From Gammaproteobacteria bacterium (lineage in GTDB: Bacteria; Gemmatimonadota; Gemmatimonadetes; Longimicrobiales; Gaopeijiaceae): a stretch of 64,000 nucleotides of DNA. Both the position numbers and the translations under genes were made by a program. The notes under the pieces are model-generated. The model was not told the origin of the DNA, did not search any database, and saw nothing but the letters and a program-made list of their open reading frames with translations. Positions 1 to 64,000 of the stretch are shown piece after piece (the first letter of the stretch is position 1; each line of letters begins with the position of its first letter). The DNA lies in assembly GCA_009840525.1 (NCBI GenBank), contig VXNP01000050.1, positions 46,931 to 110,930 on the forward strand. The letters are read 5' to 3'.

Positions 1-577
1 GGGGGGGCGGGTCGTGGCGGTTGTATCCCTGCTGGGCGGCGGTGGGTGGGTGCGGGGGGGGGCGCCGGTCGGTTGCGGCGGGGTGGGCCCGCTGGGCCGA
101 CACGCCGATGTGGTAGCCGCTCCCTTCGTCGCCCATCACCCCGCCCCATCCGCCCACCTGCAGGCGGCGGCCGTCTTCCGCCGCCCCCAGCACCACCGAG
201 CCGGTGCCGGCCACCACCACGATGCCCGGGCCGCCGCCGAAGGCGTCGTGGAAGGCCGCCTCCACGTCCGTGCCTACCCCCACCTCGCGTGCGATCCGTT
301 CGTCGCGCAGGGCCGCTTCCAGGGCGCGGCGCACGCGCGGCCGGCCGGCGCCGGCCAGTCCCGCCCAGAGCGCCGGGAGCGGCAGGGCCACCCCGGCCGC
401 GTCCGCCGCGCGGCGGACGGTGTCGGCGACCACCCGGGCCGCGGGGGCGGGGTGGTCGGGACGCACCAGGGCGGCGGGGCCTTCGGCACGGCCGACGGTC
501 GCGCCGTCGCGGGCGAGGAGCAGAACGCGGGTGCGGGTGCCGCCCCCGTCGACGCCCGCGACGTACGGTCCGGTCAC
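1..577 (-). CDS. BadF/BadG-type N-acetyl amino-sugar kinase (C-terminus cut by window edge)
   Basis: This is the N-terminal part of an ASKHA-fold kinase of the BadF/BadG/BcrA/BcrD family, which includes N-acetylglucosamine kinase and clostridial MurK. Visible are the phosphate-1 loop (AGVDGGGTRTR, about residues 7-17), a second glycine motif (VVAGTGS) and GDEGSGYHIG, which is typical of the family. The GTG start at 577 overlaps the TGA stop of the upstream symporter as GTGA, so the two are translationally coupled. Beside NagZ, NamZ and an AmiE-like domain, it most likely phosphorylates imported GlcNAc or MurNAc; the substrate is inferred. The last 110 bases of the window on this strand contain long G runs and the protein stops resembling the family after GYHIGVSA, which suggests poor base calls at a contig end. 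Confidence 0.8.
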   Translation of the reverse strand, partial: MTGPYVAGVDGGGTRTRVLLLARDGATVGRAEGPAALVRPDHPAPAARVVADTVRRAADAAGVALPLPALWAGLAGAGRPRVRRALEAALRDERIAREVGVGTDVEAAFHDAFGGGPGIVVVAGTGSVVLGAAEDGRRLQVGGWGGVMGDEGSGYHIGVSAQRAHPAATDRRPPPHPPTAAQQGYNRHDPPP

Positions 578-2031
578 GGGCGGGGAGCTTCTTCGTGCGA
601 CCGCGTCCGCGTCCCGCCCAGCGCCATCCCCACCACCACCGTGATCGCCGTCCCGATGAGCACGAACCACGGCCACGCCACCCGGTCGGGTGCGAGGATC
701 CAGATGGCCGTAACCGCGCCGATGCCGGTCACCATGCCGGCCGCCGTGCCCTCGGCGGTGGCGCGGCGCGACAACACCCCCAGCGCGAAGGCCCCCAGCA
801 GCCCGCCGTATACCAGCGAAGCCACGGCGAGGGCCACTTCCACCGCGCTGGTGCCGGCGCTCAGCGGGATGAACAGGATCGCGCCCCCGACCAGCAGCCC
901 GGCCCAGACCAGGGTGAAGAGCTTGCCGGCCCTCAGGATGCGCGCGTCGTCCTCGATGCCGCGGGCGGGGGCCCAGAAGTCGTAGGCGGAGGAGGACGCC
1001 AGCGAGTTGATGGAGGAGGAGAGGGACGACATCGCCGCCGCGAACACGCCCGCGATCAGCAGGCCTGTCACACCGGGGGGAAGCTCCTCCACGATGAAGC
1101 GCGCGAAGATCTCGTCCGAGGCATCGAAGGCGCGGTTCTCGTAGAAGGCCCACAGGCCCAGCCCCACCAGCAGGAAGACGGCGAACTGGCCCACCACCGC
1201 GACGCCGCTCCCGATGAGGGCTCTGCGGCTGGCCGCCAGGTCCTTGCAGGTGAGCAGACGCTGCACGATGAGCTGGTCGGTGCCGTGGGAGGCCATCGCC
1301 AGGAAGCCGCCGCCCAGCAGCCCCGCCCACAGGGTGTAGGGGACCGAGAAGTCGAGGGACAGGTCTACGATGCGGAGCTTGCCAGCCGCTCCCGCCTGCG
1401 ACAGGATCGCCCCCCATCCGCCATCGACAAGACCCTGCAGGACCACGACGGCGATAGCCGCGCCCACCAGGTAGAGCGCCATCTGCACCGCATCCACCCA
1501 GACCACCGCCTTGATGCCGCCGAAGTAGGTGTAGACCACCGTGAGCGCGCCGATCACCAGGATGGAGAGCGGGTAGGGCCAGCCGGTCACCAGCGCGAGC
1601 GGGATGGCGGTGGCGAAGAGGCGCACGGAATCGGCGAGGAGCCGGGTCACCATGAAGATCGCCGAGGTGAGGCGCCGCACCCCGCTGCCGAAGCGGGCGC
1701 CCAGAAGGGCGTAGGCGGTCTTGAGCTCGCCGCGGTAGTAGGCGGGCAGCAGCAGGGAGGCGACCACCAGCCGGCCAGCCAGGTATCCGAAGGTCAGTTG
1801 CAGGAAGCCCAGGGTGCCCAGGTACGCGACCCCGGGAATGGAGAGAAACGTCAGCGTGCTGGTCTCGGTGGCCACCACCGACAGCAGCACCGCCCCCCAG
1901 GGCAGCCTTCGGTTGCCGAGGAAGTAGTCCGACCCGCCCCGCTGGCGGCGGCCCAGCCAGGCGCCCCAGGCGGTGGTGGCGGCCAGGTAGGCCACCAGCA
2001 CGGCCAGGTCGACGCCCCCGAAGCCGTTCAC
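574..2031 (-). CDS. sodium:solute symporter (SSS family)
   Basis: A 485-residue inner-membrane protein with about 13 hydrophobic segments and the SSS pattern: an N-terminal YLAATTAWGAWLGRR helix, NRRLPWGAVLLS, the ATETSTLTFLSIPG segment that carries the conserved sodium-site region of this family, and a central GGIKAVVWVDAVQ motif. It would import a small solute with sodium. The start is GTG at 2031. Its stop overlaps the kinase start, and it lies 106 bp downstream of the NagZ-AmiE fusion gene on the same strand. The context implies that it imports the amino sugars or muropeptide fragments released by the neighbouring enzymes, replacing the MurP PTS permease of Bacillus subtilis. The substrate is an inference; SSS proteins cannot be assigned from motifs alone. 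Confidence 0.9.
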   Translation of the reverse strand: MNGFGGVDLAVLVAYLAATTAWGAWLGRRQRGGSDYFLGNRRLPWGAVLLSVVATETSTLTFLSIPGVAYLGTLGFLQLTFGYLAGRLVVASLLLPAYYRGELKTAYALLGARFGSGVRRLTSAIFMVTRLLADSVRLFATAIPLALVTGWPYPLSILVIGALTVVYTYFGGIKAVVWVDAVQMALYLVGAAIAVVVLQGLVDGGWGAILSQAGAAGKLRIVDLSLDFSVPYTLWAGLLGGGFLAMASHGTDQLIVQRLLTCKDLAASRRALIGSGVAVVGQFAVFLLVGLGLWAFYENRAFDASDEIFARFIVEELPPGVTGLLIAGVFAAAMSSLSSSINSLASSSAYDFWAPARGIEDDARILRAGKLFTLVWAGLLVGGAILFIPLSAGTSAVEVALAVASLVYGGLLGAFALGVLSRRATAEGTAAGMVTGIGAVTAIWILAPDRVAWPWFVLIGTAITVVVGMALGGTRTRSHEEAPRP

Positions 2032-2137
2032 GGAAGGGCTGTTTCCCGGGTGCCGTCCGCGCGCGGGTGTTCGATCCGGGCCGGCGAAGCAGCGACGTGG
2101 ACAATGCTGGGGCCGACGATGAGCCGGGCGCGGAGGA

Positions 2138-5100
2138 TCACGAAGGCGGCCGAAGCTCGATGTCGAGGTCGGTGACGGCCTGCGCGGCGAGGTCGTGGAT
2201 CTCCCGGCGCAGCGGGACGTGCCGGCTGTTGTCGCGCGTGGGGTTGACCCGGTTCAGGAGCAGCACCACGGCCAGGTCGAGCTCGGGGTCGATCCACACG
2301 GATGGGCCGGTGAAGCCGGTGTGGCCGAAGGCGCGCCCGGTGAAGAACCGTCCCGCCGAGGAGTTGCCGGAGGGGGTGTCCCAGCCGGTGGCGCGGCTCG
2401 CGCCGGCGTCGTGGCGGCGGGTGAAGCCTTCCACCGTCGCAGGCTCGACGACGCGTACCGTCCCGGACCGGGGAGTGCTACAGGGGATGGCCGGCGTGCC
2501 GTCGCAGGGGCCCGCGCTGCCTCCGGCCAGCATCATGGCGGCGTAGACGGCGATGTCGCGCGCCGAGGAGAACAGACCGGCGTGGCCGGCTACGCCCCCC
2601 ACGGCGTACGCATTCTCATCGTGGACCACCCCGCGCACGTGGACGCCCCGGTAGTCGGCGTCGATCTCGGTGGGGGCCACGCGCCCGTGCAGCGCCGAGT
2701 CGGGGTTGAAGCCGGTGTCCTGCATGCCGAGCGGCCCCCACACGCGCTCGCTCAGGAAGCGGTCCAGCGGCTGGCCGGTGATCTCCTCGATGGCCCACGC
2801 CACCGTCATCATGCCGATGTCCGAATACACCGTGCTGTCGCCCGGCGCGTAGTCGAGGGGCAGCTCGGCGATGGCCTGCTGGTAGGCCTCCACGCCCTCC
2901 ATCTCCAGGAAGAAGCGGCGGAAGGGAGGCAGCCCGCCCCGGTGCAGCAGCAACTGGCGCACGGTGACCCCCTCCTTGCGCGGGTCGCCCGCCGACCACC
3001 ATGGCAGGTAGCGCACCACGGGGGCGTCGAGGTCGAGGCGGCCCTCGTCCACCAGGATCATGGCGGCCGTGGTAGTGCCCATCACCTTGGTGACCGAGGC
3101 CATGTCGTAGATGGAGGAGGGAGTGGCGGGCGCGGACGCGGGGTCCCAGTCCAGGCGGCCGTAGCCGCGCAGGCGCACCAGTTCGCCGTGGCGCACGACG
3201 GCCAGCGCGGCGCCCGGGCTGGCCGAGTCGGCGATGGCGTCGAGGATGCGGCGGTCGAGCGCCTCCAGGACGGCCGCGGACATCCCCGCGGCTGCGGGAT
3301 CGCCCTCGAGCGGGCTGATCTGCCCCTGTGCTTCCTGTTCGTCACCCGCGGTGCGCGAGGCGGTCACGAACTCCAGCGGTTGCACGACCCACGACGGCAC
3401 CGCCATCACAGCCTCCCGGATCGCCGCGGGTTCGGGGAGCGCCTCTCTCCGAAGCCCATCCCCCGCCGCGTGGTCCGGCGGAATGCTGATGGGCAGCGTG
3501 CCGGAGATCTCCGCGGCCCCCATGAGCGCGAAGGCTCCGGCGCGCTGCGAGACCTCGTGGCTGCCCCAGGCGATGACGTAGCTGCCCAGGTCCTCGAAGG
3601 CGCTCAGCGAGTAGGGATTGCCGAAGGAGGACACCACCACCGCGCCGCGCGCGGACAGGTCGCCCACCATGTTGCGTAGCGCATCCGGGACCGCCACCGA
3701 GCCCGCTCCCGCAAACGGAGGCACGTACACGTTCAGGAGCACCACGTCCGCGTCGCCCGCGGCATCCCGCACTGCCTGGTACGCCGCCGCATCCGATCCC
3801 TCGTCGAGGCGCAGGCTCCGGAAGCCGTCCACGAAGCGCGCGGCCACCCGGTCGAACTCGCGGCCGGCGATCAGGTCCTGGTCGCGGGCGTAGGTGACGC
3901 TCACCACCCGGCCGCGGGCATCGGCGGGAAGCGGCACCAGGCCGTCGCGGTCGCGCACCAGGGTGACGGAGCGCTCGGCAGCGAGGTCGGCGAAGGTCAG
4001 GTGGCTGGCCGAACCCGCCACCTCGGGAACGGCGGCCAGGTCGACGATGCGACGCTCGTGGAGTCCCACACGCGCCTTGGCGGCCAGCAGCAGCCGTACC
4101 GACCGGTCGATGCGTTCACGGGCCACCCGGCCAGTGCGCACGGCGACCTCCACCGCGTCGATGGCCTCGCCCACATCCTCCGGCACAAGGAGCACGTCCG
4201 AGCCGGCTTCAAGGGCCAGCACCGCCGCCTCGCCCGCCCCGTATCCCCGCGAGATCGCGCCCATGCGCAGGGCATCCGTGAAGATCAGGCCATCGAACTC
4301 CATATCCTCGCGCAGGAGTTCCGTGAGGAAGTAGGGCGACAGCGTCGCCGGCACATCGCTCCCCAGGATGCCGGGCACCGCGACGTGGGCCGTCATCACC
4401 GCGTCCACGCCGGCCGACACGGCCCGACGGAAGGGAACCAGCTCCATCGCCTCCAGGCGCTCCCTGTCCGCGGTGACGATCGGGAGCTCGATGTGCGAGT
4501 CGGTGCGGGTGTCGCCGTGGCCCGGAAAGTGCTTGGCCGTGGTGAGCACGCCGCCCTCTCGCGCACCCTCGATGTACGCCGTCCCCAGCCGCGCCACCGC
4601 CTCCGGGTCCTCGCCGAAGGCACGGGTGTTGATGATGGGGTTCTCGGGATTGGAGTTGACGTCGAGAACCGGGGCGAAGTTCAGGTGCACGCCGAGCGCG
4701 CGCGCCTCCACCGCCGTGATGCGCCCGTATTCGTGGGCGAAGGCCGGGTCGCCGATGGCGCCGAAGGCCATGGTGGGCGGAAAGCTGGTGCCTCCGCCCT
4801 GCGGGAGCAGCGTGGGAAGAGCGTAGGAGTGGTTGACGCGCATCCCCGGGCCCCCGTTCTCGAAGTCCGCCGTGACCAGCAGCGGGACACGGGCGGCGTT
4901 CTGGAGGCGGTTCAGCAGCGAGGCATAGGAGTGCGGCAAGCCGATCGAGATGACGACGCCCCCGATGCCCTCCTCCGTCACCCATCGCTCGAGCGTGCGG
5001 AAGCTGGCGTCGCTCGACGAGGCGTACCCGCCGGGGATCCAGGGAACCACGAGCTGCGCGATGCGCTCGCGCAGGGAGAGCGAAGCGAGCGTCTCATCCA

Positions 5101-5347
5101 CCCATGTATTCGCCCGCCCATCGAGGTCGTAGTAGTAGAGGGCCGCAGGTGCTTCCTCCGCTCCGCCGGAATCCTGAGCCGGGCCGCTACAGCCCGCCGC
5201 GACGGCAAGCAGGAGGAAGAACGCCGCTGGCCACGGTCCCGGAACGGCCCTTGCCCAGGCCTGCGTCAGCACCCCCGGCGACATCCCGACCCGTCCTGGA
5301 GGCGACCCTGCGGCACGAACCCGCCTGGCGTGCTTCACGCCCCTCAT
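2138..5347 (-). CDS. lipoprotein fusion: GH3 beta-N-acetylglucosaminidase (NagZ) + AmiE-like serine hydrolase
   Basis: A 1069-residue exported protein. Residues 1-55 hold a signal ending in a lipobox (LLAVAAGC). Residues about 70-430 are a GH3 domain with KHFPGHGDT, the DSH signature of NagZ-type enzymes (His285) and a nucleophile in FTDALRMGAI (Asp358). A GH3 C-terminal alpha/beta domain follows to about 650. Residues about 690-1069 are a class-C beta-lactamase/serine hydrolase domain with SVTK (Ser751, Lys754), YSD and HAGLFSSARD. In B. subtilis the N-acetylmuramyl-L-alanine amidase AmiE belongs to this hydrolase family and is encoded beside nagZ and namZ, so the fusion probably joins removal of the peptide to removal of GlcNAc. 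The ATG start overlaps the upstream NagZ stop as ATGA. A second Met at residue 22 is an alternative start. Confidence 0.9.
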   Translation of the reverse strand: MRGVKHARRVRAAGSPPGRVGMSPGVLTQAWARAVPGPWPAAFFLLLAVAAGCSGPAQDSGGAEEAPAALYYYDLDGRANTWVDETLASLSLRERIAQLVVPWIPGGYASSSDASFRTLERWVTEEGIGGVVISIGLPHSYASLLNRLQNAARVPLLVTADFENGGPGMRVNHSYALPTLLPQGGGTSFPPTMAFGAIGDPAFAHEYGRITAVEARALGVHLNFAPVLDVNSNPENPIINTRAFGEDPEAVARLGTAYIEGAREGGVLTTAKHFPGHGDTRTDSHIELPIVTADRERLEAMELVPFRRAVSAGVDAVMTAHVAVPGILGSDVPATLSPYFLTELLREDMEFDGLIFTDALRMGAISRGYGAGEAAVLALEAGSDVLLVPEDVGEAIDAVEVAVRTGRVARERIDRSVRLLLAAKARVGLHERRIVDLAAVPEVAGSASHLTFADLAAERSVTLVRDRDGLVPLPADARGRVVSVTYARDQDLIAGREFDRVAARFVDGFRSLRLDEGSDAAAYQAVRDAAGDADVVLLNVYVPPFAGAGSVAVPDALRNMVGDLSARGAVVVSSFGNPYSLSAFEDLGSYVIAWGSHEVSQRAGAFALMGAAEISGTLPISIPPDHAAGDGLRREALPEPAAIREAVMAVPSWVVQPLEFVTASRTAGDEQEAQGQISPLEGDPAAAGMSAAVLEALDRRILDAIADSASPGAALAVVRHGELVRLRGYGRLDWDPASAPATPSSIYDMASVTKVMGTTTAAMILVDEGRLDLDAPVVRYLPWWSAGDPRKEGVTVRQLLLHRGGLPPFRRFFLEMEGVEAYQQAIAELPLDYAPGDSTVYSDIGMMTVAWAIEEITGQPLDRFLSERVWGPLGMQDTGFNPDSALHGRVAPTEIDADYRGVHVRGVVHDENAYAVGGVAGHAGLFSSARDIAVYAAMMLAGGSAGPCDGTPAIPCSTPRSGTVRVVEPATVEGFTRRHDAGASRATGWDTPSGNSSAGRFFTGRAFGHTGFTGPSVWIDPELDLAVVLLLNRVNPTRDNSRHVPLRREIHDLAAQAVTDLDIELRPPS

Positions 5348-7371
5348 CGGCCCCTGACGGGCAACTGGATCCCGTCTCCTATATCGAAGAGGGACGGGAG
5401 GCCCGTGGGCGTGCGCCCGCGGATGGGAATCTCCCCGAAGAGCGCCCGGGCGGCGGCGATCTGGCTGACCTCCGATGCGCTCCAGGCCAGCATGTAGGCC
5501 TGGGCCTCGGGGACGTCGGAGAGCAGATAGGGATTGCCGAAGGAGATGACGATGTGCGGCACGCGCCGCTCCGCCAGCGCCTCGACGAAGTCGGACAGGG
5601 GCTCGGGCAGGTTCGGCCTGCCGTCGGTGCGGGCCGCGGCCACGTACGCGGACACGATGACCAGATCCGAGCGGGCGGCGCGCGCGAGCAGACGCTCGTA
5701 CTCGCTGTCGGCGACGCCCGAGTCCAGGTACGCCGTGCGCAGCCGGCGGTAGGTCTCGCGCACGCGGTCATTAAAGTAGCGTCCGGCGAGCAGGTTGTTG
5801 CGAGCGCGGTAGGTGACGGAGAGAACGTTCGCGGTGCGGGTTCCGCGCAGCGAGAGCAGGTTGCGGCTGTTGCGCAGGAGGGTAATGGATGCCTCGGCGA
5901 TCTCCGTCGCCCGCTCCACATGCTCCGGGATACCGACTTTGCGGTGGATCCCGAAGATGTCCGTGTAGCGCTCTCGATCCAGCCCCATGCGCTCCTTCAG
6001 TGCGAGGATGCGGGCCACCGAGCGGTCCAGGCGCGCCTCGCTGACGCGGCCCGAGCGGACCGCGGCGACCAGGCTCTCGCGCGCCTCGCGGGGGTCTTCG
6101 GGCATGAGGATGATGTCGGCGCCGGCCTCCAGTGCGCGCACGACCGCGTCGCGGGCCCCGAACCGGCGCGTGATCGCGGCCATGTTCATGGCGTCGGTCA
6201 CGATCAGGCCCTCGAATCCCATCTCTCCGCGCAGCAGGTCGGAGAGGACGGCGGGGGAGAGGGTGCTGGGCATCGAGACGGAGCCGGTGACGGAAGGGAT
6301 GGAGACGTGCGCGCTCATGACGGCGCCCATGCCGGCATCGACCGCCGCGCGGAAGGGACGCAGCTCGACGCGGTCCAGTCGCTCGCGGTCCACCCGGATC
6401 ACCGGCAGGTCCACGTGGGAATCCACCCCGGTGTCGCCGTGGCCCGGGAAGTGCTTGCCGGTCGCGACCGCGCCATGCTCCTGAAGCCCGCGCACGAAGG
6501 CGGAGCCGAGCCGGGCCACCTCCGCGGGGTCTTCGCCGAAGGAGCGGGTGGCGATGACCGGGTTGTCCGGGTTGTTGTTGACGTCCAGCACCGGTGCGAA
6601 GGGGAGGTGGACGCCGACGGCGCGCGCTTCGACGGCGGTGACGCGGCCCATCTCCCAGGCCAGACTGTCGTCGCCCGTGGCGCCCACCGCCATCAGCGAC
6701 GGGAACAGGGTGGCCCCGCCCAACTCGATGTTGTTTGGCAGGTAGACCGCCCCGCGCATGCGGTAGCCGGCCCCGCTCTCCAGATCGGCCCCCACCAGCA
6801 GCGGGTACTTCGCCAGCGACTGCAGGTTGTTGATCTTGGCGGCCACCTCCGAGGGAGTGCCCAGCGACACGATCACGCCGCCGACCCCGTCATCGCGCAC
6901 CGCCTCGGCCATGCGCTCGAAATCCTCGGAGCCCGCGGGCGCGAAGTCGCCGAGCATCCAGGGCATCAGCAGTTGACCCGCCTTCTCCTCGAGGGTCATC
7001 GACTCCAGGACGGAGGATGCCCAGGCGCCGAGTGCTTCTCCGGAGAGCGGAGGACCGGGGGTCGATGGTTGGTCGGCGACTCGGATCGGGCCCGCGGGCG
7101 TAGCAGCCCGGGTGGGTGTCTCCGCGGCGGAACCCGCGGGCGGGGGAGCCGGTCGGCCGGCCGGAACAGGAGCCGTGTTGCCAGCCGCAGGGGTTGCTTC
7201 CGGGCCCGCGGCCTCCGTCGGCGCGGACGGCTCGGGCAAGCCGCGGCCCGAGGGCGCGGTGCTGCAGGAGACAACGATCAGGGCAAGCGCCAGGAGGGAG
7301 GCGAGACCCGCCGTGCGAAGGGGCGGCGCGAGGCGCGAACCCGACGTCGCCCGACTATTCAGCGCAAGCAC
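5344..7371 (-). CDS. nagZ: GH3 family beta-N-acetylglucosaminidase, exported lipoprotein
   Basis: A GH3 enzyme of about 675 residues, predicted to release terminal GlcNAc from muropeptides outside the cytoplasm. A hydrophobic segment ending LIVVSCS is a lipoprotein signal and is followed by a Pro/Ala-rich linker. The catalytic domain has KHFPGHGDT, DSH (Asp317-His319) and the nucleophile Asp393 in VTDAMNMAAI; a GH3 C-terminal domain follows. It is a paralogue of the GH3 half of the downstream fusion but lacks the serine-hydrolase domain. I chose the GTG start at 7371, which has a G-rich ribosome-binding stretch upstream. A TTG at 7470 would give 33 more residues without signal character and would overlap the divergent namZ. 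The stop overlaps the next gene as ATGA. Confidence 0.88.
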   Translation of the reverse strand: MLALNSRATSGSRLAPPLRTAGLASLLALALIVVSCSTAPSGRGLPEPSAPTEAAGPEATPAAGNTAPVPAGRPAPPPAGSAAETPTRAATPAGPIRVADQPSTPGPPLSGEALGAWASSVLESMTLEEKAGQLLMPWMLGDFAPAGSEDFERMAEAVRDDGVGGVIVSLGTPSEVAAKINNLQSLAKYPLLVGADLESGAGYRMRGAVYLPNNIELGGATLFPSLMAVGATGDDSLAWEMGRVTAVEARAVGVHLPFAPVLDVNNNPDNPVIATRSFGEDPAEVARLGSAFVRGLQEHGAVATGKHFPGHGDTGVDSHVDLPVIRVDRERLDRVELRPFRAAVDAGMGAVMSAHVSIPSVTGSVSMPSTLSPAVLSDLLRGEMGFEGLIVTDAMNMAAITRRFGARDAVVRALEAGADIILMPEDPREARESLVAAVRSGRVSEARLDRSVARILALKERMGLDRERYTDIFGIHRKVGIPEHVERATEIAEASITLLRNSRNLLSLRGTRTANVLSVTYRARNNLLAGRYFNDRVRETYRRLRTAYLDSGVADSEYERLLARAARSDLVIVSAYVAAARTDGRPNLPEPLSDFVEALAERRVPHIVISFGNPYLLSDVPEAQAYMLAWSASEVSQIAAARALFGEIPIRGRTPTGLPSLFDIGDGIQLPVRGR

Positions 7372-7401
7372 CGGTTGACGACTTCTTCCCCCCGGACGAA
7401 G

Positions 7402-7430
7402 TTGACAGCCCGCCGACCACCCATGGGACT
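7402..7430 (+). promoter_or_regulatory. possible sigma70-like promoter for namZ
   Basis: The 86-base gap between the divergent nagZ and namZ genes contains a perfect TTGACA at 7402-7407 on the plus strand, about 50 bases before the namZ start. No good -10 hexamer follows at 16-18 bases (gggact at 17), so this is only a candidate. Confidence 0.3.
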
Positions 7431-7457
7431 GCTGGAATCGAGGACTGGCGCAAGGTA

Positions 7458-8747
7458 ATGGTTTCCGCAAGGATGCGACAATCGCGGGTCGGTGCCGGCC
7501 TGATCGTCGCGGGCGCCGTACTCCTCGGCGCCAATCTGATCGTGTGGGGCGGGCGCGATGCGGCCGTGGACGCTGCCGGCGGCATCGCCGCGCAAGTGGC
7601 CAGTGAAACCCGCCCCGGCATCGAAGTCCTGCTCGCGGACTCGATCCACTTGGTGGAGGGGCTCCGCGCAGGGCTGGTCACCAACCACACGGGCATCGAC
7701 CGCCAGGGCGTCTCCACCATCGACCTCCTGCACGGGGACGCGCGCGTGGAGCTGGTCGCGCTCTATTCTCCCGAGCATGGCATCCGGGGCGAGGCCGAAG
7801 CCGGAGAACTGGTCGACAGCGGGACGGACCCGCGCACGGGGCTCCCGATCCATTCGCTCTACGGAGCGACGCGCAAGCCGACGCCGGAGATGCTGGAGGG
7901 CGTCGAGGTGCTCTTCTTCGACATCCAGGATATCGGCGCACGCTACTACACCTACGTGTACACCATGGCGCTTGCCATGGAGGCGGCCGGAGAGGCCGGG
8001 ATCCCCTTCGTGGTGCTGGACCGGCCCAATCCGATCGGGGGCGTCGAGGTGCACGGCAACGTGCTGGACCCCGCGTTCGCCTCCTTCGTGGGCATGTACC
8101 CCATCCCCATGCGCCACGGGATGACGCCGGGCGAGCTGGCGCGTCTGTTCCGGGGCGAGTTCGGGGTGGACGCGGAACTCCGAGTGGCCCCGCTGTCGGG
8201 ATGGAGCCGGGGCGACTGGTTTCCGGACACCGGGCTTCCCTGGGTGGCGCCTTCGCCGAACATGCCTTCGGTAGAGAGCGCCCGTCACTATCCGGGCACC
8301 TGCCTGTTCGAAGGGACCAACCTGTCCGTGGGCCGGGGCACGCCCATCGCCTTTCAGCAGATCGGAGCCCCCTGGCTGGACGGGGAGGCGCTGGCTGCCA
8401 ACCTGAACGGCTATGGCCTCGCGGGAGTGCGCTTCGAGGCGGTTCGCTTCGTGCCGGAAAACCCCGGCGACGGCAAGCACGGCGGAGTCGAGGTGGGAGG
8501 GGTGCGGCTGGTCGCGAGCGAGCCGGGGTACGATCCCACCGAAGCCGCGGTGGCCGCGCTCATCGAAGCTGCCGCGCTCTCCGGCGACCGGTGGGAATGG
8601 CGCGATGCCGGCTTCGACCGGCTCGCGGGCACCGACCGTCTGCGGCTGGCGGTCGAGGCGGGGGCTTCCCTGGAGGAGGTGCGCGCCGCCTGGCAGCCGG
8701 ATCTGGACGAGTTCCTGCAGGTTCGGGAGCGGTATCTACTGTATTGA
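7458..8747 (+). CDS. namZ: DUF1343 exo-beta-N-acetylmuramidase (NamZ-like)
   Basis: About 430 residues, transcribed divergently from the nagZ cluster. An N-terminal hydrophobic helix (VGAGLIVAGAVLLGANLIVW) should export or anchor the protein. The rest is a full-length DUF1343 domain: GLVTNHTGI, ALYSPEHGIRG, HSLYGATRKPTPEML, FFDIQDIGARYYTYVYTM, VVLDRPNPIGG and an EGTNLSVGRGT segment. DUF1343 proteins (GH171) are exo-N-acetylmuramidases that remove non-reducing MurNAc from peptidoglycan fragments and act together with NagZ. The ATG at 7458 was chosen; an in-frame ATG at 7473 is possible. With two NagZ domains, an AmiE-like domain, an importer and a kinase next door, the cluster can strip MurNAc, GlcNAc and peptide in turn. 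Confidence 0.92.
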   Translation: MVSARMRQSRVGAGLIVAGAVLLGANLIVWGGRDAAVDAAGGIAAQVASETRPGIEVLLADSIHLVEGLRAGLVTNHTGIDRQGVSTIDLLHGDARVELVALYSPEHGIRGEAEAGELVDSGTDPRTGLPIHSLYGATRKPTPEMLEGVEVLFFDIQDIGARYYTYVYTMALAMEAAGEAGIPFVVLDRPNPIGGVEVHGNVLDPAFASFVGMYPIPMRHGMTPGELARLFRGEFGVDAELRVAPLSGWSRGDWFPDTGLPWVAPSPNMPSVESARHYPGTCLFEGTNLSVGRGTPIAFQQIGAPWLDGEALAANLNGYGLAGVRFEAVRFVPENPGDGKHGGVEVGGVRLVASEPGYDPTEAAVAALIEAAALSGDRWEWRDAGFDRLAGTDRLRLAVEAGASLEEVRAAWQPDLDEFLQVRERYLLY

Positions 8748-9115
8748 TCCCGGCTCCGCGCTCAGGAGCTGCCTGTCGACCTCGGTGACTTTGCGGCAGG
8801 AACAACCGCATTCACGGCGGGCACGTTCTATCAACGCGGTACCGGTGAATGTACGGCACCTCATATTGGTCGAATGTCGTACCCCAGAACTCGTCACGGC
8901 TCGCGAGGACGATAGCGAGACGGGCGTCAGATGTTTCTCCCAACGATCGGGCGGGGCGGTAGGAGAGGACCGGGAGCAGGGCACCGGCCGCGATCCCGCC
9001 CGCGCCTGGACACCGCGGCGAAGCTGCCGCCATTATTCGGCCCAGGCGGCTCGACAACCTACGGGTCAGCCCCGGCATCTCCCCTATCGAGAACCGACTT
9101 CCAAGAGCCCAACCG
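8748..9115. other. intergenic region, 368 bp, no recognisable gene
   Basis: Both strands were read in all frames. Open frames here are short, rich in Arg/Ser/Pro and match nothing I recognise. The local G+C is slightly lower than in the flanking genes around 8820-8900. A weak inverted repeat (ggtaccg/cggcacc, one mismatch) occurs near 8840. No tRNA or clear terminator was seen. Confidence 0.5.
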
Positions 9116-10321
9116 GTGCCGAAACTCACCACGGAGCTGCGCGCACTCCATGACATCGCGCGCGTCAGCGGACTCGATCAGCGACGCTTCGGTCCCGAGG
9201 CCTACTGGACCATCCTCGAGCCCATCCTGGACGGCAGCACGACGCTGGCGTGCGAAAGGGTGGGCGAAAGCGCCGAGGGACGGCCCCTGCAGATGGTGTC
9301 GTTCGGCAAGGGCGAGGTGGGAGTGCTCGCGTGGTCCCAGATGCACGGGGACGAGAGCACCGCGACCATGGCGCTCGCGGACACTATCTCATTCTTGGCC
9401 CAGCACCCGGAACACGTTCTGGTTCGAGCCCTGTGCCGCCACCTGAGCCTGCATTTCGTCCCGATGCTCAACCCCGACGGCGCGGCCCGCTTTCAGCGCC
9501 ACAACGCGGCCGGGGTGGACGTGAACCGGGATGCCCGCCGACTCGCCACCCCGGAAGGGCGCGCGCTGAAGTCGGTGCACGACCGGATACGGCCCGCCTT
9601 CGGTTTCAACCTGCACGACCAGAGCCCGCGCTTTCGTGTCGGCGACTCGGGCCGCATGGCGGCTATCGCGCTCCTGGCGCCCGCCTACAGCGACAAACCC
9701 GAAGTCAGCGAGCGGCAGCGCACGGCGATGCGCGTGTGTGGCGTGGTGCGCAGGGCGATCGAACCGTTGGTGGGCGGGCACGTCACCCGCTACGACGACG
9801 CCTTCAACCCGCGGGCCTTCGGCGATCTCATGGGAACCTGGGGCGCGAGCACGATTCTGATCGAGTCCGGCGGATGGCCGGATGATCCGGACAAGCAGCA
9901 TCTGCGCATGGTGAACTTCGTCGGCATTCTGTCCGCCTTGGGTTCGATCGCCGACGGCAGCTACGAGCAGGCCGACCTCGCCCTATACGACGGGCTGCCT
10001 CCAAACGGGCGCATGGTGAGCGACCTCCTGCTGGCCGGGGGCACGCTGATCGCGCCGGGTGTTTCGCCGATGGTGGCCGACGTGCTCATCGAGTACGACG
10101 ACCCCCTGACGCGGTCAGGCCCCACCATCGTGGAGGTGGGCGACCTGGCGGACCGGGAAGCCCATGAAACGGTCGCGGCCGACGGACTCTTCGTGGTAGC
10201 CGGAGAGGGGCATCGCGCCCCGGACGGAAGCGCACGGATCGGCCCGGGCGCACCCGCCGACCTGGTGGTGGCGCGGGACCCCGCCGGAAAGGTGGTGGTG
10301 AGAAGGATCGGCCCGGGCTAG
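9116..10321 (+). CDS. M14-family zinc carboxypeptidase-like protein, cytoplasmic
   Basis: A 401-residue protein with the M14 metallopeptidase pattern in its first 260 residues: the zinc motif MHGDE (His77, Glu80), NPDG (119-122), DVNRD (135-139), the third zinc ligand His167 in FNLHDQ, and a glutamate in ILIESGG as candidate general base. Residues 270-401 form an added C-terminal domain ending in GAPADLVVARD, which I cannot assign. There is no signal peptide, unusual for a digestive M14 enzyme, so an intracellular substrate such as a peptidyl or acyl amino-acid conjugate is more likely. The start is GTG at 9116 with only a weak ribosome-binding site. The TAG stop overlaps the convergent nucleotidyltransferase stop in the palindrome CTAG. 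Confidence 0.8.
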   Translation: MPKLTTELRALHDIARVSGLDQRRFGPEAYWTILEPILDGSTTLACERVGESAEGRPLQMVSFGKGEVGVLAWSQMHGDESTATMALADTISFLAQHPEHVLVRALCRHLSLHFVPMLNPDGAARFQRHNAAGVDVNRDARRLATPEGRALKSVHDRIRPAFGFNLHDQSPRFRVGDSGRMAAIALLAPAYSDKPEVSERQRTAMRVCGVVRRAIEPLVGGHVTRYDDAFNPRAFGDLMGTWGASTILIESGGWPDDPDKQHLRMVNFVGILSALGSIADGSYEQADLALYDGLPPNGRMVSDLLLAGGTLIAPGVSPMVADVLIEYDDPLTRSGPTIVEVGDLADREAHETVAADGLFVVAGEGHRAPDGSARIGPGAPADLVVARDPAGKVVVRRIGPG

Positions 10322-11334
10322 GCGCCTTCGTTCGCCCCCGTCTCCTCGACCACCGAGTGGTCCGACACGTTCACCCTGCCCTCCACACCCCGCACGACCG
10401 CTCCCGCGCCCACCAGCGACCCTTCCAGGCGGGCTCCTTCCACGCGCGCCCCCGCGCCCACGATGGTATTCGTCACCCGGCTGCCGACCACTCGCGCCCC
10501 CCGCTCCAGCGTGACGTTGGGACCGAGAACGCTCCCTTTGGCAACCACATCCTCCTCCACCAGCACCGGATCGGCGAGCGAGCAGTCGCTCAGCCGCGCC
10601 GCGGCCGACACCGCCGCGCTCCCCGTCTCCAGCAGATGCCGATTGGTGCCCAGCAGCCCCTCGGGACTGCCGCAGTCGTGCCAGGAATCCACCGGTGCCG
10701 TGCGGATGCGCGCGCCGCGGTCCACCATGTACTGGAAAGCGTCCGTCAGGTAGTACTCCCCCGACGCGGCCGCAGGCGAGGCCAGCACATGGTCGATGCC
10801 CTCGAAGAGCAGGGCGGAATCGCGGATGTGGTAGAGACCGATGTTGGCGAGGCGGGAGACGGGCTGGTCCGGCTTCTCCACGATGCGCGTCATGGCACCG
10901 CCCGGGCCGGTTACGACGACGCCGTACTTCCAGTAGTCCTCGACCTCCCGCGTCCAGATGACCGCGCTCCATTCCGGAGAGAGCGTTCGCGCCGGCGACA
11001 GGTCGGCCTCGAACAGGGTGTCGGCGAACAGGATCAGCAGCTCGCCGTCCGCGTACGGCTGGGCCAGCTTGACCGCCCCCGCGGTTCCGTCCTGCACGGC
11101 CTGTACGACGTAGTGGACGGGCAGGTCCGGATACGCCTCTGCCATGTACCGGCGGATGACTTCGTCGAGATGGCCGACGATGAACACCATCTCGGTGACC
11201 CCGAAGCGCAGCAGCTCGTCGAGCAGATGCGCGAGGACCGGTCTCCCGGCGACGCGCACCAGCGGCTTGGGCAGGAGATGGGTGTGGGGCCGCAGCCTCG
11301 TTCCCTTGCCCGCAAGCGGAATGACGGCTTTCAT
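10318..11334 (-). CDS. sugar-phosphate nucleotidyltransferase with left-handed beta-helix tail
   Basis: A 338-residue cytoplasmic enzyme that couples a nucleoside triphosphate to a sugar 1-phosphate. The N-terminus carries the signature GKGTRLRPHTHLLPKPL (about residues 9-25), with the PKPL lysine that binds the sugar phosphate. FADTLFEAD gives the metal-binding aspartate, and VEKP and WHDCGSPEGLL are typical of glucose-1-phosphate thymidylyl- and uridylyltransferases. Residues about 250-330 have hexapeptide-like repeats (DCSLADPVLVEEDVVAKGS) as in a left-handed beta-helix. This resembles the two-domain RmlA/RfbA-like proteins of cell-envelope sugar pathways, but nucleotide and sugar cannot be fixed from sequence. 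ATG start. It stands alone between convergent and divergent neighbours. Confidence 0.88.
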   Translation of the reverse strand: MKAVIPLAGKGTRLRPHTHLLPKPLVRVAGRPVLAHLLDELLRFGVTEMVFIVGHLDEVIRRYMAEAYPDLPVHYVVQAVQDGTAGAVKLAQPYADGELLILFADTLFEADLSPARTLSPEWSAVIWTREVEDYWKYGVVVTGPGGAMTRIVEKPDQPVSRLANIGLYHIRDSALLFEGIDHVLASPAAASGEYYLTDAFQYMVDRGARIRTAPVDSWHDCGSPEGLLGTNRHLLETGSAAVSAAARLSDCSLADPVLVEEDVVAKGSVLGPNVTLERGARVVGSRVTNTIVGAGARVEGARLEGSLVGAGAVVRGVEGRVNVSDHSVVEETGANEGA

Positions 11335-11418
11335 GCAGTAGCCCTGTGTGAAGTTTGCGGCATTTCGTGGAGATTAACCGGCAGAATGGAATTCGGACGC
11401 GCTCCAACGTAAGATTAG

Positions 11419-12291
11419 GTGTTGCGAATTTCGTCTGTTTCGCCAACCGGACCTCCAAGGGGGGACAGGCTGAACCAGGAACTCTCTTTTACCGATCGTC
11501 TCAAGCGCGCGCTTGTGGCGACTACTTCCCGAACGTCGGCCGACGCCACCGATCGTCGTCTCGTGGGCCGCACCTATGCCATCCCTTTCGCCCAGGTATG
11601 GGAAGCTGCTCTCGATCTCGTTCGCGGTGAACTGCCGCGCTGGCATGCCCGCTGGTGGGACGAGGAGGAAGGCGTCATTCACGCCCTTACGCGGGGGCGC
11701 CTTTCCCGCCGCGCGAGCGATGTCGTGATTCGCGTCGGACTCGACGAGCAGGCGCAGACGCGGGTGGATCTCCGTTCGACTTCGCGCTCCAAGGGACTGG
11801 GGGACTTCGGCAGCAACACGAGGCTGATCGGCGCGTTCGTCGCTGCGTTGGACCGGAAGTTGACCAGGCCCCGGGCGCCGCTGGTCCCGGCCCGCAGGGA
11901 ATCCGTGCCTGCGAACGCTGGAGGAGACAACGAGCCTCCGGCGGGTGATTCCGCGCCCGTGGAAGTGGTTGTATCCGCAGTCGAAGAAGGGAACGGCGAA
12001 CAAGCCGTCATCCGCAGACATCGCGCGCGCGCTCCGAGGCGACGCGTCAGCCGGCGGGGACCCCGTTCCCGCCTCGCCCAGGCTCGCCGGGGAGTCCGCG
12101 GCCCGAGCCGCCGGTCCGGCAACTGGCGACAGGACCGCCCGCGCCCCGAGGCGCCCGCAGCCGGAGGCACCGCTCTCGACCCGGACCCGCGAACTGCCGA
12201 CGGTAGCCGGCCAGCCCGACGTCGCGTCGGTTGCCGACCGGCATCCCGCTCCCGGAGTCCCCGCGGCGGAAGGCGAGGGCAACGGCGCTAG
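11419..12291 (+). CDS. DUF1499-like protein with Arg-rich C-terminal tail
   Basis: Residues about 45-145 resemble DUF1499: a core beginning TYAIPFAQVWEAALDLV, then VIHALTRGRLSRRASDVVIRV, then the characteristic VDLRSTSRSKGLGDFGSNTRLIGAFV. The family has no settled function. After about residue 195 the protein becomes an Arg/Pro-rich, low-complexity tail. A neighbouring frame over the same bases reads as an Ala/Pro-rich linker with codon use closer to the flanking genes, so the tail may reflect a frameshift or may not be translated as shown. The GTG at 11419 is the longest start; GTG at 11515 is possible. It converges on the symporter gene with a 37 bp gap. The DUF core is fairly secure, the ends are not. 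Confidence 0.65.
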   Translation: MLRISSVSPTGPPRGDRLNQELSFTDRLKRALVATTSRTSADATDRRLVGRTYAIPFAQVWEAALDLVRGELPRWHARWWDEEEGVIHALTRGRLSRRASDVVIRVGLDEQAQTRVDLRSTSRSKGLGDFGSNTRLIGAFVAALDRKLTRPRAPLVPARRESVPANAGGDNEPPAGDSAPVEVVVSAVEEGNGEQAVIRRHRARAPRRRVSRRGPRSRLAQARRGVRGPSRRSGNWRQDRPRPEAPAAGGTALDPDPRTADGSRPARRRVGCRPASRSRSPRGGRRGQRR

Positions 12292-12328
12292 CCGAGTCGG
12301 CGCGGTCCGGCTCCGGTGGCCGTTGGCT

Positions 12329-13609
12329 TCATCCCACGGCGACCTGCGCATCCACGTGGTCTTCGCCCTCCGAACGCGCGATGATGGCGGCGCCGCACGA
12401 ATCGCTGTAGACGTTGACCGCCGTCCGCGCCATGTCCAGTGGGCGGTCGATCGCGAGCATCGCCCCGACAATCAGGGCAGCGTCGGCGTTCCCGCCAAGC
12501 CCGATGGCCTCCAGCACGATGAAGATGACCACGAGGCCGGCCGAGGGCACCGCAGCAGCTCCGATGGAAGCAAGAAGCGCGGTCAGCACGACCGTAGCCT
12601 GCGTCATGAAGCTGAGGTCGGCGCCCAGAGCCTGGGCGATGAAGAGCGCCCCGACGCATTCGAAGACCGCCGTTCCGTCCATGTTCACCGTGGCGCCCAT
12701 GGGCAGCACGAAGGACGACACCTTGTTGGAAACGCCCACCTTCTCGCGCACGGTTTTGATCGTCACCGGAAGCGTCGCGCCCGAGGAACTGGTCGAGAAG
12801 GCGACCAGGAGCGGCTCGAGCATGTTGCGGAAGTGGATGATCGGCGAAATGGGGCGCCCGGATGCCAGACGTCCTCCGAAGTACAGCACCAGCGGCAGCG
12901 TGATGAAGAGGTGAATCGTCAAACCCGAAGCGAGCGTCGCGATGTACTTGGCCAGCGTTCCGAACGCGTCGAATCCGGTCGTGCCCACCATCCTCGTGAT
13001 GAGGGCCAGGACGCCGATCGGCAGCAGCTTGATGATGCCGGACGTGAGCGCCATCATCGCCTTGAAGAAGGCGTCGAAGATGTCGGTGATGATGACGCGC
13101 GGGCGTTCCGGCAGCGTCGTGATGGCTGCGCCGAAGACGATGCAGAAGAAGATGATCGCCAGCATGTCCCCGGTTCCGGCCGCGCCCACGAAGTTGATCG
13201 GCACGATGTCGAGGATCAGCTGGATGAACGAGTCCGGCGTGTCGACCAGCATGGGATCCGTGGATGCTTCGACGATATTGGAATCCACACCCGGCCGGAT
13301 GAGGTTGACCATCATGAGCCCCACCGAAGCGGCGAGGAAGCTCGACACGACGTAGTATCCCAGCGTCTTGCCGAACAGGCGGCCCACGGCCCGGCCTCCG
13401 CCCACCGACGCCACTCCGGACACGATCGAGGTGAGCACCAGCGGCACGATGATCATCCTCAGAAGGCGCATGAACAGTTCGCCGATCCAGCCGATCGCCT
13501 CGGCCCCGGCTTCGCCGAAGGTGACCCCGGCGAGCGAACCCAGGATCATCGCGGCAAGAACCTGCCAGTGCAGCCGCTTGTAGAAGGGGAGGTCCGGATT
13601 GTATTCCAT
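12329..13609 (-). CDS. dicarboxylate/amino acid:cation symporter (DAACS family)
   Basis: A 426-residue inner-membrane transporter of the GltP/DctA/SdcS family. The signatures are the N-terminal LFMRLLRMIIVPLVLTSI helix, the serine-rich re-entrant hairpin TSSSGATLP (about residue 275) and the substrate/cation-site helix VLPMGATVNMDGTA, followed by a second hairpin near GAAAVPSAG. These proteins import glutamate, aspartate or C4-dicarboxylates with sodium or protons. Length and topology (eight helices plus two hairpins) match the family. ATG start at 13609. It is a single-gene unit, convergent with the DUF1499 gene and divergent from the lipoprotein gene at 13724. Confidence 0.93.
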   Translation of the reverse strand: MEYNPDLPFYKRLHWQVLAAMILGSLAGVTFGEAGAEAIGWIGELFMRLLRMIIVPLVLTSIVSGVASVGGGRAVGRLFGKTLGYYVVSSFLAASVGLMMVNLIRPGVDSNIVEASTDPMLVDTPDSFIQLILDIVPINFVGAAGTGDMLAIIFFCIVFGAAITTLPERPRVIITDIFDAFFKAMMALTSGIIKLLPIGVLALITRMVGTTGFDAFGTLAKYIATLASGLTIHLFITLPLVLYFGGRLASGRPISPIIHFRNMLEPLLVAFSTSSSGATLPVTIKTVREKVGVSNKVSSFVLPMGATVNMDGTAVFECVGALFIAQALGADLSFMTQATVVLTALLASIGAAAVPSAGLVVIFIVLEAIGLGGNADAALIVGAMLAIDRPLDMARTAVNVYSDSCGAAIIARSEGEDHVDAQVAVG

Positions 13610-13723
13610 GGGTAGCTACTCTGAGGAGGGGATGGATGGGCGTCGCGAGCGAGGTTGGGGCTGGGTCAAGGGCAGCAACGTGGTGAGCGGGACGGGGTTT
13701 CGTCAAGCTCTGGTTCCGCCCCG

Positions 13724-14659
13724 ATGAGCGCGGTTCGCATGCTCTCCGCGGCGCTCCTGGTGACCGTCGCATGCACCGCCGAGCCCGGGAACCCCGGCAG
13801 CGCGCGCGTCGAAGACCCGGCGCTTGCCCCGCTGGACTCGTTCGCGGGCAATCGGTACGAGCGTCATCTGGCCTTCTTTGCGTTAGAGGATGAGAGCCCG
13901 CTGGTGGTTGCCTGGTCGTTCTCGGCGAGCACCCGTGAAGAGGCTGTCGACCGGGACGCCCGCATCTGGCTGGCGCGCGGAGGCGTGTGGGACGCCTTCT
14001 TCCAGTCCTCGTGGGAGACCCCCCCGGTCCGGGCGCCATGGCGCATCATCCCGCACGATGGCATCCGCATCATCGTTGCGGAACGGGATGCGCTGACGGC
14101 CCTCCTGTATCGCAGCGCGGGCCGGGAACTGGAGATGTGGCTCGGGGAGGCGATGGCGGGATGGAGCAGTCGTCCCGGAGAACTGGTCCAGGTGAGAGAG
14201 GCCTCGACCATTGTCTCCGAGAACGCCCTGGCCGGGACGCTGGTCGACATCTCTTTCGCGCGCCAGGCCTCGGACGCGATGCCCGAAAGCTGGGCGCTTC
14301 TCGTTTCCGAGGACATCCATGTGTTTCTGCGCGGACCCTTCGATGCGGCCGCCGACTCCACGTTCCAGGGATGGGGCAGGCTGCGCGCGCGCAATTTCGA
14401 CTGGCCGGGCGTGACGGTGACGGCCACCCGCTCGAGGGCGTTCGAGCCGGCCCGGCGCGACGTTCCGGTGGCGTGGCGCTTCCAGTCGCCCGACGCCGAC
14501 CTTACCGGTAGAATCGAGGCCATGAGCACGCACATGGAGGCCGGGGATGGGCCGGGTCCTCAACTGCCCCTGATCGCCATCTCCGAAGTGGAAGGCTCGA
14601 TCACGATCGAGACCGTCCCCTATCCCGTGCGCGGCATCCTCTACCATCGCGCACCATGA
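13724..14659 (+). CDS. hypothetical lipoprotein
   Basis: A 311-residue protein that I do not recognise. The first 20 residues are a signal ending in LLVTVACT, a lipobox, so it is probably anchored in a membrane facing the periplasm. The mature part is acidic and beta-strand-like, with FFALEDESPLVVAWSFSAS near the start and IAISEVEGSITIETVPYPVRG at the end, and no cysteine or metal motif. ATG at 13724 was preferred to upstream codons because it begins the signal peptide. It is followed at 13 bp by the DUF445 gene on the same strand, so the two are likely co-transcribed. Confidence 0.65.
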   Translation: MSAVRMLSAALLVTVACTAEPGNPGSARVEDPALAPLDSFAGNRYERHLAFFALEDESPLVVAWSFSASTREEAVDRDARIWLARGGVWDAFFQSSWETPPVRAPWRIIPHDGIRIIVAERDALTALLYRSAGRELEMWLGEAMAGWSSRPGELVQVREASTIVSENALAGTLVDISFARQASDAMPESWALLVSEDIHVFLRGPFDAAADSTFQGWGRLRARNFDWPGVTVTATRSRAFEPARRDVPVAWRFQSPDADLTGRIEAMSTHMEAGDGPGPQLPLIAISEVEGSITIETVPYPVRGILYHRAP

Positions 14660-14672
14660 GCCGCGTCGCCCC

Positions 14673-16241
14673 TTGCTCGAGAACCTGATCGCCCCGCTGC
14701 TCACCATCGCCTTCGGTGCGCTGGCGGGCGGGCTGACCAACTCGGTCGCAATCTGGATGCTCTTCCACCCTTACGAGCCGCTGCGCGTGCGCGGCAGGAG
14801 GATCGGCTTTCTGCAGGGCGCGATTCCCAAGAACCAGCCCCGCCTGGCCGCGGCCGTCGGGCGCACGGTGGGGAACCGCCTGCTCACCGAATCCGACCTG
14901 GAGCGGACCTTCGCGGACGAGGAATTCCGACGCGCCTTCGACCGGCGCCTGGGCGAGTTCGTGGACGTGCTGCTGCTGGAGGAGCGCGGTTCTCTCCGGG
15001 AGATGCTGCCCGAGTCGATCCTGCCCGAAGTGGAATCGGCGCTGCACCACTCGGCGGCCAGGGTCCGCGAGCAGATCGCGGCCTGGCTCGGCTCCGAGGA
15101 GTTCGAGCGTGCGGTCGCCGACCGCGCCGGGTCGGTGGTGGAAGCGCTCTCCGACGTGCCCATCGGCGGGGCGCTCACGCCCGCCCGCAGCGCCGCTCTG
15201 GCGTCCGCCCTCGACGGGTGGATGGAGGGCACGCTGGGCAGCGACGGCTTCTACCGCGCGGTGGACGACTACCTGTCGTCGGCCGCCCGGTCGCTGCTCT
15301 CACCCGAGAAGACCTTCGAGCAGACGATTCCGCCCGGAATGGTGGCGGCATTCGAGCGCGGGCTCTCCAACTACCTGCCGCTGGCGATCGCCCGGCTCGG
15401 CGCCCTGCTGGAGGACGATCGGGCGCGGGCCCGCTTCGAGCGGGGCATCCACGACCTGTTGCAGCGCTTCCTGCGCGACCTGCGCTTCCACCAGCGGGTG
15501 GTGGCGCGCCTGGTCATCACCGAAGACACCGTGGATCGGGTGCTGGACACCATCCGGGAAGAGGGCGCGGAGCAGATCGCGAGCCTGCTGAAGGATCCCG
15601 CGGTCCAGGCGGCCATGTCGCGCGGCATCAACGACGCGGTCGTCGACTTCCTGCGCCGCCCCGTCCACCTGGTGCTGGGCGAGGCTGACAGCGAGAGCGT
15701 GGTCGCGGCCCGCCGCACGCTGGCCGACTGGGTGGCTTCGACGGCCCGCGATCCCGCCACGCGCAGCTTCCTGGTGGAGAAGCTCGAGGCGGCCCTCCAC
15801 GAAGCGGGTGCGCGAAGCTGGGGCGAGGTGCTGGAACGCGTACCTCCCGCGTCGATCGCGGGGGGGCTGGTATCGCTCGCCCGGAGCGACGCCGCCGCCC
15901 AACTGATCGACGGCACCACCCGCCAGTTGGTGGACACCGTCCTCGACCGCCCCATCGGTGTTCCCGCGCGCTGGCTTCCGGATGGCGCCGCCGACCGTCT
16001 GAAAGAGGGATTGAGCGCACCGGTCTGGGAATGGCTGCAGGCCCAGGTGCCCGCCGTGGTTCGGCAGATCGACGTGGCGCGTCGCGTCGAGGAGAAGGTG
16101 CTGGCGTTTCCCGCCGCGCGCATGGAGCAGATCGTTCGGCGGGTGACGGAGCGGGAGCTGAAGCTGATCGTGCGGCTGGGCTACGTGCTCGGCGGGATCA
16201 TCGGCACCGTGCTGGTGCTCGTCACCCGGCTGGTGGGGTAG
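14673..16241 (+). CDS. DUF445 family membrane protein
   Basis: A 522-residue protein with the DUF445 (YheB-like) layout. An N-terminal membrane helix contains GALAGGLTNSVAIWMLFHPYEP, then GFLQGAIPKNQPRLAAAVG, then a long, mostly helical soluble region rich in Arg/Glu/Leu, and a C-terminal membrane helix (GYVLGGIIGTVLVLVTRLVG). B. subtilis YheB is a member; the molecular role is unknown, though the family tends to be membrane-associated. The start is a TTG at 14673, the only in-frame start that keeps the conserved first helix; an ATG at 14656 is in another frame and stops at once. It probably forms an operon with the lipoprotein gene upstream. Confidence 0.85.
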   Translation: MLENLIAPLLTIAFGALAGGLTNSVAIWMLFHPYEPLRVRGRRIGFLQGAIPKNQPRLAAAVGRTVGNRLLTESDLERTFADEEFRRAFDRRLGEFVDVLLLEERGSLREMLPESILPEVESALHHSAARVREQIAAWLGSEEFERAVADRAGSVVEALSDVPIGGALTPARSAALASALDGWMEGTLGSDGFYRAVDDYLSSAARSLLSPEKTFEQTIPPGMVAAFERGLSNYLPLAIARLGALLEDDRARARFERGIHDLLQRFLRDLRFHQRVVARLVITEDTVDRVLDTIREEGAEQIASLLKDPAVQAAMSRGINDAVVDFLRRPVHLVLGEADSESVVAARRTLADWVASTARDPATRSFLVEKLEAALHEAGARSWGEVLERVPPASIAGGLVSLARSDAAAQLIDGTTRQLVDTVLDRPIGVPARWLPDGAADRLKEGLSAPVWEWLQAQVPAVVRQIDVARRVEEKVLAFPAARMEQIVRRVTERELKLIVRLGYVLGGIIGTVLVLVTRLVG

Positions 16242-16250
16242 CAGCCCGGC

Positions 16251-16484
16251 CTATCTGGACAGGTCGAACGGCCCGCGGGACCTCTGACGGCGACGGTGCG
16301 ACCCCCGCTGCTGCTTCTTCTGCATCAGGCCGAGGAAGGTGAAGTGGCGGGTGGCCTTCTCCCGCGGAAGGTTCTTGCCCATTCGTTCTTCGACCTCTTC
16401 CACGGTGGGGCCTTTGCCGAAGGAGAGTCCCAGAAAGACCCCGAGCGCAAGCGCGAGGACGCCGCCCAGTATCTTCAGCAGCAT
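16251..16484 (-). CDS. small membrane protein, 77 aa
   Basis: Starts at an ATG with a strong GGAGGA site 4-5 bases upstream. One N-terminal membrane helix (LLKILGGVLALALGVFLGLSFG) is followed by an acidic stretch (VEEVEERMG) and a very basic tail (KKQQRGSHRRRQRSRG). Topology is probably N-terminus outside with the basic tail in the cytoplasm, by the positive-inside rule. No family was recognised. It is the last gene of a long minus-strand run and ends 10 bp from the convergent DUF445 gene. The other tiny membrane protein lies 22 bp upstream. Confidence 0.6.
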   Translation of the reverse strand: MLLKILGGVLALALGVFLGLSFGKGPTVEEVEERMGKNLPREKATRHFTFLGLMQKKQQRGSHRRRQRSRGPFDLSR

Positions 16485-16506
16485 TCAGTCCTCCCCCGAG
16501 GAGTGC

Positions 16507-16653
16507 TCAGCGCCTGAGCGACTCCGGCACCAGAAGGAGCATCAGGCCGGTGACCATCATGATCGCGACCGCGTTGGTTCCCACCGCGACCAGCGCCACG
16601 ACGCCCCAGAAGACCACGTGGGTGAAGATGTAGCCGCCAGGCACCCAGCTCAT
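16507..16653 (-). CDS. very small membrane protein, 48 aa
   Basis: A short frame starting at an ATG with GAGGG about 4 bases upstream. The peptide has one or two hydrophobic segments (FTHVVFWGVVALVAVGTNA, IMMVTGLMLLLVPESLRR) and no soluble domain. It sits 22 bp before the 77-residue membrane protein gene and about 95 bp after cutA, on the same strand. The ribosome-binding site, membrane character and tandem arrangement support a real gene, but its length leaves doubt. Confidence 0.5.
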   Translation of the reverse strand: MSWVPGGYIFTHVVFWGVVALVAVGTNAVAIMMVTGLMLLLVPESLRR

Positions 16654-16747
16654 GTTTCCCTCGCGCGACCGGTTGGGTGTTCGTGGAGACGGGAGGCGAA
16701 TCCCGCGATGCCGGCACCAATATGGGTCCCGCGGGGAAGCCTGTCCA

Positions 16748-17101
16748 TCAGGTCTGCGCGTCGGCGTGCCCGGACGGCGCGGCGCGGGTCTCTTCGACAA
16801 CCCACTCCAGGTAGCCGGGATTGCCGCCCGCAACGGGAAGAGCGAGGATCTCGGGGACTTCGTAGGGGTGAAGTTCGCGCGTCCGCCGCGTGAGCGCTTC
16901 GACCCGGTCGGCCGCCGTCTTGAGCACCACCAGCGCCTCTTCCTCCTCCTCCACCGCGCCCTGCCAGCGGTACACCGACGTCACTGCCGGCACCACGCTC
17001 CCGCACGCGGCCAGCCGTTCCTCCACCAGGGCGCGGGCAAGTTGCCGCCCGGCTTCGGCTCCCGGCGTTGAAATCAGCACCACCCGGTGCGCGTCGGACA
17101 C
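16748..17101 (-). CDS. cutA: divalent-ion tolerance protein CutA
   Basis: A CutA1 family protein of 117 residues, a small trimeric ferredoxin-like fold. Diagnostic features are the start VVLISTPGAEAGRQLARALVEERLAACGSVVPAV, with the conserved Ala-Ala-Cys, then SVYRWQGAVEEEEEALVVLKT, and RELHPYEVPEILALPV. CutA binds copper and other divalent ions in vitro; its physiological role is debated. The GTG at 17101 has GAGGGAG at the right distance; an in-frame TTG six bases earlier is too close to that site. It follows the acyl-CoA ligase gene by 30 bp and is probably in the same operon. Confidence 0.93.
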   Translation of the reverse strand: MSDAHRVVLISTPGAEAGRQLARALVEERLAACGSVVPAVTSVYRWQGAVEEEEEALVVLKTAADRVEALTRRTRELHPYEVPEILALPVAGGNPGYLEWVVEETRAAPSGHADAQT

Positions 17102-17131
17102 CCGCAACTCCCTCGATTCCGGAAGGACCGC

Positions 17132-18937
17132 TCAGCCGGTGAAGTAGTCGCGGTCGACGTTCGCTTCGTCGTACAGCGACTCGATGAGCGCGCCGTGACG
17201 CTCCTCCACGGTCCGCCGCCGCACCTTCTGGGTCGGGGTCAGTGTCCCGTCCTCGATCGTGAACGTCGACGCCAGGAAGGCCGTCTTCTTGGGCATCTCG
17301 AAGCGGGCCAGCCCCGCCAGCGACTCCTTGACCCTACTCCCCAGAAACTCCTGGCACCTCGCATCACGGAGCAGCGCCCCGGGGTCCGACGCGTCGATCT
17401 CGCTTGCGGCCGCCCACCGGTTCAACTGCTCGAAGTCGGGCACCACCAGGAGCGACGGGAAGGGGCGCCGGTCGCCCACCATGACCGCCTGCTCGATGTA
17501 GGGATCGAGCTTGACGTCATTCTCGATCGGCTGCGGCGCGATGTTCTTGCCGCCCGCGGTGACGATGATGTCCTTCTTGCGGTCGGTGATGCGCAGGAAG
17601 CCGTCCTCGTCGAGCTCGCCGATGTCGCCGGTCTTGAACCAACCTTCCTCGTCGATGGCTTCGGCGGTCTCTTCGGGCCGGTTGAAGTATCCCTTCATGA
17701 CCTGGGGGCCGCGAATGCAGATCTCGCCGTCGGAGGCGATGCGGATCTCCGTGCCCGGAACCGCCTTGCCCACCGTGCCAATGCGGAAGTTCTCGAAGGT
17801 GTTCACGTTGGTGACCGGGCTGGTTTCCGTCAGCCCGTATCCCTCGAGGATCTGAAGCCCGGCGGCGAAGAAGAACTTGTTGATTCCGGGCGAAAGCGGT
17901 GCGCCGCCGCTGACGAAGAAACGCAGCCGTCCGCCCACCGCCGCGCGCAGCTTGCTGAACACCAGCTTGTCGGCCAGGGACTTGCGGGCCCGCGTCCACC
18001 ACCCCGGATCGCGGCCTGCCAGCACCGCGTCGGCGTGCGCGAGGCCCACGGATGCCGCCCAGCCCACCAGCAGCCCTTTCACGCCCGTCGCTCCGGTCAC
18101 CGCGTTGTACACCCGCTCGTACAGCCGGGGAACCGAGACGGCCACGGTCGGCCGGACGATCTTCAGGTCCTCGGCCACGGTGGTCATGTCGCGGGCGTAG
18201 GCGATGGTGCACCCCACGTTGAAGAAGACGTAGTCCACCATGCGCTGGAAGACGTGCGACAGGGGCAGGAAGCTGAGCGTGTTGTCGGTGTCGGAAATGT
18301 CGAGCAGCGTGCGGGAGACGCGCACGTTGGACCCGACGTTGGCATGCGTGAGCAGCACGCCCTTCGGATTACCGGTTGTGCCCGAGGTATAGAGGATGGT
18401 GGCGACCGACTCCGGCCGCGCGGCGAGCGCCTCCTCCCGAAACGCCTCATCGCTCAGGCCGACGGGATCGAGCTGCACGAAGTCGCGCCATGCCAGTACA
18501 CCGTCGGGGAGCTCGCCCGGAGGATCGAAAACGATGATGTGACGGAGTTCTGGGCACTGGTCCCGAATCTCCATGAGCTTCGCGAGCTGTTCCTCGTCCT
18601 CGGCGAAGACCGCCCGAGCACCGGAGTCGCGCAGGATGTAGGCGATCTGCGGCGCGGTCAGGCTGGGATAGATGGGGACGTCGCGGACGCCCGCGCACAG
18701 GCAGGCGTAGTCGGCGAGCGCCCACTCGGGACGGTTGTTGGACAGGATGGCCGCCGCTTCTCCGCGTTCAACCCCGAGCGCCCGCAGCCCGCTGGCCGCC
18801 GCCCTGGCAGTGCGGAACACTTCATTGTAGGAGATCCGCGACCACGTCAGGTCGGCGTTCGGCGCCCTGAGCGCAGTTGCGTCGCCGAATCGCTCGACGG
18901 CCTCGAGAAACAGGCTGGTGAGCGTGGGGGAGGTCAC
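17132..18937 (-). CDS. long-chain fatty-acid--CoA ligase (AMP-forming)
   Basis: A 601-residue ANL-superfamily ligase that activates fatty acids to acyl-CoA through an acyl-adenylate. P-loop YTSGTTGNPKGV, LPLSHVFQR, GYGLTETSPV (A5), GWFKTGDIGELDEDGFLRITDRKKDII (A7-A8) and a C-terminal lysine region (TPTQKVRRR) are all present, so the enzyme should be active. The length and a 'GGRLRFFVSGGAPLS' segment match the bacterial long-chain ligase branch (FAA1-like, FadD15-like) better than E. coli FadD. The GTG at 18937 overlaps the OsmC stop as GTGA, which fixes the start. It is probably peripheral to the inner membrane. Confidence 0.93.
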   Translation of the reverse strand: MTSPTLTSLFLEAVERFGDATALRAPNADLTWSRISYNEVFRTARAAASGLRALGVERGEAAAILSNNRPEWALADYACLCAGVRDVPIYPSLTAPQIAYILRDSGARAVFAEDEEQLAKLMEIRDQCPELRHIIVFDPPGELPDGVLAWRDFVQLDPVGLSDEAFREEALAARPESVATILYTSGTTGNPKGVLLTHANVGSNVRVSRTLLDISDTDNTLSFLPLSHVFQRMVDYVFFNVGCTIAYARDMTTVAEDLKIVRPTVAVSVPRLYERVYNAVTGATGVKGLLVGWAASVGLAHADAVLAGRDPGWWTRARKSLADKLVFSKLRAAVGGRLRFFVSGGAPLSPGINKFFFAAGLQILEGYGLTETSPVTNVNTFENFRIGTVGKAVPGTEIRIASDGEICIRGPQVMKGYFNRPEETAEAIDEEGWFKTGDIGELDEDGFLRITDRKKDIIVTAGGKNIAPQPIENDVKLDPYIEQAVMVGDRRPFPSLLVVPDFEQLNRWAAASEIDASDPGALLRDARCQEFLGSRVKESLAGLARFEMPKKTAFLASTFTIEDGTLTPTQKVRRRTVEERHGALIESLYDEANVDRDYFTG

Positions 18938-19377
18938 GGCGCGCCCGGCGTCGAAGCCGGCGTTCGGGTCCGGACGCGGGTCGTCACCCGGATGTCGCTG
19001 CGAAGCGAATTGAGGGCGCTGCAATACTTGTCGCGCGACAGCTCGACCGCGCGCTCGACCCGCGCCTCGTCCCCGGGTCGGGGCCCGGAGAGCACGATGT
19101 CGAGGTCGACGCGGGTGTAGCGCCTGGGATGATCTTCCGCACGCGCACCCCGGACTACGAAATCCAGTTCCTCGAGCGGCACCCGCGACTTGCGCAGAAT
19201 CTCCTCGATGTCGATCCCCATGCAGGCCGCGACACCCAGCAGGACCGTGTCCATGGGGGAAGGCCCGCGCGCGCCGTTTCCGTCGATGATCACAGCGGGA
19301 TCGCCAACCCCCGACCGGCCCTCGTAGGCACGGCCGGAGCCGAGCCAGGAAAGGCGGACTTCCCTATCCATCCCCAT
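18934..19377 (-). CDS. OsmC/Ohr family protein
   Basis: About 147 residues with an OsmC-like fold: VRLSWLGSGRAYEGR, GPSPMDTVLLGVAACMGIDIEEIL carrying the first conserved cysteine, and a C-terminal DKYCSALNSL carrying the second. The paired cysteines are the peroxidatic and resolving residues in hydroperoxide reductases of this family, although many YhfA-like members have no known substrate. The ATG at 19377 has AGGGG upstream; ATG 19371 is an alternative. It overlaps the TPR gene upstream and the acyl-CoA ligase downstream (GTGA), so the three are translationally coupled. A link to fatty-acid hydroperoxides is possible but only contextual. Confidence 0.88.
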   Translation of the reverse strand: MGMDREVRLSWLGSGRAYEGRSGVGDPAVIIDGNGARGPSPMDTVLLGVAACMGIDIEEILRKSRVPLEELDFVVRGARAEDHPRRYTRVDLDIVLSGPRPGDEARVERAVELSRDKYCSALNSLRSDIRVTTRVRTRTPASTPGAP

Positions 19378-19804
19378 CGGCGGACCCCTGTTCCAGTTCA
19401 CGCATCAGGGTCGCGAGCGTGCTGCGCGCGTGGGAGATGTGCTGCTCGTACTCGGAGCCCTGGGGAGGGTTGGCCAGGAAGGTGCTGAGGTGATCGACGG
19501 CGGCCCTCTTCTGTCCGGCCCGCCGCAGCAGAAACCCTAGCCCGTAGTGGGCCCCCGCCGTCTCCGGGTGCTTGCGGAGTACGTGGCGGTAGGTCTTCGC
19601 CGCTTCGTCCGACATCCCGATCCGGGTGTAGACCATGGCGATTTCCTGCAGGATGATCGGATCTCCGGGAGATTCCTTCAGGGCGAGATTGAAGGAGTTC
19701 AGCGCGTCCTGGAACCTGCCCTCCTCGACGAGGGCGCGCGCATCCTCATGGTAGTCTGTCTTGTCGGGGCCGGAGCCCCCGAAAAGACCTTTTATCCAAC
19801 CCAT
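19364..19804 (-). CDS. TPR-repeat protein
   Basis: A 146-residue soluble protein starting at ATG 19804 (MGWIKGLFGG). Residues about 25-125 hold three tetratricopeptide-like units: ARALVEEGRFQDALNSFNLAL, IAMVYTRIGMSDEAAKTYRHVL and AHYGLGFLLRRAGQKRAAVDHL. These form a helical scaffold for protein binding. No catalytic residues. It overlaps osmC, so it belongs to the same transcript. Partner unknown. Confidence 0.82.
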   Translation of the reverse strand: MGWIKGLFGGSGPDKTDYHEDARALVEEGRFQDALNSFNLALKESPGDPIILQEIAMVYTRIGMSDEAAKTYRHVLRKHPETAGAHYGLGFLLRRAGQKRAAVDHLSTFLANPPQGSEYEQHISHARSTLATLMRELEQGSADGDG

Positions 19805-19896
19805 GTCGTACGTTGTCCACGGGGAAGGAGGACTGGAATCGGGAGTGCCGATGGCTGCAAAAGCTATCCGCAGCCGGTGCGGGAAGCAAACACGCT

Positions 19897-20541
19897 CTAC
19901 CCCTGGCCGAGGCGCCCGACCACCACGCCCGCTTCGTCTGCCAGCACCGTCAGGTCCTGGCCACGGAACACCCTCTGGCTCTCGCGAGACGCACCCGCGA
20001 GGACGATGCGCCCGGAGCGCGCCAGACATCGTAACCCGTCCTTGAGCAGAAGTTCGGCCCACGATCCGGCGAGCGCGATCCCCGCCAGCGATCCGTCGCG
20101 CAGCGGCAGTCGGTCGGATGCCATGAGATGGCTCGCACCGGCAGCGGGGCTGGAGTGGAACCGGGGGGCCAGCGCCACCACTTCCACGTCGGGGAGTAGC
20201 GACGCCAACTCGGAGGCGCGGCCCGCCAGGTCGCCGGCAACCGCGATCAACGCGGGGCCCCGAGCCACGCCGATCAGCGCGGCAAGGCGCAGCGCATCGA
20301 GCTCCGGGGCATCCCGCGACGTCAGCGGAGGAACTGCGCGCGCGCGTCGATGGGACCGGGAACGCGGAGGGTGGCGCAGGTCTGCGACGCCTCGCGCGAC
20401 CGGGTAGAGCACGCGACAGTTGGAGCAGCCCAGAAAACCATCGAGCACCCTCCCCTGCTCCACCTGGTCCGCACGCAGCACGAGGCCGAAGCCGGGACCG
20501 CAACGCGGACAGATGAGTCGCTCGGTGAGTTGCGGATTCAC
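19897..20541 (-). CDS. Trm112-like zinc ribbon fused to a degenerate methyltransferase-like domain
   Basis: 214 residues. The N-terminus is a Trm112-like ribbon: CPRCG (Cys11, Cys14) and GCSNCRVLYPVARGVADL (two further cysteines). From about residue 80 the protein resembles a class I methyltransferase Rossmann core in order of elements (ALIAVAGDL, VEVVALAP, LMASDRLPLRDGSLAGIALAGSWAELLL, ARSGRIVLAG), but the glycine-rich SAM loop is not the usual GxGxG, so it may be catalytically dead or bind something else. GTG start at 20541. It lies 34 bp after the SDR gene on the same strand. No specific function is claimed. Confidence 0.6.
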   Translation of the reverse strand: MNPQLTERLICPRCGPGFGLVLRADQVEQGRVLDGFLGCSNCRVLYPVARGVADLRHPPRSRSHRRARAVPPLTSRDAPELDALRLAALIGVARGPALIAVAGDLAGRASELASLLPDVEVVALAPRFHSSPAAGASHLMASDRLPLRDGSLAGIALAGSWAELLLKDGLRCLARSGRIVLAGASRESQRVFRGQDLTVLADEAGVVVGRLGQG

Positions 20542-20575
20542 AACCGGCGGCGGCGCAGGACCGGGAGCGCCCGCC

Positions 20576-21286
20576 TCATGTGCGCTCGATCTGCAGAAGG
20601 GGGATCTGAACGGTGGCGGGGCGGGTGACCAGAAACAGGATGGCCTCGGCGACCTGCCGCGGCTCGAGCATTCCGTCCCGGGGCGGCAGCCCGGGATGGC
20701 GCTCCCGGTCGATGGGATCCCAGAGCGGAGTGTCGCAGGCGCCCGGCTCGACCAGCGAAGTGCGCACGCCTGTTCCGCGGGTTTCCTCGCGCAACACCTC
20801 GTGCATGCCGCGCAGCCCGAACTTGGAGGCGGAGTAGGCGCTGTTGTCCGGGAACGCCGTGCGTCCCGCCACCGATCCCACCAGCACGATGTGTCCGTGG
20901 TTCCGGCGCAGCATGCCGGGCAGGAAGGCTCGCGCCAGCAGAAAGGCGCTCCGCAGGTTGACGGTCAGGCTGCGGTCCAGATCCTCAAGGCCGGTCTGGT
21001 GCAGGGGAGCGAGGGAAAACACGCCCGCCGCGTGGACGAGGACATCGGGCGTACCCCCCAGGCGCGCCGCCACCTCCGCCGACAGGCCTTCCACCTGGCC
21101 GTCGTCGGCAAGATCCGCGGGCAGGTCGTGGCCGCCGATCTCGTCCGCGATTCGGGAGAGGAGGTCGCGCCGGCGGGCCACCAGGAACACTTTCGCCCCG
21201 GCGGATGCCATGGCTCGCGCGCACGCTGCGCCGATGCCGCTGGTCGCGCCCGTCACCAGCGCGGAGCAGCCCGCAAGGTCGTTCAC
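20576..21286 (-). CDS. short-chain dehydrogenase/reductase, possible sepiapterin-reductase role
   Basis: A 236-residue classical SDR. It has the cofactor motif TGATSGIGAACA (about 12-23), an arginine pair after the second strand (ARRRD) typical of NADPH preference, the NAG-equivalent HAAGV, catalytic Ser in VGSVAGR, and the YSASK Tyr/Lys pair. The GTG start lies 4 bases after the folE stop. Immediate neighbours encode GTP cyclohydrolase I and a 6-pyruvoyl-tetrahydropterin synthase-like enzyme; in animals the third step to tetrahydrobiopterin is an SDR, sepiapterin reductase. That assignment rests on context only; SDR sequence does not fix the substrate. Confidence 0.88.
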   Translation of the reverse strand: MNDLAGCSALVTGATSGIGAACARAMASAGAKVFLVARRRDLLSRIADEIGGHDLPADLADDGQVEGLSAEVAARLGGTPDVLVHAAGVFSLAPLHQTGLEDLDRSLTVNLRSAFLLARAFLPGMLRRNHGHIVLVGSVAGRTAFPDNSAYSASKFGLRGMHEVLREETRGTGVRTSLVEPGACDTPLWDPIDRERHPGLPPRDGMLEPRQVAEAILFLVTRPATVQIPLLQIERT

Positions 21287-21290
21287 GGGC

Positions 21291-21947
21291 TTACTCCAGG
21301 GTCCCCGCCTTCAGCGCCAGCGCGAGGAATTCCTCGCGGGTCCGCGGGTCCTCCAGAAACGACCCCCGCATCGCCGACGTGAGGGTCGAGGAGTTCTGCT
21401 GTTCGACGCCCCGCATCATCATGCACAGGTGGTGCGCCTCCACGATCACGCCCACGCCCTGTGGATGCACGACATCCCACAGCGCCTGAGCGATCTGCTC
21501 GGTCAGCCGCTCCTGCACCTGGAGCCGGCGCGCGAAGACGTTGACGATGCGCGCCGTCTTGGACAGCCCGACGATGCGCCCGTTCGGGATATAGGCCACG
21601 TGGACCTTGCCGAAGAACGGCAGCAGGTGGTGCTCGCACAGGGAATACATTTCGATGTTGCGCACCAGCACCATGTTCTGGTGGCTCTCCTGGAAGAGCG
21701 CGCCGGTCATCACGTCCTCGGGCGCCTGCGCGTACCCGCTGGTGAACAGCTCCATCGCGCGCTTCACCCGTTCCGGCGTGCGAACCAGACCCTGGCGGTC
21801 GGGATCCTCGCCGATGCGGCGGATGATCTCGGCCACCAACTCCTCGAACGAGGCCTCGGCCAGCGAATCCGAACGGGAACCGGCTGCTTCCGCTCGACCC
21901 GGGGCGGGACCGTTCCCCCGGAGGAGTCCCAGTCCGCGGCTACTCAC
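21291..21947 (-). CDS. folE: GTP cyclohydrolase I
   Basis: A 218-residue FolE, converting GTP to 7,8-dihydroneopterin triphosphate. The zinc ligands are visible in [13 protein letters not shown] (Cys, His) and [14 protein letters not shown] (Cys). The strongly conserved [19 protein letters not shown] and TSAMRGSF follow. The first 28 residues are a variable, Gly/Arg/Ser-rich extension. The GTG start overlaps the upstream PTPS-like stop by 8 bases. The product can enter folate or biopterin synthesis; being sandwiched between PTPS and an SDR favours biopterin. It is the zinc-dependent type I enzyme, not FolE2. Confidence 0.97.
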
Positions 21948-22356
21948 CTGAGTACTCCGCCCGGTTTCTCGGCGTCTCCCACAGGACGAGCTTCACCAGT
22001 TCCACCTCCGGAGGCATGCGTTCACGCAGCCTGCGCCAGATCGCCACCACCACGTTCTCCGTGGAGGGAATGATCCCGTCCAGCCAACCGACATCCATGT
22101 TCAGGTTGGCGTGGTCGACGTCAGCGATCACGCCGTCCTGCACCAGATCACGCAAGTGCTTCAGGTCCATGACGTAACCCGTTTCCGGGTCGACCGGTCC
22201 CTCCACGGTCACGTCCAACTCGTAGTTGTGGCCGTGCCAGTTGGGATTGGCGCAACTGCGGAACACCTCCTGGTTGCGCTCATCGGACCAGTCGGGCCGG
22301 TGCAGCCGGTGGGCGGCGGAGAAGTGCATTCTCCGCGTGATCCTTACCCGCGGCAT
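21940..22356 (-). CDS. 6-pyruvoyl-tetrahydropterin synthase / QueD family enzyme
   Basis: 138 residues, T-fold. The zinc histidines lie in FSAAHRL and WHGHNY; the catalytic Cys precedes the second motif ([11 protein letters not shown]). Spacing and wording match animal PTPS unusually closely: a [10 protein letters not shown] insert before the Cys, then [31 protein letters not shown] and a final glutamate in LWETP. E. coli QueD lacks most of this insert. It therefore could make 6-pyruvoyl-tetrahydropterin (biopterin route), although automatic pipelines will call it 6-carboxytetrahydropterin synthase QueD. First gene of the QueD/PTPS-folE-SDR run, ATG start. Confidence 0.92.
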
Positions 22357-22634
22357 CTCTCCCTTCCCGCTTCGGACACGAATGCGACCATCAGAAAAAC
22401 AGGAGACCGGCGCCCCGTCGGACGCCAGCCTCCCGGCATTTCGGAGGAGATATTTGAAGCCCGGGTACGAATCCTTGGCGACCTCCCCGCGAGTTCCGCA
22501 GTCCCCACTTCCGGGGCGTTGCGTCCGGCGCGAGAGCCAGTCCCGGCCTCATTGTGTTGGCTCAATTATCGATGGGCCTCCGAAACGCAGGGCAAAAGTA
22601 GCTATGCCGCTCACGTTTGTCCAACGGCCGGCGA
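22357..22634 (-). promoter_or_regulatory. 278 bp intergenic leader upstream of the PTPS-folE-SDR run
   Basis: On the minus strand TTGCCC (22590-22595) and GATAAT (22565-22570) form a possible promoter with a long 19-base spacer. Transcription from it would leave a leader of about 200 bases before the PTPS gene. The stretch is relatively AT-rich near 22560-22610 and contains no convincing ORF. I could not fold it into a known riboswitch by eye. Confidence 0.35.
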
Positions 22635-23714
22635 TCAGCCTCCGTCCCTCGATTCACTGCTCTCGAGCAGCCCGCGCAGCACACAGAGTTCGGCGTTGGC
22701 CAGACACGCTCCGGCGGCGCCCCGCACCCCGTTGTGCACCACGGTGACGAGGGCGAGATCGTGTGGGGGAGCGGAGCGTATGCGGCCGACGCTGACCGCC
22801 ATGCCGCGCGAGGCGCCGATGTCGAGGCGGGGCTGCGGCCGGTCGGGCTCCCGGCGCACCGCGAGGGGCCGCTCCGGGAGCGTCGGCAGTTGGGGCAGTG
22901 ATGCGCATGGCCGATAGTCGACCAGGCAGCGCTCGACCTCCTCCGGCCGAGCCGGCGCGCGCAGCTTCAGGAAGACATGCGCCATATGCCCGTCGAGCAC
23001 GGGCACCCGGTTCGTGCTGGCGGCGACTCGAATGCGGCTACCGAGGATCTTGTTGAGCTCGGGGCCGATCTTCTCCTCTTCGCCGGAGATCCACGGAACG
23101 ACGTTTCCGGACATCCGGACCGCGGCCGTGCCGTTGAGCCCGGCGCCGGACAGCGCCTGCAAGGTGACCAGCGTGGCCTCTTCGATCCCGAAGCTCTTCT
23201 CGATCGGGGCCAGCGCCAGCGCGACTCCGACGACGACGCAGTTCGGGTTGGTGACCAGCGCACCTCCCCGGGCGAACCAGCGCTGCGACCGGACCCGCTC
23301 CAGATCTCCGGCGTTGATATCGGGCACGATCAGGGGCACATCCGCCCGCTGACGGTGGGCGGAGGCGTTGCTGCAGACCACGTGGCCGGCGCGGGCGAGG
23401 TCGAGTTCCAGGTCGGTGGCGACGGCGCGCGGCAGCGCGGAGAGCACCAGCCGGCTGCGCAGCCGATCGCGCGCGGCACGCACCGGCAGGCCGGCCGCCG
23501 TGTCCGGGATGTCCCCGGTCAGGCTCCACTGCACCACGTCCGCATAGCGACGGCCGGCGCTCCGTGACGATGCGGCAACTTCGGCCAGCCGCAGCGAGGG
23601 GTGTCCGGCGAGCATGCGCACCAGACGCTGGCCGACGATTCCCGTGGCTCCGAGCACGGCCACCGGCATGCGTGGATCCCGGGCGCTTCCGGAACGCGGG
23701 CTCTGACTGCTCAC
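22635..23714 (-). CDS. asd: aspartate-semialdehyde dehydrogenase
   Basis: About 359 residues. It converts L-4-aspartyl phosphate to the semialdehyde with NADPH, for Lys, Thr, Met and diaminopimelate. Motifs: AVLGATGIVGQRLVRML nucleotide loop, VVCSNASAHRQRADVPLIVPDIN, catalytic Cys in TNPNCVVVG, and GAGLNGTAAVRM and RVPVLDGHMAHVFLKL. This is the archaeal/fungal-type branch rather than the proteobacterial one. GTG 23714 has AGGAG at a good distance; the alternative ATG 23669 starts directly at the nucleotide fold. It is separated by 278 bp from the downstream PTPS gene. Confidence 0.93.
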   Translation of the reverse strand: MSSQSPRSGSARDPRMPVAVLGATGIVGQRLVRMLAGHPSLRLAEVAASSRSAGRRYADVVQWSLTGDIPDTAAGLPVRAARDRLRSRLVLSALPRAVATDLELDLARAGHVVCSNASAHRQRADVPLIVPDINAGDLERVRSQRWFARGGALVTNPNCVVVGVALALAPIEKSFGIEEATLVTLQALSGAGLNGTAAVRMSGNVVPWISGEEEKIGPELNKILGSRIRVAASTNRVPVLDGHMAHVFLKLRAPARPEEVERCLVDYRPCASLPQLPTLPERPLAVRREPDRPQPRLDIGASRGMAVSVGRIRSAPPHDLALVTVVHNGVRGAAGACLANAELCVLRGLLESSESRDGG

Positions 23715-23861
23715 CGAAGGCAATCTCCTGGTGAGGGCGGGCTCGACAGGATGAGCGAGCCGGATTTCAGTTGCGCGGAGGGTACAGGCATTCGGTAGTC
23801 GAGTCAACGGCGGCGATGTTCCACCACCCGGCTCGGGCCGCCCGCGGACGACCCCGCGCCG

Positions 23862-24575
23862 TCATTGTCCGGGAGACGCCGATTCGACGGGCAGATCCAC
23901 GGGTGTCTGATAGAGGGAACGAAGGGTGCTTCGATCCCGCGCGGTGGGCGCCGGCGGCAGGTCCGGGCCCGCCCACATGATGTCGGACGGGTCCGGCGAA
24001 TGGCTCAGGATGCCCAGAACGTGTCCCATCTCGTGGATGACCAGCCGGTCGAGCAACTCCTGGTCGTCGGTTCGGCGGATGACCACGCGGTAGATGACCT
24101 GCGAGGGTTCGCCGTCGCGGCGGGGCCACGTGCGCAGCGCGTCGCGGGGGGCGTTCAGGCACCCGAGCGTCGAGGCGGCGCCCGTCACAGGCCCCAGGCA
24201 CGTCATGGGTGTCGAGAGAACACCCGCCGCATCGTGCCAGCGCAGCACCGCGCGCGCCTCGCCCAGGTCGGTGGTCTCCCGCAATCGCACCTCGCCGAAC
24301 ACCGCGGCGGATCGCCATGCCCGCACCGCCCCTTCAAGCGCCCGGCGCAGTTCGTCAGCGCCCGGCTCTTCGTCCACCACGAACACCGGCACCACGGCGC
24401 CCCGGTCCCAGTGGAAGGTTCGCTGGCGCGCGCGGCCGTCGGTGCCGTAGACAGCCAGGCGGAAGTCGTAGGGGCCCGGAAGCGCCGGGACGGTCGCGCT
24501 GTCGCAGGCGGTGATGAGCGCCGTGCCCAACACGGCCGCCCGCCACGTCGATCCGGTTCCCCGCCACAGGTTCAT
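23862..24575 (-). CDS. exported matrixin-like zinc metalloprotease
   Basis: 237 residues with an N-terminal signal ending LGTALITACDS, probably a lipobox. The zinc site is HEMGHVLGILSHS (HExxHxxGxxH), followed after a short gap by the Met-turn DIMWAG; this places it in the metzincin clan, near matrixins (M10) or M57. The preceding region is a short propeptide-like/catalytic N-subdomain without a cysteine switch. The ATG overlaps the stop of the upstream exported-protein gene as ATGA. With that protein and endonuclease IV it forms a coupled trio; the shared purpose is unclear. Confidence 0.87.
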   Translation of the reverse strand: MNLWRGTGSTWRAAVLGTALITACDSATVPALPGPYDFRLAVYGTDGRARQRTFHWDRGAVVPVFVVDEEPGADELRRALEGAVRAWRSAAVFGEVRLRETTDLGEARAVLRWHDAAGVLSTPMTCLGPVTGAASTLGCLNAPRDALRTWPRRDGEPSQVIYRVVIRRTDDQELLDRLVIHEMGHVLGILSHSPDPSDIMWAGPDLPPAPTARDRSTLRSLYQTPVDLPVESASPGQ

Positions 24576-25240
24576 GGCGTCCCCCACACCGGCACGGCGA
24601 GGTAGGCGAGGAACCGAGTTACCGCACCGGCCGCCGCGCCCGCTTCGGCCAGCGGGGCAGGGGCGAACTCGTGCCACTGCGCCTCGGCCACCCCGACTGC
24701 GGCGAACGGACCGGGGAGGCGGTACCCGAACCCGCCGGACAGCAGCACGCCGGTGCGCCCGCTCCCTTCCAGCAGATTCACGTCGCTGCTGAGGTACAGC
24801 ACCTTTCCCGCCCCCACGCGCACGTCCGCCCCCGGCAGCGGCGACAGCGGATACCGAACCCCGCCCACAATGTGGACGGCGGTCATCCGGCCGGCCGGCC
24901 AGGAGTTGCCCCCGCCGGCTCCGGTCACATCGGCGATGCTCGCACCCGCACGCAACTCCAGCACGAGCGCAGGCCCGGGCCGGGCCGCCAGGACCAGCTC
25001 GGCGACCGGCGCGGGCCGCGGGCCCACCTCCAGGTCGCGCGCCACCGCCTCGAGCTCGGCCGGCACCACGGCAATCCCCCGGGCGAAGGGGGTCGAGTAC
25101 ACCCCGCCCCCACGCACCTCCACCGTGAGCGGCATCTGCCCCGCGGCCGGCGCCGCCGACAGCGCCATCAGCATCAGCTGCAGAAGCCCGCGAGCCGGGC
25201 CTCGCACGACCGCCAGACTTCGCACGCGCGCCCCGGTCAC
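24572..25240 (-). CDS. hypothetical exported protein, possible outer-membrane beta-barrel
   Basis: 222 residues. The GTG start at 25240 overlaps the endonuclease IV stop as GTGA. A hydrophobic segment ending SAAPAAGQ (about residue 30) is a Sec signal with cleavage site. The mature part alternates polar and hydrophobic residues with many glycines (VEVRGGGVYSTPF, LELRAGASIADVTG, VHIVGGVRYPL, VLLSGGFGYRL, AVGVAEAQWHEF), as in small outer-membrane barrels of Gemmatimonadota and Bacteroidota. No family was recognised. The stop overlaps the metalloprotease start. Confidence 0.65.
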   Translation of the reverse strand: MTGARVRSLAVVRGPARGLLQLMLMALSAAPAAGQMPLTVEVRGGGVYSTPFARGIAVVPAELEAVARDLEVGPRPAPVAELVLAARPGPALVLELRAGASIADVTGAGGGNSWPAGRMTAVHIVGGVRYPLSPLPGADVRVGAGKVLYLSSDVNLLEGSGRTGVLLSGGFGYRLPGPFAAVGVAEAQWHEFAPAPLAEAGAAAGAVTRFLAYLAVPVWGTP

Positions 25241-26106
25241 GTGCGCCAGGAACGCAGGAGCGCCAGGTTGCGCCGGTCGTTCGACACCACGTCGTCGCCT
25301 TTGGGCGTCTCCAGCAGCTTGGGGATGTCCCGGAAGCGGGCGTCCCTCATGATGCGGCGAAAGGGAGCCTCGCCCAGCGTCCCCTCGCCGATCATCTCGT
25401 GCTGGTCGCGGCGGGAAGCGAAGGGGTGCTTCGAGTCGTTCAGATGAAAGAGCTCGAGCGAGCCCGGGCCGAGCGCGTCGTCGAAAGCCCGCCAGACGTC
25501 CTCGTAGCCACCAACCAGATCGTACCCGGCGGAAAACGCGTGACAGGTATCGAAGCACACGCCCATGCGCCGGTCCAGAGGCGCTCCCACGCCCTCCCGG
25601 ATCGCGGCGAGGTGTTCGAACCGGCCTCCGACCGTGGTGCCGGCGCCCGCGGTCAGCTCGAGCAGCACGCGGGGTCCATCCGGACACCCGTCGAGCGCCT
25701 CGGTCAGAGCCGCGGCGTTGCGGGCGATGCCGCTGGCGATGTCGCCGTCGGTGGCGTTCCCCGGATGCGTGACGAGAAAGTCCAGGCCCAGATCGCGGCC
25801 GCGCGCCAGTTCGGCCCGGAAGCTGTCGAGGGACCGGCGCCAGAGCCCCGGATCCGGGGACGCCAGGTTGATGAGATAGGAGTCGTGGGCGACGGCGCAC
25901 TGGATGCCGGCGGCCGCACGCGTTTCCCTGAAGGCGCGGACCCGCCTGCCGTCGAGGGTGGGCTCGGCCCAGCGGTTGGGCTGCTTGGTGAAGAGCTGCA
26001 GGTTGAGGGCGGTGATGTCCCGCGCACGGCCGGGCGCGCGCTCGACGCCGCCCGCTACCGAGACGTGCGCGCCGAGTTCGTCGGCGATGACGGCGGGAGC
26101 GGACAC
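25237..26106 (-). CDS. nfo: endonuclease IV (AP endonuclease)
   Basis: 289 residues, a TIM-barrel enzyme that cleaves 5' of abasic sites during base-excision repair, with a trinuclear zinc centre. The family start GAHVSVAGGVE, the internal HDSYLINLASPD, LVTHPGN, LLELTAGAGTTVG, VCFDTCHAFSAGYD, FHLNDSKHPFASRRDQHEMIGEG and the final LLETPKGDD are all intact. Zinc ligands are the His, Glu and Asp of these motifs. The GTG at 26106 lies 26 bp after the rpsN stop. The stop overlaps the next gene. Confidence 0.96.
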   Translation of the reverse strand: MSAPAVIADELGAHVSVAGGVERAPGRARDITALNLQLFTKQPNRWAEPTLDGRRVRAFRETRAAAGIQCAVAHDSYLINLASPDPGLWRRSLDSFRAELARGRDLGLDFLVTHPGNATDGDIASGIARNAAALTEALDGCPDGPRVLLELTAGAGTTVGGRFEHLAAIREGVGAPLDRRMGVCFDTCHAFSAGYDLVGGYEDVWRAFDDALGPGSLELFHLNDSKHPFASRRDQHEMIGEGTLGEAPFRRIMRDARFRDIPKLLETPKGDDVVSNDRRNLALLRSWRT

Positions 26107-26131
26107 CGCCGCGGGCCGCCCGGGCCGGGCG

Positions 26132-26437
26132 CTACCAGCTGGACTTGCGGACCCCGGGGATCTTCCCCTCCAGGGACCACTCGCGAAATGCGATGCGGGA
26201 GAGCCCGAACTTCTTGATGTGGCCGCGGGGCCGTCCCGAGGTGCCGCAGCGGTTGCGGTAGCGGGTCGCGCTGGAATCGCGCGGCAGCTTCCGCAGCGCC
26301 CACTGGGCTTCCCGCTTCTCCTCCGTGGACCTGTCCGGGTCGGCAATGATCTGCCGAAGCTCGCGACGGCGCTCCGCATAGCGCTCGATCAGCTTCGCGC
26401 GCTTCAGGTTCTGTTCGATCTTTCCTCGTTTTGCCAC
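26132..26437 (-). CDS. rpsN: 30S ribosomal protein S14, zinc-free form
   Basis: 101 residues, the long form of S14 (uS14) as in E. coli. It ends in [25 protein letters not shown] and [10 protein letters not shown]. The short zinc-binding form carries CxxC...CxxC in this region; here only one cysteine remains, so no zinc ribbon can form. S14 helps the 30S head assemble. It is found away from the main ribosomal operon, between a HIT protein and endonuclease IV, which is unusual for an essential S14 and typical of relocated or paralogous copies. Confidence 0.97.
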
Positions 26438-26512
26438 CTTGCGCCTTCCTTGAGTCGCCTCTCTCAGAGCGAGAGTCGAAAAGCCATACGCCCTTCGGGT
26501 TGTTCTCCAGTG

Positions 26513-26884
26513 CTAATGGGCGGACGAGCTCCGGGGACCCGCGAGCATGGGTCCCAGCGGGCGTCCCCCGATCAGATGCATGTGGAGGTGGTAGACCTCC
26601 TGGCACCCGTCCTCGCCGCAGTTGACGATCAATCGGTATCCGGTTTCCGAAATGCCCTGCTCCCGTGCGATCCGCGCCGCGACCGCAAACATGCGGCCCA
26701 GCACCGGCTCGTCGTCGTCCGTTACGTCGCGCGCGCTTGCGATGACGTGGTTGGGGACCACCAGCACATGCGTGGGGGCGGCCGGCTCGATATCGCGAAA
26801 TGCGGTCACCAGGTCGTCCTGATAGACGATGTCGGCCGGAATCTCCCGTCGGACGATGCGGGAGAAGATCGTGTCTGCCGCCAT
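26513..26884 (-). CDS. HIT family nucleotide hydrolase/transferase
   Basis: 123 residues, HINT branch of the histidine-triad superfamily. [20 protein letters not shown] at the start and the triad [10 protein letters not shown] (His-x-His-x-His) near residue 103 are diagnostic. Such proteins hydrolyse adenosine phosphoramidates and lysyl-AMP; the cellular role is loosely defined. Start ATG 26884, directly preceded by GGAGG. Its gene lies 11 bp after type-B L31 and 75 bp before rpsN. Confidence 0.93.
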
Positions 26885-26895
26885 CCTCCGACCGG

Positions 26896-27180
26896 CTACT
26901 TCCCGTCCGACCCGTCCGAGTCGGACTTCCCCCGCATCTGTCGCGCATAGCGCTGCTGGAAGCGCTCGACGCGGCCCGCGGTATCCACCATGCGCTGCGT
27001 GCCCGTGTAGAACGGGTGCGAGGAACTCGATATCTCCAGGCTGACCAGGGGATACTCGTTGCCGTCTTCCCACTTGATGGTCTTGTCGCTCTTGACGGTC
27101 GATCGGGTCAGGAACGCGTAGCCGTTGGACGCGTCCTGAAACACCACCGGGTGATACGCGGGGTGAATTCCTTCTTTCAT
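26896..27180 (-). CDS. rpmE2: 50S ribosomal protein L31, type B (zinc-independent)
   Basis: 94 residues. [34 protein letters not shown] and [14 protein letters not shown] mark bL31 type B. The CxxC zinc motifs of type A are absent. In many bacteria type B is expressed under zinc limitation, but in others it is the only L31. The acidic C-terminal tail (SDSDGSDGK) is an extension. Start ATG 27180, with AGGGA upstream. Confidence 0.95.
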
Positions 27181-27277
27181 TCCCTGGGCTCCGAAGACTC
27201 TGGTCCGGGTGCAGCCGCCGCCGTTCGCGGGCGAAGGGCCGACAGCCGACAAGTCTACCGAAACAGGGGACTGCGGG

Positions 27278-27760
27278 TCAACGCCCCGGATCCTGTTCCG
27301 GCGGGGTCAGCCTGAAGCTGCCCAGGACTTGATCGTCGGGTGGAAGTTCGTCGGAACCGGCGGGATAGCCGTTCAACTCCAGGATGTACGCCATCACATC
27401 CACGTAAGTCTGGCGCGGCAGTCCTCCCGGGTTGTCGTCGGGCATCGTGCGGCGCAGTTCGCGGTACAGGTCGCGGGCGGTGCGGCGCGCCCACACGTCC
27501 GTGAACACCGGGCCCTTGAACTCGCTCGTGTAGTGGCAGTCGGAGCAGACCTGACGAAACGCGCGCTGCCCGCGGCGGGCCTGTTCCTCCGTATAGAAGG
27601 CGACAAGAGCCGGAGATGCCGCGGCGGGAGGGGCGTCGTCCGGAGCCGGCGTCTCCACCGCCGCGGACTCGGGGGACGGAGACGCCGGCGGCGCTTCCGG
27701 GGATCCCGCGCATCCCGGAATCAGCAGAACCACAATGGCGAACGGCATGCGTGATGACAT
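27278..27760 (-). CDS. monohaem cytochrome c lipoprotein
   Basis: 160 residues. Signal with lipobox LLIPGCAG, then a Pro/Ala/Ser-rich linker (about 20-55) and a small cytochrome c domain with the haem motif CSDCH near residue 82 and a likely distal Met in [10 protein letters not shown]. The C-terminal helix [17 protein letters not shown] is typical of periplasmic electron carriers. It is the last gene of the LVIVD / N-domain / multicopper oxidase run, with an 8 bp gap, so it is the obvious electron partner of the oxidase. Confidence 0.85.
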
Positions 27761-27768
27761 CGGCGGCA

Positions 27769-29433
27769 CTACTCCTCCGTAACCTCGAAGACGAACATCA
27801 TTCCCGCGTGCAGGTGCTCCGCGATGTGACAGTGAACCATCCACGACCCCGGATTCGACATCTCCACCAGAAGATCCATCGTGGAGCCCACCGGCAGGAT
27901 GGTGGTGTCCTTCCACACCAGGTTGGTGTTGGGGACGCCGTCGCGCTCGGTCACCAGGAAGCGCTGCCCGTGAATGTGGATGGGATGGTTCATCGGGTGA
28001 AACGACTCGGGATCGTTGAACACCCGGATCTTGACCACGTCGCCCACGCGGAAGCGCCACTGGATGTCCCCGTTCTCTTGCCCGCTGGCCGGCTCTCGCA
28101 GGATCCAGGTCACCTGGGTGCCCGTGGAGAGCCAGTTCATCATCGGCATGCCGTCGTTCCACTCGACCGGCGGCACATAGAAGGTGTCGGCCTCCATCGA
28201 CGCCACGATGGGCACGGGAAGGTCGCGCACCCGGACCGTGGTCACCAGCTCGTAGTCCACCGGTTTGCCCAGCAGGGCGCGGAAGGGTTCGATGTCCTCG
28301 GCCACGTCGCGGTTCTCGCGCAGTGCATCGAACGCCTGCGTGACCGCGTCGTCGACAGCGGGGCCGTTCACGCTCACCACCGCCAGCGTGTCCTCGTGCG
28401 GGTAGAAGGTGCCGCGGAAGTGGTTCACGGCCTGGATCGTGTTGGTGATGCCGACCTCTCCGGCCTCCGGGAAGCGCACGTCCACCACATAGCGCTCGGC
28501 GGGCGCGATGACCACGCTCTCCACCCAGGTCTCGCGCTCGAACTTGCCGATGTCGGAAGCGATCAGCTTCACGCGCGCATTCCCGAAGCGGACGTTGAAG
28601 GTGCGCGTGTTGGCGACGTTGGTCAGGTAGAAGCGGACTACCTCCCCGGCGCGCGCTTCGATGCGGTGGTCGTCGACACCGTTGGTCAGCATCACCGTGC
28701 CGAAGCGTCCCATGAGCGCGTGCGTAGGCGCTTCCTCGCCCCAGGGGATGAGGCCCTGCTCGTCGATCAGGATGTCGTCGAGCAAGAGCGGTTCCTCGCG
28801 GTGGGAGGGACCGTAGTAGTCCGGATTCGGCGGCGTGACCAGCAGGTTGCCGTAGAGGCCCAGGTCCTGCTGGATGTCCTCGCGCATGTGCGGGTGGTAC
28901 CAGAACATGCCGGCGTCGGGAACGTCGACCTCATAGGTGAAGGTCTCGCCTTCGGCGATGGGATCCTGGGTGAGCCCGGCGACGCCGTCGAAGCGGTTCT
29001 CCAGCCGAATCCCGTGCCAGTGCACAGCCGTGGGCAACTGAATGCGGTTGGTCACCCGCACCACGATGCGCGAGCCGCGGTCGGCCTGGATGAGGGGGCC
29101 CGGATACTGGCCGCCGTATCCGAGCATGGCGTAGTCGCGGCCGCCGATCGTGCGCCGGACCACGGACACATCCATGTCGAGGGTGTCGCCGTCGGCCATC
29201 ACGACCCGCCGGCTGGGTTCGGCCGCCGGAAACATCGCCGGGTCCATGCCGTCCCCGATCAGGAATGGGCTTACGGGCGGAAGCGCGTTCTCGAGTCCGG
29301 GCACCATGGGCATGGTCATGTCCATCGGCGGCATGCGCCAACCGCCGGCCTCGGCGTGGGCGCCGTGGCCCATCATCTGATGCTCCTGGGCCGCGAGCGC
29401 CCCAGGCAGGGCGGCCAGGAGAAGGACTCGCAT
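27769..29433 (-). CDS. multicopper oxidase, three-domain laccase-like (paralogue A)
   Basis: About 554 residues, exported (signal LLLAALPGALAAQ). All four copper motifs are intact: HWHG, WYHPH, HPIHIHG and the type-1/trinuclear motif HCHIAEHLHAGM with an axial Met. It should oxidise a substrate in the periplasm and reduce oxygen to water. A His/Met-rich stretch follows the signal (HQMMGHGAH, MPPMDMTMPM), as in metal-oxidising or copper-resistance members. Start ATG 29433; GTG 29451 would add six residues. Upstream at 33 bp is a gene for the extra domain that paralogue B carries fused. Substrate unknown: metal ions or phenolics are both possible. Confidence 0.92.
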   Translation of the reverse strand: MRVLLLAALPGALAAQEHQMMGHGAHAEAGGWRMPPMDMTMPMVPGLENALPPVSPFLIGDGMDPAMFPAAEPSRRVVMADGDTLDMDVSVVRRTIGGRDYAMLGYGGQYPGPLIQADRGSRIVVRVTNRIQLPTAVHWHGIRLENRFDGVAGLTQDPIAEGETFTYEVDVPDAGMFWYHPHMREDIQQDLGLYGNLLVTPPNPDYYGPSHREEPLLLDDILIDEQGLIPWGEEAPTHALMGRFGTVMLTNGVDDHRIEARAGEVVRFYLTNVANTRTFNVRFGNARVKLIASDIGKFERETWVESVVIAPAERYVVDVRFPEAGEVGITNTIQAVNHFRGTFYPHEDTLAVVSVNGPAVDDAVTQAFDALRENRDVAEDIEPFRALLGKPVDYELVTTVRVRDLPVPIVASMEADTFYVPPVEWNDGMPMMNWLSTGTQVTWILREPASGQENGDIQWRFRVGDVVKIRVFNDPESFHPMNHPIHIHGQRFLVTERDGVPNTNLVWKDTTILPVGSTMDLLVEMSNPGSWMVHCHIAEHLHAGMMFVFEVTEE

Positions 29434-29465
29434 TCCGTAGAGGAGGCGCACCGGCGTCGGCTGGC

Positions 29466-30077
29466 TCAATCGTAGCCGTAGGCGGCGCAGTTCTCCTGTT
29501 CGAAGGCGCCGTGCCCCGCCATGGTGTGCATCAGCCCGCTGCGGGACATGCCGCGCATCACCACGGGGCCCGTCCACATGGCGGCCTCGGGATCGTCGGC
29601 GGGCTCAAGCGTGACGACGAGCAGGAACTTGTTCCACTGCGCGCGGCCGTGAAGCTGACCGCCGTCGGTCAGCGAGCCGATGCGCTCGACCTTGTCCAGG
29701 TCCGGCGTCGTGAGCCATCCCACATAGACGCCTTCGCGGGGTGCCATCAGGCGTTCCACCGAGAGCCACACGTCGAGGACGTAGCTGCCGTCGTCCGCCA
29801 GGGTGACCCCGAACGGGGAGTCGGGAAAGGTCACCTCACCCAGTCCCGCCGCGAGCCCCGTGCCCGGGAGCCTGCGCGTGCTCACCACGGGGAAGGCGTA
29901 ATAGGCCGGTGCGTCGACCGGGGCGGCGGATTCGGGCAGCGGGGCCCAACTCGTCTCGCCTGGGACGATGCCCTCCGGGATGGAGCATGTGGTCGGAGGA
30001 ATCCCCGGCACCGGATCTCCGTTTCCCGGAGCCATCCCGGCAAGAAGCGCGAGCGCCAGCAGCATCTTGCCCATCAT
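29466..30077 (-). CDS. exported stand-alone homologue of the oxidase-B N-terminal domain
   Basis: 203 residues with a signal peptide (MLLALALLAGMAPG). I know no name for the domain, but residues about 75-185 align clearly with residues about 55-190 of the oxidase encoded at 33322-35556: both have PFGVT, a YVxW-TTPxLDxVxRxG block, GR-x(3)-NKFLxxVT, and V-x-RG-x-S-x-S-x-LM. The fold looks all-beta. Being fused to one oxidase and encoded beside the other implies that it works with the oxidase, perhaps as a substrate-binding or docking domain. Its gene is 18 bp after the LVIVD gene and 33 bp before oxidase A. Confidence 0.75.
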   Translation of the reverse strand: MMGKMLLALALLAGMAPGNGDPVPGIPPTTCSIPEGIVPGETSWAPLPESAAPVDAPAYYAFPVVSTRRLPGTGLAAGLGEVTFPDSPFGVTLADDGSYVLDVWLSVERLMAPREGVYVGWLTTPDLDKVERIGSLTDGGQLHGRAQWNKFLLVVTLEPADDPEAAMWTGPVVMRGMSRSGLMHTMAGHGAFEQENCAAYGYD

Positions 30078-30095
30078 CAGGTCATCACGTTCGGA

Positions 30096-31460
30096 TCACG
30101 GCTCCTGGCTTACCGGGCGCGGACGGGTCTCGTCCCATTTCTGGACGCTGGAGATGTCCGGCATGCCCCAGTCCTCGCCGTTCCAGCCGCTGAAGCCCTC
30201 CATGCGAAAGGTCCAGAAACCGGTGCTCATGTCGCTTACTACGATAAGCCCGTCCTCGTTGCGCACGTCTACGCCGAACGCGCCGTTGAACACCGGATTG
30301 CGGAAGTCGCGGTCGTTGGGAGAGCCGACGTAGGTGTCGTAGTAGCCCACGGTAACCGGGTTGGTCGGATCCATGAGGCTGAAGATCTGGAGACCGTCGA
30401 GATACCCGGAGACGAAGACGTACGGCCAGCGCACCTCGTGGTTGTGCACGAGGTTCTGCCAGTCGGCGGTCCAGGCCGAGATGGGCCGGTTGATGTTCGT
30501 CTGCGTCCCCTCAAGCGCGGGCTGTAGATCGAAGATGCGCAGCGGGGCGTACTGGTATTCGGTCTCGGCGATCACGTAGCGCCCGTCCGGGCTGGGCGTG
30601 AAGGTGTGGCCCGAGCGGACGCCGCTGATGCCCGTCATCGTGACCACGAGCTCCGGGTTGTCCAGGTCGCTGATGTTGTAGACGTAATAGCCCCCGGTGC
30701 CGCCGCCGTAGAAGCGGTCCTGCCCGGTGTCGGGATGATACGCGGCGTAGAAGTCGTGGTATCCGCGCCCGCTGCCCTGCCCGAGCGGAGACTCGGGCAC
30801 CGGAATCCGCCCCGCCAGCGCGTCCGACGGGTCACCGTCGACCGCTTTGGCCATGTCGTAGGCGTGAGCGAACGGGCCGCGCACCGTGGTCAGCAGGAGC
30901 ACGCGGCCGTCGGAGTGCTTGTAGATGAAGATGTTGTGGAAGCCCCCGGGCAGCTCCGGCTCCCGGATGCGCGCGACCTCGCGCACGGTGGTCGGATCGG
31001 GAAGCCCGGTAACGTCCAGGATGACCGCACCCAGGTCGGGGTTGGGACCGCCCTGGCCGAACTGGAGGGACTGCACGACGTAGTAGCGGCCGTCGAGCTT
31101 GAAGTACTTGACGTCCATGCCGCCGGTGCGCTGGTGCAGGTCCTGGTTCTCGATGCGCCAGCGGTAGATCACCTCCGGGCTCTCGGGATCCTCGAGGTTG
31201 ATGATGTCGGTGCCCTTGGGACCCACTTCGCCGTAGACCATGCGCGCGACGTACGCGTAGGGACGGTGCATTTCCTGCTCGAGCTCGATGTCCGCGATGC
31301 TGAGCTGCGGGCCGAGGGGAACGTGGCCGAGCACGTCCATGTTGTCGCTGCCCGGCTTGAGCGATGTCCACTGGCCGGCCGCGGGCGCGGCCGCCAGAGC
31401 GAGCGCCAGAACGGCGGCCCCGGTTTTCACGATGGTCGAATGGACGACGCTGGTTCGCAT
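30096..31460 (-). CDS. exported LVIVD-repeat beta-propeller protein
   Basis: 454 residues, starting at ATG 31460 with AAGGAG six bases upstream. Signal peptide cleaved after ALAAAPAAG. The mature protein is built of propeller blades of the LVIVD type: 'TDIINLEDPESPEVI', AVILDVTGLPDPTTV, YVYNISDLDNPELVV, LRIFDLQPALEG, GLQIFSLMDPTNPVTVGYYDT. Conserved histidines (FHNIFIYKH, YHDFYAAYH, VHNHEV) lie between blades and could bind metal. These proteins are common near secreted redox enzymes, without a defined activity. It appears to be the first gene of a four-gene run leading to oxidase A and the cytochrome. Confidence 0.85.
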   Translation of the reverse strand: MRTSVVHSTIVKTGAAVLALALAAAPAAGQWTSLKPGSDNMDVLGHVPLGPQLSIADIELEQEMHRPYAYVARMVYGEVGPKGTDIINLEDPESPEVIYRWRIENQDLHQRTGGMDVKYFKLDGRYYVVQSLQFGQGGPNPDLGAVILDVTGLPDPTTVREVARIREPELPGGFHNIFIYKHSDGRVLLLTTVRGPFAHAYDMAKAVDGDPSDALAGRIPVPESPLGQGSGRGYHDFYAAYHPDTGQDRFYGGGTGGYYVYNISDLDNPELVVTMTGISGVRSGHTFTPSPDGRYVIAETEYQYAPLRIFDLQPALEGTQTNINRPISAWTADWQNLVHNHEVRWPYVFVSGYLDGLQIFSLMDPTNPVTVGYYDTYVGSPNDRDFRNPVFNGAFGVDVRNEDGLIVVSDMSTGFWTFRMEGFSGWNGEDWGMPDISSVQKWDETRPRPVSQEP

Positions 31461-31618
31461 GGCGAACTCCTTCGGCAGGATGGCAACAGGATTTCCGGAC
31501 CCACGCGGGCCCGCTCGATCATAGTAACGTGATTCGGACCGCGCGCGCACGAGGCCATGATGTGTGCGGCCCCGCCGAGGAGGAACGCGGCGGTCCGGGG
31601 CCCGGGCTTGCACCGGAT

Positions 31619-33205
31619 TCAGGCGGGCAGGAGTCCCGGCCGGCCCGCTTCGACCACGAACGAGGCACGCGTCTCGACCGGTGCTCCCGGGCGCGTGACG
31701 TAGGGCACGACGCGGTAGTCGGCGGCCAGCCGCTCGGGGGTGGCCGAGCAGCGCACGTAGCCCCGCTGGGCGTTGAAGAAGTGGATGTGCGGGTTGCGGG
31801 CCAGCGAGTCGGCGGTACCGGGACGCGTGTCCTGCCCGTCTCCGCCGGAGCTGATGGAGGTGCCCACCAGTTCGGCGCCCACGACGGTGGACGACGGGTC
31901 GCGGGGGTCCGCCTTCAGATCCGCCGCCCAGTTGCTGTGGATGTCGCCGGTGAGCACCACCGGGTTCGGCGGCCGGGTCTGGTCGAGGAAGGAGAGCAGC
32001 CGGTCCTGCGCTTCCGGATAGCCGTCCCAGCGGTCCATCGAGACGGTTGGCTCGCCGTCGCGGGAGCCCTCCAACCGGGCGATCATGACCTGGTTGGCCA
32101 GCACGTTCCAGCGGCTCTCGGACTCCGCCAGCCCGCCGAAGAGCCACTCCTCCTGGTCCATTCCCATCATGGTGCGGCCGGGCTCGAGGGCCTCCGGGCA
32201 GAGCGGCCCGTTGGTGTCGCCGCACGCCTGGTCGGAGCGGTACTGGCGGGTGTCCAGCACGTGCAAGTCGGCCAGGCCGCCGAAGTGCAGCCGCCGGTAC
32301 ACCTGGATGTCGGGCCCGCTGGGCATGGACGAGCGCCGCACCGGCATGAACTCGTAGAAGGCCTGGAAGGCGGCGGTGCGGCGCAGCAGAAGCTGCGCGG
32401 GAGACTGGTCGTCCTCGGCCACGTCTGACGCCCAGTTGTTGTCCACTTCGTGGTCGTCGAAGGTGATCACCCACGGGAACGCCGCGTGGGCGGCCTGCAG
32501 GTCGGGGTCGGATCGGTAGAGGAGGTAGCGGGCGCGGTAGTCGTCCAGCGTGAACACTTCGCCCGCCTCGTGCGCGCGCACCAGGTTGGTGCCGTATCCC
32601 ACCTCGTAGATGTAGTCGCCGAGGTGGAAGACCAGGTCCAGCTCTTCCTCCGCCATGTGGCGGTAGGCCGTGAAGTAGCCGTGCTCGTAGTTCTGGCAGG
32701 AGGCGAAGGCGAAGCGCAGCCGGTCGGCGGGCGTGCCGGGCGCGGGAAGGGTGCGGGTTCGGCCGACCGGGCTCTGGTCGCTCCCCGTCATGAAGCGATA
32801 CCAGTACGGCCGGTCGGGTTCGAGTCCCTCCACCTCCACGTGGACCGAGTGACCCAGTTCGGGCACGGCCAGCTGGGTGCCTTGGCGCACGATGCTCGCG
32901 AAGCTCTCGTCGGCCGCCACCTCCCAGCGCACAGCGACCGGCTCCGCCGCCAGACCCGCTTCGCGCATCCCCTGCGCCGACAGCCGTGTCCACAGCACCA
33001 TCCCTTCGGCGTCGGGATCGCCGGACGCGACCCCCGAGGGGAACGGGGCGACCGCCAGCTGTGCGGACCGGTCGGCCCGGCAGGCGCCCAGCGAGCCGAG
33101 CGCGACGATGCCGGCCACATCGCGGCCAATCCTCACGAAATCGCGCCGCGACATTCGAGCGGCGGCCAAGTGGTACCAGTGCGCTTCCCTCGTCTTCACG
33201 GCCAT
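31619..33205 (-). CDS. PhoD-family alkaline phosphatase/phosphodiesterase
   Basis: About 528 residues, exported by Tat (SRRDFVRIG near residue 19) with GACR lipobox-like site. An N-terminal Ig-like PhoD domain (SGDPDAEGMVLWTRL) precedes the catalytic domain: ASCQNYEHGYFTAYRHM, HLGDYIYEVGYG, FDDHEVDNNWASD, LVAN-like VLANQVMIA, LTGDIHSNWAADL, TSISSGGD. These supply the aspartate, cysteine, asparagine and histidine ligands of the Fe/Ca site known for PhoD. It hydrolyses phosphomonoesters or diesters outside the cytoplasm. It lies 158 bp upstream of the LVIVD gene and is divergent from oxidase B. A phosphate transporter is encoded elsewhere in the window. Confidence 0.9.
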   Translation of the reverse strand: MAVKTREAHWYHLAAARMSRRDFVRIGRDVAGIVALGSLGACRADRSAQLAVAPFPSGVASGDPDAEGMVLWTRLSAQGMREAGLAAEPVAVRWEVAADESFASIVRQGTQLAVPELGHSVHVEVEGLEPDRPYWYRFMTGSDQSPVGRTRTLPAPGTPADRLRFAFASCQNYEHGYFTAYRHMAEEELDLVFHLGDYIYEVGYGTNLVRAHEAGEVFTLDDYRARYLLYRSDPDLQAAHAAFPWVITFDDHEVDNNWASDVAEDDQSPAQLLLRRTAAFQAFYEFMPVRRSSMPSGPDIQVYRRLHFGGLADLHVLDTRQYRSDQACGDTNGPLCPEALEPGRTMMGMDQEEWLFGGLAESESRWNVLANQVMIARLEGSRDGEPTVSMDRWDGYPEAQDRLLSFLDQTRPPNPVVLTGDIHSNWAADLKADPRDPSSTVVGAELVGTSISSGGDGQDTRPGTADSLARNPHIHFFNAQRGYVRCSATPERLAADYRVVPYVTRPGAPVETRASFVVEAGRPGLLPA

Positions 33206-33253
33206 CTCCCGGGGCAAGGGTCTATCTTCATTCGCGTGCGCGGCGGGCACCCA

Positions 33254-33259
33254 TATTAT
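33254..33259 (+). promoter_or_regulatory. possible -10 element (TATTAT) for oxidase B
   Basis: A TATTAT hexamer lies 62 bases before the oxidase B start, between divergent phoD and oxidase B genes, in otherwise GC-rich DNA. No good -35 hexamer is seen at 16-18 bases. The call rests on the hexamer and position only. Confidence 0.3.
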
Positions 33260-33321
33260 GGAACAACCGTCCGGGAACCCAAACGGGAACCTGGAGATTC
33301 ACCTTGCAGGCGTGGGAGACG

Positions 33322-35556
33322 ATGCGCGACCTGTTGCAGGCGGCGTTGAGCGTGGTGGCCCTGGCCGGCTTCCTGCCGGGATGCGCCGCGGCGCTCGCCG
33401 CCCAGCAGTCCGACCTCTCAAGCCTCTGTTCGGCGGGTGCCCGCGGCGCCCGGCTGGCCGGCGGCGCGGCCTCTCCCGTGGGGCAGACGCCGACCGATCT
33501 CTTCTGCTTCGATCTGCATGCCACGGCCCGCGCGCGGGATGCCTGGGGGGTAGTCGAGCTGGGCCGCGTGCCAGGCCCCTTCGGGGTGACGGTGACCGCC
33601 GAAGGCAACCATGTGTCCAACCTGACCGCCTGGATCACCGGACTTCCGGAGCCGAGCGAACTGGGCCCGTTCGAGGCATACGTGGCCTGGGCGACCACCC
33701 CCACGCTTGATCCGGTGGTCCGCCTCGGGCAGGTGGGGAACGGCCGCAATCCGCTTGGCCGAATCTCCTTCAACAAGTTCCTCATCATGGTCACCGCGGA
33801 GGCGTCCGCCGACGCGACCGAGCGCGAGGGCCGCCTCGTGCTGCGCGGCCGCTCGCCCAGCAGCCTGATGGAGGCCCACGACCTGCTGGCCCAGGCCCCC
33901 GAGGCCCTGCGCGTACCCGAAGGGATGTCCCACGACCACGCCGGCGGCATGGACGGATCCACGTGGAACCTGCCCCCCATGTACCCCGGCCTGCCGATGC
34001 TTCCGGGCATCATGGCGCTGCGGCCGCGCGTGGCCGGCTACCTGCCCGAAGCCCCGGCGCCGGAGGACCTCCCCCCGGTCCGCCCGCGCCAACTGGTGCG
34101 CCTGGCCGACGGCGGCACGCTCGACCTCGAAGCCGACTTCGTCCGCCGCGACATCGGCGGTCGCCCGGTGGTCATGCTCGCGTTCAACGGGCAGCAGCCG
34201 GGGCCCCTCATCCAGGTGCCCGAGAACGCGACCATCTTCGTCAACTTCACCAACCGCACCCCGCTGCCGACGGCCATTCACTGGCACGGCATCCGTCTCG
34301 ACAACCGATTCGACGGCGTCCCCGGGGTCACCCAGGACCCGGTCGAACCCGGCGGGACCTTCCGCTACCGGATCCACTTCCCGGACGCCGGCATCTACTG
34401 GTACCATCCCCATCACCGCGAGGACATCCAGCAGGAGATGGGCCTCTACGGAAACCTGCTGGTCGACTCGCCGCGCCCCGACTACTACGGCCCGGCGAAT
34501 CAGGAACAGGTGCTGATGCTGGACGACCTTCTGCTGGGGGAGGACGGCATCGTGCCCTTCGGCGAGCAAGCGAGCAACTACGCGCTCATGGGCCGCTTCG
34601 GCAACATTTTTCTCGTGAACGGCGAGCCCGGCTACGCGCTGAGCGCCAAGCGCGGAGACGTGGTGCGTTTCTTCCTCACCAACGTCTCCAACACGCGCAC
34701 GTTCAATCTGTCGTTCTCACGGGCGGATCGGGCCTCTCCGGTTCGCCCCCTGCCCGTCAAGGTGGTTGCCTCCGACGTGGGCAGGTTCGAGCGGGAGGTA
34801 ATGGCGGAGAGCGTCGTCATCTCGCCGGCCGAGCGCTACGTCGTTGAGGTGCGCTTCGACGAGCCCGGCGAGTTCGTGCTTGCCAACCGGGTGCAGGCGA
34901 TCAGCCACAGGGAAGGCGTCTTCCTGAGCGAGTCGCGCGTCATGGGCCGGATCGTCGTCGACCCCGAGCCTGCCGCGATCGATCACGCACACGCCTTTGC
35001 GACGCTGCGCGAGAACGCGGATGTCGCGCGCGACATCGACGCCTACCGCGAACACTTCGACCGTCCTGTCGACCATTCGCTGGACCTCACCCTCGAGGTC
35101 GAGGATCTGCCCCGCGCCGTCGAACAGTCGATGCTCTACGACTGGGTGTATTTCAACCCGGTGGAGTGGAGCGGCACCATGCCGGTCATGAACTGGGCGA
35201 GCGACGGCGGGCAGGCCCGCTGGATCCTGCGCGAATCCGGGACCGGGCGCGAAAACATGGACATCAACTGGCGCTTCCGCGTGGGCGACGTGGTCAAGAT
35301 CCGGCTCCACAACGACCGCAACGCCTTCCACGCGATGCAGCACCCGCTGCACATCCACGGACAGCGCTTTCTGGTGCTCTCGCAGAACGGCGTTGCCAAC
35401 GACAACCTGGTGTGGAAGGACACGGTGCTTCTGCCGACCGGATCCACCACCGACATCCTGCTGGAGCTGTCCAACCCCGGGCGCTGGATGGTGCACTGCC
35501 ACATCGCGGAGCATCTGGAGGCCGGGATGAAGTTCGTCTTCGAGGTCGAGCCCTGA
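33322..35556 (+). CDS. multicopper oxidase with extra N-terminal domain (paralogue B)
   Basis: 744 residues. A signal peptide (LAGFLPGCAAALAAQ) is followed by an N-terminal domain (about 40-200) homologous to the separate protein at 29466-30077, then a linker rich in His/Met/Pro (MSHDHAGGMDG) and a three-domain multicopper oxidase from about 235. The copper motifs HWHGIRL, WYHPHHRED, HPLHIHGQRF and HCHIAEHLEAGM are all present. The oxidase half is close to paralogue A, for example FDGVPGVTQDPV against FDGVAGLTQDPI. Start ATG 33322, with GGGAG upstream. It is divergent from the PhoD/LVIVD run and followed at 70 bp by an amidohydrolase gene. Confidence 0.92.
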   Translation: MRDLLQAALSVVALAGFLPGCAAALAAQQSDLSSLCSAGARGARLAGGAASPVGQTPTDLFCFDLHATARARDAWGVVELGRVPGPFGVTVTAEGNHVSNLTAWITGLPEPSELGPFEAYVAWATTPTLDPVVRLGQVGNGRNPLGRISFNKFLIMVTAEASADATEREGRLVLRGRSPSSLMEAHDLLAQAPEALRVPEGMSHDHAGGMDGSTWNLPPMYPGLPMLPGIMALRPRVAGYLPEAPAPEDLPPVRPRQLVRLADGGTLDLEADFVRRDIGGRPVVMLAFNGQQPGPLIQVPENATIFVNFTNRTPLPTAIHWHGIRLDNRFDGVPGVTQDPVEPGGTFRYRIHFPDAGIYWYHPHHREDIQQEMGLYGNLLVDSPRPDYYGPANQEQVLMLDDLLLGEDGIVPFGEQASNYALMGRFGNIFLVNGEPGYALSAKRGDVVRFFLTNVSNTRTFNLSFSRADRASPVRPLPVKVVASDVGRFEREVMAESVVISPAERYVVEVRFDEPGEFVLANRVQAISHREGVFLSESRVMGRIVVDPEPAAIDHAHAFATLRENADVARDIDAYREHFDRPVDHSLDLTLEVEDLPRAVEQSMLYDWVYFNPVEWSGTMPVMNWASDGGQARWILRESGTGRENMDINWRFRVGDVVKIRLHNDRNAFHAMQHPLHIHGQRFLVLSQNGVANDNLVWKDTVLLPTGSTTDILLELSNPGRWMVHCHIAEHLEAGMKFVFEVEP

Positions 35557-35626
35557 CCCATTGTGCGGCGCCCCGCAGCCGTGCCTTTTTGATGCTCCGG
35601 AACGACATCGCGTACGAGGAGGACCA

Positions 35627-37132
35627 ATGAGAGATCCACGCGAACGACATGCCCCATTCGCAAAGCTGCTTCTGCCGGTCGCCTTCCTGGCGCTGGCCAC
35701 CGCGTGCGAGGCGCCTGCCCCGCAGGAAGCGGATGCACCCGCGCCGGCAGCCTCCGCGGCCCAGCCGGCGGTGGATGTCACCCAGGAGTTCGCCGACCTG
35801 GTCGCGGTCGACGCCGACCCGGTGGCGCTCACGGGGGTCAAGCTCCTCGACGGCACCGGCGAACCCGCGCGCGAAGGACAGACGGTGGTGATCGCGGACG
35901 GCCGCATCGAGGCGGTGGGCAACGACGGCGAGGTCGACGTGCCCGATGGCGCCGAAGTGCTCGACCTGTCCGGACACACTGTGATGCCCGGGCTGATCGG
36001 CCTGCACAACCACAGCTTCTACACGGCGGCCGGCGGCCGGGCGGCGCAGCTCTCCTTCAGCGCCCCCAGGCTCTATCTGGCGTCCGGACTGACGACCATC
36101 CGCACCACCGGAGCGCGCGCGCCTTACGAGGAGATCAACCTGCAGGAGGAGATCGAGGCCGGGCTCGCCGTCGGGCCGACCATCTTCATCACCGGGCCCT
36201 ACCTCACCGGGCAGCAGGGGAGCCGCACGATGGCGCAGCTGGACGGACCGGAGTCCGCGCGCCGGGTGGTGCGCTACTGGTCCGAGGAGGGGGTGGACTG
36301 GTTCAAGGCCTACACCTGGATCAGCCGCGCCGAGCTGGGCGCCGCGATCGAGGAGGCCCATGCCCACGGCATAAACGTCACTGCGCATCTTTGCTCAGTG
36401 GGTTACAGGGAGGCAGTGGCGCTCGGGATCGACAACCTCGAGCACGGCCTTTTCGCCAACAGCGAATACGATCCCTCCAAGCAGCCGGACGAGTGCCCGC
36501 CCGGGTTCCGCAACACCTACGGGGACCTCGACGTCAACGGCCCGGAGGTGCAGCAGACCTTCCGGGACATGGTCGACAACGATGTGTCGATGACATCAAC
36601 GCTCGCTGTCTACGAGATCTCCGTTCCGGGACGCAGCGACCTCGATCCCCGGGTCTGGGAAGTCCTGGCGCCCGAGGTGGCCGCCGAAGTGCGGGCGCAG
36701 TTCGACCGCATCCGGGGCGCCGATCCCGCATCCGGCGTGGGCCTCTCTCCCGAGTTGCTGCGGGTGGCGATGGACTACGAGTACGCCTTCGTACAGGCGG
36801 GAGGGCTCCTCGCCGCCGGCGTCGACCCGACCGGCTACGGCGCGGCGCCGCCGGGGCTGGGCGACCAGCGCAACTTCGAGCTGCTGCTGGAAGCCGGCTT
36901 CACCGCTCCCGAGGTGGTGGAGATCATGAGCGCCAACGGCGCCCGCGTACTGGGAATCTACGACGACGTGGGCAGCGTGGAGGCCGGCAAGCGCGCGGAT
37001 CTCGCGGTCGTGGACGGCGATGTCGAAGCCGACGGACACATCCGCAACACGAGTATCATCTTCCGCCACGGCATCGGCTGGGACAGCGACGCCCTCATCG
37101 AGTCCGTGCGCGGGCTGATAGGGATCCGCTGA
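35627..37132 (+). CDS. exported amidohydrolase, lipoprotein
   Basis: 501 residues; ATG with GAGGAGG upstream. Lipobox signal (LALATAC), then an Ala/Pro linker. The urease/dihydroorotase-like superfamily is shown by VALTGVKLLDGTGEPAREGQ, VMPGLIGLHNH (HxH metal ligands), the carbamylatable Lys in DWFKAYTW, TAHLCSVGYREAVALGIDNLEHG (two His ligands), AAGVDPTG (Asp) and AGKRADLAVVDGD. All metal ligands are present. Relatives include imidazolonepropionase-like and exported prolidase-type enzymes; the substrate is unknown. The aminotransferase gene follows by 79 bp. Confidence 0.9.
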   Translation: MRDPRERHAPFAKLLLPVAFLALATACEAPAPQEADAPAPAASAAQPAVDVTQEFADLVAVDADPVALTGVKLLDGTGEPAREGQTVVIADGRIEAVGNDGEVDVPDGAEVLDLSGHTVMPGLIGLHNHSFYTAAGGRAAQLSFSAPRLYLASGLTTIRTTGARAPYEEINLQEEIEAGLAVGPTIFITGPYLTGQQGSRTMAQLDGPESARRVVRYWSEEGVDWFKAYTWISRAELGAAIEEAHAHGINVTAHLCSVGYREAVALGIDNLEHGLFANSEYDPSKQPDECPPGFRNTYGDLDVNGPEVQQTFRDMVDNDVSMTSTLAVYEISVPGRSDLDPRVWEVLAPEVAAEVRAQFDRIRGADPASGVGLSPELLRVAMDYEYAFVQAGGLLAAGVDPTGYGAAPPGLGDQRNFELLLEAGFTAPEVVEIMSANGARVLGIYDDVGSVEAGKRADLAVVDGDVEADGHIRNTSIIFRHGIGWDSDALIESVRGLIGIR

Positions 37133-37211
37133 CCGGTCAACGCACAACCCGCGCGGCCCGAAACCACATCAACGCGCCCCGCGCGCGCCCTCAACCCATG
37201 GAGGCACCCAC

Positions 37212-38327
37212 GTGAAGCTCGACCGATTCGAGATGGAGCGCTGGCAATCCGTCTTCGAGCACCGCGTTCGCTACAACCTTTCCGAGAGCGGAGTGGATCC
37301 GCTCTCGCTGGGCGAACTGATCGAACTCACCGGCATCGAGGACCTGGGCGCGTCGAGCCTCGGATACGGCCAGTCGAACGGATCGGACGGTTTGAGGGAC
37401 CGCATCGCCGCCCTCTACGACGACGTCACGCCCGATGAAGTCGTGGTCACCACCGGCGGCGCGGAGGCCAACCTGGCCGCCTGCTGGCAGCTGATGGAAC
37501 CCGGCACCCCGGCGGCCGTCATGGTCCCGAACTACATGCAGGTGCCCGGGCTGGTGCGGAACTTCGGCGGCCTGGTGCGCCCCTTCGAACTCCTTGAGGA
37601 AACGGGCTGGCAGCCCGACCTCGATCAGTTGCGCGCCATCCTCGACGACGACGTGCGCTTCATCCTCATCACCAACCCCAACAACCCGACCGGCGCCTCC
37701 CTCACCCCCGAGTCGCGCCGGGGCGTCGTGGAGGCTGCGGAGCGCGCCGGCGCGTGGATCCTGTGCGACGAGGTCTACCAGGGCGCCGAGCTTTCCGGCA
37801 TCCCCACGCCCTCCATGTGGGGCGAGTACGAGCGCACCATCGTGACCAACTCGCTCTCCAAGGCGTACGGCACGCCCGGTCTGCGCATCGGCTGGATCGT
37901 AGCCCCGGCCGACATCACCGAGACCCTGTGGGCGCGCACCGACTTCACCACCATCACCCCCGCGACCCTCTCCGACATCCTCGCGACCGCCGCTCTGGCC
38001 CCGGACGCGCGCGCCCGCATCCTCGCCCGCACGCGCTCGATCCTGCGCCGCAACCTGCCGCTGGTCACCGAGTGGATGGAATCCTGCAACGGCCTCTTCC
38101 GCTACCATCCCCCGGACGCTGGCGCGATCTGCTACGTCCGGTACGACGCCCCCGTCAACTCGAGCGTGCTGGCGGAGAAGCTGCGCGCCGAGAAGTCCGT
38201 GCTGGTGGTGCCCGGCGACCACTTCGGCATGGACCACTACCTGCGGCTCGGCTTCGGTCCGCCCGAGCACGAGCTGCAGGAGGCGCTGGAGAAGATGGGA
38301 GACGCGTTCGCGGAGGTGGTGGCGTAG
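37212..38327 (+). CDS. PLP-dependent aminotransferase, class I/II
   Basis: 371 residues, fold type I. TGGAEANLAACW contacts the cofactor phosphate; NPNNPTGASL carries the conserved Asn; the DEVY motif (ILCDEVYQGAEL) carries the Asp; SLSKAYGTPGLRIGW carries the PLP lysine and phosphate-binding Arg. GHDHF-like 'PGDHFGMDHYLRLGFG' contains the arginine for the substrate carboxylate. Start GTG 37212 with GGAGG ten bases upstream. Substrate cannot be read from sequence; relatives act on aspartate, aromatic amino acids or capreomycidine-like compounds. Confidence 0.9.
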   Translation: MKLDRFEMERWQSVFEHRVRYNLSESGVDPLSLGELIELTGIEDLGASSLGYGQSNGSDGLRDRIAALYDDVTPDEVVVTTGGAEANLAACWQLMEPGTPAAVMVPNYMQVPGLVRNFGGLVRPFELLEETGWQPDLDQLRAILDDDVRFILITNPNNPTGASLTPESRRGVVEAAERAGAWILCDEVYQGAELSGIPTPSMWGEYERTIVTNSLSKAYGTPGLRIGWIVAPADITETLWARTDFTTITPATLSDILATAALAPDARARILARTRSILRRNLPLVTEWMESCNGLFRYHPPDAGAICYVRYDAPVNSSVLAEKLRAEKSVLVVPGDHFGMDHYLRLGFGPPEHELQEALEKMGDAFAEVVA

Positions 38328-38372
38328 CTCGCGCGCGGGTCCTCCTCAATCGATAGCCTCCCTGGTGTCCAC

Positions 38373-39482
38373 ATGCCCGAAACGTCGGACCGCCTCCTCT
38401 CCCTGGACGCGTTCCGGGGCCTGACCATCGCGAGCATGGTGCTCGTCAACAATCCGGGCAGTTGGGCGTACGTGTACGGGCCTCTCGCCCACGCCGAGTG
38501 GCACGGGTGGACACCCACGGACCTCATTTTCCCGTATTTCCTCTTCATCGTCGGCGTCGCGATCCCGTTCTCCTTCCGGCGCCGGCTCGCGGGCGGCGCG
38601 AGACGCCTCGACCTCTTCGCGCACGTCATTCGCCGTTCGCTGATTCTCATCGTGATCGGACTCGCCATGCGCGCCGTCCCGGACTTCGACTTCGGCGAGA
38701 TGCGCCTCTACGGCGTCCTCCAGCGCATCGGCCTCGTGTACTTCGCTGCGGGGGGGCTGTACCTGTGGGCATCCGCGCGGGGAAGGATGGCCGCCGCTGC
38801 CGGGCTCCTCCTGGGCTACTGGGCCGTGATGATGCTCGTGCCGGTCCCCGGCTCCGCACCGGGCGACCTCTCGCCGGACGGCAACCTCGCCGCCCACATC
38901 GACCGCATGCTGATGCCCGGGCGGCTGTGGTCGGGCACCTGGGACCCGGAAGGGCTGCTCTCCACCCTCCCCGCCATCGCCACCTGTCTCCTGGGCATCT
39001 TCTGCGGCGAACGGCTCCAAAGCGGACGCTCCGGCCGTCGGCTCGCCGGCGAGATGTGGATGGCGGGCGCGGCGATGGTCGCGCTGGGTCTGGCCTGGGA
39101 CCTCGTCTTCCCCATCAACAAGAACCTGTGGACCAGTTCCTACGTGGTCTTCACCGCCGGAACCGCGCTCCTGCTCCTGGGCACGATGTTCTGGGCCATC
39201 GACGTCAAGCGATGGCGAGGTGCCTGGAGCGCACCGTTCACGGCCTGCGGCATGAACTCGATTGCCATCTTCGTGGCATCCGGGATGGTGGCCAAGACGA
39301 TGGTCCGCATACCCGCGCCCGACGCCGACACCTCATCCCTGTATGACTGGGTTTTCCGCAACGGTTTCCAGTCCTGGGCGGGCGACTACAATGGCTCGCT
39401 GGCCCTCGCGCTGGCGCAGGTCGTGTTCTGGCTCGCGGTCGCCTGGCTGATGCACCGGCGCCGGATCTACATCAAGATCTGA
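38373..39482 (+). CDS. HGSNAT/NagX-like membrane acyltransferase (DUF5009)
   Basis: 369 residues with about ten membrane helices. The N-terminus LSLDAFRGLTIASMVLVNN and the following WHGWTPTDLIFPYFLFIVGVAIPFSF are diagnostic of heparan-alpha-glucosaminide N-acetyltransferase-like proteins (NagX in chitin-using bacteria). The conserved Asp and His of these motifs are present. Human HGSNAT acetylates a terminal glucosamine across the lysosomal membrane; bacterial members probably acylate a sugar at the envelope. It lies 46 bp after the aminotransferase. A link to the amino-sugar cluster at 1-8.7 kb is possible but only thematic. Confidence 0.9.
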   Translation: MPETSDRLLSLDAFRGLTIASMVLVNNPGSWAYVYGPLAHAEWHGWTPTDLIFPYFLFIVGVAIPFSFRRRLAGGARRLDLFAHVIRRSLILIVIGLAMRAVPDFDFGEMRLYGVLQRIGLVYFAAGGLYLWASARGRMAAAAGLLLGYWAVMMLVPVPGSAPGDLSPDGNLAAHIDRMLMPGRLWSGTWDPEGLLSTLPAIATCLLGIFCGERLQSGRSGRRLAGEMWMAGAAMVALGLAWDLVFPINKNLWTSSYVVFTAGTALLLLGTMFWAIDVKRWRGAWSAPFTACGMNSIAIFVASGMVAKTMVRIPAPDADTSSLYDWVFRNGFQSWAGDYNGSLALALAQVVFWLAVAWLMHRRRIYIKI

Positions 39483-39534
39483 GGTTGCGGGTCAGGACTC
39501 GAGATCACAGCCGGTCGCCAAACCCTCGTTCGCG

Positions 39535-39960
39535 TCACTCACTTGCTCTCCAGGGGTCGAGGACTGAGATGCCGGCTCTATCGAAGTCCCGGACATTCCT
39601 CGTCGCCACCGACGCGCGCATGGAACGGGCGATCGCCGCGATCTGACAATCGATCTGTGAGATGGGCCGGCCCGCCTTGCGTCGTTCCGCGGCGATGCCT
39701 GCATAGGCGCGCGCGGCTTCACGCCCAAAGGGCAGCACGCGGTCCTCGAACAAATCCCCGAAGGCACGATCGGCCGCCTCGAGGAGCCCGTGGCGGCGCT
39801 TGCCGCGAGGGAGGAAGGCGATCCCGGCGCGAACCTCGGCCTCCGTCAATGAAGTGACGAAGAGATCGTGAGGCGGGCGGGCGTTCAACCAGGCGACGAC
39901 CGCAGGTTCGGGACTGGGACGCATGAGTTCAGAGACGACGTTCGTATCGAGAATCACCAT
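39535..39960 (-). CDS. FitB/VapC-type PIN-domain ribonuclease toxin
   Basis: 141 residues. MVILDTNVVSELMRP has the first conserved Asp, SLTEAEVRAGI the Glu, ISQIDCQIAAIA the Asp, and ATRNVRDFD the final Asp of the PIN active site, so a magnesium-dependent RNase is likely intact. The wording (TNVVSELMRPxP, ATRNVRDF) is of the FitB branch. It follows the FitA-like gene by 13 bp. Such toxins cleave tRNA or rRNA unless bound by the antitoxin. Confidence 0.93.
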   Translation of the reverse strand: MVILDTNVVSELMRPSPEPAVVAWLNARPPHDLFVTSLTEAEVRAGIAFLPRGKRRHGLLEAADRAFGDLFEDRVLPFGREAARAYAGIAAERRKAGRPISQIDCQIAAIARSMRASVATRNVRDFDRAGISVLDPWRASE

Positions 39961-39973
39961 CGCCGCGGCTGTC

Positions 39974-40219
39974 TCAGTCGAATCGCAGCGGCTCGCGCAT
40001 CGGCTCGCGCGGCGGGATATCGAGTTCCACGCCGCCCAATGGCGTAAACAGTGCCGCGAGCGCGCTGCCCAGGCCTTCCCCCTGTGACGGCCTGCGACCG
40101 ACGGCTCTGCGCAGGATCACGCGCGCTTCCGCCTCCATCGAACGTCCGTTTTCGGCCGCCCTGACTCGAAGTCGTGTCTTCACCCCTTCCTCCAGATTGC
40201 GGATGATGATGCTCGCCAC
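39974..40219 (-). CDS. FitA-like ribbon-helix-helix antitoxin
   Basis: 81 residues. The N-terminal ASIIIRNLEEGVKTRLRVRAAENGRSMEAEAR is an Arc/MetJ-type ribbon-helix-helix DNA-binding domain; the C-terminus (PPREPMREPLRFD) is the toxin-binding tail. GTG start at 40219 with GGAAGG upstream. FitA-type antitoxins dimerise and repress their own promoter together with the toxin; a good palindrome lies 63-88 bases upstream. It is the only recognisable transcription factor in the window. Confidence 0.92.
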   Translation of the reverse strand: MASIIIRNLEEGVKTRLRVRAAENGRSMEAEARVILRRAVGRRPSQGEGLGSALAALFTPLGGVELDIPPREPMREPLRFD

Positions 40220-40270
40220 GGGTGCCTTCCTGCCTTGCCATTGGTGCCTCGAATGCCCAGGTACGCAGGG

Positions 40271-40307
40271 AAGATACGGAATGATATCATTGTATGCAAT
40301 GCTATCA
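40271..40307 (-). promoter_or_regulatory. fitAB promoter overlapping a 26-bp palindromic operator
   Basis: TGATATCATTG (40282-40292), a 4-base spacer and CAATGCTATCA (40297-40307) form an inverted repeat with 10 of 11 matches. On the minus strand a possible -35 TTGCAT (40294-40299) and -10 TATCTT (40271-40276) have exactly 17 bases between them, so repressor on the palindrome would block RNA polymerase. The stretch is sharply AT-rich for this window. Repression by FitA is inferred from the family. Confidence 0.65.
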
Positions 40308-40352
40308 CTCGGCTAACGCGAGCCCCCTTCATTCTTGTGGATGGAAAGCCCC

Positions 40353-42272
40353 TCAGACCTCCTCCAGCTTCTCCTCCAGCAACTGGTAGGCGATCGGCAG
40401 GAAATCGCGCTCGCTGATGATTCCGATCAGCTTGCCGTTCTTCTCCACGGGGAGCGCGGACACGCGCTTGTCGCGCATGATCCTGATCGCTTCGAGAGTC
40501 GAGGTCTCGGGCTCCACGGTCACCACGTCGGAGGCCATGATGGTACGGATGGGATCGGACTCCTCGACGCCGGGGGCGCCGGAGGCGGCGACCATGCGCA
40601 GGATCGACCGGTACGACACCAGGCCCACCAGCGTGTGGTCGTCGTTCTCCACCAGCACGTGGCGGATGTTCTGCTTGTCCATCAGGAAGGCGGCCAGCTC
40701 GATGGGCTCGTCCTCGTGCACGGTGAACAGGTCGGTCACCATGTACTGCTCGACCTTCAGGAAATTGTAGCGCCAGCCGCCCGCCTCCCAGATTTCCGCC
40801 GGCTCCCAGGTGTGCGCGGGACGCGGATCCCGCTGCCGATGGGCCATCCCGGAGGTGAGCGCGGTCATGCGCTCGGCGGCCGACCCCTGTCCGCTCATGC
40901 CGCGCAGCGACTTGAGCTGCCACGTCGCGCCGGTCATGCCGGACTCGACGCGCCCCTGAACGGTCCCCAGGTAGTGGTCGATCTCGGTCTCCTCGATCCC
41001 CAGCTCTTCCAGCCCGCTGCGTGACAGTGGCAGCAGCTCGCCCAGGAGCAGATCGCGCGCGCTCACGGTCTCCCCGGTGAGCCAGTGGAAGCCGGCGTCC
41101 AGGCCCCTCCGGCAGGCAGCCACGAAGTTGGACTTGGCATAGTCGAAGTCGACCCGACTGGCGACGTCGCCGTATTCCCTCGCGCCCCCGAGCACCAGGC
41201 CGATCCAGAAGGCGGAGTTGGCCACCTCGTCCATGATCGTGGGACCGGAGGGCAGCACGCGGCACTCGATGCGCAGGTGCGGCTTGCCCTCGCTGATCCC
41301 GTAACACGGCCGATTCCAGCGATATACCGTGCCGTTGTGCAACTGCAGCGCGGGAAGCCGCGGCACGTCGCCCCGTCCCAGCACCTCGAAGGGATCCTCC
41401 GTCACCTCTCCGGTCAGGAGCACCCGGAAGCGCGCGATATCGTCCTCGAAGAGTTCGGTCACCGACTTGTTGATCCAGCGCTCGCCGAAGCGCACGCGCG
41501 TACTCGTCTGGCGCAGGTGGGGCGTCGCGCTGCGGGTGTCCATCGACTGCTCGAAGAGCGCGATGCGGGTCTCGTTCCAGAGCCTCTTCCCGAAGAGGAG
41601 CGGGGAGTTGACGCACGCGGCCAGCACGGGCGGGGTGACCAGTTGGGCCACGTTGTAGAAGCTCGGGAACTCCTCCGCCGAAACCTGAAGATGCACCTGA
41701 TAGCTGGTGTTGCACGCCTCCACCATCACCGAGTCGTGCTCGACGAAGATCTCGTCGGTGCCCTCGATGCGCAGCCGGTACGACGATTCGCCCCGGATGC
41801 GGTTCAGTGCATCATTGAGGGCGTAGTAGCGGGGCATGGGGGTGATGCTGTCCATCGACAGGTCGGACTTGCCCAGGGTAGGCAGGATGCCGCACAGGAC
41901 GATGTCGGCCCCTTGCCGTTGCGCGGCGGCGCGCGCCTGCGCGATCCGCTCTTCGATCTCGACCTCCATCGCCGAGAAGCAGCGACCGGTGAGGAGCTTG
42001 GGCTGGAGGTTGGCCTCCAGGTTGAAGAGCGCCAGCTCGGTTGTGAAGGTGTCCTCGGGGAGATGCTCCAGCACGTCGAGAGCAACGGTGGCCGGACGCC
42101 AGCCGCGGTCCACCAGAAAGAACTCCTGCTCCACGCCGAAGCGGCGGACCCCGGACTCGATCATGCCCTCGGAGAGCATTCTCTCCAGGGCCTTGAGGTC
42201 CCTCAGAACCGCCTTTGTGAAGGCGCGGATCTCCGCCGAGTCCCGTCCTGTGTCTGCATCCAGGCGTCCCAT
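40353..42272 (-). CDS. glutamate-cysteine-ligase-family (GCS2) enzyme fused to two CBS domains
   Basis: 639 residues. Residues about 20-470 are a GCS2-like carboxylate-amine ligase: VRRFGVEQEFFLVD, TELALFNLEANLQP, EIEERIAQARAAA, FVEHDSVMVEACNTSYQVHLQV, and PHLRIECRVLPSGPT. Residues about 515-635 are two CBS domains, with MVTDLFTVHEDEPIELAAFLM and IMASDVVTVEPETSTLEAIRIM. CBS pairs usually bind adenosine nucleotides, so the ligase may be tuned by energy state. GCS2 members make gamma-glutamyl amides such as gamma-glutamylcysteine, but the amine partner is not fixed here. ATG 42272 was chosen over an extension from 42335 without conserved residues. Confidence 0.9.
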   Translation of the reverse strand: MGRLDADTGRDSAEIRAFTKAVLRDLKALERMLSEGMIESGVRRFGVEQEFFLVDRGWRPATVALDVLEHLPEDTFTTELALFNLEANLQPKLLTGRCFSAMEVEIEERIAQARAAAQRQGADIVLCGILPTLGKSDLSMDSITPMPRYYALNDALNRIRGESSYRLRIEGTDEIFVEHDSVMVEACNTSYQVHLQVSAEEFPSFYNVAQLVTPPVLAACVNSPLLFGKRLWNETRIALFEQSMDTRSATPHLRQTSTRVRFGERWINKSVTELFEDDIARFRVLLTGEVTEDPFEVLGRGDVPRLPALQLHNGTVYRWNRPCYGISEGKPHLRIECRVLPSGPTIMDEVANSAFWIGLVLGGAREYGDVASRVDFDYAKSNFVAACRRGLDAGFHWLTGETVSARDLLLGELLPLSRSGLEELGIEETEIDHYLGTVQGRVESGMTGATWQLKSLRGMSGQGSAAERMTALTSGMAHRQRDPRPAHTWEPAEIWEAGGWRYNFLKVEQYMVTDLFTVHEDEPIELAAFLMDKQNIRHVLVENDDHTLVGLVSYRSILRMVAASGAPGVEESDPIRTIMASDVVTVEPETSTLEAIRIMRDKRVSALPVEKNGKLIGIISERDFLPIAYQLLEEKLEEV

Positions 42273-42389
42273 TGTGCCTCGTCCCGTTGAACGGGTGGAA
42301 CCGTTGACAGGCGCCCGCGCCCGGCGGGTGCCCATGGGCGGAGTTTATCCAAGACCAACCCGCAATGCGAGTGGCCGGCCATGGGTTTG

Positions 42390-43058
42390 CTACTCGCTGA
42401 AGGTCGCGATCTCCCGCAGGGACTTCTTGCCGATGACGGGCACCCTGGCGTCGTCCGCCGGATACCCGGCCACCAGCAACAGAAAAGGCCGCTCGTTTTT
42501 CGGACGGCCCAGGATGCGGTTCAGGAAGCCCATGGGGCTGGGCGTGTGGGTGAGCGATGCCAGCCCGGCGTGATGGAGGGCCGTGATCAGAAGCCCCGTG
42601 GCGATGCCGACCGACTCGGTCACGTAGTAGTTCTTGCGGCGGCTCCCGTCGGGCAGCAGAGCGTAGCTCTCGGCGAAGATCACGATCAGGTACGGCGCGA
42701 TCTCCAGGAATGGCTTGTGCTCGTCGGTGCCCAGGGGTTCGAGCGCCCGCAGCCATTCGTCGGGCGCCCGTCCCCGGTAGAAGGCCCGCTCCTCTTCCTC
42801 CGCGGCCTCGCGGATCTGCTTCTTCACCGCGGAGTCGCTCACCACGACGAAGTGCCAGGGCTGGTGGTTGGCGCCGTTGGGGGCGGAGCCGGCGGCCAGC
42901 AGGCAATCCTCGATGATCCCGCGCGGCACCGGGCGCGGCGAGAAGTCGCGCACCGTGCGCCGGCGGCGGACTTCCTCACGGAAGGCGCGCGCACGGGCAC
43001 GCATCTCGCGGGCGGGATACTCCCGATAGTCTTCCAGCGGCATCAGCCTGATGCTCAT
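42390..43058 (-). CDS. nitroreductase-family FMN enzyme
   Basis: 222 residues. [42 protein letters not shown] is the typical FMN-binding start, close to iodotyrosine-deiodinase-like and BluB-like members. [20 protein letters not shown] and the final [11 protein letters not shown] complete the fold. It should reduce or dehalogenate a small aromatic or quinone using NAD(P)H. Start ATG 43058 overlaps the M28 peptidase stop as ATGA. Confidence 0.9.
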
Positions 43059-44131
43059 GGCCTGCTCTCGATCATCTCGACGATCATCCGGCGGCTTGCG
43101 GGATTCCACTCGGGCGGCTCCGGAGCGCTGGCGATCTCGAGCCCCAGGTAGAAGATGAGCCGGGTCAGGCGCGCGCCCTTCCCGGCGTCGATCAACTCGA
43201 CCTCGTCGCTCGGCCTGTGGTAGTCGTCGTGGGTCCCGTTGAAGAAGAAGAGGACCGGGACGCCGTTGCGCGCGAAGTTGTAGTGGTCCGAACGGAAGTA
43301 GAAGTTCTCGTCCGGCCACAGGTCGTCGATGGCGGTCATGCCGAGTTCCGGATGCGCCGCGTTGACGCGTTCCAGGGTCGCACCCAGATCCGAGTGCTCC
43401 TTGCCGATGGCCACGATGGTGTCGGGCCAGTTGCGGCCCACCATGTCCATGTTGAGGTTGGCCACCATGCGTCCCGAGGCGACCGGCTCCGGCGGGTCGT
43501 CGGCGTAGGCGCGGCTCCCGTGCAGGCCCCGCTCCTCTCCGCTCACCAGCAGGAATACCGTCGACCGCGGCGGCGGCTCTTCGAGCGCCGCGAACGCCTC
43601 GGCGATCTCGATGACCGCGGCCGTGCCGGAAGCGTCGTCGTCGGCGCCGTTGTAGACGCTGTCCCCGCTCGCGTCCGGCTCCCGCACTCCCACGTGGTCC
43701 ATGTGGGCGCTGAACACGACGTACTCGTTCCGCAGCGCCAGGTCGCTGCCCGTCAGCACGGCAACGACGTTGGGCGCGTCGATCGCAGGGGCTTCGACAT
43801 CAACGAACCGGGGACGGAACGAGTAGCGCTGGATGAACCCGCCCCCGCCGCCACCCGGTTCGAGTCCCATTGCAGCGAGCTCTCCCGCAATCCAGCGTGC
43901 GGCTTCCTCGATCTCCGGGCTGGGCGTGGCCCTGCCCCGCATGGAGTCGTGGGCCAGGATCGCCACCCGGTCCAGAAAGTCGGCCTCGGTGATGGTCGCG
44001 GCGGCGGCCCGCGCCTCCCCGGACGAGCCGGACAGGGGCGTACCCGCCTCTTCGCCGTCCGCGCACGCGCCGGCCGCCAAACAGGCCAGCATCCCTCCGA
44101 CCACGCGCCAATCGCTTCCCTTCAATCTCAT
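43055..44131 (-). CDS. exported M28-family zinc aminopeptidase
   Basis: 358 residues. Lipobox signal (CLAAGACAD). The dinuclear zinc site is complete: SAHMDHVG (His), [12 protein letters not shown] (bridging Asp), [10 protein letters not shown] (catalytic Glu pair), LNMDMVGR (Asp) and RSDHYNFA (His). It should trim N-terminal residues from peptides in the periplasm. ATG 44131 with GGAG about ten bases upstream. It is coupled by ATGA to the nitroreductase gene; the reason is not obvious. Confidence 0.92.
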
Positions 44132-44215
44132 GGCCTTGCTCCCTGCTGCGGCAATTCTCCAGCGTGGCGGGCAACGGACCGCCCACCCCTGGTCCCACTC
44201 CAAGATAAGCACCTC

Positions 44216-44341
44216 ATGCGCCTGACGGTGCCCCTCCTCCCGGTTTTCGGGCACACCGTCGCGGGTCGCGACCTGATCCTGATCGCCGGCCACATGTTCC
44301 CGCTGATGAAGGCGACGACGGAAATCCATCATCGGCTGCCA
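44216..44341 (+). pseudogene. remnant of a TerC-family membrane protein
   Basis: One open stretch reads MRLTVPLLPVFGHTVAGRDL, then LILIAGHMFPLMKATTEIHHRLPG. This matches the middle of TerC/YoaE-type proteins (MxLTxPLFxxFGH, GRDLIL-GGLFL-KAT-EIH-KLEG). Neither the preceding nor the following 300 bases contain the other helices or the acidic metal-binding residues of TerC in any frame, and the GG pair has become GH. It is therefore a fossil of about 42 codons, beside the M28 gene and convergent with the small gene at 44503. Confidence 0.5.
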
Positions 44342-44433
44342 GGATGCCGGCACTCGGCCTTCTGCTGCCGATCGACATGTCGCTGGTCGCCGAGACCGCA
44401 GAGAGTCGGTGGCGCTGCGCGCTCAATACCAAA

Positions 44434-44465
44434 GCCCCCGAACCCGCTTCCACGGGCCCGGGGGC
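44434..44465 (-). terminator. rho-independent terminator for the 55-aa gene
   Basis: GCCCCCG (44434-44440) pairs with CGGGGGC (44459-44465), with a further CCCG/CGGG inside the loop. On the minus strand the stem is followed by TTTGGTATT. It lies 38 bases after the stop of the small minus-strand gene. Confidence 0.6.
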
Positions 44466-44502
44466 CTCACCACCCCACCACACATCTCGACTCAGCCGAT
44501 AC

Positions 44503-44670
44503 TCATTCCTTCGAACCGGCCAGGGGAATGTTCGGAACGTACTTCAAGGAAGAGATGGGTCGAGCGTCACGCGCCAGAAGCCGCAGATTGCGGGCTTCCC
44601 GGTACCTCCCTTCATCCTCCGCCCTCGATGCCGCTCTTCCCAGGTGCCTGATTCGTTCTTCCGTGCTCAT
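44503..44670 (-). CDS. small basic, helical protein, 55 aa
   Basis: ATG at 44670 with AGGGGGAG just upstream; TGA at 44503-44505; a terminator hairpin follows. The peptide starts MSTEERIRHLGRAASRAEDE and continues GRYREARNLRLLARDARPIS, then SLKYVPNIPLAGSKE: two charged helices, then a short Pro-containing tail. The helix pair resembles half a TPR unit, but no family can be named. Start signal, stop and terminator in the right order are the main support. Base composition is less GC-rich than the neighbours. Confidence 0.55.
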   Translation of the reverse strand: MSTEERIRHLGRAASRAEDEGRYREARNLRLLARDARPISSLKYVPNIPLAGSKE

Positions 44671-44889
44671 CCCACTCCCCCTGTCTCCCGGGGCCTACGC
44701 GACCGGCGCATGCCCGGTTTCAGCCAGGTCCGGTTCGTGCGAGATATGTAGCAAGAGTCGTGCCAAATTGGGAAGCGGACCCTCCCGGCGTGGCCGCGCC
44801 GGTTTGCCATGCCGATCCGGCCCCCGTAGGCTCAGGGCTCGCACCCGCGCCCCGTGGCCGCGCAGGCCCTCGCCCGGAGAATCCAGACC

Positions 44890-46029
44890 GTGACCACGTC
44901 CGCCCGGCACTCGTTCTTCCGCCGCTACCTGCTCCCGGGATTCGTCTTTCAGTCGGTGGTCATCGCGGGAGGCTACGGCACCGGGCGCGAACTCGTGGAG
45001 TTCTTCCTCACGCAAGGTCCCCGCGGCGGCCTCCTGGCCATGCTGCTGGTGTCCACGGTGATCTGGAGCGCGACCTGCGCCGTGACCTTCGACTTCGCCC
45101 GCCGCTTTTCCGCCTACGACTACCGCACCTTCTTCCGCCGCCTCCTGGGCGGGCGCTGGTGGGTCGCCTACGAAGCCGCATACCTGGCGTTCCTGATGCT
45201 GGTGCTGGCGGTCATCGCGGCCGCGGCCGGCAGCATCCTCGAAGAGACCTTCGGCATCAGCTACGCTGCCGGGGTTCTCGGCATGATCGCCGCCATCGGC
45301 TACCTCGTGTTCCGCGGGTCGAGGACCATAGAGCGCTTCTTCGCGGGGTGGTCCTTCGTGCTCTACGCGGTGTTCGTCCTCTTCTTCATCCTCTGTTTCG
45401 TCTCTTTCGGGGGAGAGATCTCGCAGAGGTTCGCCGCCGTCCCGGCGGGCGGGGGCTGGTTCCTTGCCGGCGTACGCTACGCCGCCTACAACCTCGCGAC
45501 CATTCCCGGCCTGCTCTTCGTGATGCGGCACGTCGGCAGCCGCCGGGAGGCGGTCTCGGCGGGCCTGCTGGCCGGCCCGATCGCCATCATCCCCGGGGTG
45601 CTCTTCTACCTCGCCATGGTGGGACAGTACCCGGAGATCCTGGACCGCACCGTCCCCGCGAACGCGCTGCTCGAGACGCTCGGCATGCGCTGGTTCCAAC
45701 TCGCGTTCCAACTGGCGCTCTTCGGAACCCTCATCGAGACCGGTGCGGGGATGATCCACGCGGTGAACGAGCGCATCGCGGCGGTCTACGCGCGGCGCAA
45801 GGCGGAGATGCCCGCTCGCCTGCGCACCGGAATCGGAACAGGCCTGCTGGTCGGCGGCGCCCTCATCGCCCAATTCGGGCTCATCGACCTGATCGCCCGG
45901 GGCTATGGGACCATGACCTGGGTCTTCCTGGCCGTGTACGTCGTACCGGTGCTCACCGTGGGCGTGTGGAAGCTGGCGCGCGGCGGCGCCGATCGGCCTT
46001 TGCGTCCCGACGAGGCAACACTTTCGTAA
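44890..46029 (+). CDS. YkvI-like membrane transporter
   Basis: 379 residues with about ten membrane helices. GYGTGRELVEFFLTQGPRGG near the N-terminus and the glycine-broken first helix (FVFQSVVIAGGYGTG) are typical of the YkvI branch of the LeuT-fold superfamily. No member has a firm substrate, though amino-acid-like solutes are probable. The GTG at 44890 has GGAGAA eight bases upstream; an in-frame GTG at 44854 would add 12 residues without a site. The pstS gene follows by 129 bp. Confidence 0.85.
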   Translation: MTTSARHSFFRRYLLPGFVFQSVVIAGGYGTGRELVEFFLTQGPRGGLLAMLLVSTVIWSATCAVTFDFARRFSAYDYRTFFRRLLGGRWWVAYEAAYLAFLMLVLAVIAAAAGSILEETFGISYAAGVLGMIAAIGYLVFRGSRTIERFFAGWSFVLYAVFVLFFILCFVSFGGEISQRFAAVPAGGGWFLAGVRYAAYNLATIPGLLFVMRHVGSRREAVSAGLLAGPIAIIPGVLFYLAMVGQYPEILDRTVPANALLETLGMRWFQLAFQLALFGTLIETGAGMIHAVNERIAAVYARRKAEMPARLRTGIGTGLLVGGALIAQFGLIDLIARGYGTMTWVFLAVYVVPVLTVGVWKLARGGADRPLRPDEATLS

Positions 46030-46158
46030 CAGAAGCCCGCAGCGCACCGGCGCCCGGTATCGGAGGGCTCGCCGTGCGGATAGGTTATGGTGGTCCCGAT
46101 TCCGACGCAGGGAGCGGGGATGCCCGATTGCAGCGATCATCCATGGAGGGAGCCGAGA

Positions 46159-47031
46159 ATGAGACGTAGCATGTCCACCCTGTTGTCGATCCTTGTCATC
46201 GCCTGCGGCCGTGCCGAGAACAGCGCGCGCGCGGTGATCCAGAACAAGGGATCGGATACGCTGATCACCGTCGCCCAGGCCTGGGCGGAAGCGTACAGCG
46301 CAGTCGACGCCGAAGTCGCCGTGGCGGTCTCGGGTGGCGGCTCCGGCACGGGCATCTCGGCGATGATCAACGGCACGGTGGACATCGCCAACTCGAGCCG
46401 CAAGATGACCTCGCGAGAGATCGAGGCGGCTCGCGCGAACGGCAACGATCCCGTGGAGCACCTGGTCGGCCACGACGCGCTGGCCGTGTACGTCCACCTC
46501 GACAATCCGGTGGGCCGGCTTACCCTGGACCAGCTGGCCGGCATCTACGGAGAGAACGGCACGATCGAGCGCTGGAGCCAGCTCGACGTTCAGGTGCCGG
46601 GGTGCGCATCGGACGAGATCGTCCGCGTCAGCCGGCAGAACAACTCCGGCACCTTTGCGTATTTCCGCGAGGCGGTTCTCGACAACGAGGATTTCAAGCT
46701 CGGGTCGCACGACATGCACGGCTCGAAGGACGTCGTGCACCTGGTGGCCCAGACGCCGTGCTCGATCGGCTACAGCGGAATGGCCTACGCAACCCCCGAG
46801 GTCACGATGCCCTGCGTCATGGGCACTGCCGGCGACCCGTGCATCGCCCCCTCGATCGAGACGGCGCTCGACGGCAGCTACCCGATCTCGCGGCCCCTGC
46901 TCATGTACACCTCCGGTAGTCCGGCGGGCGAAGTCAAGGCCTATCTCGACTGGGTGCTGGGCGATGCCGGGCAGTGCATCATGCTGGAGCTGGGCTACAC
47001 CCCGGCGATGCCCGCCGAGTGCGTACAATAG
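46159..47031 (+). CDS. pstS: phosphate ABC transporter substrate-binding lipoprotein
   Basis: 290 residues, lipobox LSILVIAC. The mature protein starts with VIQNKGSDTLITVAQAWAEAY, a PstS signature; SGGGSGTGISAMINGTVDIANSSRKM is the phosphate-binding loop region with the conserved Ser/Thr and Asp; SRQNNSGTFAYF provides Arg, Ser and Thr ligands. It is a compact PstS of the type found in Gram-negative non-proteobacteria. Start ATG 46159. First gene of pstSCABB; no PhoU or PhoR gene lies in the window. Confidence 0.95.
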   Translation: MRRSMSTLLSILVIACGRAENSARAVIQNKGSDTLITVAQAWAEAYSAVDAEVAVAVSGGGSGTGISAMINGTVDIANSSRKMTSREIEAARANGNDPVEHLVGHDALAVYVHLDNPVGRLTLDQLAGIYGENGTIERWSQLDVQVPGCASDEIVRVSRQNNSGTFAYFREAVLDNEDFKLGSHDMHGSKDVVHLVAQTPCSIGYSGMAYATPEVTMPCVMGTAGDPCIAPSIETALDGSYPISRPLLMYTSGSPAGEVKAYLDWVLGDAGQCIMLELGYTPAMPAECVQ

Positions 47032-47061
47032 CCCGGGACAAGGACGCCTGATCGGCCCTCA

Positions 47062-48003
47062 ATGAATCCGCAGGCGCTCGCCCGCTCGCGCGACTTCGAC
47101 CACCGTGGCCGCGCCTGGTACGTGGACCGCGCGGTGACCGTGTTCGTCTTCATCGGCGGCACTTCGGCGATCCTCTTCATCGGCGGGATCTTCGCCTTCA
47201 TCGCGCGCGAAGGTCTCGGGTTCGTGTTCTCCGAATTCGACGCGGGCGAGTTTTTCGGCTCCATCGCCTGGCGGCCCACCTCGGCGCTGGATGCCACCTA
47301 CGGAGCACTGGCGCTCATCGTGGGGACGGCGAGCATTACGGGGCTGGCGATGGTGGTGTCGATCCCCTTCTCGCTGGCGGCCGCCGTGTTCATCGGTGAA
47401 TTCGCGCGGGGCCGGGTGCGCGAGACGCTCAAGGTGCTCGTCGAGCTGCTCGCGGCCATCCCCTCCGTCGTGTGGGGATTCATCGGCTTCAGCATCATGA
47501 ACTCCCTGATCATCGACCTCTTCGACGTTCCCATCGGGCTCAACGTCCTGAACGCGGGGATCATCCTGGGGCTGATGGCGGCGCCCATCATGACCACCAT
47601 CGCCGAGGACGCCCTCAAGGCGGTCCCGGATGGCTATCGGGAAGCAGCCGAGGCGCTGGGCGCCACCCGCTGGCAGGTGATTCGCAAGGTGGTGATTCCC
47701 GCGGCGAAGAACGGCCTGGTGGCGGCGGTGCTGCTGGGCGTGGGGCGAGGGTTCGGCGAGACCATGGTCGTGCTCATGGCGAGCGGCCACTCCATCAACC
47801 TTCCGGACAGCGTGTTCGACTCCGTGCGCGCGCTCACCGCCACCATTGCGGCGGAACTGGGCGAGACGGCCGTCGGCTCAGATCACTTCCGGGCGCTCTT
47901 CACGCTGGGCATCCTGCTCTTCATGGTGACCTTCGCGATCAACCTGGCCGCCGATACCATCATGCGCGGGATCCGCAGGAAGGGGGAGCGGGGGCGCCCA
48001 TGA
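47062..48003 (+). CDS. pstC: phosphate ABC transporter permease PstC
   Basis: 313 residues with six membrane helices. The conserved EAA loop for contacting the ATPase is DGYREAAEALGATRWQVIRKVVIPAAKNGL. SIPFSLAAAVFIGEFA and the AAIPSVVWGFIGF segment are typical PstC. ATG 47062, 31 bp after pstS. The TGA stop overlaps the pstA start as ATGA. Confidence 0.97.
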   Translation: MNPQALARSRDFDHRGRAWYVDRAVTVFVFIGGTSAILFIGGIFAFIAREGLGFVFSEFDAGEFFGSIAWRPTSALDATYGALALIVGTASITGLAMVVSIPFSLAAAVFIGEFARGRVRETLKVLVELLAAIPSVVWGFIGFSIMNSLIIDLFDVPIGLNVLNAGIILGLMAAPIMTTIAEDALKAVPDGYREAAEALGATRWQVIRKVVIPAAKNGLVAAVLLGVGRGFGETMVVLMASGHSINLPDSVFDSVRALTATIAAELGETAVGSDHFRALFTLGILLFMVTFAINLAADTIMRGIRRKGERGRP

Positions 48004-48890
48004 CCGGTACGGCGGCCCCGTTGTTCGCGGGCACCTCGCTGAACGCACGCGACCGGAAGGTCGAGTGGCTGGTGCGCGCTCTGCTCGGACTGATGACCGC
48101 GCTGCTCATCCTCCCGGTCGTGATCATCATGGCACTGCTGGTCGTAGAGGGCGGCCCCGTCATCTCCTGGGAGTTTCTTACCTCGCCGCCGGTGGACGGC
48201 ATGACCGCCGGGGGCATTCTACCCGCCCTGGTGGGGACGGTGTGGCTGGTGGTCGTGGCGCTGATCGCGTCGGTGCCCGTGGGAGTGGCGGCCGCCGTCT
48301 ACCTGAGCGAGTACGCCCCCGACAACTGGCTCACACGCGCCATAAACCTCGCGATCATCAACCTGGCGGGGGTGCCGTCGATCGTGCACGCCCTGTTCGG
48401 GGTGGGCGCCTTCGTGCTCTTCTTCCGCTTCGGCACGAGCATTCTGGCGGCCAGCCTCACCCTGGCGGTGATGACGCTCCCGGTCGTCATCGTGTCCACC
48501 CGCGAGTCGCTGCAAGCGGTGCCGCGAGCCTTTCGGGAGGCCTGCTGGAACATGGGCGCAACCCGCTGGCAGACCATTCGCCGCATCGTGCTGCCCAACG
48601 CCCTCAGCGGCATCCTCACGGGCATCATCCTGGAGGTGTCGCGCACCTCGGGAGAGACCGCTCCCATCATGTTCACGGGCGCGGCTTTCTTCCTCCCGTT
48701 CCTGCCCCAGGGGGTCCTGGACCAGACGATGGCGATGTCGCTCCACCTGTTCGTGATCACCACGCAGGTGCCCGACGCTCCGGAAGCGCTGCCCTTCGGA
48801 GTGGCGCTGGTGCTGATTTCCATGGTGCTGGCGATGAACGCGCTCTCCATCGCTTTTCGCATGTACGTGCGCGGGAGGAAGAAGTGGTAG
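48000..48890 (+). CDS. pstA: phosphate ABC transporter permease PstA
   Basis: 296 residues, six helices. EAA loop: RAFREACWNMGATRWQTIRRIVLPNAL. SVPVGVAAAVYLSEYAPDN, NLAGVPSIVHALFGVGAFV and SRTSGETAPIMFTGAAFF are typical of PstA. The ATG at 48000 overlaps pstC; the stop overlaps the first ATPase start. With PstC it forms the channel for phosphate. Confidence 0.97.
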   Translation: MTGTAAPLFAGTSLNARDRKVEWLVRALLGLMTALLILPVVIIMALLVVEGGPVISWEFLTSPPVDGMTAGGILPALVGTVWLVVVALIASVPVGVAAAVYLSEYAPDNWLTRAINLAIINLAGVPSIVHALFGVGAFVLFFRFGTSILAASLTLAVMTLPVVIVSTRESLQAVPRAFREACWNMGATRWQTIRRIVLPNALSGILTGIILEVSRTSGETAPIMFTGAAFFLPFLPQGVLDQTMAMSLHLFVITTQVPDAPEALPFGVALVLISMVLAMNALSIAFRMYVRGRKKW

Positions 48891-49687
48891 GGGACGTGGC
48901 GCCCAACGGCGGCGGCGCCTCGGCCGATGCGCTCTCCGCGAAGGTGGTCGTGCAGAACCTCACGATTCGCTACGGGAACCAGGTGGCGCTGCGAGGGCTG
49001 GATCTCTCCATTCGCCGGAACGAGATCCTCGGGGTCATCGGCCCCGCGGGCTCGGGCAAGACCTCGTTCCTGCGCGCCCTCAACCGCATGGACGAGTTCA
49101 TCCCCGGGATGGAGGTGGAGGGCCGGATCACCTTCGACGGCCGCGATATCCGCCGCGTTCGCAACGTGTACGCCCTGCGCAGCCGCATCGGCGTGGTCTT
49201 TCCGCTCCCGGTGGGGCTCCCGCTCACCGTCTACGAGAACGTGGCGCTGGCTCCGCGCCTGCGGGGCGTGCGCAAGGGGAGCGAGCTCGACGAGATCGTC
49301 GAACGATGCCTGCGGCGGGCCGCCCTGTGGGAGGAGGTCAAGGACCGCCTGGACTCGCTCGGGAGCCTGCTCTCCGGAGGCCAGCAGCAGCGCCTCACCA
49401 TCGCGCGCGCGCTTTCGCAGGAACCCGATCTCCTGCTCCTGGACGAGTTCTCGATCGCCGTGGATCCGGTTACCACGATGCGCATCGAAGAAGTCCTCAA
49501 GGAGTTGAAGCATGAGATGTCGATCGTGCTGGTGACCAATCTGGTGCAGCAGGCACGGCGCCTGGCGGACCGGACCGCGTTCTTCCTGACCGGCGAGCAC
49601 GTCGAAACCAGCGACACGGCGCGCATCTTCAGCGGCATCGTCAAGGACCCGCGCACGCACGACTACATCGAGGGACGCTTTGGCTGA
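48884..49687 (+). CDS. pstB: phosphate ABC transporter ATPase, first copy (degenerate Q- and H-loops)
   Basis: 267 residues. Walker A GPAGSGKT (53-60), an intact signature LSGGQ (163-167) and Walker B LLLLDE (Glu188) are present. The Q-loop, where PstB has VFQ, reads VFP (Pro107), and the H-loop histidine is replaced by Asn219 (VTNLVQQ instead of VTHNMQQ). These two residues normally help its own Walker site hydrolyse ATP. The copy is therefore expected to supply a working signature to the partner but to have a weak site of its own. GTG start with GGGAGG upstream; the stop overlaps the second copy by 8 bases. Confidence 0.93.
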   Translation: MVGDVAPNGGGASADALSAKVVVQNLTIRYGNQVALRGLDLSIRRNEILGVIGPAGSGKTSFLRALNRMDEFIPGMEVEGRITFDGRDIRRVRNVYALRSRIGVVFPLPVGLPLTVYENVALAPRLRGVRKGSELDEIVERCLRRAALWEEVKDRLDSLGSLLSGGQQQRLTIARALSQEPDLLLLDEFSIAVDPVTTMRIEEVLKELKHEMSIVLVTNLVQQARRLADRTAFFLTGEHVETSDTARIFSGIVKDPRTHDYIEGRFG

Positions 49688-50468
49688 GCCGGCTGCTGCT
49701 CCCGCGCCTGCCGCGATCGCGACCCGCGGCCTCAACCTCTGGTATGGAGACTTCCAGGCCCTGTTCGATGTCAACCTGCACGTGAAGCAGGGCATCATCA
49801 CCTCGCTCATCGGTCCCTCGGGCTGCGGCAAGTCCACCCTGCTCAGGAGCTGCAACCGCATCAACGAGCGGCTCGGCTACGTCCGTACCACGGGAAGCAT
49901 CGAGATTCTGGGCCAGGACATCTACGCGCCGGAGGTGGAGCTGGTGCAGGTGCGCAAGCAGGTGGGGATGGTGTTTCAGCGCCCAAATCCCCTGCCGCTC
50001 TCCATCCGCGACAACGTGAGCTTCGGCCACCGACTGCACGCCCGCGGCCGCCGCGTCTCGCGCTCCCGCAAGGAGGAACTGGTCGAGGATGCCCTGCGCA
50101 AGGTGCTGCTCTGGGACTCGGTCAAGGATCGGCTCGACACCCTGGCCACCGAGCTGTCGCTCGAGGCGCAGCAGAAGCTCTGCATCGCGCGGTTGCTCCC
50201 CGTGAAGCCCGCGGTGCTGCTGATGGACGAGCCCTGTTCCGCCCTCGATCCCAAGGGAACCGAGGCGGTGGAGGAGCTCATCTGGGAGCTGAGGGGCGAG
50301 TTCACGATCCTTATCGTGACCCACAACATGGCCCAGGCGCGGCGAGCCAGCGAAGAGACCGTGTTCATGCTGATCGGCAAGGTGATCGAGCACGGCCTTA
50401 CCGAGGACATCTTCCTGAACCCGCAGCACCGGCAGACGGCCGACTACATCGAGGGGCGCTACGGCTGA
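49680..50468 (+). CDS. pstB: phosphate ABC transporter ATPase, second copy (degenerate signature)
   Basis: 262 residues. Walker A GPSGCGKS (45-52), Gln100 in VFQRPNPLP, Walker B VLLMDE (Glu184) and His215 in VTHNMAQ are intact. The ABC signature reads LSLEA (159-163) instead of LSGGQ. So this copy has a full catalytic half-site but cannot offer a normal signature to its partner, the mirror image of the upstream copy. TTG start at 49680, overlapping the first pstB. Last gene of the operon; a hairpin follows. Confidence 0.93.
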   Translation: MAEPAAAPAPAAIATRGLNLWYGDFQALFDVNLHVKQGIITSLIGPSGCGKSTLLRSCNRINERLGYVRTTGSIEILGQDIYAPEVELVQVRKQVGMVFQRPNPLPLSIRDNVSFGHRLHARGRRVSRSRKEELVEDALRKVLLWDSVKDRLDTLATELSLEAQQKLCIARLLPVKPAVLLMDEPCSALDPKGTEAVEELIWELRGEFTILIVTHNMAQARRASEETVFMLIGKVIEHGLTEDIFLNPQHRQTADYIEGRYG

Positions 50469-50478
50469 TCGCCGTTCG

Positions 50479-50499
50479 GCGGGGCGCGGATGGCCCCGC
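50479..50499. terminator. GC-rich hairpin between convergent pstB and tRNA-Arg
   Basis: GCGGGGC (50479-50485) pairs with GCCCCGC (50493-50499) with a 7-base loop. There is no good T-run on either strand after the stem, so termination activity is uncertain; position between convergent units favours it. Confidence 0.35.
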
Positions 50500-50509
50500 G
50501 AAAAGAGGA

Positions 50510-50583
<74 letters not shown>

Positions 50584-50616
50584 CTGTTTGCGGCCGAGAC
50601 CGGCTGCGCCCCCGCG

Positions 50617-50987
50617 GCGGAGCGCACGGAATAAGCCGAGTTCTGTCCCCGCCCGAAGACGGGGGAGGATCATTTATCTGGGACCGGCATCGCTGCCGGC
50701 CTCGTGCGGCCTACCCGGGACTCGGGCGGAGCGGGCGACTCCTCGTCCTCTATTCGGCCTTGCTCCGGGTGGGGTTTGCCATGCGGCCCCTGTTGCCAGC
50801 GGCCCGGTGCGCCCTTACCGCACCCTTTCACCCTTGCCTGTGCCCCGGGGGGCCATCGGCGGTCTGCTCTCTGCGGCACTTTCCGTCGGCTCACGCCGCC
50901 CGGGCGTTACCCGGCACCCTGCCCTGTGGAGCTCGGACTTTCCTCCAGCGGGCGAACCCGCCAGCGATCCTCACTCGTGCGCTCCGC
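50617..50987 (-). ncRNA. rnpB: RNase P RNA, bacterial type A
   Basis: About 371 nt. The 5' end GCGGAGCGCACG pairs perfectly with the 3' end CGTGCGCTCCGC (helix P1), which fixes both termini. The conserved GAGGAAAGTCCGAGCTCC, ACAGGGCAGGGTGC and GGTAACGCC blocks follow the 5' side, and ACAGAACTCGGCTTA near the 3' end completes the P4 pseudoknot. It forms the catalytic part of RNase P, which matures tRNA 5' ends; tRNA-Arg follows directly. Confidence 0.96.
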
Positions 50988-51211
50988 GTTCTCGGGCGTC
51001 TCAACTGAAACGCCGGAGAAGGGGAGCAGGAAAGCTACGGGGGAAGGCGGCCGGAGTAAAGCGCACTCTGGCCCGGAATCGGAAGATCGGTACATTGAGG
51101 GCCGACCCGGCGGGATCCGGGCTTCCAGCCTGGTCAACCAGCTCTCGGAAAGGTCGGCGAGACCTCGTGCGTCCCGGGAGACTTCCGCGATTGCCGGAGA
51201 GGAGCAAACGA

Positions 51212-52999
51212 ATGGCGCGGCTGCCACTGCTGTTGCACACGGCTCTCGGCCTGGCGCTCGCGGCCTGCGTCGGCTGTGGGGATCCCTCGCCGGCGGGAGA
51301 AGCCGCCTTCCCGGAGTCGTGGCGGTACCGGGACACACCCGCCCCCGTCACCGCAACCAACGGGATGGTCGTCACGACCGACGAACTCGCCAGCCAGGTC
51401 GGTGTCGACGTCCTTCGGTCCGGCGGGAACGCGATGGATGCCGCCGTCGCGGTGATGTTCGCGTTGGCCGTCGTCAACCCGGAAGCAGGGAACCTCGGAG
51501 GTGACGGGTTTCTGGTGCTTCGGACGGCGGACGGCGAGACGGCGGCTCTCGACTTCCGCGCCCGCGCTCCCTTCGCTTCGACGCGGGACATGTACCTGGA
51601 CGACGGCGGCGAAGTCACGGAGGACGTCGTGGTCGGCCATCTATCCGTCGGAGTGCCCGGAACCGTCGACGGAATGTGGGAAGTCCATCGGCGCTTCGGC
51701 CGCATGGAATGGGCCGCGCTCCTTGACCCCGCGATCGAGCTTGCCGGAGGCTTCCCCGTTCGGCCCCGCTTCCTGAACTCGCTGGGCGACGCGATGGTCG
51801 CGGCGCTTCAGGCCTTTCCAGCCTCGGCCGAGCAGTTCCTGCCCCGCGGCGGCCAGCCGCCCGCCGTCGGGGACACGCTTCGCCAGCCGGACCTGGCCCG
51901 GACTCTGAGGCGCCTCCGCGATCTCGGCCGCGATGACTTCTACGTAGGGGAAACGGCCGACCTCATCATCGCCGAGATGGCACGTGGCGGCGGCATCCTC
52001 ACCCGCCGGGACCTCGCCGAATACCAGGCGGTCTGGCGCGAGCCGGTCGCGTTCGAATACCGGGGTCACACGGTCATCTCGATGCCGCCGCCGTCGTCAG
52101 GAGGCGTCACGATGGCGCAGACCGCCGGGATCCTGGAGCGCTACGACCTTGCCTCCCTCGGCTGGCAGTCCGCGCAGACGATCCATCTGCACGCCGAGGC
52201 CTGGCGGCGAGGCTACGCCGACCGCAACCACTACCTGGCGGATCCGGACTTCGTGGAAATGCCCCTGGAGAGCCTGACCTCGGCGGCGTACGCGAGCGAG
52301 CGGGGAGCGACCATTTCCCTGGATGCCGCCACCCCATCCTCCGAGGTCGGGCCCGGACTGGAGGGTGCACCGGGGGAAGCCGGGACATCTCCACGCGTCA
52401 CTGTCCCCGACGAGGGCGAGAACACGACGCATTACTCCATCGTCGACGCCGATGGCAACGCCGTGTCGGTCACCACGACGGTGAACTCCTGGTACGGAAG
52501 CAAGGTGACCGTCACCGGGGCAGGCTTCATTCTGAACAACGACATGGACGACCTCGCCGCCAGGCCCGGCTTCGCCAACCAGTTCGGCCTCGTGCAGGGC
52601 GAAAACAACGCCATCGAGCCGGGGAAGCGGATGCTGTCCTCCATGTCGCCGACCATCGTCCTGGGACCGGACGGGGAGCTCGCCATGGTAACCGGCACAC
52701 CCGGTGGCGCGACCATCATCACCACGGTGTTCCAGACGATCTCCAACGTCGTGGACTTCGGCATGGATGTCGTCGAGGCCGTTCTGGCGCCGCGGGTCCA
52801 CCACCAGCATCTGCCGGACCAGATCTTCTACGAGGCGGGAGCGCTCTCGCCGGAGACCGTCTCGCGGCTGGAGGCGCTCGGTCACGTGGTAGTCGAGCGG
52901 GGAGGGCTCTCCGGCGATGTTCAGATGATCGTCGTCGTGGACGGCCTGCCCACCGCGTGGTCCGATCCCCGGCGCGGGGGCAGGGCACTGGGGTACTGA
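51212..52999 (+). CDS. ggt: gamma-glutamyltransferase, exported
   Basis: 595 residues, an Ntn hydrolase that self-cleaves. Signal/lipobox ALAACVGCG. NAMDAAVAVMFALAVVNPEAGNLGGDGFLVL marks the large subunit; the nucleophile is Thr405 in NTTHYSIVD, where the small subunit would begin. LSSMSPTIVL and GTPGGATIITTVFQ provide substrate and oxyanion residues. It cleaves gamma-glutamyl bonds, e.g. of glutathione, in the periplasm. ATG with AGGAG nine bases upstream. The ferritin gene follows by 46 bp. Confidence 0.95.
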   Translation: MARLPLLLHTALGLALAACVGCGDPSPAGEAAFPESWRYRDTPAPVTATNGMVVTTDELASQVGVDVLRSGGNAMDAAVAVMFALAVVNPEAGNLGGDGFLVLRTADGETAALDFRARAPFASTRDMYLDDGGEVTEDVVVGHLSVGVPGTVDGMWEVHRRFGRMEWAALLDPAIELAGGFPVRPRFLNSLGDAMVAALQAFPASAEQFLPRGGQPPAVGDTLRQPDLARTLRRLRDLGRDDFYVGETADLIIAEMARGGGILTRRDLAEYQAVWREPVAFEYRGHTVISMPPPSSGGVTMAQTAGILERYDLASLGWQSAQTIHLHAEAWRRGYADRNHYLADPDFVEMPLESLTSAAYASERGATISLDAATPSSEVGPGLEGAPGEAGTSPRVTVPDEGENTTHYSIVDADGNAVSVTTTVNSWYGSKVTVTGAGFILNNDMDDLAARPGFANQFGLVQGENNAIEPGKRMLSSMSPTIVLGPDGELAMVTGTPGGATIITTVFQTISNVVDFGMDVVEAVLAPRVHHQHLPDQIFYEAGALSPETVSRLEALGHVVVERGGLSGDVQMIVVVDGLPTAWSDPRRGGRALGY

Positions 53000-53045
53000 A
53001 CACGCGGAACAAGCCTTCTTCACCAACCCAGGGGACGCAACGCAG

Positions 53046-53549
53046 ATGATTGGAAACAGAGTTGAGGCAGCGCTCAACGAGCAGATCGTGCAGGAGTTCT
53101 ACGCCAGCCAGTACTACCTTTCCATGAGCGCGCACTTCGAGCGGACGGGATATCCGGGCTTCGCCCACTGGATGCGCATGCAGGCGGACGAGGAGCGGGA
53201 GCACGCGCTGCGCATCTTCGACTTCGTGAACGACCGCGCCGGCCGCGTCGATCTCGGCCGCATCGACGCCCCGCCCTCGGATTTCGGCTCGCCGCTGGAG
53301 GTGTTCCAGGCGGCGCTGGCCCACGAACGCAGGGTGACCGCGCTCATCGGCGAACTTTACCGCCTCGCCATGGAGGAGACCGACTACCCTACCCAGGTGA
53401 TGCTGCAGTGGTTCGTCAACGAGCAGGTGCAGGAGGAGAAGGTCGCCTCCGACATCGTCGACCGGCTGCGCCTGGCGGGCGACGACAAGTCGGCGCTGCT
53501 GCTGCTCGAAACGGAACTCGGCCAGCGGCAGGGCGAGGCCGAGGGTTGA
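53046..53549 (+). CDS. ferritin
   Basis: 167 residues, four-helix bundle. Ferroxidase ligands are visible in EFYASQYYLS (Glu), QADEEREHALRIF (Glu, His), ALAHERRVT (Glu) and the later Gln/Glu of NEQVQEEK. No Met ligand for haem, so a non-haem ferritin of the FtnA type. It oxidises and stores iron. Its TGA is followed immediately by the convergent stop of the DUF1592 gene. Confidence 0.95.
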   Translation: MIGNRVEAALNEQIVQEFYASQYYLSMSAHFERTGYPGFAHWMRMQADEEREHALRIFDFVNDRAGRVDLGRIDAPPSDFGSPLEVFQAALAHERRVTALIGELYRLAMEETDYPTQVMLQWFVNEQVQEEKVASDIVDRLRLAGDDKSALLLLETELGQRQGEAEG

Positions 53550-56006
53550 TCAGCCTCCGCTCTGCGCGTCCTCCGCCGTGGTGGCGCTCTTCATCTGGAA
53601 GGCCTCGCTCTCGACCACGCCGCGAATAAAGGCCGACATGCGGTTGCCTTCGGTCGCCGCCTTGCGCGCGATCTCGCGGATCTCGGGCTGGTCGTAGTAC
53701 TCCATCCGGCGACCCAGCGCGTACGCCATCAGGTTCGCGGTGAAGTGGCGGATCAGCGGTTCGGGGCGCTCCAGCAGGACGGCGCGCAACTCCTGCGGGG
53801 TGGTCACGTCGCTCCCGTCGTAGAAGGTCCCGCGCGTGTCGAGCGGGATGCCGTGCTCGCGGATGCGCCACTTGCCGGTCACGTCGAAGTTGTCGAGCGC
53901 CAGCCCGATCGGGTCCATGAACTGGTGACAGGCGTTGCACACCGGGCTCGCCCGGTGCCGCTCCATGCGCTCGCGCGTCGTCAGGATGGTGGTGCCCTCG
54001 ACGGCCTCGGTCTCTTCCAGGTCGGGAACGCCCGGCGGAGGGGGCGGCGGCGGCGTGCCCAGAACCACCTCCATCACCCACTTGCCGCGCAACACCGGTG
54101 AAGTACGGTTGGCCACCGAGGTCAGGGTGAGGACGCTGCCGTGGCCGAAGATGCCTGCCCGGCGATCGTCCGGGTACTCGACGCGCTGGAACTCCTCGCC
54201 CACGACCCCCGGGATCCCGTAGTGCTTGGCCAGCCGTTCGTTCACGAAGGTGTAGTCGGCCGTGTAGAGCTCCAGGAAGCTGCGGTCCTCCCGCACCAGG
54301 TTCATGAAGAGGAGTTCCGTCTCCCTCGTCATGGCGTCGGCCAACTGCTGGTGGTAGTCGGGGAACATCAGGCGGTCCGGATGCACCAGATCCAGGTCCT
54401 GGAGGCGCAGCCACTGGTTGGCGAAGCGGGTGCCGAGCGCGTCGGAACGCGGGTCGGCGATCATGCGCTCGACCTGGTCTCGCAGGTTGTCCGAGAGCCT
54501 GCCGCGCTCGGCCAGCGACACCAGTTCCTCGTCGGGAGGCGTGCCCCAGAGGAAGTAGGAGAGCCGGCTGGCCAGGGCCAGCTCGCTGATCCGGTAGCTG
54601 CCGTCGCGCGCGCTGCCCGCGACCGGCTCGAAGCGGAACACGAAGTCGGGACTGGCCAGAATTGCCTGCAGGGCGAGCCGCACGCCGGTCTCGAAGCCGC
54701 CCGCGTCCTCGCCCTGGCGGTAGAACTCCATGAGTTCGGAGACGTCGAGTTCGGTCAGTGAGCGCCGGAACGCGGCAGAGCCGAGACGGGTCACGATGTC
54801 GCGCGCGCAAGCCTCCGCCTCCTCGGGGGCGGTGGGACGGCAGGTGAAGATGCGGCGGCGCACCGGGTTCTCGGACACGCCGGTCACCTGGAACGGGCCC
54901 GCAATGGTCAGATCCTTGATGTGCGGGAGGGCGGTGATACCGTACCCGTCCGCGCCGATGCGGCGATCGGCCAGCGACCAGTCGTGGCGCGACATGAGGT
55001 CGGGCACCGGTCCCTCGAACTGCTTGAGGAAGACCGCCGAGACCTGGTGCGGTCCGGCGGTGACGAAGAAGGACTGGCTCTCCTGGTTCGCTCCGTTGGG
55101 ATCGGCCACGTGCATGAACTGGTCGACGTTGAGCAGGGCGACGCGCTCACCGTCGATGGAGATCTCGATCTGCTCACCCTGGGTGACGTTGCCGAAGAAC
55201 TCTCCGGTGGTCGTGTGGTCGAAGGCCATCTTCACGCTGTACTCGCCATCGGCCGGGAAGTTGTGCAGGGCGGAGATGCCGCCGCGGGTGCCGAAGGGCG
55301 CCCCGTCGATGCGCTCCCACTGGGAGAAGTAACCGGACTTGGAGTACGTGGTCTCGCTGGGCTGGACTTCGAGGTTGCCGACCGCGAGCCGGCTGATCTC
55401 GGCGGCGGCGTTCAGATACGCGTCCATGAGCGTGGGGGAGAGCAACTGGACGTCGGCGATGTTGTCGAAATTGGCGCTCTTGGTGTCGAGAGGCAGGTAG
55501 AGGCCGGCGTCGACCCTGAGCCCCAGCAGGCTCTCGACGGAGGCCTCGTATTCGGCTCGGTTGAGGCGCTGGAAGGTGCGGGTGCCGGGGTTGGGATTGC
55601 GGGCCGCGGCTTCGTCCAGGGTGGACTCGAGCGTCTCGACCAGTGCCACCAGGGAGTCACCGCCGGGCCGGGGAAAGCCCGGGGGCGGCATCATGCCGGC
55701 GCGCAGCTTCATGATCATGCGCTCGGCGGTCTGGGCGTTGTCGGTCGCGTTCTCGACCTCGAAGGCCTGCAGGGTGGTGTTGCCGGTCAGGAGGACGTCG
55801 TTGTGGCACACGACGCAATAAGTGCGCACCAGGGTGGTGAGGGTCTCCGGAGCGGGGTGCGGCGCGCGCTCGGAACTCGCCGGGCGCATGGACGAGAAGT
55901 CGGTCACGGGCTCCACGCCCAAGGGTCCGCCAGCCAGTGAAATCCCGGGATCGCTACCCGTTATGGCCACGCCGAGAACCATCATTCCGGCGACAAGTAT
56001 CCTCAT
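53550..56006 (-). CDS. DUF1592/DUF1588-family cytochrome-like protein (PSD1 type)
   Basis: 818 residues, exported. N-terminal haem motif CVVCH (Cys64, Cys67, His68). Then in order: DUF1587-like FQRLNRAEYEASVESLLGL, a carbohydrate-binding-like region (about 210-350), DUF1592 around FRRSLTELDVSELMEFY, DUF1588 with PVCNACHQFMDPIGLALDNFD, and DUF1585 at the end (ALGRRMEYYD, IRGVVESEAFQMK). Such proteins are abundant in Planctomycetota and relatives and are usually paired with DUF1552; the reaction is unknown. A Pro7 run (GTPPPPPPPG) lies before DUF1588. The ankyrin gene is 88 bp upstream. Confidence 0.92.
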   Translation of the reverse strand: MRILVAGMMVLGVAITGSDPGISLAGGPLGVEPVTDFSSMRPASSERAPHPAPETLTTLVRTYCVVCHNDVLLTGNTTLQAFEVENATDNAQTAERMIMKLRAGMMPPPGFPRPGGDSLVALVETLESTLDEAAARNPNPGTRTFQRLNRAEYEASVESLLGLRVDAGLYLPLDTKSANFDNIADVQLLSPTLMDAYLNAAAEISRLAVGNLEVQPSETTYSKSGYFSQWERIDGAPFGTRGGISALHNFPADGEYSVKMAFDHTTTGEFFGNVTQGEQIEISIDGERVALLNVDQFMHVADPNGANQESQSFFVTAGPHQVSAVFLKQFEGPVPDLMSRHDWSLADRRIGADGYGITALPHIKDLTIAGPFQVTGVSENPVRRRIFTCRPTAPEEAEACARDIVTRLGSAAFRRSLTELDVSELMEFYRQGEDAGGFETGVRLALQAILASPDFVFRFEPVAGSARDGSYRISELALASRLSYFLWGTPPDEELVSLAERGRLSDNLRDQVERMIADPRSDALGTRFANQWLRLQDLDLVHPDRLMFPDYHQQLADAMTRETELLFMNLVREDRSFLELYTADYTFVNERLAKHYGIPGVVGEEFQRVEYPDDRRAGIFGHGSVLTLTSVANRTSPVLRGKWVMEVVLGTPPPPPPPGVPDLEETEAVEGTTILTTRERMERHRASPVCNACHQFMDPIGLALDNFDVTGKWRIREHGIPLDTRGTFYDGSDVTTPQELRAVLLERPEPLIRHFTANLMAYALGRRMEYYDQPEIREIARKAATEGNRMSAFIRGVVESEAFQMKSATTAEDAQSGG

Positions 56007-56094
56007 CGTGCCTCACCTCGTCTGAAAAAACACATCAAGTCCGTGGCCGGTCCGCTCCCGCACCTGCCGGGTGAGGCAGACCACCCCGATCCGG

Positions 56095-57936
56095 TCAGCA
56101 GGAAACGCAGTTGTGGTTGTTGATGGCGCCCATGCCCTCGAGCAGCGCGATGGTCTCCGGGAAGGGCTGGATGCGCTGCACGGGGCCGTTGGCCATGTCG
56201 ACCACTGTCTGGCCGCGCCGGCTCACCGCCATCACGTCGGCGCCCTTCTCCACCAGGTAGAGGATCAACTCGTTGTCGCCGCGCGCCGCCGCGAAGTGCA
56301 GCGGCGTGTAGCCGTTGTGGTCGCGTGCGTTCACGTCGGCGCCCAGCTCCTCGACCAGCAACCGCACGGACGGCATCCAGCCGTTGGGGACATGGATGTG
56401 CGACACCCCCGCGCGCCCGGCCCCGTCACCGCCGCTGTACCCCACACCGGAGGCGGCGTGAATGGGGAACACGCCCGGGCCGCCGGTGGGCACCGGGGGC
56501 AGGCCCGAGGGGTCGACCCGGTCGCCGCCTCCACCGCCGTAGCCTCCGCGCCTGCGCGCCGGGGGCCTGCGGGTGGGGGTGGTGGGATCGGCGCCGTACT
56601 GGAGCAGGAGCCGCATCGCCTTCTCGTCGGTGCCGTGGGCTGCCCGCCAGAAGGGGCTCGCGCCCCACATGTTCACGCTCAACTGGGCGAAGTTGTACTC
56701 CAGGTACCAGAGGTGGCGGTCCAGCTGCACGTTGGGATCGGCGCCCGCTTCGAGCAGCGCCTCCATCACCTGCAGGTGCGTGACCTCCTGCTGCTTGAAG
56801 GCCTGCTGCTGGGGATAGCGCGTCTTGGGCGCGTACTGGGTGTTGATGACGGCGAAGAGCGGGGTCGCCCCGGAGAGGTCGGCCAGCCTGGCGTCGGCGC
56901 CGCGCTCGAGCAGCTCGAGCATCAGGTCGAAGTGCCCGTTGATGGCCGCGATCAGGAGCGGGCTGTTCCTCTCGCCCCCGCTCACCTGGTTGACGTCGGC
57001 GCCCGCGTCGAGGAGGGCGTGGACCACGTCGCGGAAGCCGTCGCGGCTGGCGTGCAGCAGCGCGGTCAGCCCGCCCTGGTTCCCCACCATCTCGTGGTAC
57101 GAGAGCGCGTTGGTCTGGAGCAGGGCGAGCTGGTTCTCCGTCATCTCCTGGTCGGTGGCCTTGCCGATGATCTCCTCGGGAGAAAGCGCCTGCACCCGCC
57201 ACGCCGCCTCCGACGCCGCCTGTACCTGCTGCGGCGTGGGTGCCCACAGGCCCGGGTTGTCGGACTGCGCCCGGAACGACTCCAGCACCTCGTTGCGCGC
57301 CGCCCTGGCCGCCCTGTCCACCGCGTAGCGGGTGGGCATGTGCAGCACGTTTTCGGTCAGCGATACGTCCGCGCCGAGTTCGACCAGGGTGTTCACGGCC
57401 ACCAGCCGGTTGAAGCCGGCCGCGAAGATGAGCGGCGTCTGCCCCCACTGGTGGTCGCGCGCGTCGACCTCCGCCCCGCCGGCCGCCAGGGTCCGGATCG
57501 CCTCGCCGCTGCCGGCCTTGGCCGCCAGGTGCATCGGGGTTACCCCGGTGCGCGAGGTCGCCACCGCCGGATCGGCCCCGGCTTCCACCAGTTGCCCGAT
57601 CACTTCGGCGTGCCCGCCGCGGGCCGCCATGTGCATCGGGGTGTAGGCGTCGTTGCGGGTCAGCGGAGCCAGATTGGCACCCGCGTAGATGAGCACGCCG
57701 GCCACGGCGGCGTCCCCGTTGTCGGCGGCCCAGTGCAGCGCGGTCAGGCCGTCGCTGTGGGGGGCGTTCACGTCGGCGCCGCTCCTGAGCAGCTCCCTCA
57801 CCTCGTCCAGGTCGCCGCGCATGGCCGCGTCGGCCACGGGGGAGTCGGGGGGAGTCGCCGCGGTCGCGACCAGCAGCACCAGCAGCGCCGCAACCACGTC
57901 AAGGCGGGGGCGCGCACTTCTTCTTCCGTCCTTCAT
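56095..57936 (-). CDS. exported ankyrin-repeat protein
   Basis: 613 residues, N-terminal hydrophobic signal (VVAALLVLLVATAATP). At least nine ankyrin repeats: GLTALHWAADNGDAAVAGVL, YTPMHMAARGGHAEVIGQL, VTPMHLAAKAGSGEAIRTLA, and later NSPLLIAAINGHFDLMLEL and YTPLHFAAARGDNELILYL. Two non-ankyrin inserts occur: about 215-290 (Gln/Ala-rich helices) and a Gly/Arg-rich stretch near 475. The chain ends NNHNCVSC, a CxxC tail. It lies between the DUF1552 and DUF1592 genes; probably a scaffold for them in the periplasm. Confidence 0.9.
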   Translation of the reverse strand: MKDGRRSARPRLDVVAALLVLLVATAATPPDSPVADAAMRGDLDEVRELLRSGADVNAPHSDGLTALHWAADNGDAAVAGVLIYAGANLAPLTRNDAYTPMHMAARGGHAEVIGQLVEAGADPAVATSRTGVTPMHLAAKAGSGEAIRTLAAGGAEVDARDHQWGQTPLIFAAGFNRLVAVNTLVELGADVSLTENVLHMPTRYAVDRAARAARNEVLESFRAQSDNPGLWAPTPQQVQAASEAAWRVQALSPEEIIGKATDQEMTENQLALLQTNALSYHEMVGNQGGLTALLHASRDGFRDVVHALLDAGADVNQVSGGERNSPLLIAAINGHFDLMLELLERGADARLADLSGATPLFAVINTQYAPKTRYPQQQAFKQQEVTHLQVMEALLEAGADPNVQLDRHLWYLEYNFAQLSVNMWGASPFWRAAHGTDEKAMRLLLQYGADPTTPTRRPPARRRGGYGGGGGDRVDPSGLPPVPTGGPGVFPIHAASGVGYSGGDGAGRAGVSHIHVPNGWMPSVRLLVEELGADVNARDHNGYTPLHFAAARGDNELILYLVEKGADVMAVSRRGQTVVDMANGPVQRIQPFPETIALLEGMGAINNHNCVSC

Positions 57937-57996
57937 CTCGCCTCCGGCTATTATCCTGGATGCGGCCCCCCGCGGGGAGAGGCCGATCCGAGTTCG

Positions 57997-59421
57997 TCAG
58001 CTGCCGCTGGCCTGCTCCACCATCGAGGTCGGCATGGACAGGGCGAATTCCCCGGTGCTGTTGCCGAAGCCGTCCATGTCGTCGAGGCCGAGCGTGTGAA
58101 GCAGGGTGAGCATCGGGTTGGCCAGCGGGGTTCCGTCCGGCGCCTTAAGGTGCAGGCCACCCTCCAGCCGTCCGTTGGCCCCGCCCAGCACGATGAAGGG
58201 CACCCGCTTGTGGTTGTGCAGGTTCGGGTCGCCCATCGCCGATCCGTAGAGGATCATGCTCTTGTCGAGCAGGTTCGAGTCGCCTTCCTCGATGCCCTTC
58301 AGCTTCTCCAGGAAGTAGGGAAGCGTGCTCACATGGTAGCGGTTGATGAGGTTGAACTCCGACACCGCCTCCGGGTTGCCGCCGTGGTGCGAGGCCGGGT
58401 GGAAGGGCTTGTCGGTGCCGCTCTCGGGGAAGACCCGCGCCGAGGAGTCGCGCCCCATCTTGAAGGAGAAGACGCGCGTCATGTCGGACTGGAAGGCTAG
58501 CGCCTGCACGTCCCACATCTGCTCGACGTGCTCGCGGAAGGAATCCGGCACCCCGGCCGGGGCCTCCGGCAGCTCGCGGGTCTCGCCGCTCTGGTTCTGC
58601 GCCTCGGTCATCTCGATGCGCCGCTCGAGCTCGCGGATGTTGTCCATGTAGCGGTCGAGGCGGGCCCGGTCCTCCAGCCCCAGTTCCGTCTTGAGGCGCG
58701 CGGCCCGTGCGGCCACCCAATCCAGGATGCTCCGGTTCTCACGCCGGCGCGCCACGCGATCCTCCGGGGTGCTGCCCGCCCCGAAGAGCTGGTCGAAGGC
58801 CACCCGTGGATCGCGGATGACGGGAAGCGGCTCGGTGGGGGAGGCCCAGCTGATCGAGTCGGTGTAGACGCAGGTGTAGCCGTACGCGCAGCCGCCCGAC
58901 TGGTCCACGTTCTCAATGCAGAGCTGCATCGACGGAATCGGCGTGTCCTGGCCGAAGCGCTGGGCGTACAACTGGTCCATCGACGTGCCGATGTACACGT
59001 CCGAGCCCTCGGTCTGCCGCGGGTGCGCCTGGGTCAGGTAGACCGCGCTGGTGCGGAAGTGGTCGCCCCCGATCTCCTTGGGCTGGAACGCCTCCGCCAT
59101 CTGGCAGTCCGTGTTGGACACGATGGTGAGGTAGTCGCGGTACGGCTCGAGAGAACTGAGGGCGCTGGTGCTCAGGTCGAAGTTCCGGCCGATCTGCGCC
59201 GGCGACCACAGATGCTGGGTCGCGCCCCAGTCGTTGGAGCCCGCCGCGCCGTGCACCATCTCGATGCCGACCAGGCGGGTCTTGTCGACCGCCGCCGCCA
59301 CCTCCCTCCAGCGGCCGCCCGCGGGAACCATGGCGTCCAGAAGCGGCAGTCCCACCGCCACTCCCGCGGCCCCGCGCAGGAAGGTACGCCGCGGGATGTG
59401 CTTGCCCGTGATGAAGTTCAT
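57997..59421 (-). CDS. DUF1552 family Tat-exported protein
   Basis: 474 residues. Tat signal IPRRTFLRGAAGVAVGLPLLDAMVP. The DUF1552 body contains HLWSPAQIGRNFDLST, SALSSLEPYRDYLTIVSNTDC, GDHFRTSAVYLTQAHP, the SRHHGG-like ASHHGGNPE, and YGSAMGDPNLHNHKRVPFIVLGG, resembling sulfatase/DUF1501-like folds in layout. Function unknown; almost always encoded with DUF1592 cytochromes. It starts this three-gene run, 117 bp after SusD. Confidence 0.92.
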   Translation of the reverse strand: MNFITGKHIPRRTFLRGAAGVAVGLPLLDAMVPAGGRWREVAAAVDKTRLVGIEMVHGAAGSNDWGATQHLWSPAQIGRNFDLSTSALSSLEPYRDYLTIVSNTDCQMAEAFQPKEIGGDHFRTSAVYLTQAHPRQTEGSDVYIGTSMDQLYAQRFGQDTPIPSMQLCIENVDQSGGCAYGYTCVYTDSISWASPTEPLPVIRDPRVAFDQLFGAGSTPEDRVARRRENRSILDWVAARAARLKTELGLEDRARLDRYMDNIRELERRIEMTEAQNQSGETRELPEAPAGVPDSFREHVEQMWDVQALAFQSDMTRVFSFKMGRDSSARVFPESGTDKPFHPASHHGGNPEAVSEFNLINRYHVSTLPYFLEKLKGIEEGDSNLLDKSMILYGSAMGDPNLHNHKRVPFIVLGGANGRLEGGLHLKAPDGTPLANPMLTLLHTLGLDDMDGFGNSTGEFALSMPTSMVEQASGS

Positions 59422-59477
59422 CGTCCAGCCCTCCAGAGGGAGTCAGTCCATGCCAACCATTCATAATAGCGGGCGGA

Positions 59478-59504
59478 GGCTCCCGGCACCATCAGCCGGG
59501 AGCC
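59478..59504 (-). terminator. hairpin after susD, with adjacent 16-bp tandem repeat
   Basis: GGCTCCCGGC (59478-59487) and GCCGGGAGCC (59495-59504) form a perfect 10-bp stem with a 7-base loop. A 16-base unit (gccgggagccgctccg) follows twice in tandem (59495-59526), copying one arm. On the minus strand the stem lies after the susD stop without a strong T-run. A TATTAT (59463-59468) just beyond may be the -10 of the DUF1552 gene. Confidence 0.45.
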
Positions 59505-59538
59505 GCTCCGGCCGGGAGCCGCTCCGCTCCGCGCTCGC

Positions 59539-60861
59539 TCAGCCGCCCAGGTTGGGGTTGCGCTGCCTCTCGTTCTCCGAGATGGGGAAGCAGGTCGCCA
59601 TGGGCTCCTCACCGAACAGCGGCGTCAGGTCTTCCCAGCGGGGATATGGCGCCACGCCCGGCGTACCCTCGGCCGCCCAGCGGCGCAGGTCCACCAGGCG
59701 CCGGCCCTCCAGCAGACCCTCGATCATGCGCTCGGTCTTCAGCGCCGTCCACGCCTCTTCCAGGCTCATGGCGTTCCAGGGTGCCAGCGGCTCCCCGGTG
59801 TTGTCGCTGATGTACATCGAGCGCACCTGATTGATCAGCTCCATGCCCCCCGCGTAGTTGCCGTCGCGGAGCATTCCCTCGGCCCGGTAGAGAAGCATCT
59901 CCGTCCCGGTCCCCAGGTGGATCGGCGTAGAGTCGGTCAGCCACGTGAAGTTGCTCCAGGGCACCTGGCCGAACCCCTGCAGCGATGCGTTGGCGAAGGG
60001 CTGGTCGGGAATCCTGTGCCACGCCACCCGCGGATCCCCGGATTCCGCGTAGTAGCCGGTGCCGGGGATGGTCACCGGAAGATCGCTGGCCTCGAGCGGC
60101 AGCAGCGAGCGGATGTTGGCCGGGGCCTGTTCACCGAAGAAGGTGAAGAGGAGCGTGAACTGCCGGTAGGGCTCGTCGGCGTTGGCCCATCCGACCCTGC
60201 TGCGGGTGTTGAAGAAATCCGGATCCGGCTGCACCTCGAACACGAAGTTGGGCGGCACCTGGGCGGCGTCGCTGAGCGCGCCTCCCCAGTCGCCCTTCGC
60301 TACGCGGACCTGGGCTCGCCCTGCGTACGCCGCGTTGCTCTGCGTGGAATTGGCCGCCGCACCCAGCGCGGACGTGAAATGACTCTCGGCCTCGTCGAGC
60401 GCCGCGCCCGGGGGCTGCGGTGACCCGGACCGCTTGAGCCACTCGCACCAGTTCTCACCGAGAATCCGGTAGGTGTAGCCGGCCCAGATGTGCGCCTGGG
60501 CCAGGTTCTCGCCGGTTACGCCCCTCTCCAGCGCGCTCTCGGCGATGAAGAGCGCCTGCTGCACGTTGGCCCAGTCGGCGTTCACCTCGTTCGCCGGCAG
60601 GGATCCGCCCTGGACCGTCGGGTCGTGGGAGTTGGTGTCGCCGCCCGGGAAGAGCACCCGGGTGATGACCGCCGTCGTGTAGAACACGAAGTTGGCGGTC
60701 TCCAGCACCATCCGCTCGGCTCCACGCACCAGCCCCGCGTGCGAGGTCTCCTCGTCCAGGAACTTGTCCTGCACGGGACCGGGGTTGGTCACTTCGCATG
60801 CGCCCGCGAGCACGAGCAGGGCGAGCGCGGGAGTCGTCAGTCGTCTGCTAATCCTGGTCAT
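59539..60861 (-). CDS. SusD/RagB-family outer-membrane lipoprotein
   Basis: 440 residues, lipobox ALLVLAGACE. SusD features: helical TPR-like N-half (LETANFVFY, AQAHIWAGYTYRILGENWCEW), the LLYRAEGMLRDGNYAGGMELINQVR block and C-terminal LKTERMIEGLLEGRRLVDLRRWA and FPISENERQRNPNL. It caps a SusC channel and binds the nutrient. 12 bp after susC. Confidence 0.93.
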   Translation of the reverse strand: MTRISRRLTTPALALLVLAGACEVTNPGPVQDKFLDEETSHAGLVRGAERMVLETANFVFYTTAVITRVLFPGGDTNSHDPTVQGGSLPANEVNADWANVQQALFIAESALERGVTGENLAQAHIWAGYTYRILGENWCEWLKRSGSPQPPGAALDEAESHFTSALGAAANSTQSNAAYAGRAQVRVAKGDWGGALSDAAQVPPNFVFEVQPDPDFFNTRSRVGWANADEPYRQFTLLFTFFGEQAPANIRSLLPLEASDLPVTIPGTGYYAESGDPRVAWHRIPDQPFANASLQGFGQVPWSNFTWLTDSTPIHLGTGTEMLLYRAEGMLRDGNYAGGMELINQVRSMYISDNTGEPLAPWNAMSLEEAWTALKTERMIEGLLEGRRLVDLRRWAAEGTPGVAPYPRWEDLTPLFGEEPMATCFPISENERQRNPNLGG

Positions 60862-60873
60862 CGTGCGCCCTCC

Positions 60874-63732
60874 TCAGAACTGGATCCGGAGCGAGGCCCG
60901 GAAGCTGATGGGAGTGGGGTTCCGGGCCGCGATGGCCTGTGCGAGGTCTATTCCTCCCTGGTTGCCGCGCATCTCGGGATCCAGATACGGCATGCGCTTC
61001 CAGGTGTAGGAGTTGTTGAGCGCCAGGGTCAGCAGCGCGCTGCTGATCCGCTCGGGGAAGACGAAGTCGACCGGTACCTGGGCGCTCAGGCTGCGCAGCC
61101 GGAAGAAGTCCGCGTCCCAGACCAGCCCGATGCGCCGGATGAGGGTCGGCGTGCAGCGGGCCCTCCAGAGCGCGGGCGTCGAGTCCAGAAGGGTGATGTT
61201 GGTGTTGTTGGCCTTGTCCTCGTAGTAGGGCCAGCAGAGGGGCATCTTGGCGCCCCGGGTGATGCCGCCCGGGTGGACGTTCGAGTCGCGCAGGTAGTGA
61301 CCGCCCTTGAACTCGCCGGCCGCGGAGATGTAGATGCCTCCGGGCAGCCGGATGCTCGTGTTGGGGCCGATGTTCAGCGTGGGGAAGTTGGGCCCGAAGA
61401 CGTGGTTCTGCTCGAAGACGGGATCGGCGATCTCGTCGGGGTTGACCACCCAGTGGTTGCGCACGACCGGAACCGGCTCGCCCGTCAGGATCCAGGTGCC
61501 CTGGCCGGCGCCGAACTCGGTGTCCTCGCTCAGCACCTCCGAGTTGTTCGTGGACACGTTGAGGCCGAGGTTCCATTCGTAGTCGGCGCTGACGAACGGG
61601 GTGGTGTTGACGGAGATCTCGAACCCCTCGTTCTTCAGTTCCCCGATGTTCTCCAACTGGCTGGTCTGGAACCCGTTGGACGGCACCTGCAGCACCGCGA
61701 ACAGCGCGTCGCTGGTCTTCTGATAGTAGTAGGTGAAGTCGATCGCCAGCCGGTCGTTCAGGAAGGAGGCGTCGAATCCGCCCTCCAGCTCGGTGGTGAC
61801 CTCGGGACCCAGGTCCGGATTGCCAAGGTTCTGGGGCAGGAAGGCGGGCTGGTCGTTCAGGCCCGCGGCCTCCCAGGTGCGCACGGCGTCGAACGCGCCC
61901 GGCGCGCGTCCCGATCTCCCCCAGGCGGCGCGCAGCTTCAGCGAGCCCATTCCGGGATCCCAGAATTCCTCGTCGGAGAGCACCCATGAACCGCTGACCT
62001 TCGGATAGACCTGCAGGCCGAAGCCCTCGCCGAAGGCACTGTTGCCGTCGACGCGGACGCCGCCCGTAATGAAGTACTTGTTGTTGATGTCGAAGACGTT
62101 CTGGAAGAAGAAGCCGGCGTTCCAGACCTTCTGCCGCGTCTCGAACCCCTGAGTCGCGGCGGCGGAGTTCACGGTGGGCTCCTCGGCGCCCGGGAAGCCC
62201 TCGCCCCAGGCTTCGACGGTGTGCTCGTCGTCGCCGACCGCCTGGCCGCCCCAGGAGAAGTTGGAGCGCAGGCCGTCCATGAGGTCGAAGCTGTAGGTGC
62301 CGACGTAGTCGAAGGTGATGAGCCGGTTCTGCCAGTGGTGGTTGAGCAGCGCGCCCCGGGGACGGAAGCGGAAACCGAAGGGACGCAGGTTGCGCGAGTC
62401 CTGCTGCAGCCAGTCGTAGCCGATGGTGAAGCGGTTGGTCAGGTCGGCCAGAGGCGTGTAGGTGAAGGTTCCGCCGGTGGTGAAGCGGTCGATGGTGTGG
62501 CGGATGTCGAAGGCGAGCACGCTGGCCGCGATCACTTCCGGAGTGTCGTCGGTGAAGTAGTTCGCCTTGCCCCGGTACACGTTGTGGCCCAGCCCCTGCG
62601 CGTTGCTCTGGGAGAGCTGCTGCGCGGACTCGCTCGAATACGAGGTGTTCCACTGGATCTGGAAGTTGGGGAGCGGCGTGAAGGTGAAGTTGCCGCGGGT
62701 GATGTATTCGGTGCTGAACTCGTTGGGCAGGTAGCCTTCCTGGTCGGAGAAGGAGCCCGAGACGAAGTACTGCAGGTTTTCCAGCCCGCCGCGCACCGAT
62801 GTCATGTAGTGCTGGTTGTGGCCCGTCTTGAGGAAGGGCTCCATGCGCAGGTACGGGAAGGGGGAGTCCGGGTAGTTCCCGAACTTGCGGCTCCACACCG
62901 CGCCCTGCTGGCTCTCCATCGTCCACTGGGGCGCCCCCACGGATCCGCGCTTGGTGAAGATCTGGATGACGCCGGCGGACGCCTCTGTGCCGTAGAGCGT
63001 AGTTGCCGCCGATCCCTTGATGATCTCAATGCGCTCGATGTCGTTGGGGTTGATCGAGTTGAGCGGCGTCTTCGAGGTGTTGGACCCGCGGATGCCGCGG
63101 TGGTCCGGAGCCGCCACGTGCGCCAGCGGCTCGCTGCGCATGCGCACCCCGTCGATGTAGATGATGGGGTTGTTGCTCATGGAGACGCTGGAGTTGCCCC
63201 GCAGGCGGATGGCGGGCGCGACGCCCAGCTCCCCCCCGGTGGCGCTCAGGTCGAGACCCGGCGCCGCGCCCTGGAGCAGGTCCACCATCTGGACCGGCCT
63301 GTCAGGCAGTTCCGTGACGTTGATTTGCGCGATCGAGTTGCCGATCTCGCGCCGGCGGGCTGCACCGGCGGTACCGGTGACCACGATCTCGTCGAGACCC
63401 AGGGCGAGCTCCTCGAGCACGAAGTCGGCGGTCACGGTCTCACCCGCGCCGACCGTCACCTCCTGCTCGGCGGAGCCGAGGCCGATGCGCTCGGCGCGCA
63501 CGGTGTAGGTGCCCGGCGGAACGTTGATGATGAGATACCGCCCGTTGGCGCGAGAGAGGCCGCCGAGTGCCTGGTCCGGAAGGTAGACCTGCGCCTCGGA
63601 GACCGGCCCGCCCGAACCGGATTCCGTTACGACACCGGTGATGCGGCCGTTCTCCTGCGCCTCGAGCGGAGGCGCGAGGAAGAGAGCCAGCACACCCGCA
63701 GCCAGCAGCGTGGTTCGCCAGGGTGATTGCAT
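60874..63732 (-). CDS. SusC/RagA-family TonB-dependent outer-membrane transporter
   Basis: 952 residues. Signal LFLAPPLEAQ; carboxypeptidase-D-like domain (about 28-110, GVVTESGSGGPVSEAQVYLP); plug (about 115-235) ending in IERIEIIKGSAATTLYGTEASAGVIQIFTKRG; then a 22-strand barrel with Asn/Tyr/Phe-rich strands, ending SFRASLRIQF. It imports a bound nutrient in an energy-dependent way with SusD. No glycosidase or sensor lies with it, so the ligand cannot be guessed. ATG 63732 with AGGAGG nine bases upstream; ATG 63774 is possible. Confidence 0.95.
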   Translation of the reverse strand: MQSPWRTTLLAAGVLALFLAPPLEAQENGRITGVVTESGSGGPVSEAQVYLPDQALGGLSRANGRYLIINVPPGTYTVRAERIGLGSAEQEVTVGAGETVTADFVLEELALGLDEIVVTGTAGAARRREIGNSIAQINVTELPDRPVQMVDLLQGAAPGLDLSATGGELGVAPAIRLRGNSSVSMSNNPIIYIDGVRMRSEPLAHVAAPDHRGIRGSNTSKTPLNSINPNDIERIEIIKGSAATTLYGTEASAGVIQIFTKRGSVGAPQWTMESQQGAVWSRKFGNYPDSPFPYLRMEPFLKTGHNQHYMTSVRGGLENLQYFVSGSFSDQEGYLPNEFSTEYITRGNFTFTPLPNFQIQWNTSYSSESAQQLSQSNAQGLGHNVYRGKANYFTDDTPEVIAASVLAFDIRHTIDRFTTGGTFTYTPLADLTNRFTIGYDWLQQDSRNLRPFGFRFRPRGALLNHHWQNRLITFDYVGTYSFDLMDGLRSNFSWGGQAVGDDEHTVEAWGEGFPGAEEPTVNSAAATQGFETRQKVWNAGFFFQNVFDINNKYFITGGVRVDGNSAFGEGFGLQVYPKVSGSWVLSDEEFWDPGMGSLKLRAAWGRSGRAPGAFDAVRTWEAAGLNDQPAFLPQNLGNPDLGPEVTTELEGGFDASFLNDRLAIDFTYYYQKTSDALFAVLQVPSNGFQTSQLENIGELKNEGFEISVNTTPFVSADYEWNLGLNVSTNNSEVLSEDTEFGAGQGTWILTGEPVPVVRNHWVVNPDEIADPVFEQNHVFGPNFPTLNIGPNTSIRLPGGIYISAAGEFKGGHYLRDSNVHPGGITRGAKMPLCWPYYEDKANNTNITLLDSTPALWRARCTPTLIRRIGLVWDADFFRLRSLSAQVPVDFVFPERISSALLTLALNNSYTWKRMPYLDPEMRGNQGGIDLAQAIAARNPTPISFRASLRIQF

Positions 63733-63927
63733 GGTGCGTGTCCTCCTGTGGGGGTTCCGTGGCAGATACTCCATATCGTCATCCTCCGCCGCACGATGAT
63801 GCTGCTCACCCGGATGAACTCCGCATGCCCGGGGTGAGCCCGCTGGCGCCAGCGCCGGGGCGCCGCTGCATCCTTGAATGGAAACGGGCGGAGGTCCAGG
63901 GCACACCGGGACTTCTGCCCAACGGAC

Positions 63928-63956
63928 AGACTACGGTCCGGGTTTCCGGGTGTCAA
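63928..63956 (-). promoter_or_regulatory. sigma70-like promoter of the susCD run
   Basis: On the minus strand TTGACA (63951-63956, perfect) and TAGTCT (63928-63933) are 17 bases apart, in a locally AT-richer stretch, about 200 bases before the susC start. The leader (63733-63927) holds no convincing ORF. Confidence 0.6.
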
Positions 63957-64000
63957 AAAGGGTGCGTCCGAGTCGCCGCTATCCCCCGACGATGGTGGCC
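63957..64000. other. window end, nothing recognisable
   Basis: The last 44 bases contain no start signal or conserved motif on either strand. Confidence 0.4.

What the first reader, a model, noticed from the sequence alone, without database searches (positions are those of the whole stretch)
53550..63732. SusCD followed by DUF1552, ankyrin protein and DUF1592 cytochrome
DUF1552 and DUF1592/1588 proteins co-occur widely without a known reaction. Here a large secreted ankyrin protein with a CxxC tail lies between them, and a SusCD transporter lies directly upstream in the same direction. This hints at oxidative processing of a nutrient that SusC imports.
Basis: partly seen in the sequence, partly recalled or inferred. 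Interest (0 to 1): 0.55.

Follow-up and report, generated by a model that had tools for sequence, protein, structure and literature searches.

The report
Secreted cytochrome, phosphatase-fold, ankyrin gene trio
A gene trio for three exported proteins (a two-heme cytochrome, a phosphatase-fold protein and an ankyrin-repeat protein) sits beside a nutrient importer here and recurs twelve times in this genome, so many bacterial ankyrin proteins assumed to manipulate hosts may instead be parts of an unstudied enzyme module.

Summary
In detail: SusC, SusD, DUF1552 (HXXSHH), ankyrin and DUF1592 genes lie head to tail on the minus strand at 63732-53550. The larger finding is the trio. This genome has 12 DUF1552, 12 DUF1592 and 12 close ankyrin genes, all at the same 12 places. 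In 61 genomes of the order the same 26 have both DUF1552 and this ankyrin, and 35 have neither; 138 of 147 DUF1552 genes have the ankyrin directly downstream. The usual order is DUF1592-DUF1552-ankyrin; the window's order is rare. Of 96 complete ankyrin genes, 94 end in CxxC. The DUF1592 protein has two invariant CxxCH sites and a modelled carbohydrate-binding-module-like domain that Pfam does not annotate. DUF1552 looks like the alkaline-phosphatase superfamily and carries an invariant twin arginine. SusCD is next to 5 of 12 trios here and 13 of 78 related loci: above chance and kept in close relatives, but optional. Most likely: an exported redox module, duplicated for different ligands, probably saccharides; the reaction is unknown. 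In two genomes most ankyrin genes belong to it, which questions the 'symbiosis factor' reading of ankyrin counts.

The parts
60874..63732 (-). SusC/RagA-type TonB-dependent outer-membrane receptor (optional partner)
   Evidence: Pfam barrel, Plug, CarboxypepD_reg; TIGR04056 344.3 bits, just under its 368.25 cut-off
59539..60861 (-). SusD-like lipoprotein (optional partner)
   Evidence: PF07980 31.6 bits, cut-off 23.1
57997..59421 (-). DUF1552/HXXSHH protein, twin-arginine signal, alkaline-phosphatase-superfamily fold (modelled, low confidence)
   Evidence: PF07586 279.6 bits; R11 and R12 invariant in 39 of 39 rows; best Z 12.7, all 50 rows shown are of this superfamily; model pLDDT 57
59377..59391 (-). 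twin-arginine motif RRTFL of the DUF1552 protein
   Evidence: alignments A2 and A5
58384..58401 (-). HXXSHH motif (H341, S344, H345 invariant in 39 rows)
56095..57936 (-). exported ankyrin-repeat protein, third member of the trio
   Evidence: PF00023/PF12796; 12 of 12 trios in this genome; 138 of 147 DUF1552 places in the order sample
56098..56109 (-). C-terminal CxxC codons of the ankyrin protein
   Evidence: 94 of 96 complete relatives end in CxxC, 69 of them with no other Cys in the matched body
53550..56006 (-). DUF1592-type diheme cytochrome c (cytochrome-PSD3-CBM-like-PSD5-PSD4-PSCyt3-PSD2)
   Evidence: Pfam; AlphaFold2 pLDDT 86.0, pTM 0.87
55803..55817 (-). first CxxCH (C64, C67, H68), invariant
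   Evidence: 56 of 56 rows
53925..53939 (-). second CxxCH (C690, C693, H694), invariant
   Evidence: 56 of 56 rows
54879..55373 (-). CBM6/35/36-like beta-sandwich (residues 212-376), not annotated by Pfam
   Evidence: Z 9.8, rmsd 2.5, 104 aligned to the CBM of XynJ 2dcj; least conserved domain, 0.47 against 0.60-0.75 pairwise identity among the 12 paralogues

Best explanation
The trio encodes an exported, probably periplasmic, redox module. DUF1552 is a Tat-exported alkaline-phosphatase-fold protein with a conserved histidine site. DUF1592 is a Sec-exported diheme cytochrome c with a built-in carbohydrate-binding-module-like domain. The ankyrin protein is an exported scaffold or assembly partner that holds the two together; its terminal CxxC acts as a thiol or metal site. 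I propose that the module captures a saccharide-type ligand through the CBM-like domain, acts on it at the DUF1552/DUF1592 pair, and passes electrons through the two hemes to the respiratory chain. Copies were duplicated for different ligands, and a SusCD importer was recruited beside some of them, the window's copy included. Shown: conserved gene set, gene order, motifs, folds by model, co-inheritance. Inferred: physical complex, saccharide ligand, direction of electron flow, role of CxxC.
For: Same 12 places for all three genes; the same 26 of 61 genomes hold DUF1552 and the ankyrin, 35 hold neither; 138 of 147 adjacency, and of the 9 exceptions 7 have a diverged ankyrin gene in the fetched stretch, one is a tandem pair sharing one ankyrin gene, one ends at a contig end. 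Pairwise distances of the 12 paralogues correlate between partners (DUF1552-ankyrin 0.76, DUF1552-DUF1592 0.64, ankyrin-DUF1592 0.40; Mantel p 1.5e-4, 5e-5, 0.02). A second lineage (G061; locus L049's record title says Vicinamibacterales) has 43 DUF1552, 34 of them within 6 kb of an ankyrin gene. Two invariant CxxCH, Cytochrome_CBB3/PSCyt1 matches in 42 and 34 of 56, CBM-like domain, AlkP-like fold, SusCD excess, and recurrent exported NAD-epimerase-family genes near 3 of 12 trios.
Against: No substrate or reaction is shown. Neighbouring genes are mixed (S9 and S15 peptidases, beta-lactamase-fold, MFS and epimerases) and no glycoside hydrolase was identified among the genes I scanned. CBM-like beta-sandwiches also resemble non-carbohydrate folds (TNF-like and C1q rows). 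The DUF1552 model is poor (pLDDT 57). Two of 12 ankyrins in this genome (C58, C15) lack the CxxC tail. One of 78 loci (L056) has this ankyrin gene with 7.5 kb of upstream sequence and no DUF1552 or DUF1592. SusCD is absent from most trios.
Confidence: 0.42

Rival explanations
1. The ankyrin protein is a dedicated maturation or heme-handling chaperone for the DUF1592 diheme cytochrome, comparable to bacterial ankyrin proteins that promote catalase; its CxxC tail would be a thiol donor for the CxxCH sites. The catalytic work is done by DUF1552 and DUF1592 alone.
For: Precedent: ankyrin proteins promote periplasmic catalase or traffic hemin (AnkB, Cj1386; cited in PMC10294975, passages). In G061 9 of 43 DUF1552 genes have no ankyrin gene within 6 kb, as a shared chaperone would allow. 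The tail cysteines are usually the only ones.
Against: The CxxC tail is absent from the diverged ankyrins next to diverged trios, although their cytochromes also have CxxCH. One ankyrin copy per DUF1552 copy is more than a general chaperone needs. The ankyrin distances track DUF1552 better than the cytochrome (0.76 against 0.40).
Confidence: 0.25
2. The trio is an envelope redox or stress module with no fixed link to nutrients; SusCD adjacency reflects the general clustering of TonB-receptor genes with genes for exported proteins.
For: 7 of 12 trios here and 65 of 78 loci lack same-strand SusC within 3 kb. DUF1552 and PSD1/PSC2 genes of Rhodopirellula are listed among stress-responsive genes (PMC2754498, passages).
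Against: 5 of 17 SusC genes beside trios, three different arrangements, kept in near relatives. Twelve to 43 diverged copies per genome with the binding-like domain the most variable look like ligand diversification.
Confidence: 0.22
3. The ankyrin proteins are host-directed symbiosis effectors of sponge bacteria.
For: Sponge MAGs of Gemmatimonadota and Luteitaleia are reported rich in ankyrin proteins, read as host-interaction factors (PMC8163846, passages).
Against: The same trio occurs in records titled groundwater, Gemmatimonas, Baikal and HRbin33 (L036, L081, L097, L055). The ankyrin genes are tied to the DUF1552/DUF1592 genes.
Confidence: 0.05

Closest known systems
DUF1552 (HXXSHH) / PSCyt3-DUF1592 gene pairs of Planctomycetota and Verrucomicrobiota
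   Same: Same two Pfam families; PMC5615132 (passages) reports PSCyt3 genes usually next to a family of unknown genes and suggests carbohydrate metabolism because some carry CBMs
   Different: No ankyrin partner is mentioned in that paper's main text; here the ankyrin gene is nearly always present
AnkB-KatB and Cj1386-KatA ankyrin-catalase pairs
   Same: Exported or dedicated ankyrin protein encoded with a heme enzyme (passages of PMC10294975)
   Different: The partner is a diheme cytochrome c plus an AlkP-fold protein, not catalase; CxxC tail; three genes
Extracellular redox proteins Cbp2D/E of Cellvibrio and TERTU_2913/3803 of Teredinibacter
   Same: Exported redox or cytochrome-like domains linked to carbohydrate-binding or jelly-roll domains (abstracts and outlines of PMC12542752 and PMC10916295; listing of PMC8981238)
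   Different: No homology to DUF1592 was tested; no AlkP-fold or ankyrin partner is named in what I saw
Polysaccharide utilisation loci with SusCD
   Same: SusC-SusD directly upstream on the same strand
   Different: No glycoside hydrolase in the cluster; SusCD optional

Membership tests
DUF1552/HXXSHH (PF07586) | Score above the curated cut-off | tested here: met
   279.6 bits, cut-off 30
PSCyt/PSD diheme cytochromes (DUF1592 type) | PSD3, PSD5, PSD4, PSCyt3, PSD2 domains and CxxCH heme sites | tested here: met
   All five over cut-off; two CxxCH invariant in 56 of 56
Alkaline phosphatase superfamily | Core fold | tested here: met
   Best Z 12.7, all 50 rows shown belong to it, but the model has pLDDT 57 and Foldseek alone gave no E <= 0.001
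Alkaline phosphatase superfamily | Canonical metal ligands and nucleophile | not tested
   No residue mapping onto a solved member was made
SusC/RagA | TIGR04056 cut-off 368.25 bits | tested here: not met
   344.3 bits; so SusC-like rather than a formal member, although plug, barrel and the adjacent SusD fit
SusD | PF07980 cut-off | tested here: met
   31.6 against 23.1 bits
Polysaccharide utilisation locus | Glycoside hydrolase or lyase next to SusCD | tested here: not met
   None among the five proteins
AnkB-type catalase partner | Catalase gene next to the ankyrin gene | tested here: not met
   Neighbours in the window are DUF1552 and DUF1592
AnkB-type catalase partner | Binds heme or activates a heme enzyme | not testable with these tools
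   Needs protein
CBM6/35/36 | Beta-sandwich fold | tested here: met
   Z 9.8 over 104 residues, rmsd 2.5; other beta-sandwich families reach Z about 8
CBM6/35/36 | Sequence family match | tested here: inconclusive
   No CBM family was listed for any of 56 members at E <= 0.01
CBM6/35/36 | Carbohydrate binding | not testable with these tools
   Needs protein

The most novel reading that the evidence does not exclude
A new class of exported oxidoreductase: an alkaline-phosphatase-fold protein, a diheme CBM-bearing cytochrome and a CxxC-tailed ankyrin protein form one enzyme. It is multiplied 12 to 43 times per genome as a redox counterpart to glycoside-hydrolase and sulfatase families, each copy tuned to one ligand. 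It accounts for most of the ankyrin genes of sponge Gemmatimonadota and Vicinamibacteria that are now read as symbiosis factors.
Probability: 0.25. Interest if true: 0.85.

Novelty: new variant of a known kind. Interest (0 to 1): 0.6.

Why it matters
DUF1552 and DUF1592 have no known reaction and no solved relative was found, yet a genome can carry 43 copies. Adding a near-obligate exported ankyrin partner, a CBM-like domain inside the cytochrome and a recurrent SusCD link gives a concrete complex and ligand class to test. It also makes an assumption testable: ankyrin proteins counted as host-interaction factors in sponge Gemmatimonadota (0.25% of genes) and Luteitaleia (0.55%; PMC8163846, passages) may mostly be parts of this module. 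Here 12 of 16 ankyrin genes in the window's genome and 35 of 39 in G061 are tied to DUF1552.

Tried and rejected
Sequence search of solved structures with DUF1592 and DUF1552 profiles found no credible relative (best E 0.69 and 0.071, chance-like). NCBIfam names for the ankyrin protein (T4SS effectors and others) are all far below their cut-offs and reflect the repeat only; I reject them.

A structure of DUF1592 as one known enzyme fold: only the CBM-like part matched; the helical PSD domains gave no clear match, which does not show that the fold is new.

A single substrate from neighbouring genes: neighbours are mixed.

A disulfide link between the ankyrin CxxC and the invariant cysteines of DUF1552 (C178, C184) or DUF1592 (C389, C400): those pairs persist in copies whose ankyrin lacks the tail, so no dedicated pairing is shown.

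Sigma-70 promoter and terminator scans were uninformative: 0 and 2 found, 0.5 and 4.2 expected.

Print searches: 'DUF1552' or 'DUF1592' (4 papers), two or more of DUF1588/DUF1587/DUF1595/PSD1/HXXSHH (1), two or more of PSCyt/planctomycete-specific cytochrome/DUF1501/DUF1553/DUF1549/DUF1552 (2), ankyrin with planctomycete, cytochrome, gene cluster and DUF (0). No ankyrin-DUF1552-DUF1592 trio was found in what I saw of these; subscription papers and preprints are not in that library. PMC6004670 and PMC7789669 (passages) only list DUF1592 or DUF1588.

Full report
Observation. DUF1592 ends tail to tail with a ferritin-like gene at 53046-53549. The cluster thus looks like one operon SusC-SusD-DUF1552-ankyrin-DUF1592; no transcript evidence exists.

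The trio is a unit. The genome (3.99 Mb, 155 contigs) holds 12 DUF1552 and 12 DUF1592 matches and 12 strong ankyrin homologues (44-58% identity of the other 11 to the window's), all at the same 12 places. Pairwise distances correlate between partners. In 78 ankyrin-bearing loci from public genomes, chosen by ankyrin similarity alone, 68 have all three gene types by the script's count with a 150-bit floor; 9 lack one or two of the types even at the lower cut-offs. Eight of those 9 are cut by a contig end; the ninth, L056, is a real exception: 7.5 kb upstream of its ankyrin gene hold no DUF1552 or DUF1592. The commonest order is DUF1592-DUF1552-ankyrin, 38 loci with one set and 20 with two in tandem. 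In an order-wide sample of 61 genomes, DUF1552 and this ankyrin occur together in the same 26 and are both absent from 35. 138 of 147 DUF1552 places have the ankyrin next downstream on the same strand. I fetched all 9 exceptions: 7 have a diverged ankyrin gene in the fetched stretch (two on the other strand, three with other genes or more than 1 kb between), one is a tandem DUF1592-DUF1552 pair sharing one ankyrin gene, one ends at a contig end. The four strong ankyrin matches without DUF1552 sit at contig ends.

A second lineage. The genome behind L049 (record title Vicinamibacterales; handle G061) has 43 DUF1552. I fetched 20 stretches; 15 of 20 hold an ankyrin gene in the fetched stretch, in L124 more than 4 kb from DUF1552, and 5 of 20 (L116, L119, L126, L130, L132) do not. 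Genome-wide, 34 of 43 DUF1552 lie within 6 kb of an ankyrin gene, and 35 of 39 ankyrin genes within 6 kb of DUF1552; random placement gives 3.6 ankyrin genes, maximum 11 in 2,000 trials. The 39 genes are my merging of 133 matches, and only 150 of 213 candidates were scored, so 39 is a lower bound. In the window's genome I merge 61 matches into 16 ankyrin genes, 12 in trios.

Anatomy. DUF1592: N-terminal cytochrome (Cytochrome_CBB3 in 42, PSCyt1 in 34 of 56 members), PSD3, an unannotated beta-sandwich at 212-376, PSD5, PSD4, PSCyt3, PSD2. Both CxxCH sites and C389/C400 are invariant in 56 rows; M106, in a sequence KLRAGMMPPPG, is invariant too and would suit a distal heme ligand (my inference). 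The model is good (pLDDT 86). The sandwich matches CBM36, CBM35 and CBM6 best (Z 9.8) and is the least conserved domain among the 12 paralogues (0.47 against 0.60-0.75), as expected of a recognition domain. DUF1552: R11 and R12 are invariant in 39 of 39 rows, as are H341, S344, H345, H298, H402, C178 and C184; the fold is alkaline-phosphatase-like, from a weak model. Ankyrin: Sec-like N-terminus without a cysteine (by eye), three repeat blocks separated by variable linkers, and a terminal CxxC in 94 of 96 complete relatives; 69 of the 94 have no other cysteine in the matched body. Of the two exceptions one has the motif six residues further in and one lacks it. In this genome 10 of 12 have the tail; the C58 and C15 copies keep two tail cysteines but spread apart. 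The diverged ankyrins next to diverged trios lack the tail.

SusCD. But it is not general: same-strand SusC within 3 kb occurs at 5 of 12 trios here (window, C16, C149, C35, C15) and 13 of 78 loci, five of the 13 being the window's own cluster (only 28 of 78 loci have 3 kb of sequence on both sides, so the share is a lower bound). 17 SusC genes is my count; random placement predicts 0.4 beside trios, 5 observed, P about 3e-5. This null ignores that TonB-receptor genes tend to sit with genes for exported proteins. SusCD lies upstream, downstream or inside in different copies, which suggests repeated recruitment.

The window's variant. In L020-L023 an opposite-strand gene of 1065-1090 aa separates ankyrin and DUF1592; by its sequence it looks like a TolB-type propeller fused to an amidohydrolase (my reading, no family search). 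The window lacks it: homology to L020 stops 14 bp after the ankyrin stop and resumes about 3.6 kb later, with 44 bp in between; no close copy remains in the genome (best 39% identity). So the tidy contiguous order in the window is probably a recent deletion.

How it most likely works. Established: three gene products inherited as a set, with export signals by sequence, one with two c-type heme sites. By model: phosphatase-like fold and CBM-like domain. Inferred: complex formation, saccharide-type ligand, oxidation with electrons passing through the hemes, importer recruited for some copies. The main rival is that the ankyrin protein is an assembly or heme chaperone, as proposed for catalase partners (PMC10294975, passages; the primary papers were not read).

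What is known. PMC5615132 (passages) reports PSCyt3 genes next to an unknown family and suggests carbohydrate metabolism; its main text does not mention ankyrin. PMC8163846 (passages) reads ankyrin richness of sponge Gemmatimonadota and Luteitaleia as host interaction. The data here give a simpler reading for the two genomes counted, to be tested on those MAGs. That the near relatives are sponge MAGs I infer from isolate names (recalled, no call).

Noticed in passing
window 56010-56094 against L020 11857-15483: Four near relatives have an opposite-strand gene of 1065-1090 aa (looks like a TolB propeller-amidohydrolase) between ankyrin and DUF1592; the window has a deletion of about 3.6 kb there.
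   Followed up: yes
window 48890-50468: Two PstB-like ATPase genes in tandem after the phosphate-transporter permeases; the second reads LSLEAQQ where the ABC signature LSGGQQ is expected (sequence; names and motif recalled).
   Followed up: no
L019 12288-15248 (G000 C15): The SusC gene inside the C15 trio carries an in-frame TAG and reads as two ORFs.
   Followed up: no
L014 14155-15294, L016 13444-14571, L015 17173-18267: NAD-dependent epimerase-family genes with export-signal-like N-termini (Pfam Epimerase; Pfam TAT signal in the first) near 3 of 12 trios.
   Followed up: partly
L105 5562-15315: Tandem DUF1592-DUF1552-DUF1592-DUF1552 with a single ankyrin gene at the end, so one ankyrin protein may serve two pairs.
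   Followed up: no
L056 7543-9453: A CxxC-tailed ankyrin gene of this family with an MFS-like, a permease-like and a kinase-like gene upstream and no DUF1552 or DUF1592 within 7.5 kb (gene names by eye).
   Followed up: partly
L118 and L123 (G061): Vicinamibacterales clusters with two DUF1552 genes and two ankyrin genes; several ankyrin genes sit upstream or on the other strand, so order is looser than in Gemmatimonadota.
   Followed up: partly
window 53046-53549: Ferritin-like gene convergent with DUF1592, stop codon to stop codon without spacer; kept in L020 and L021.
   Followed up: no
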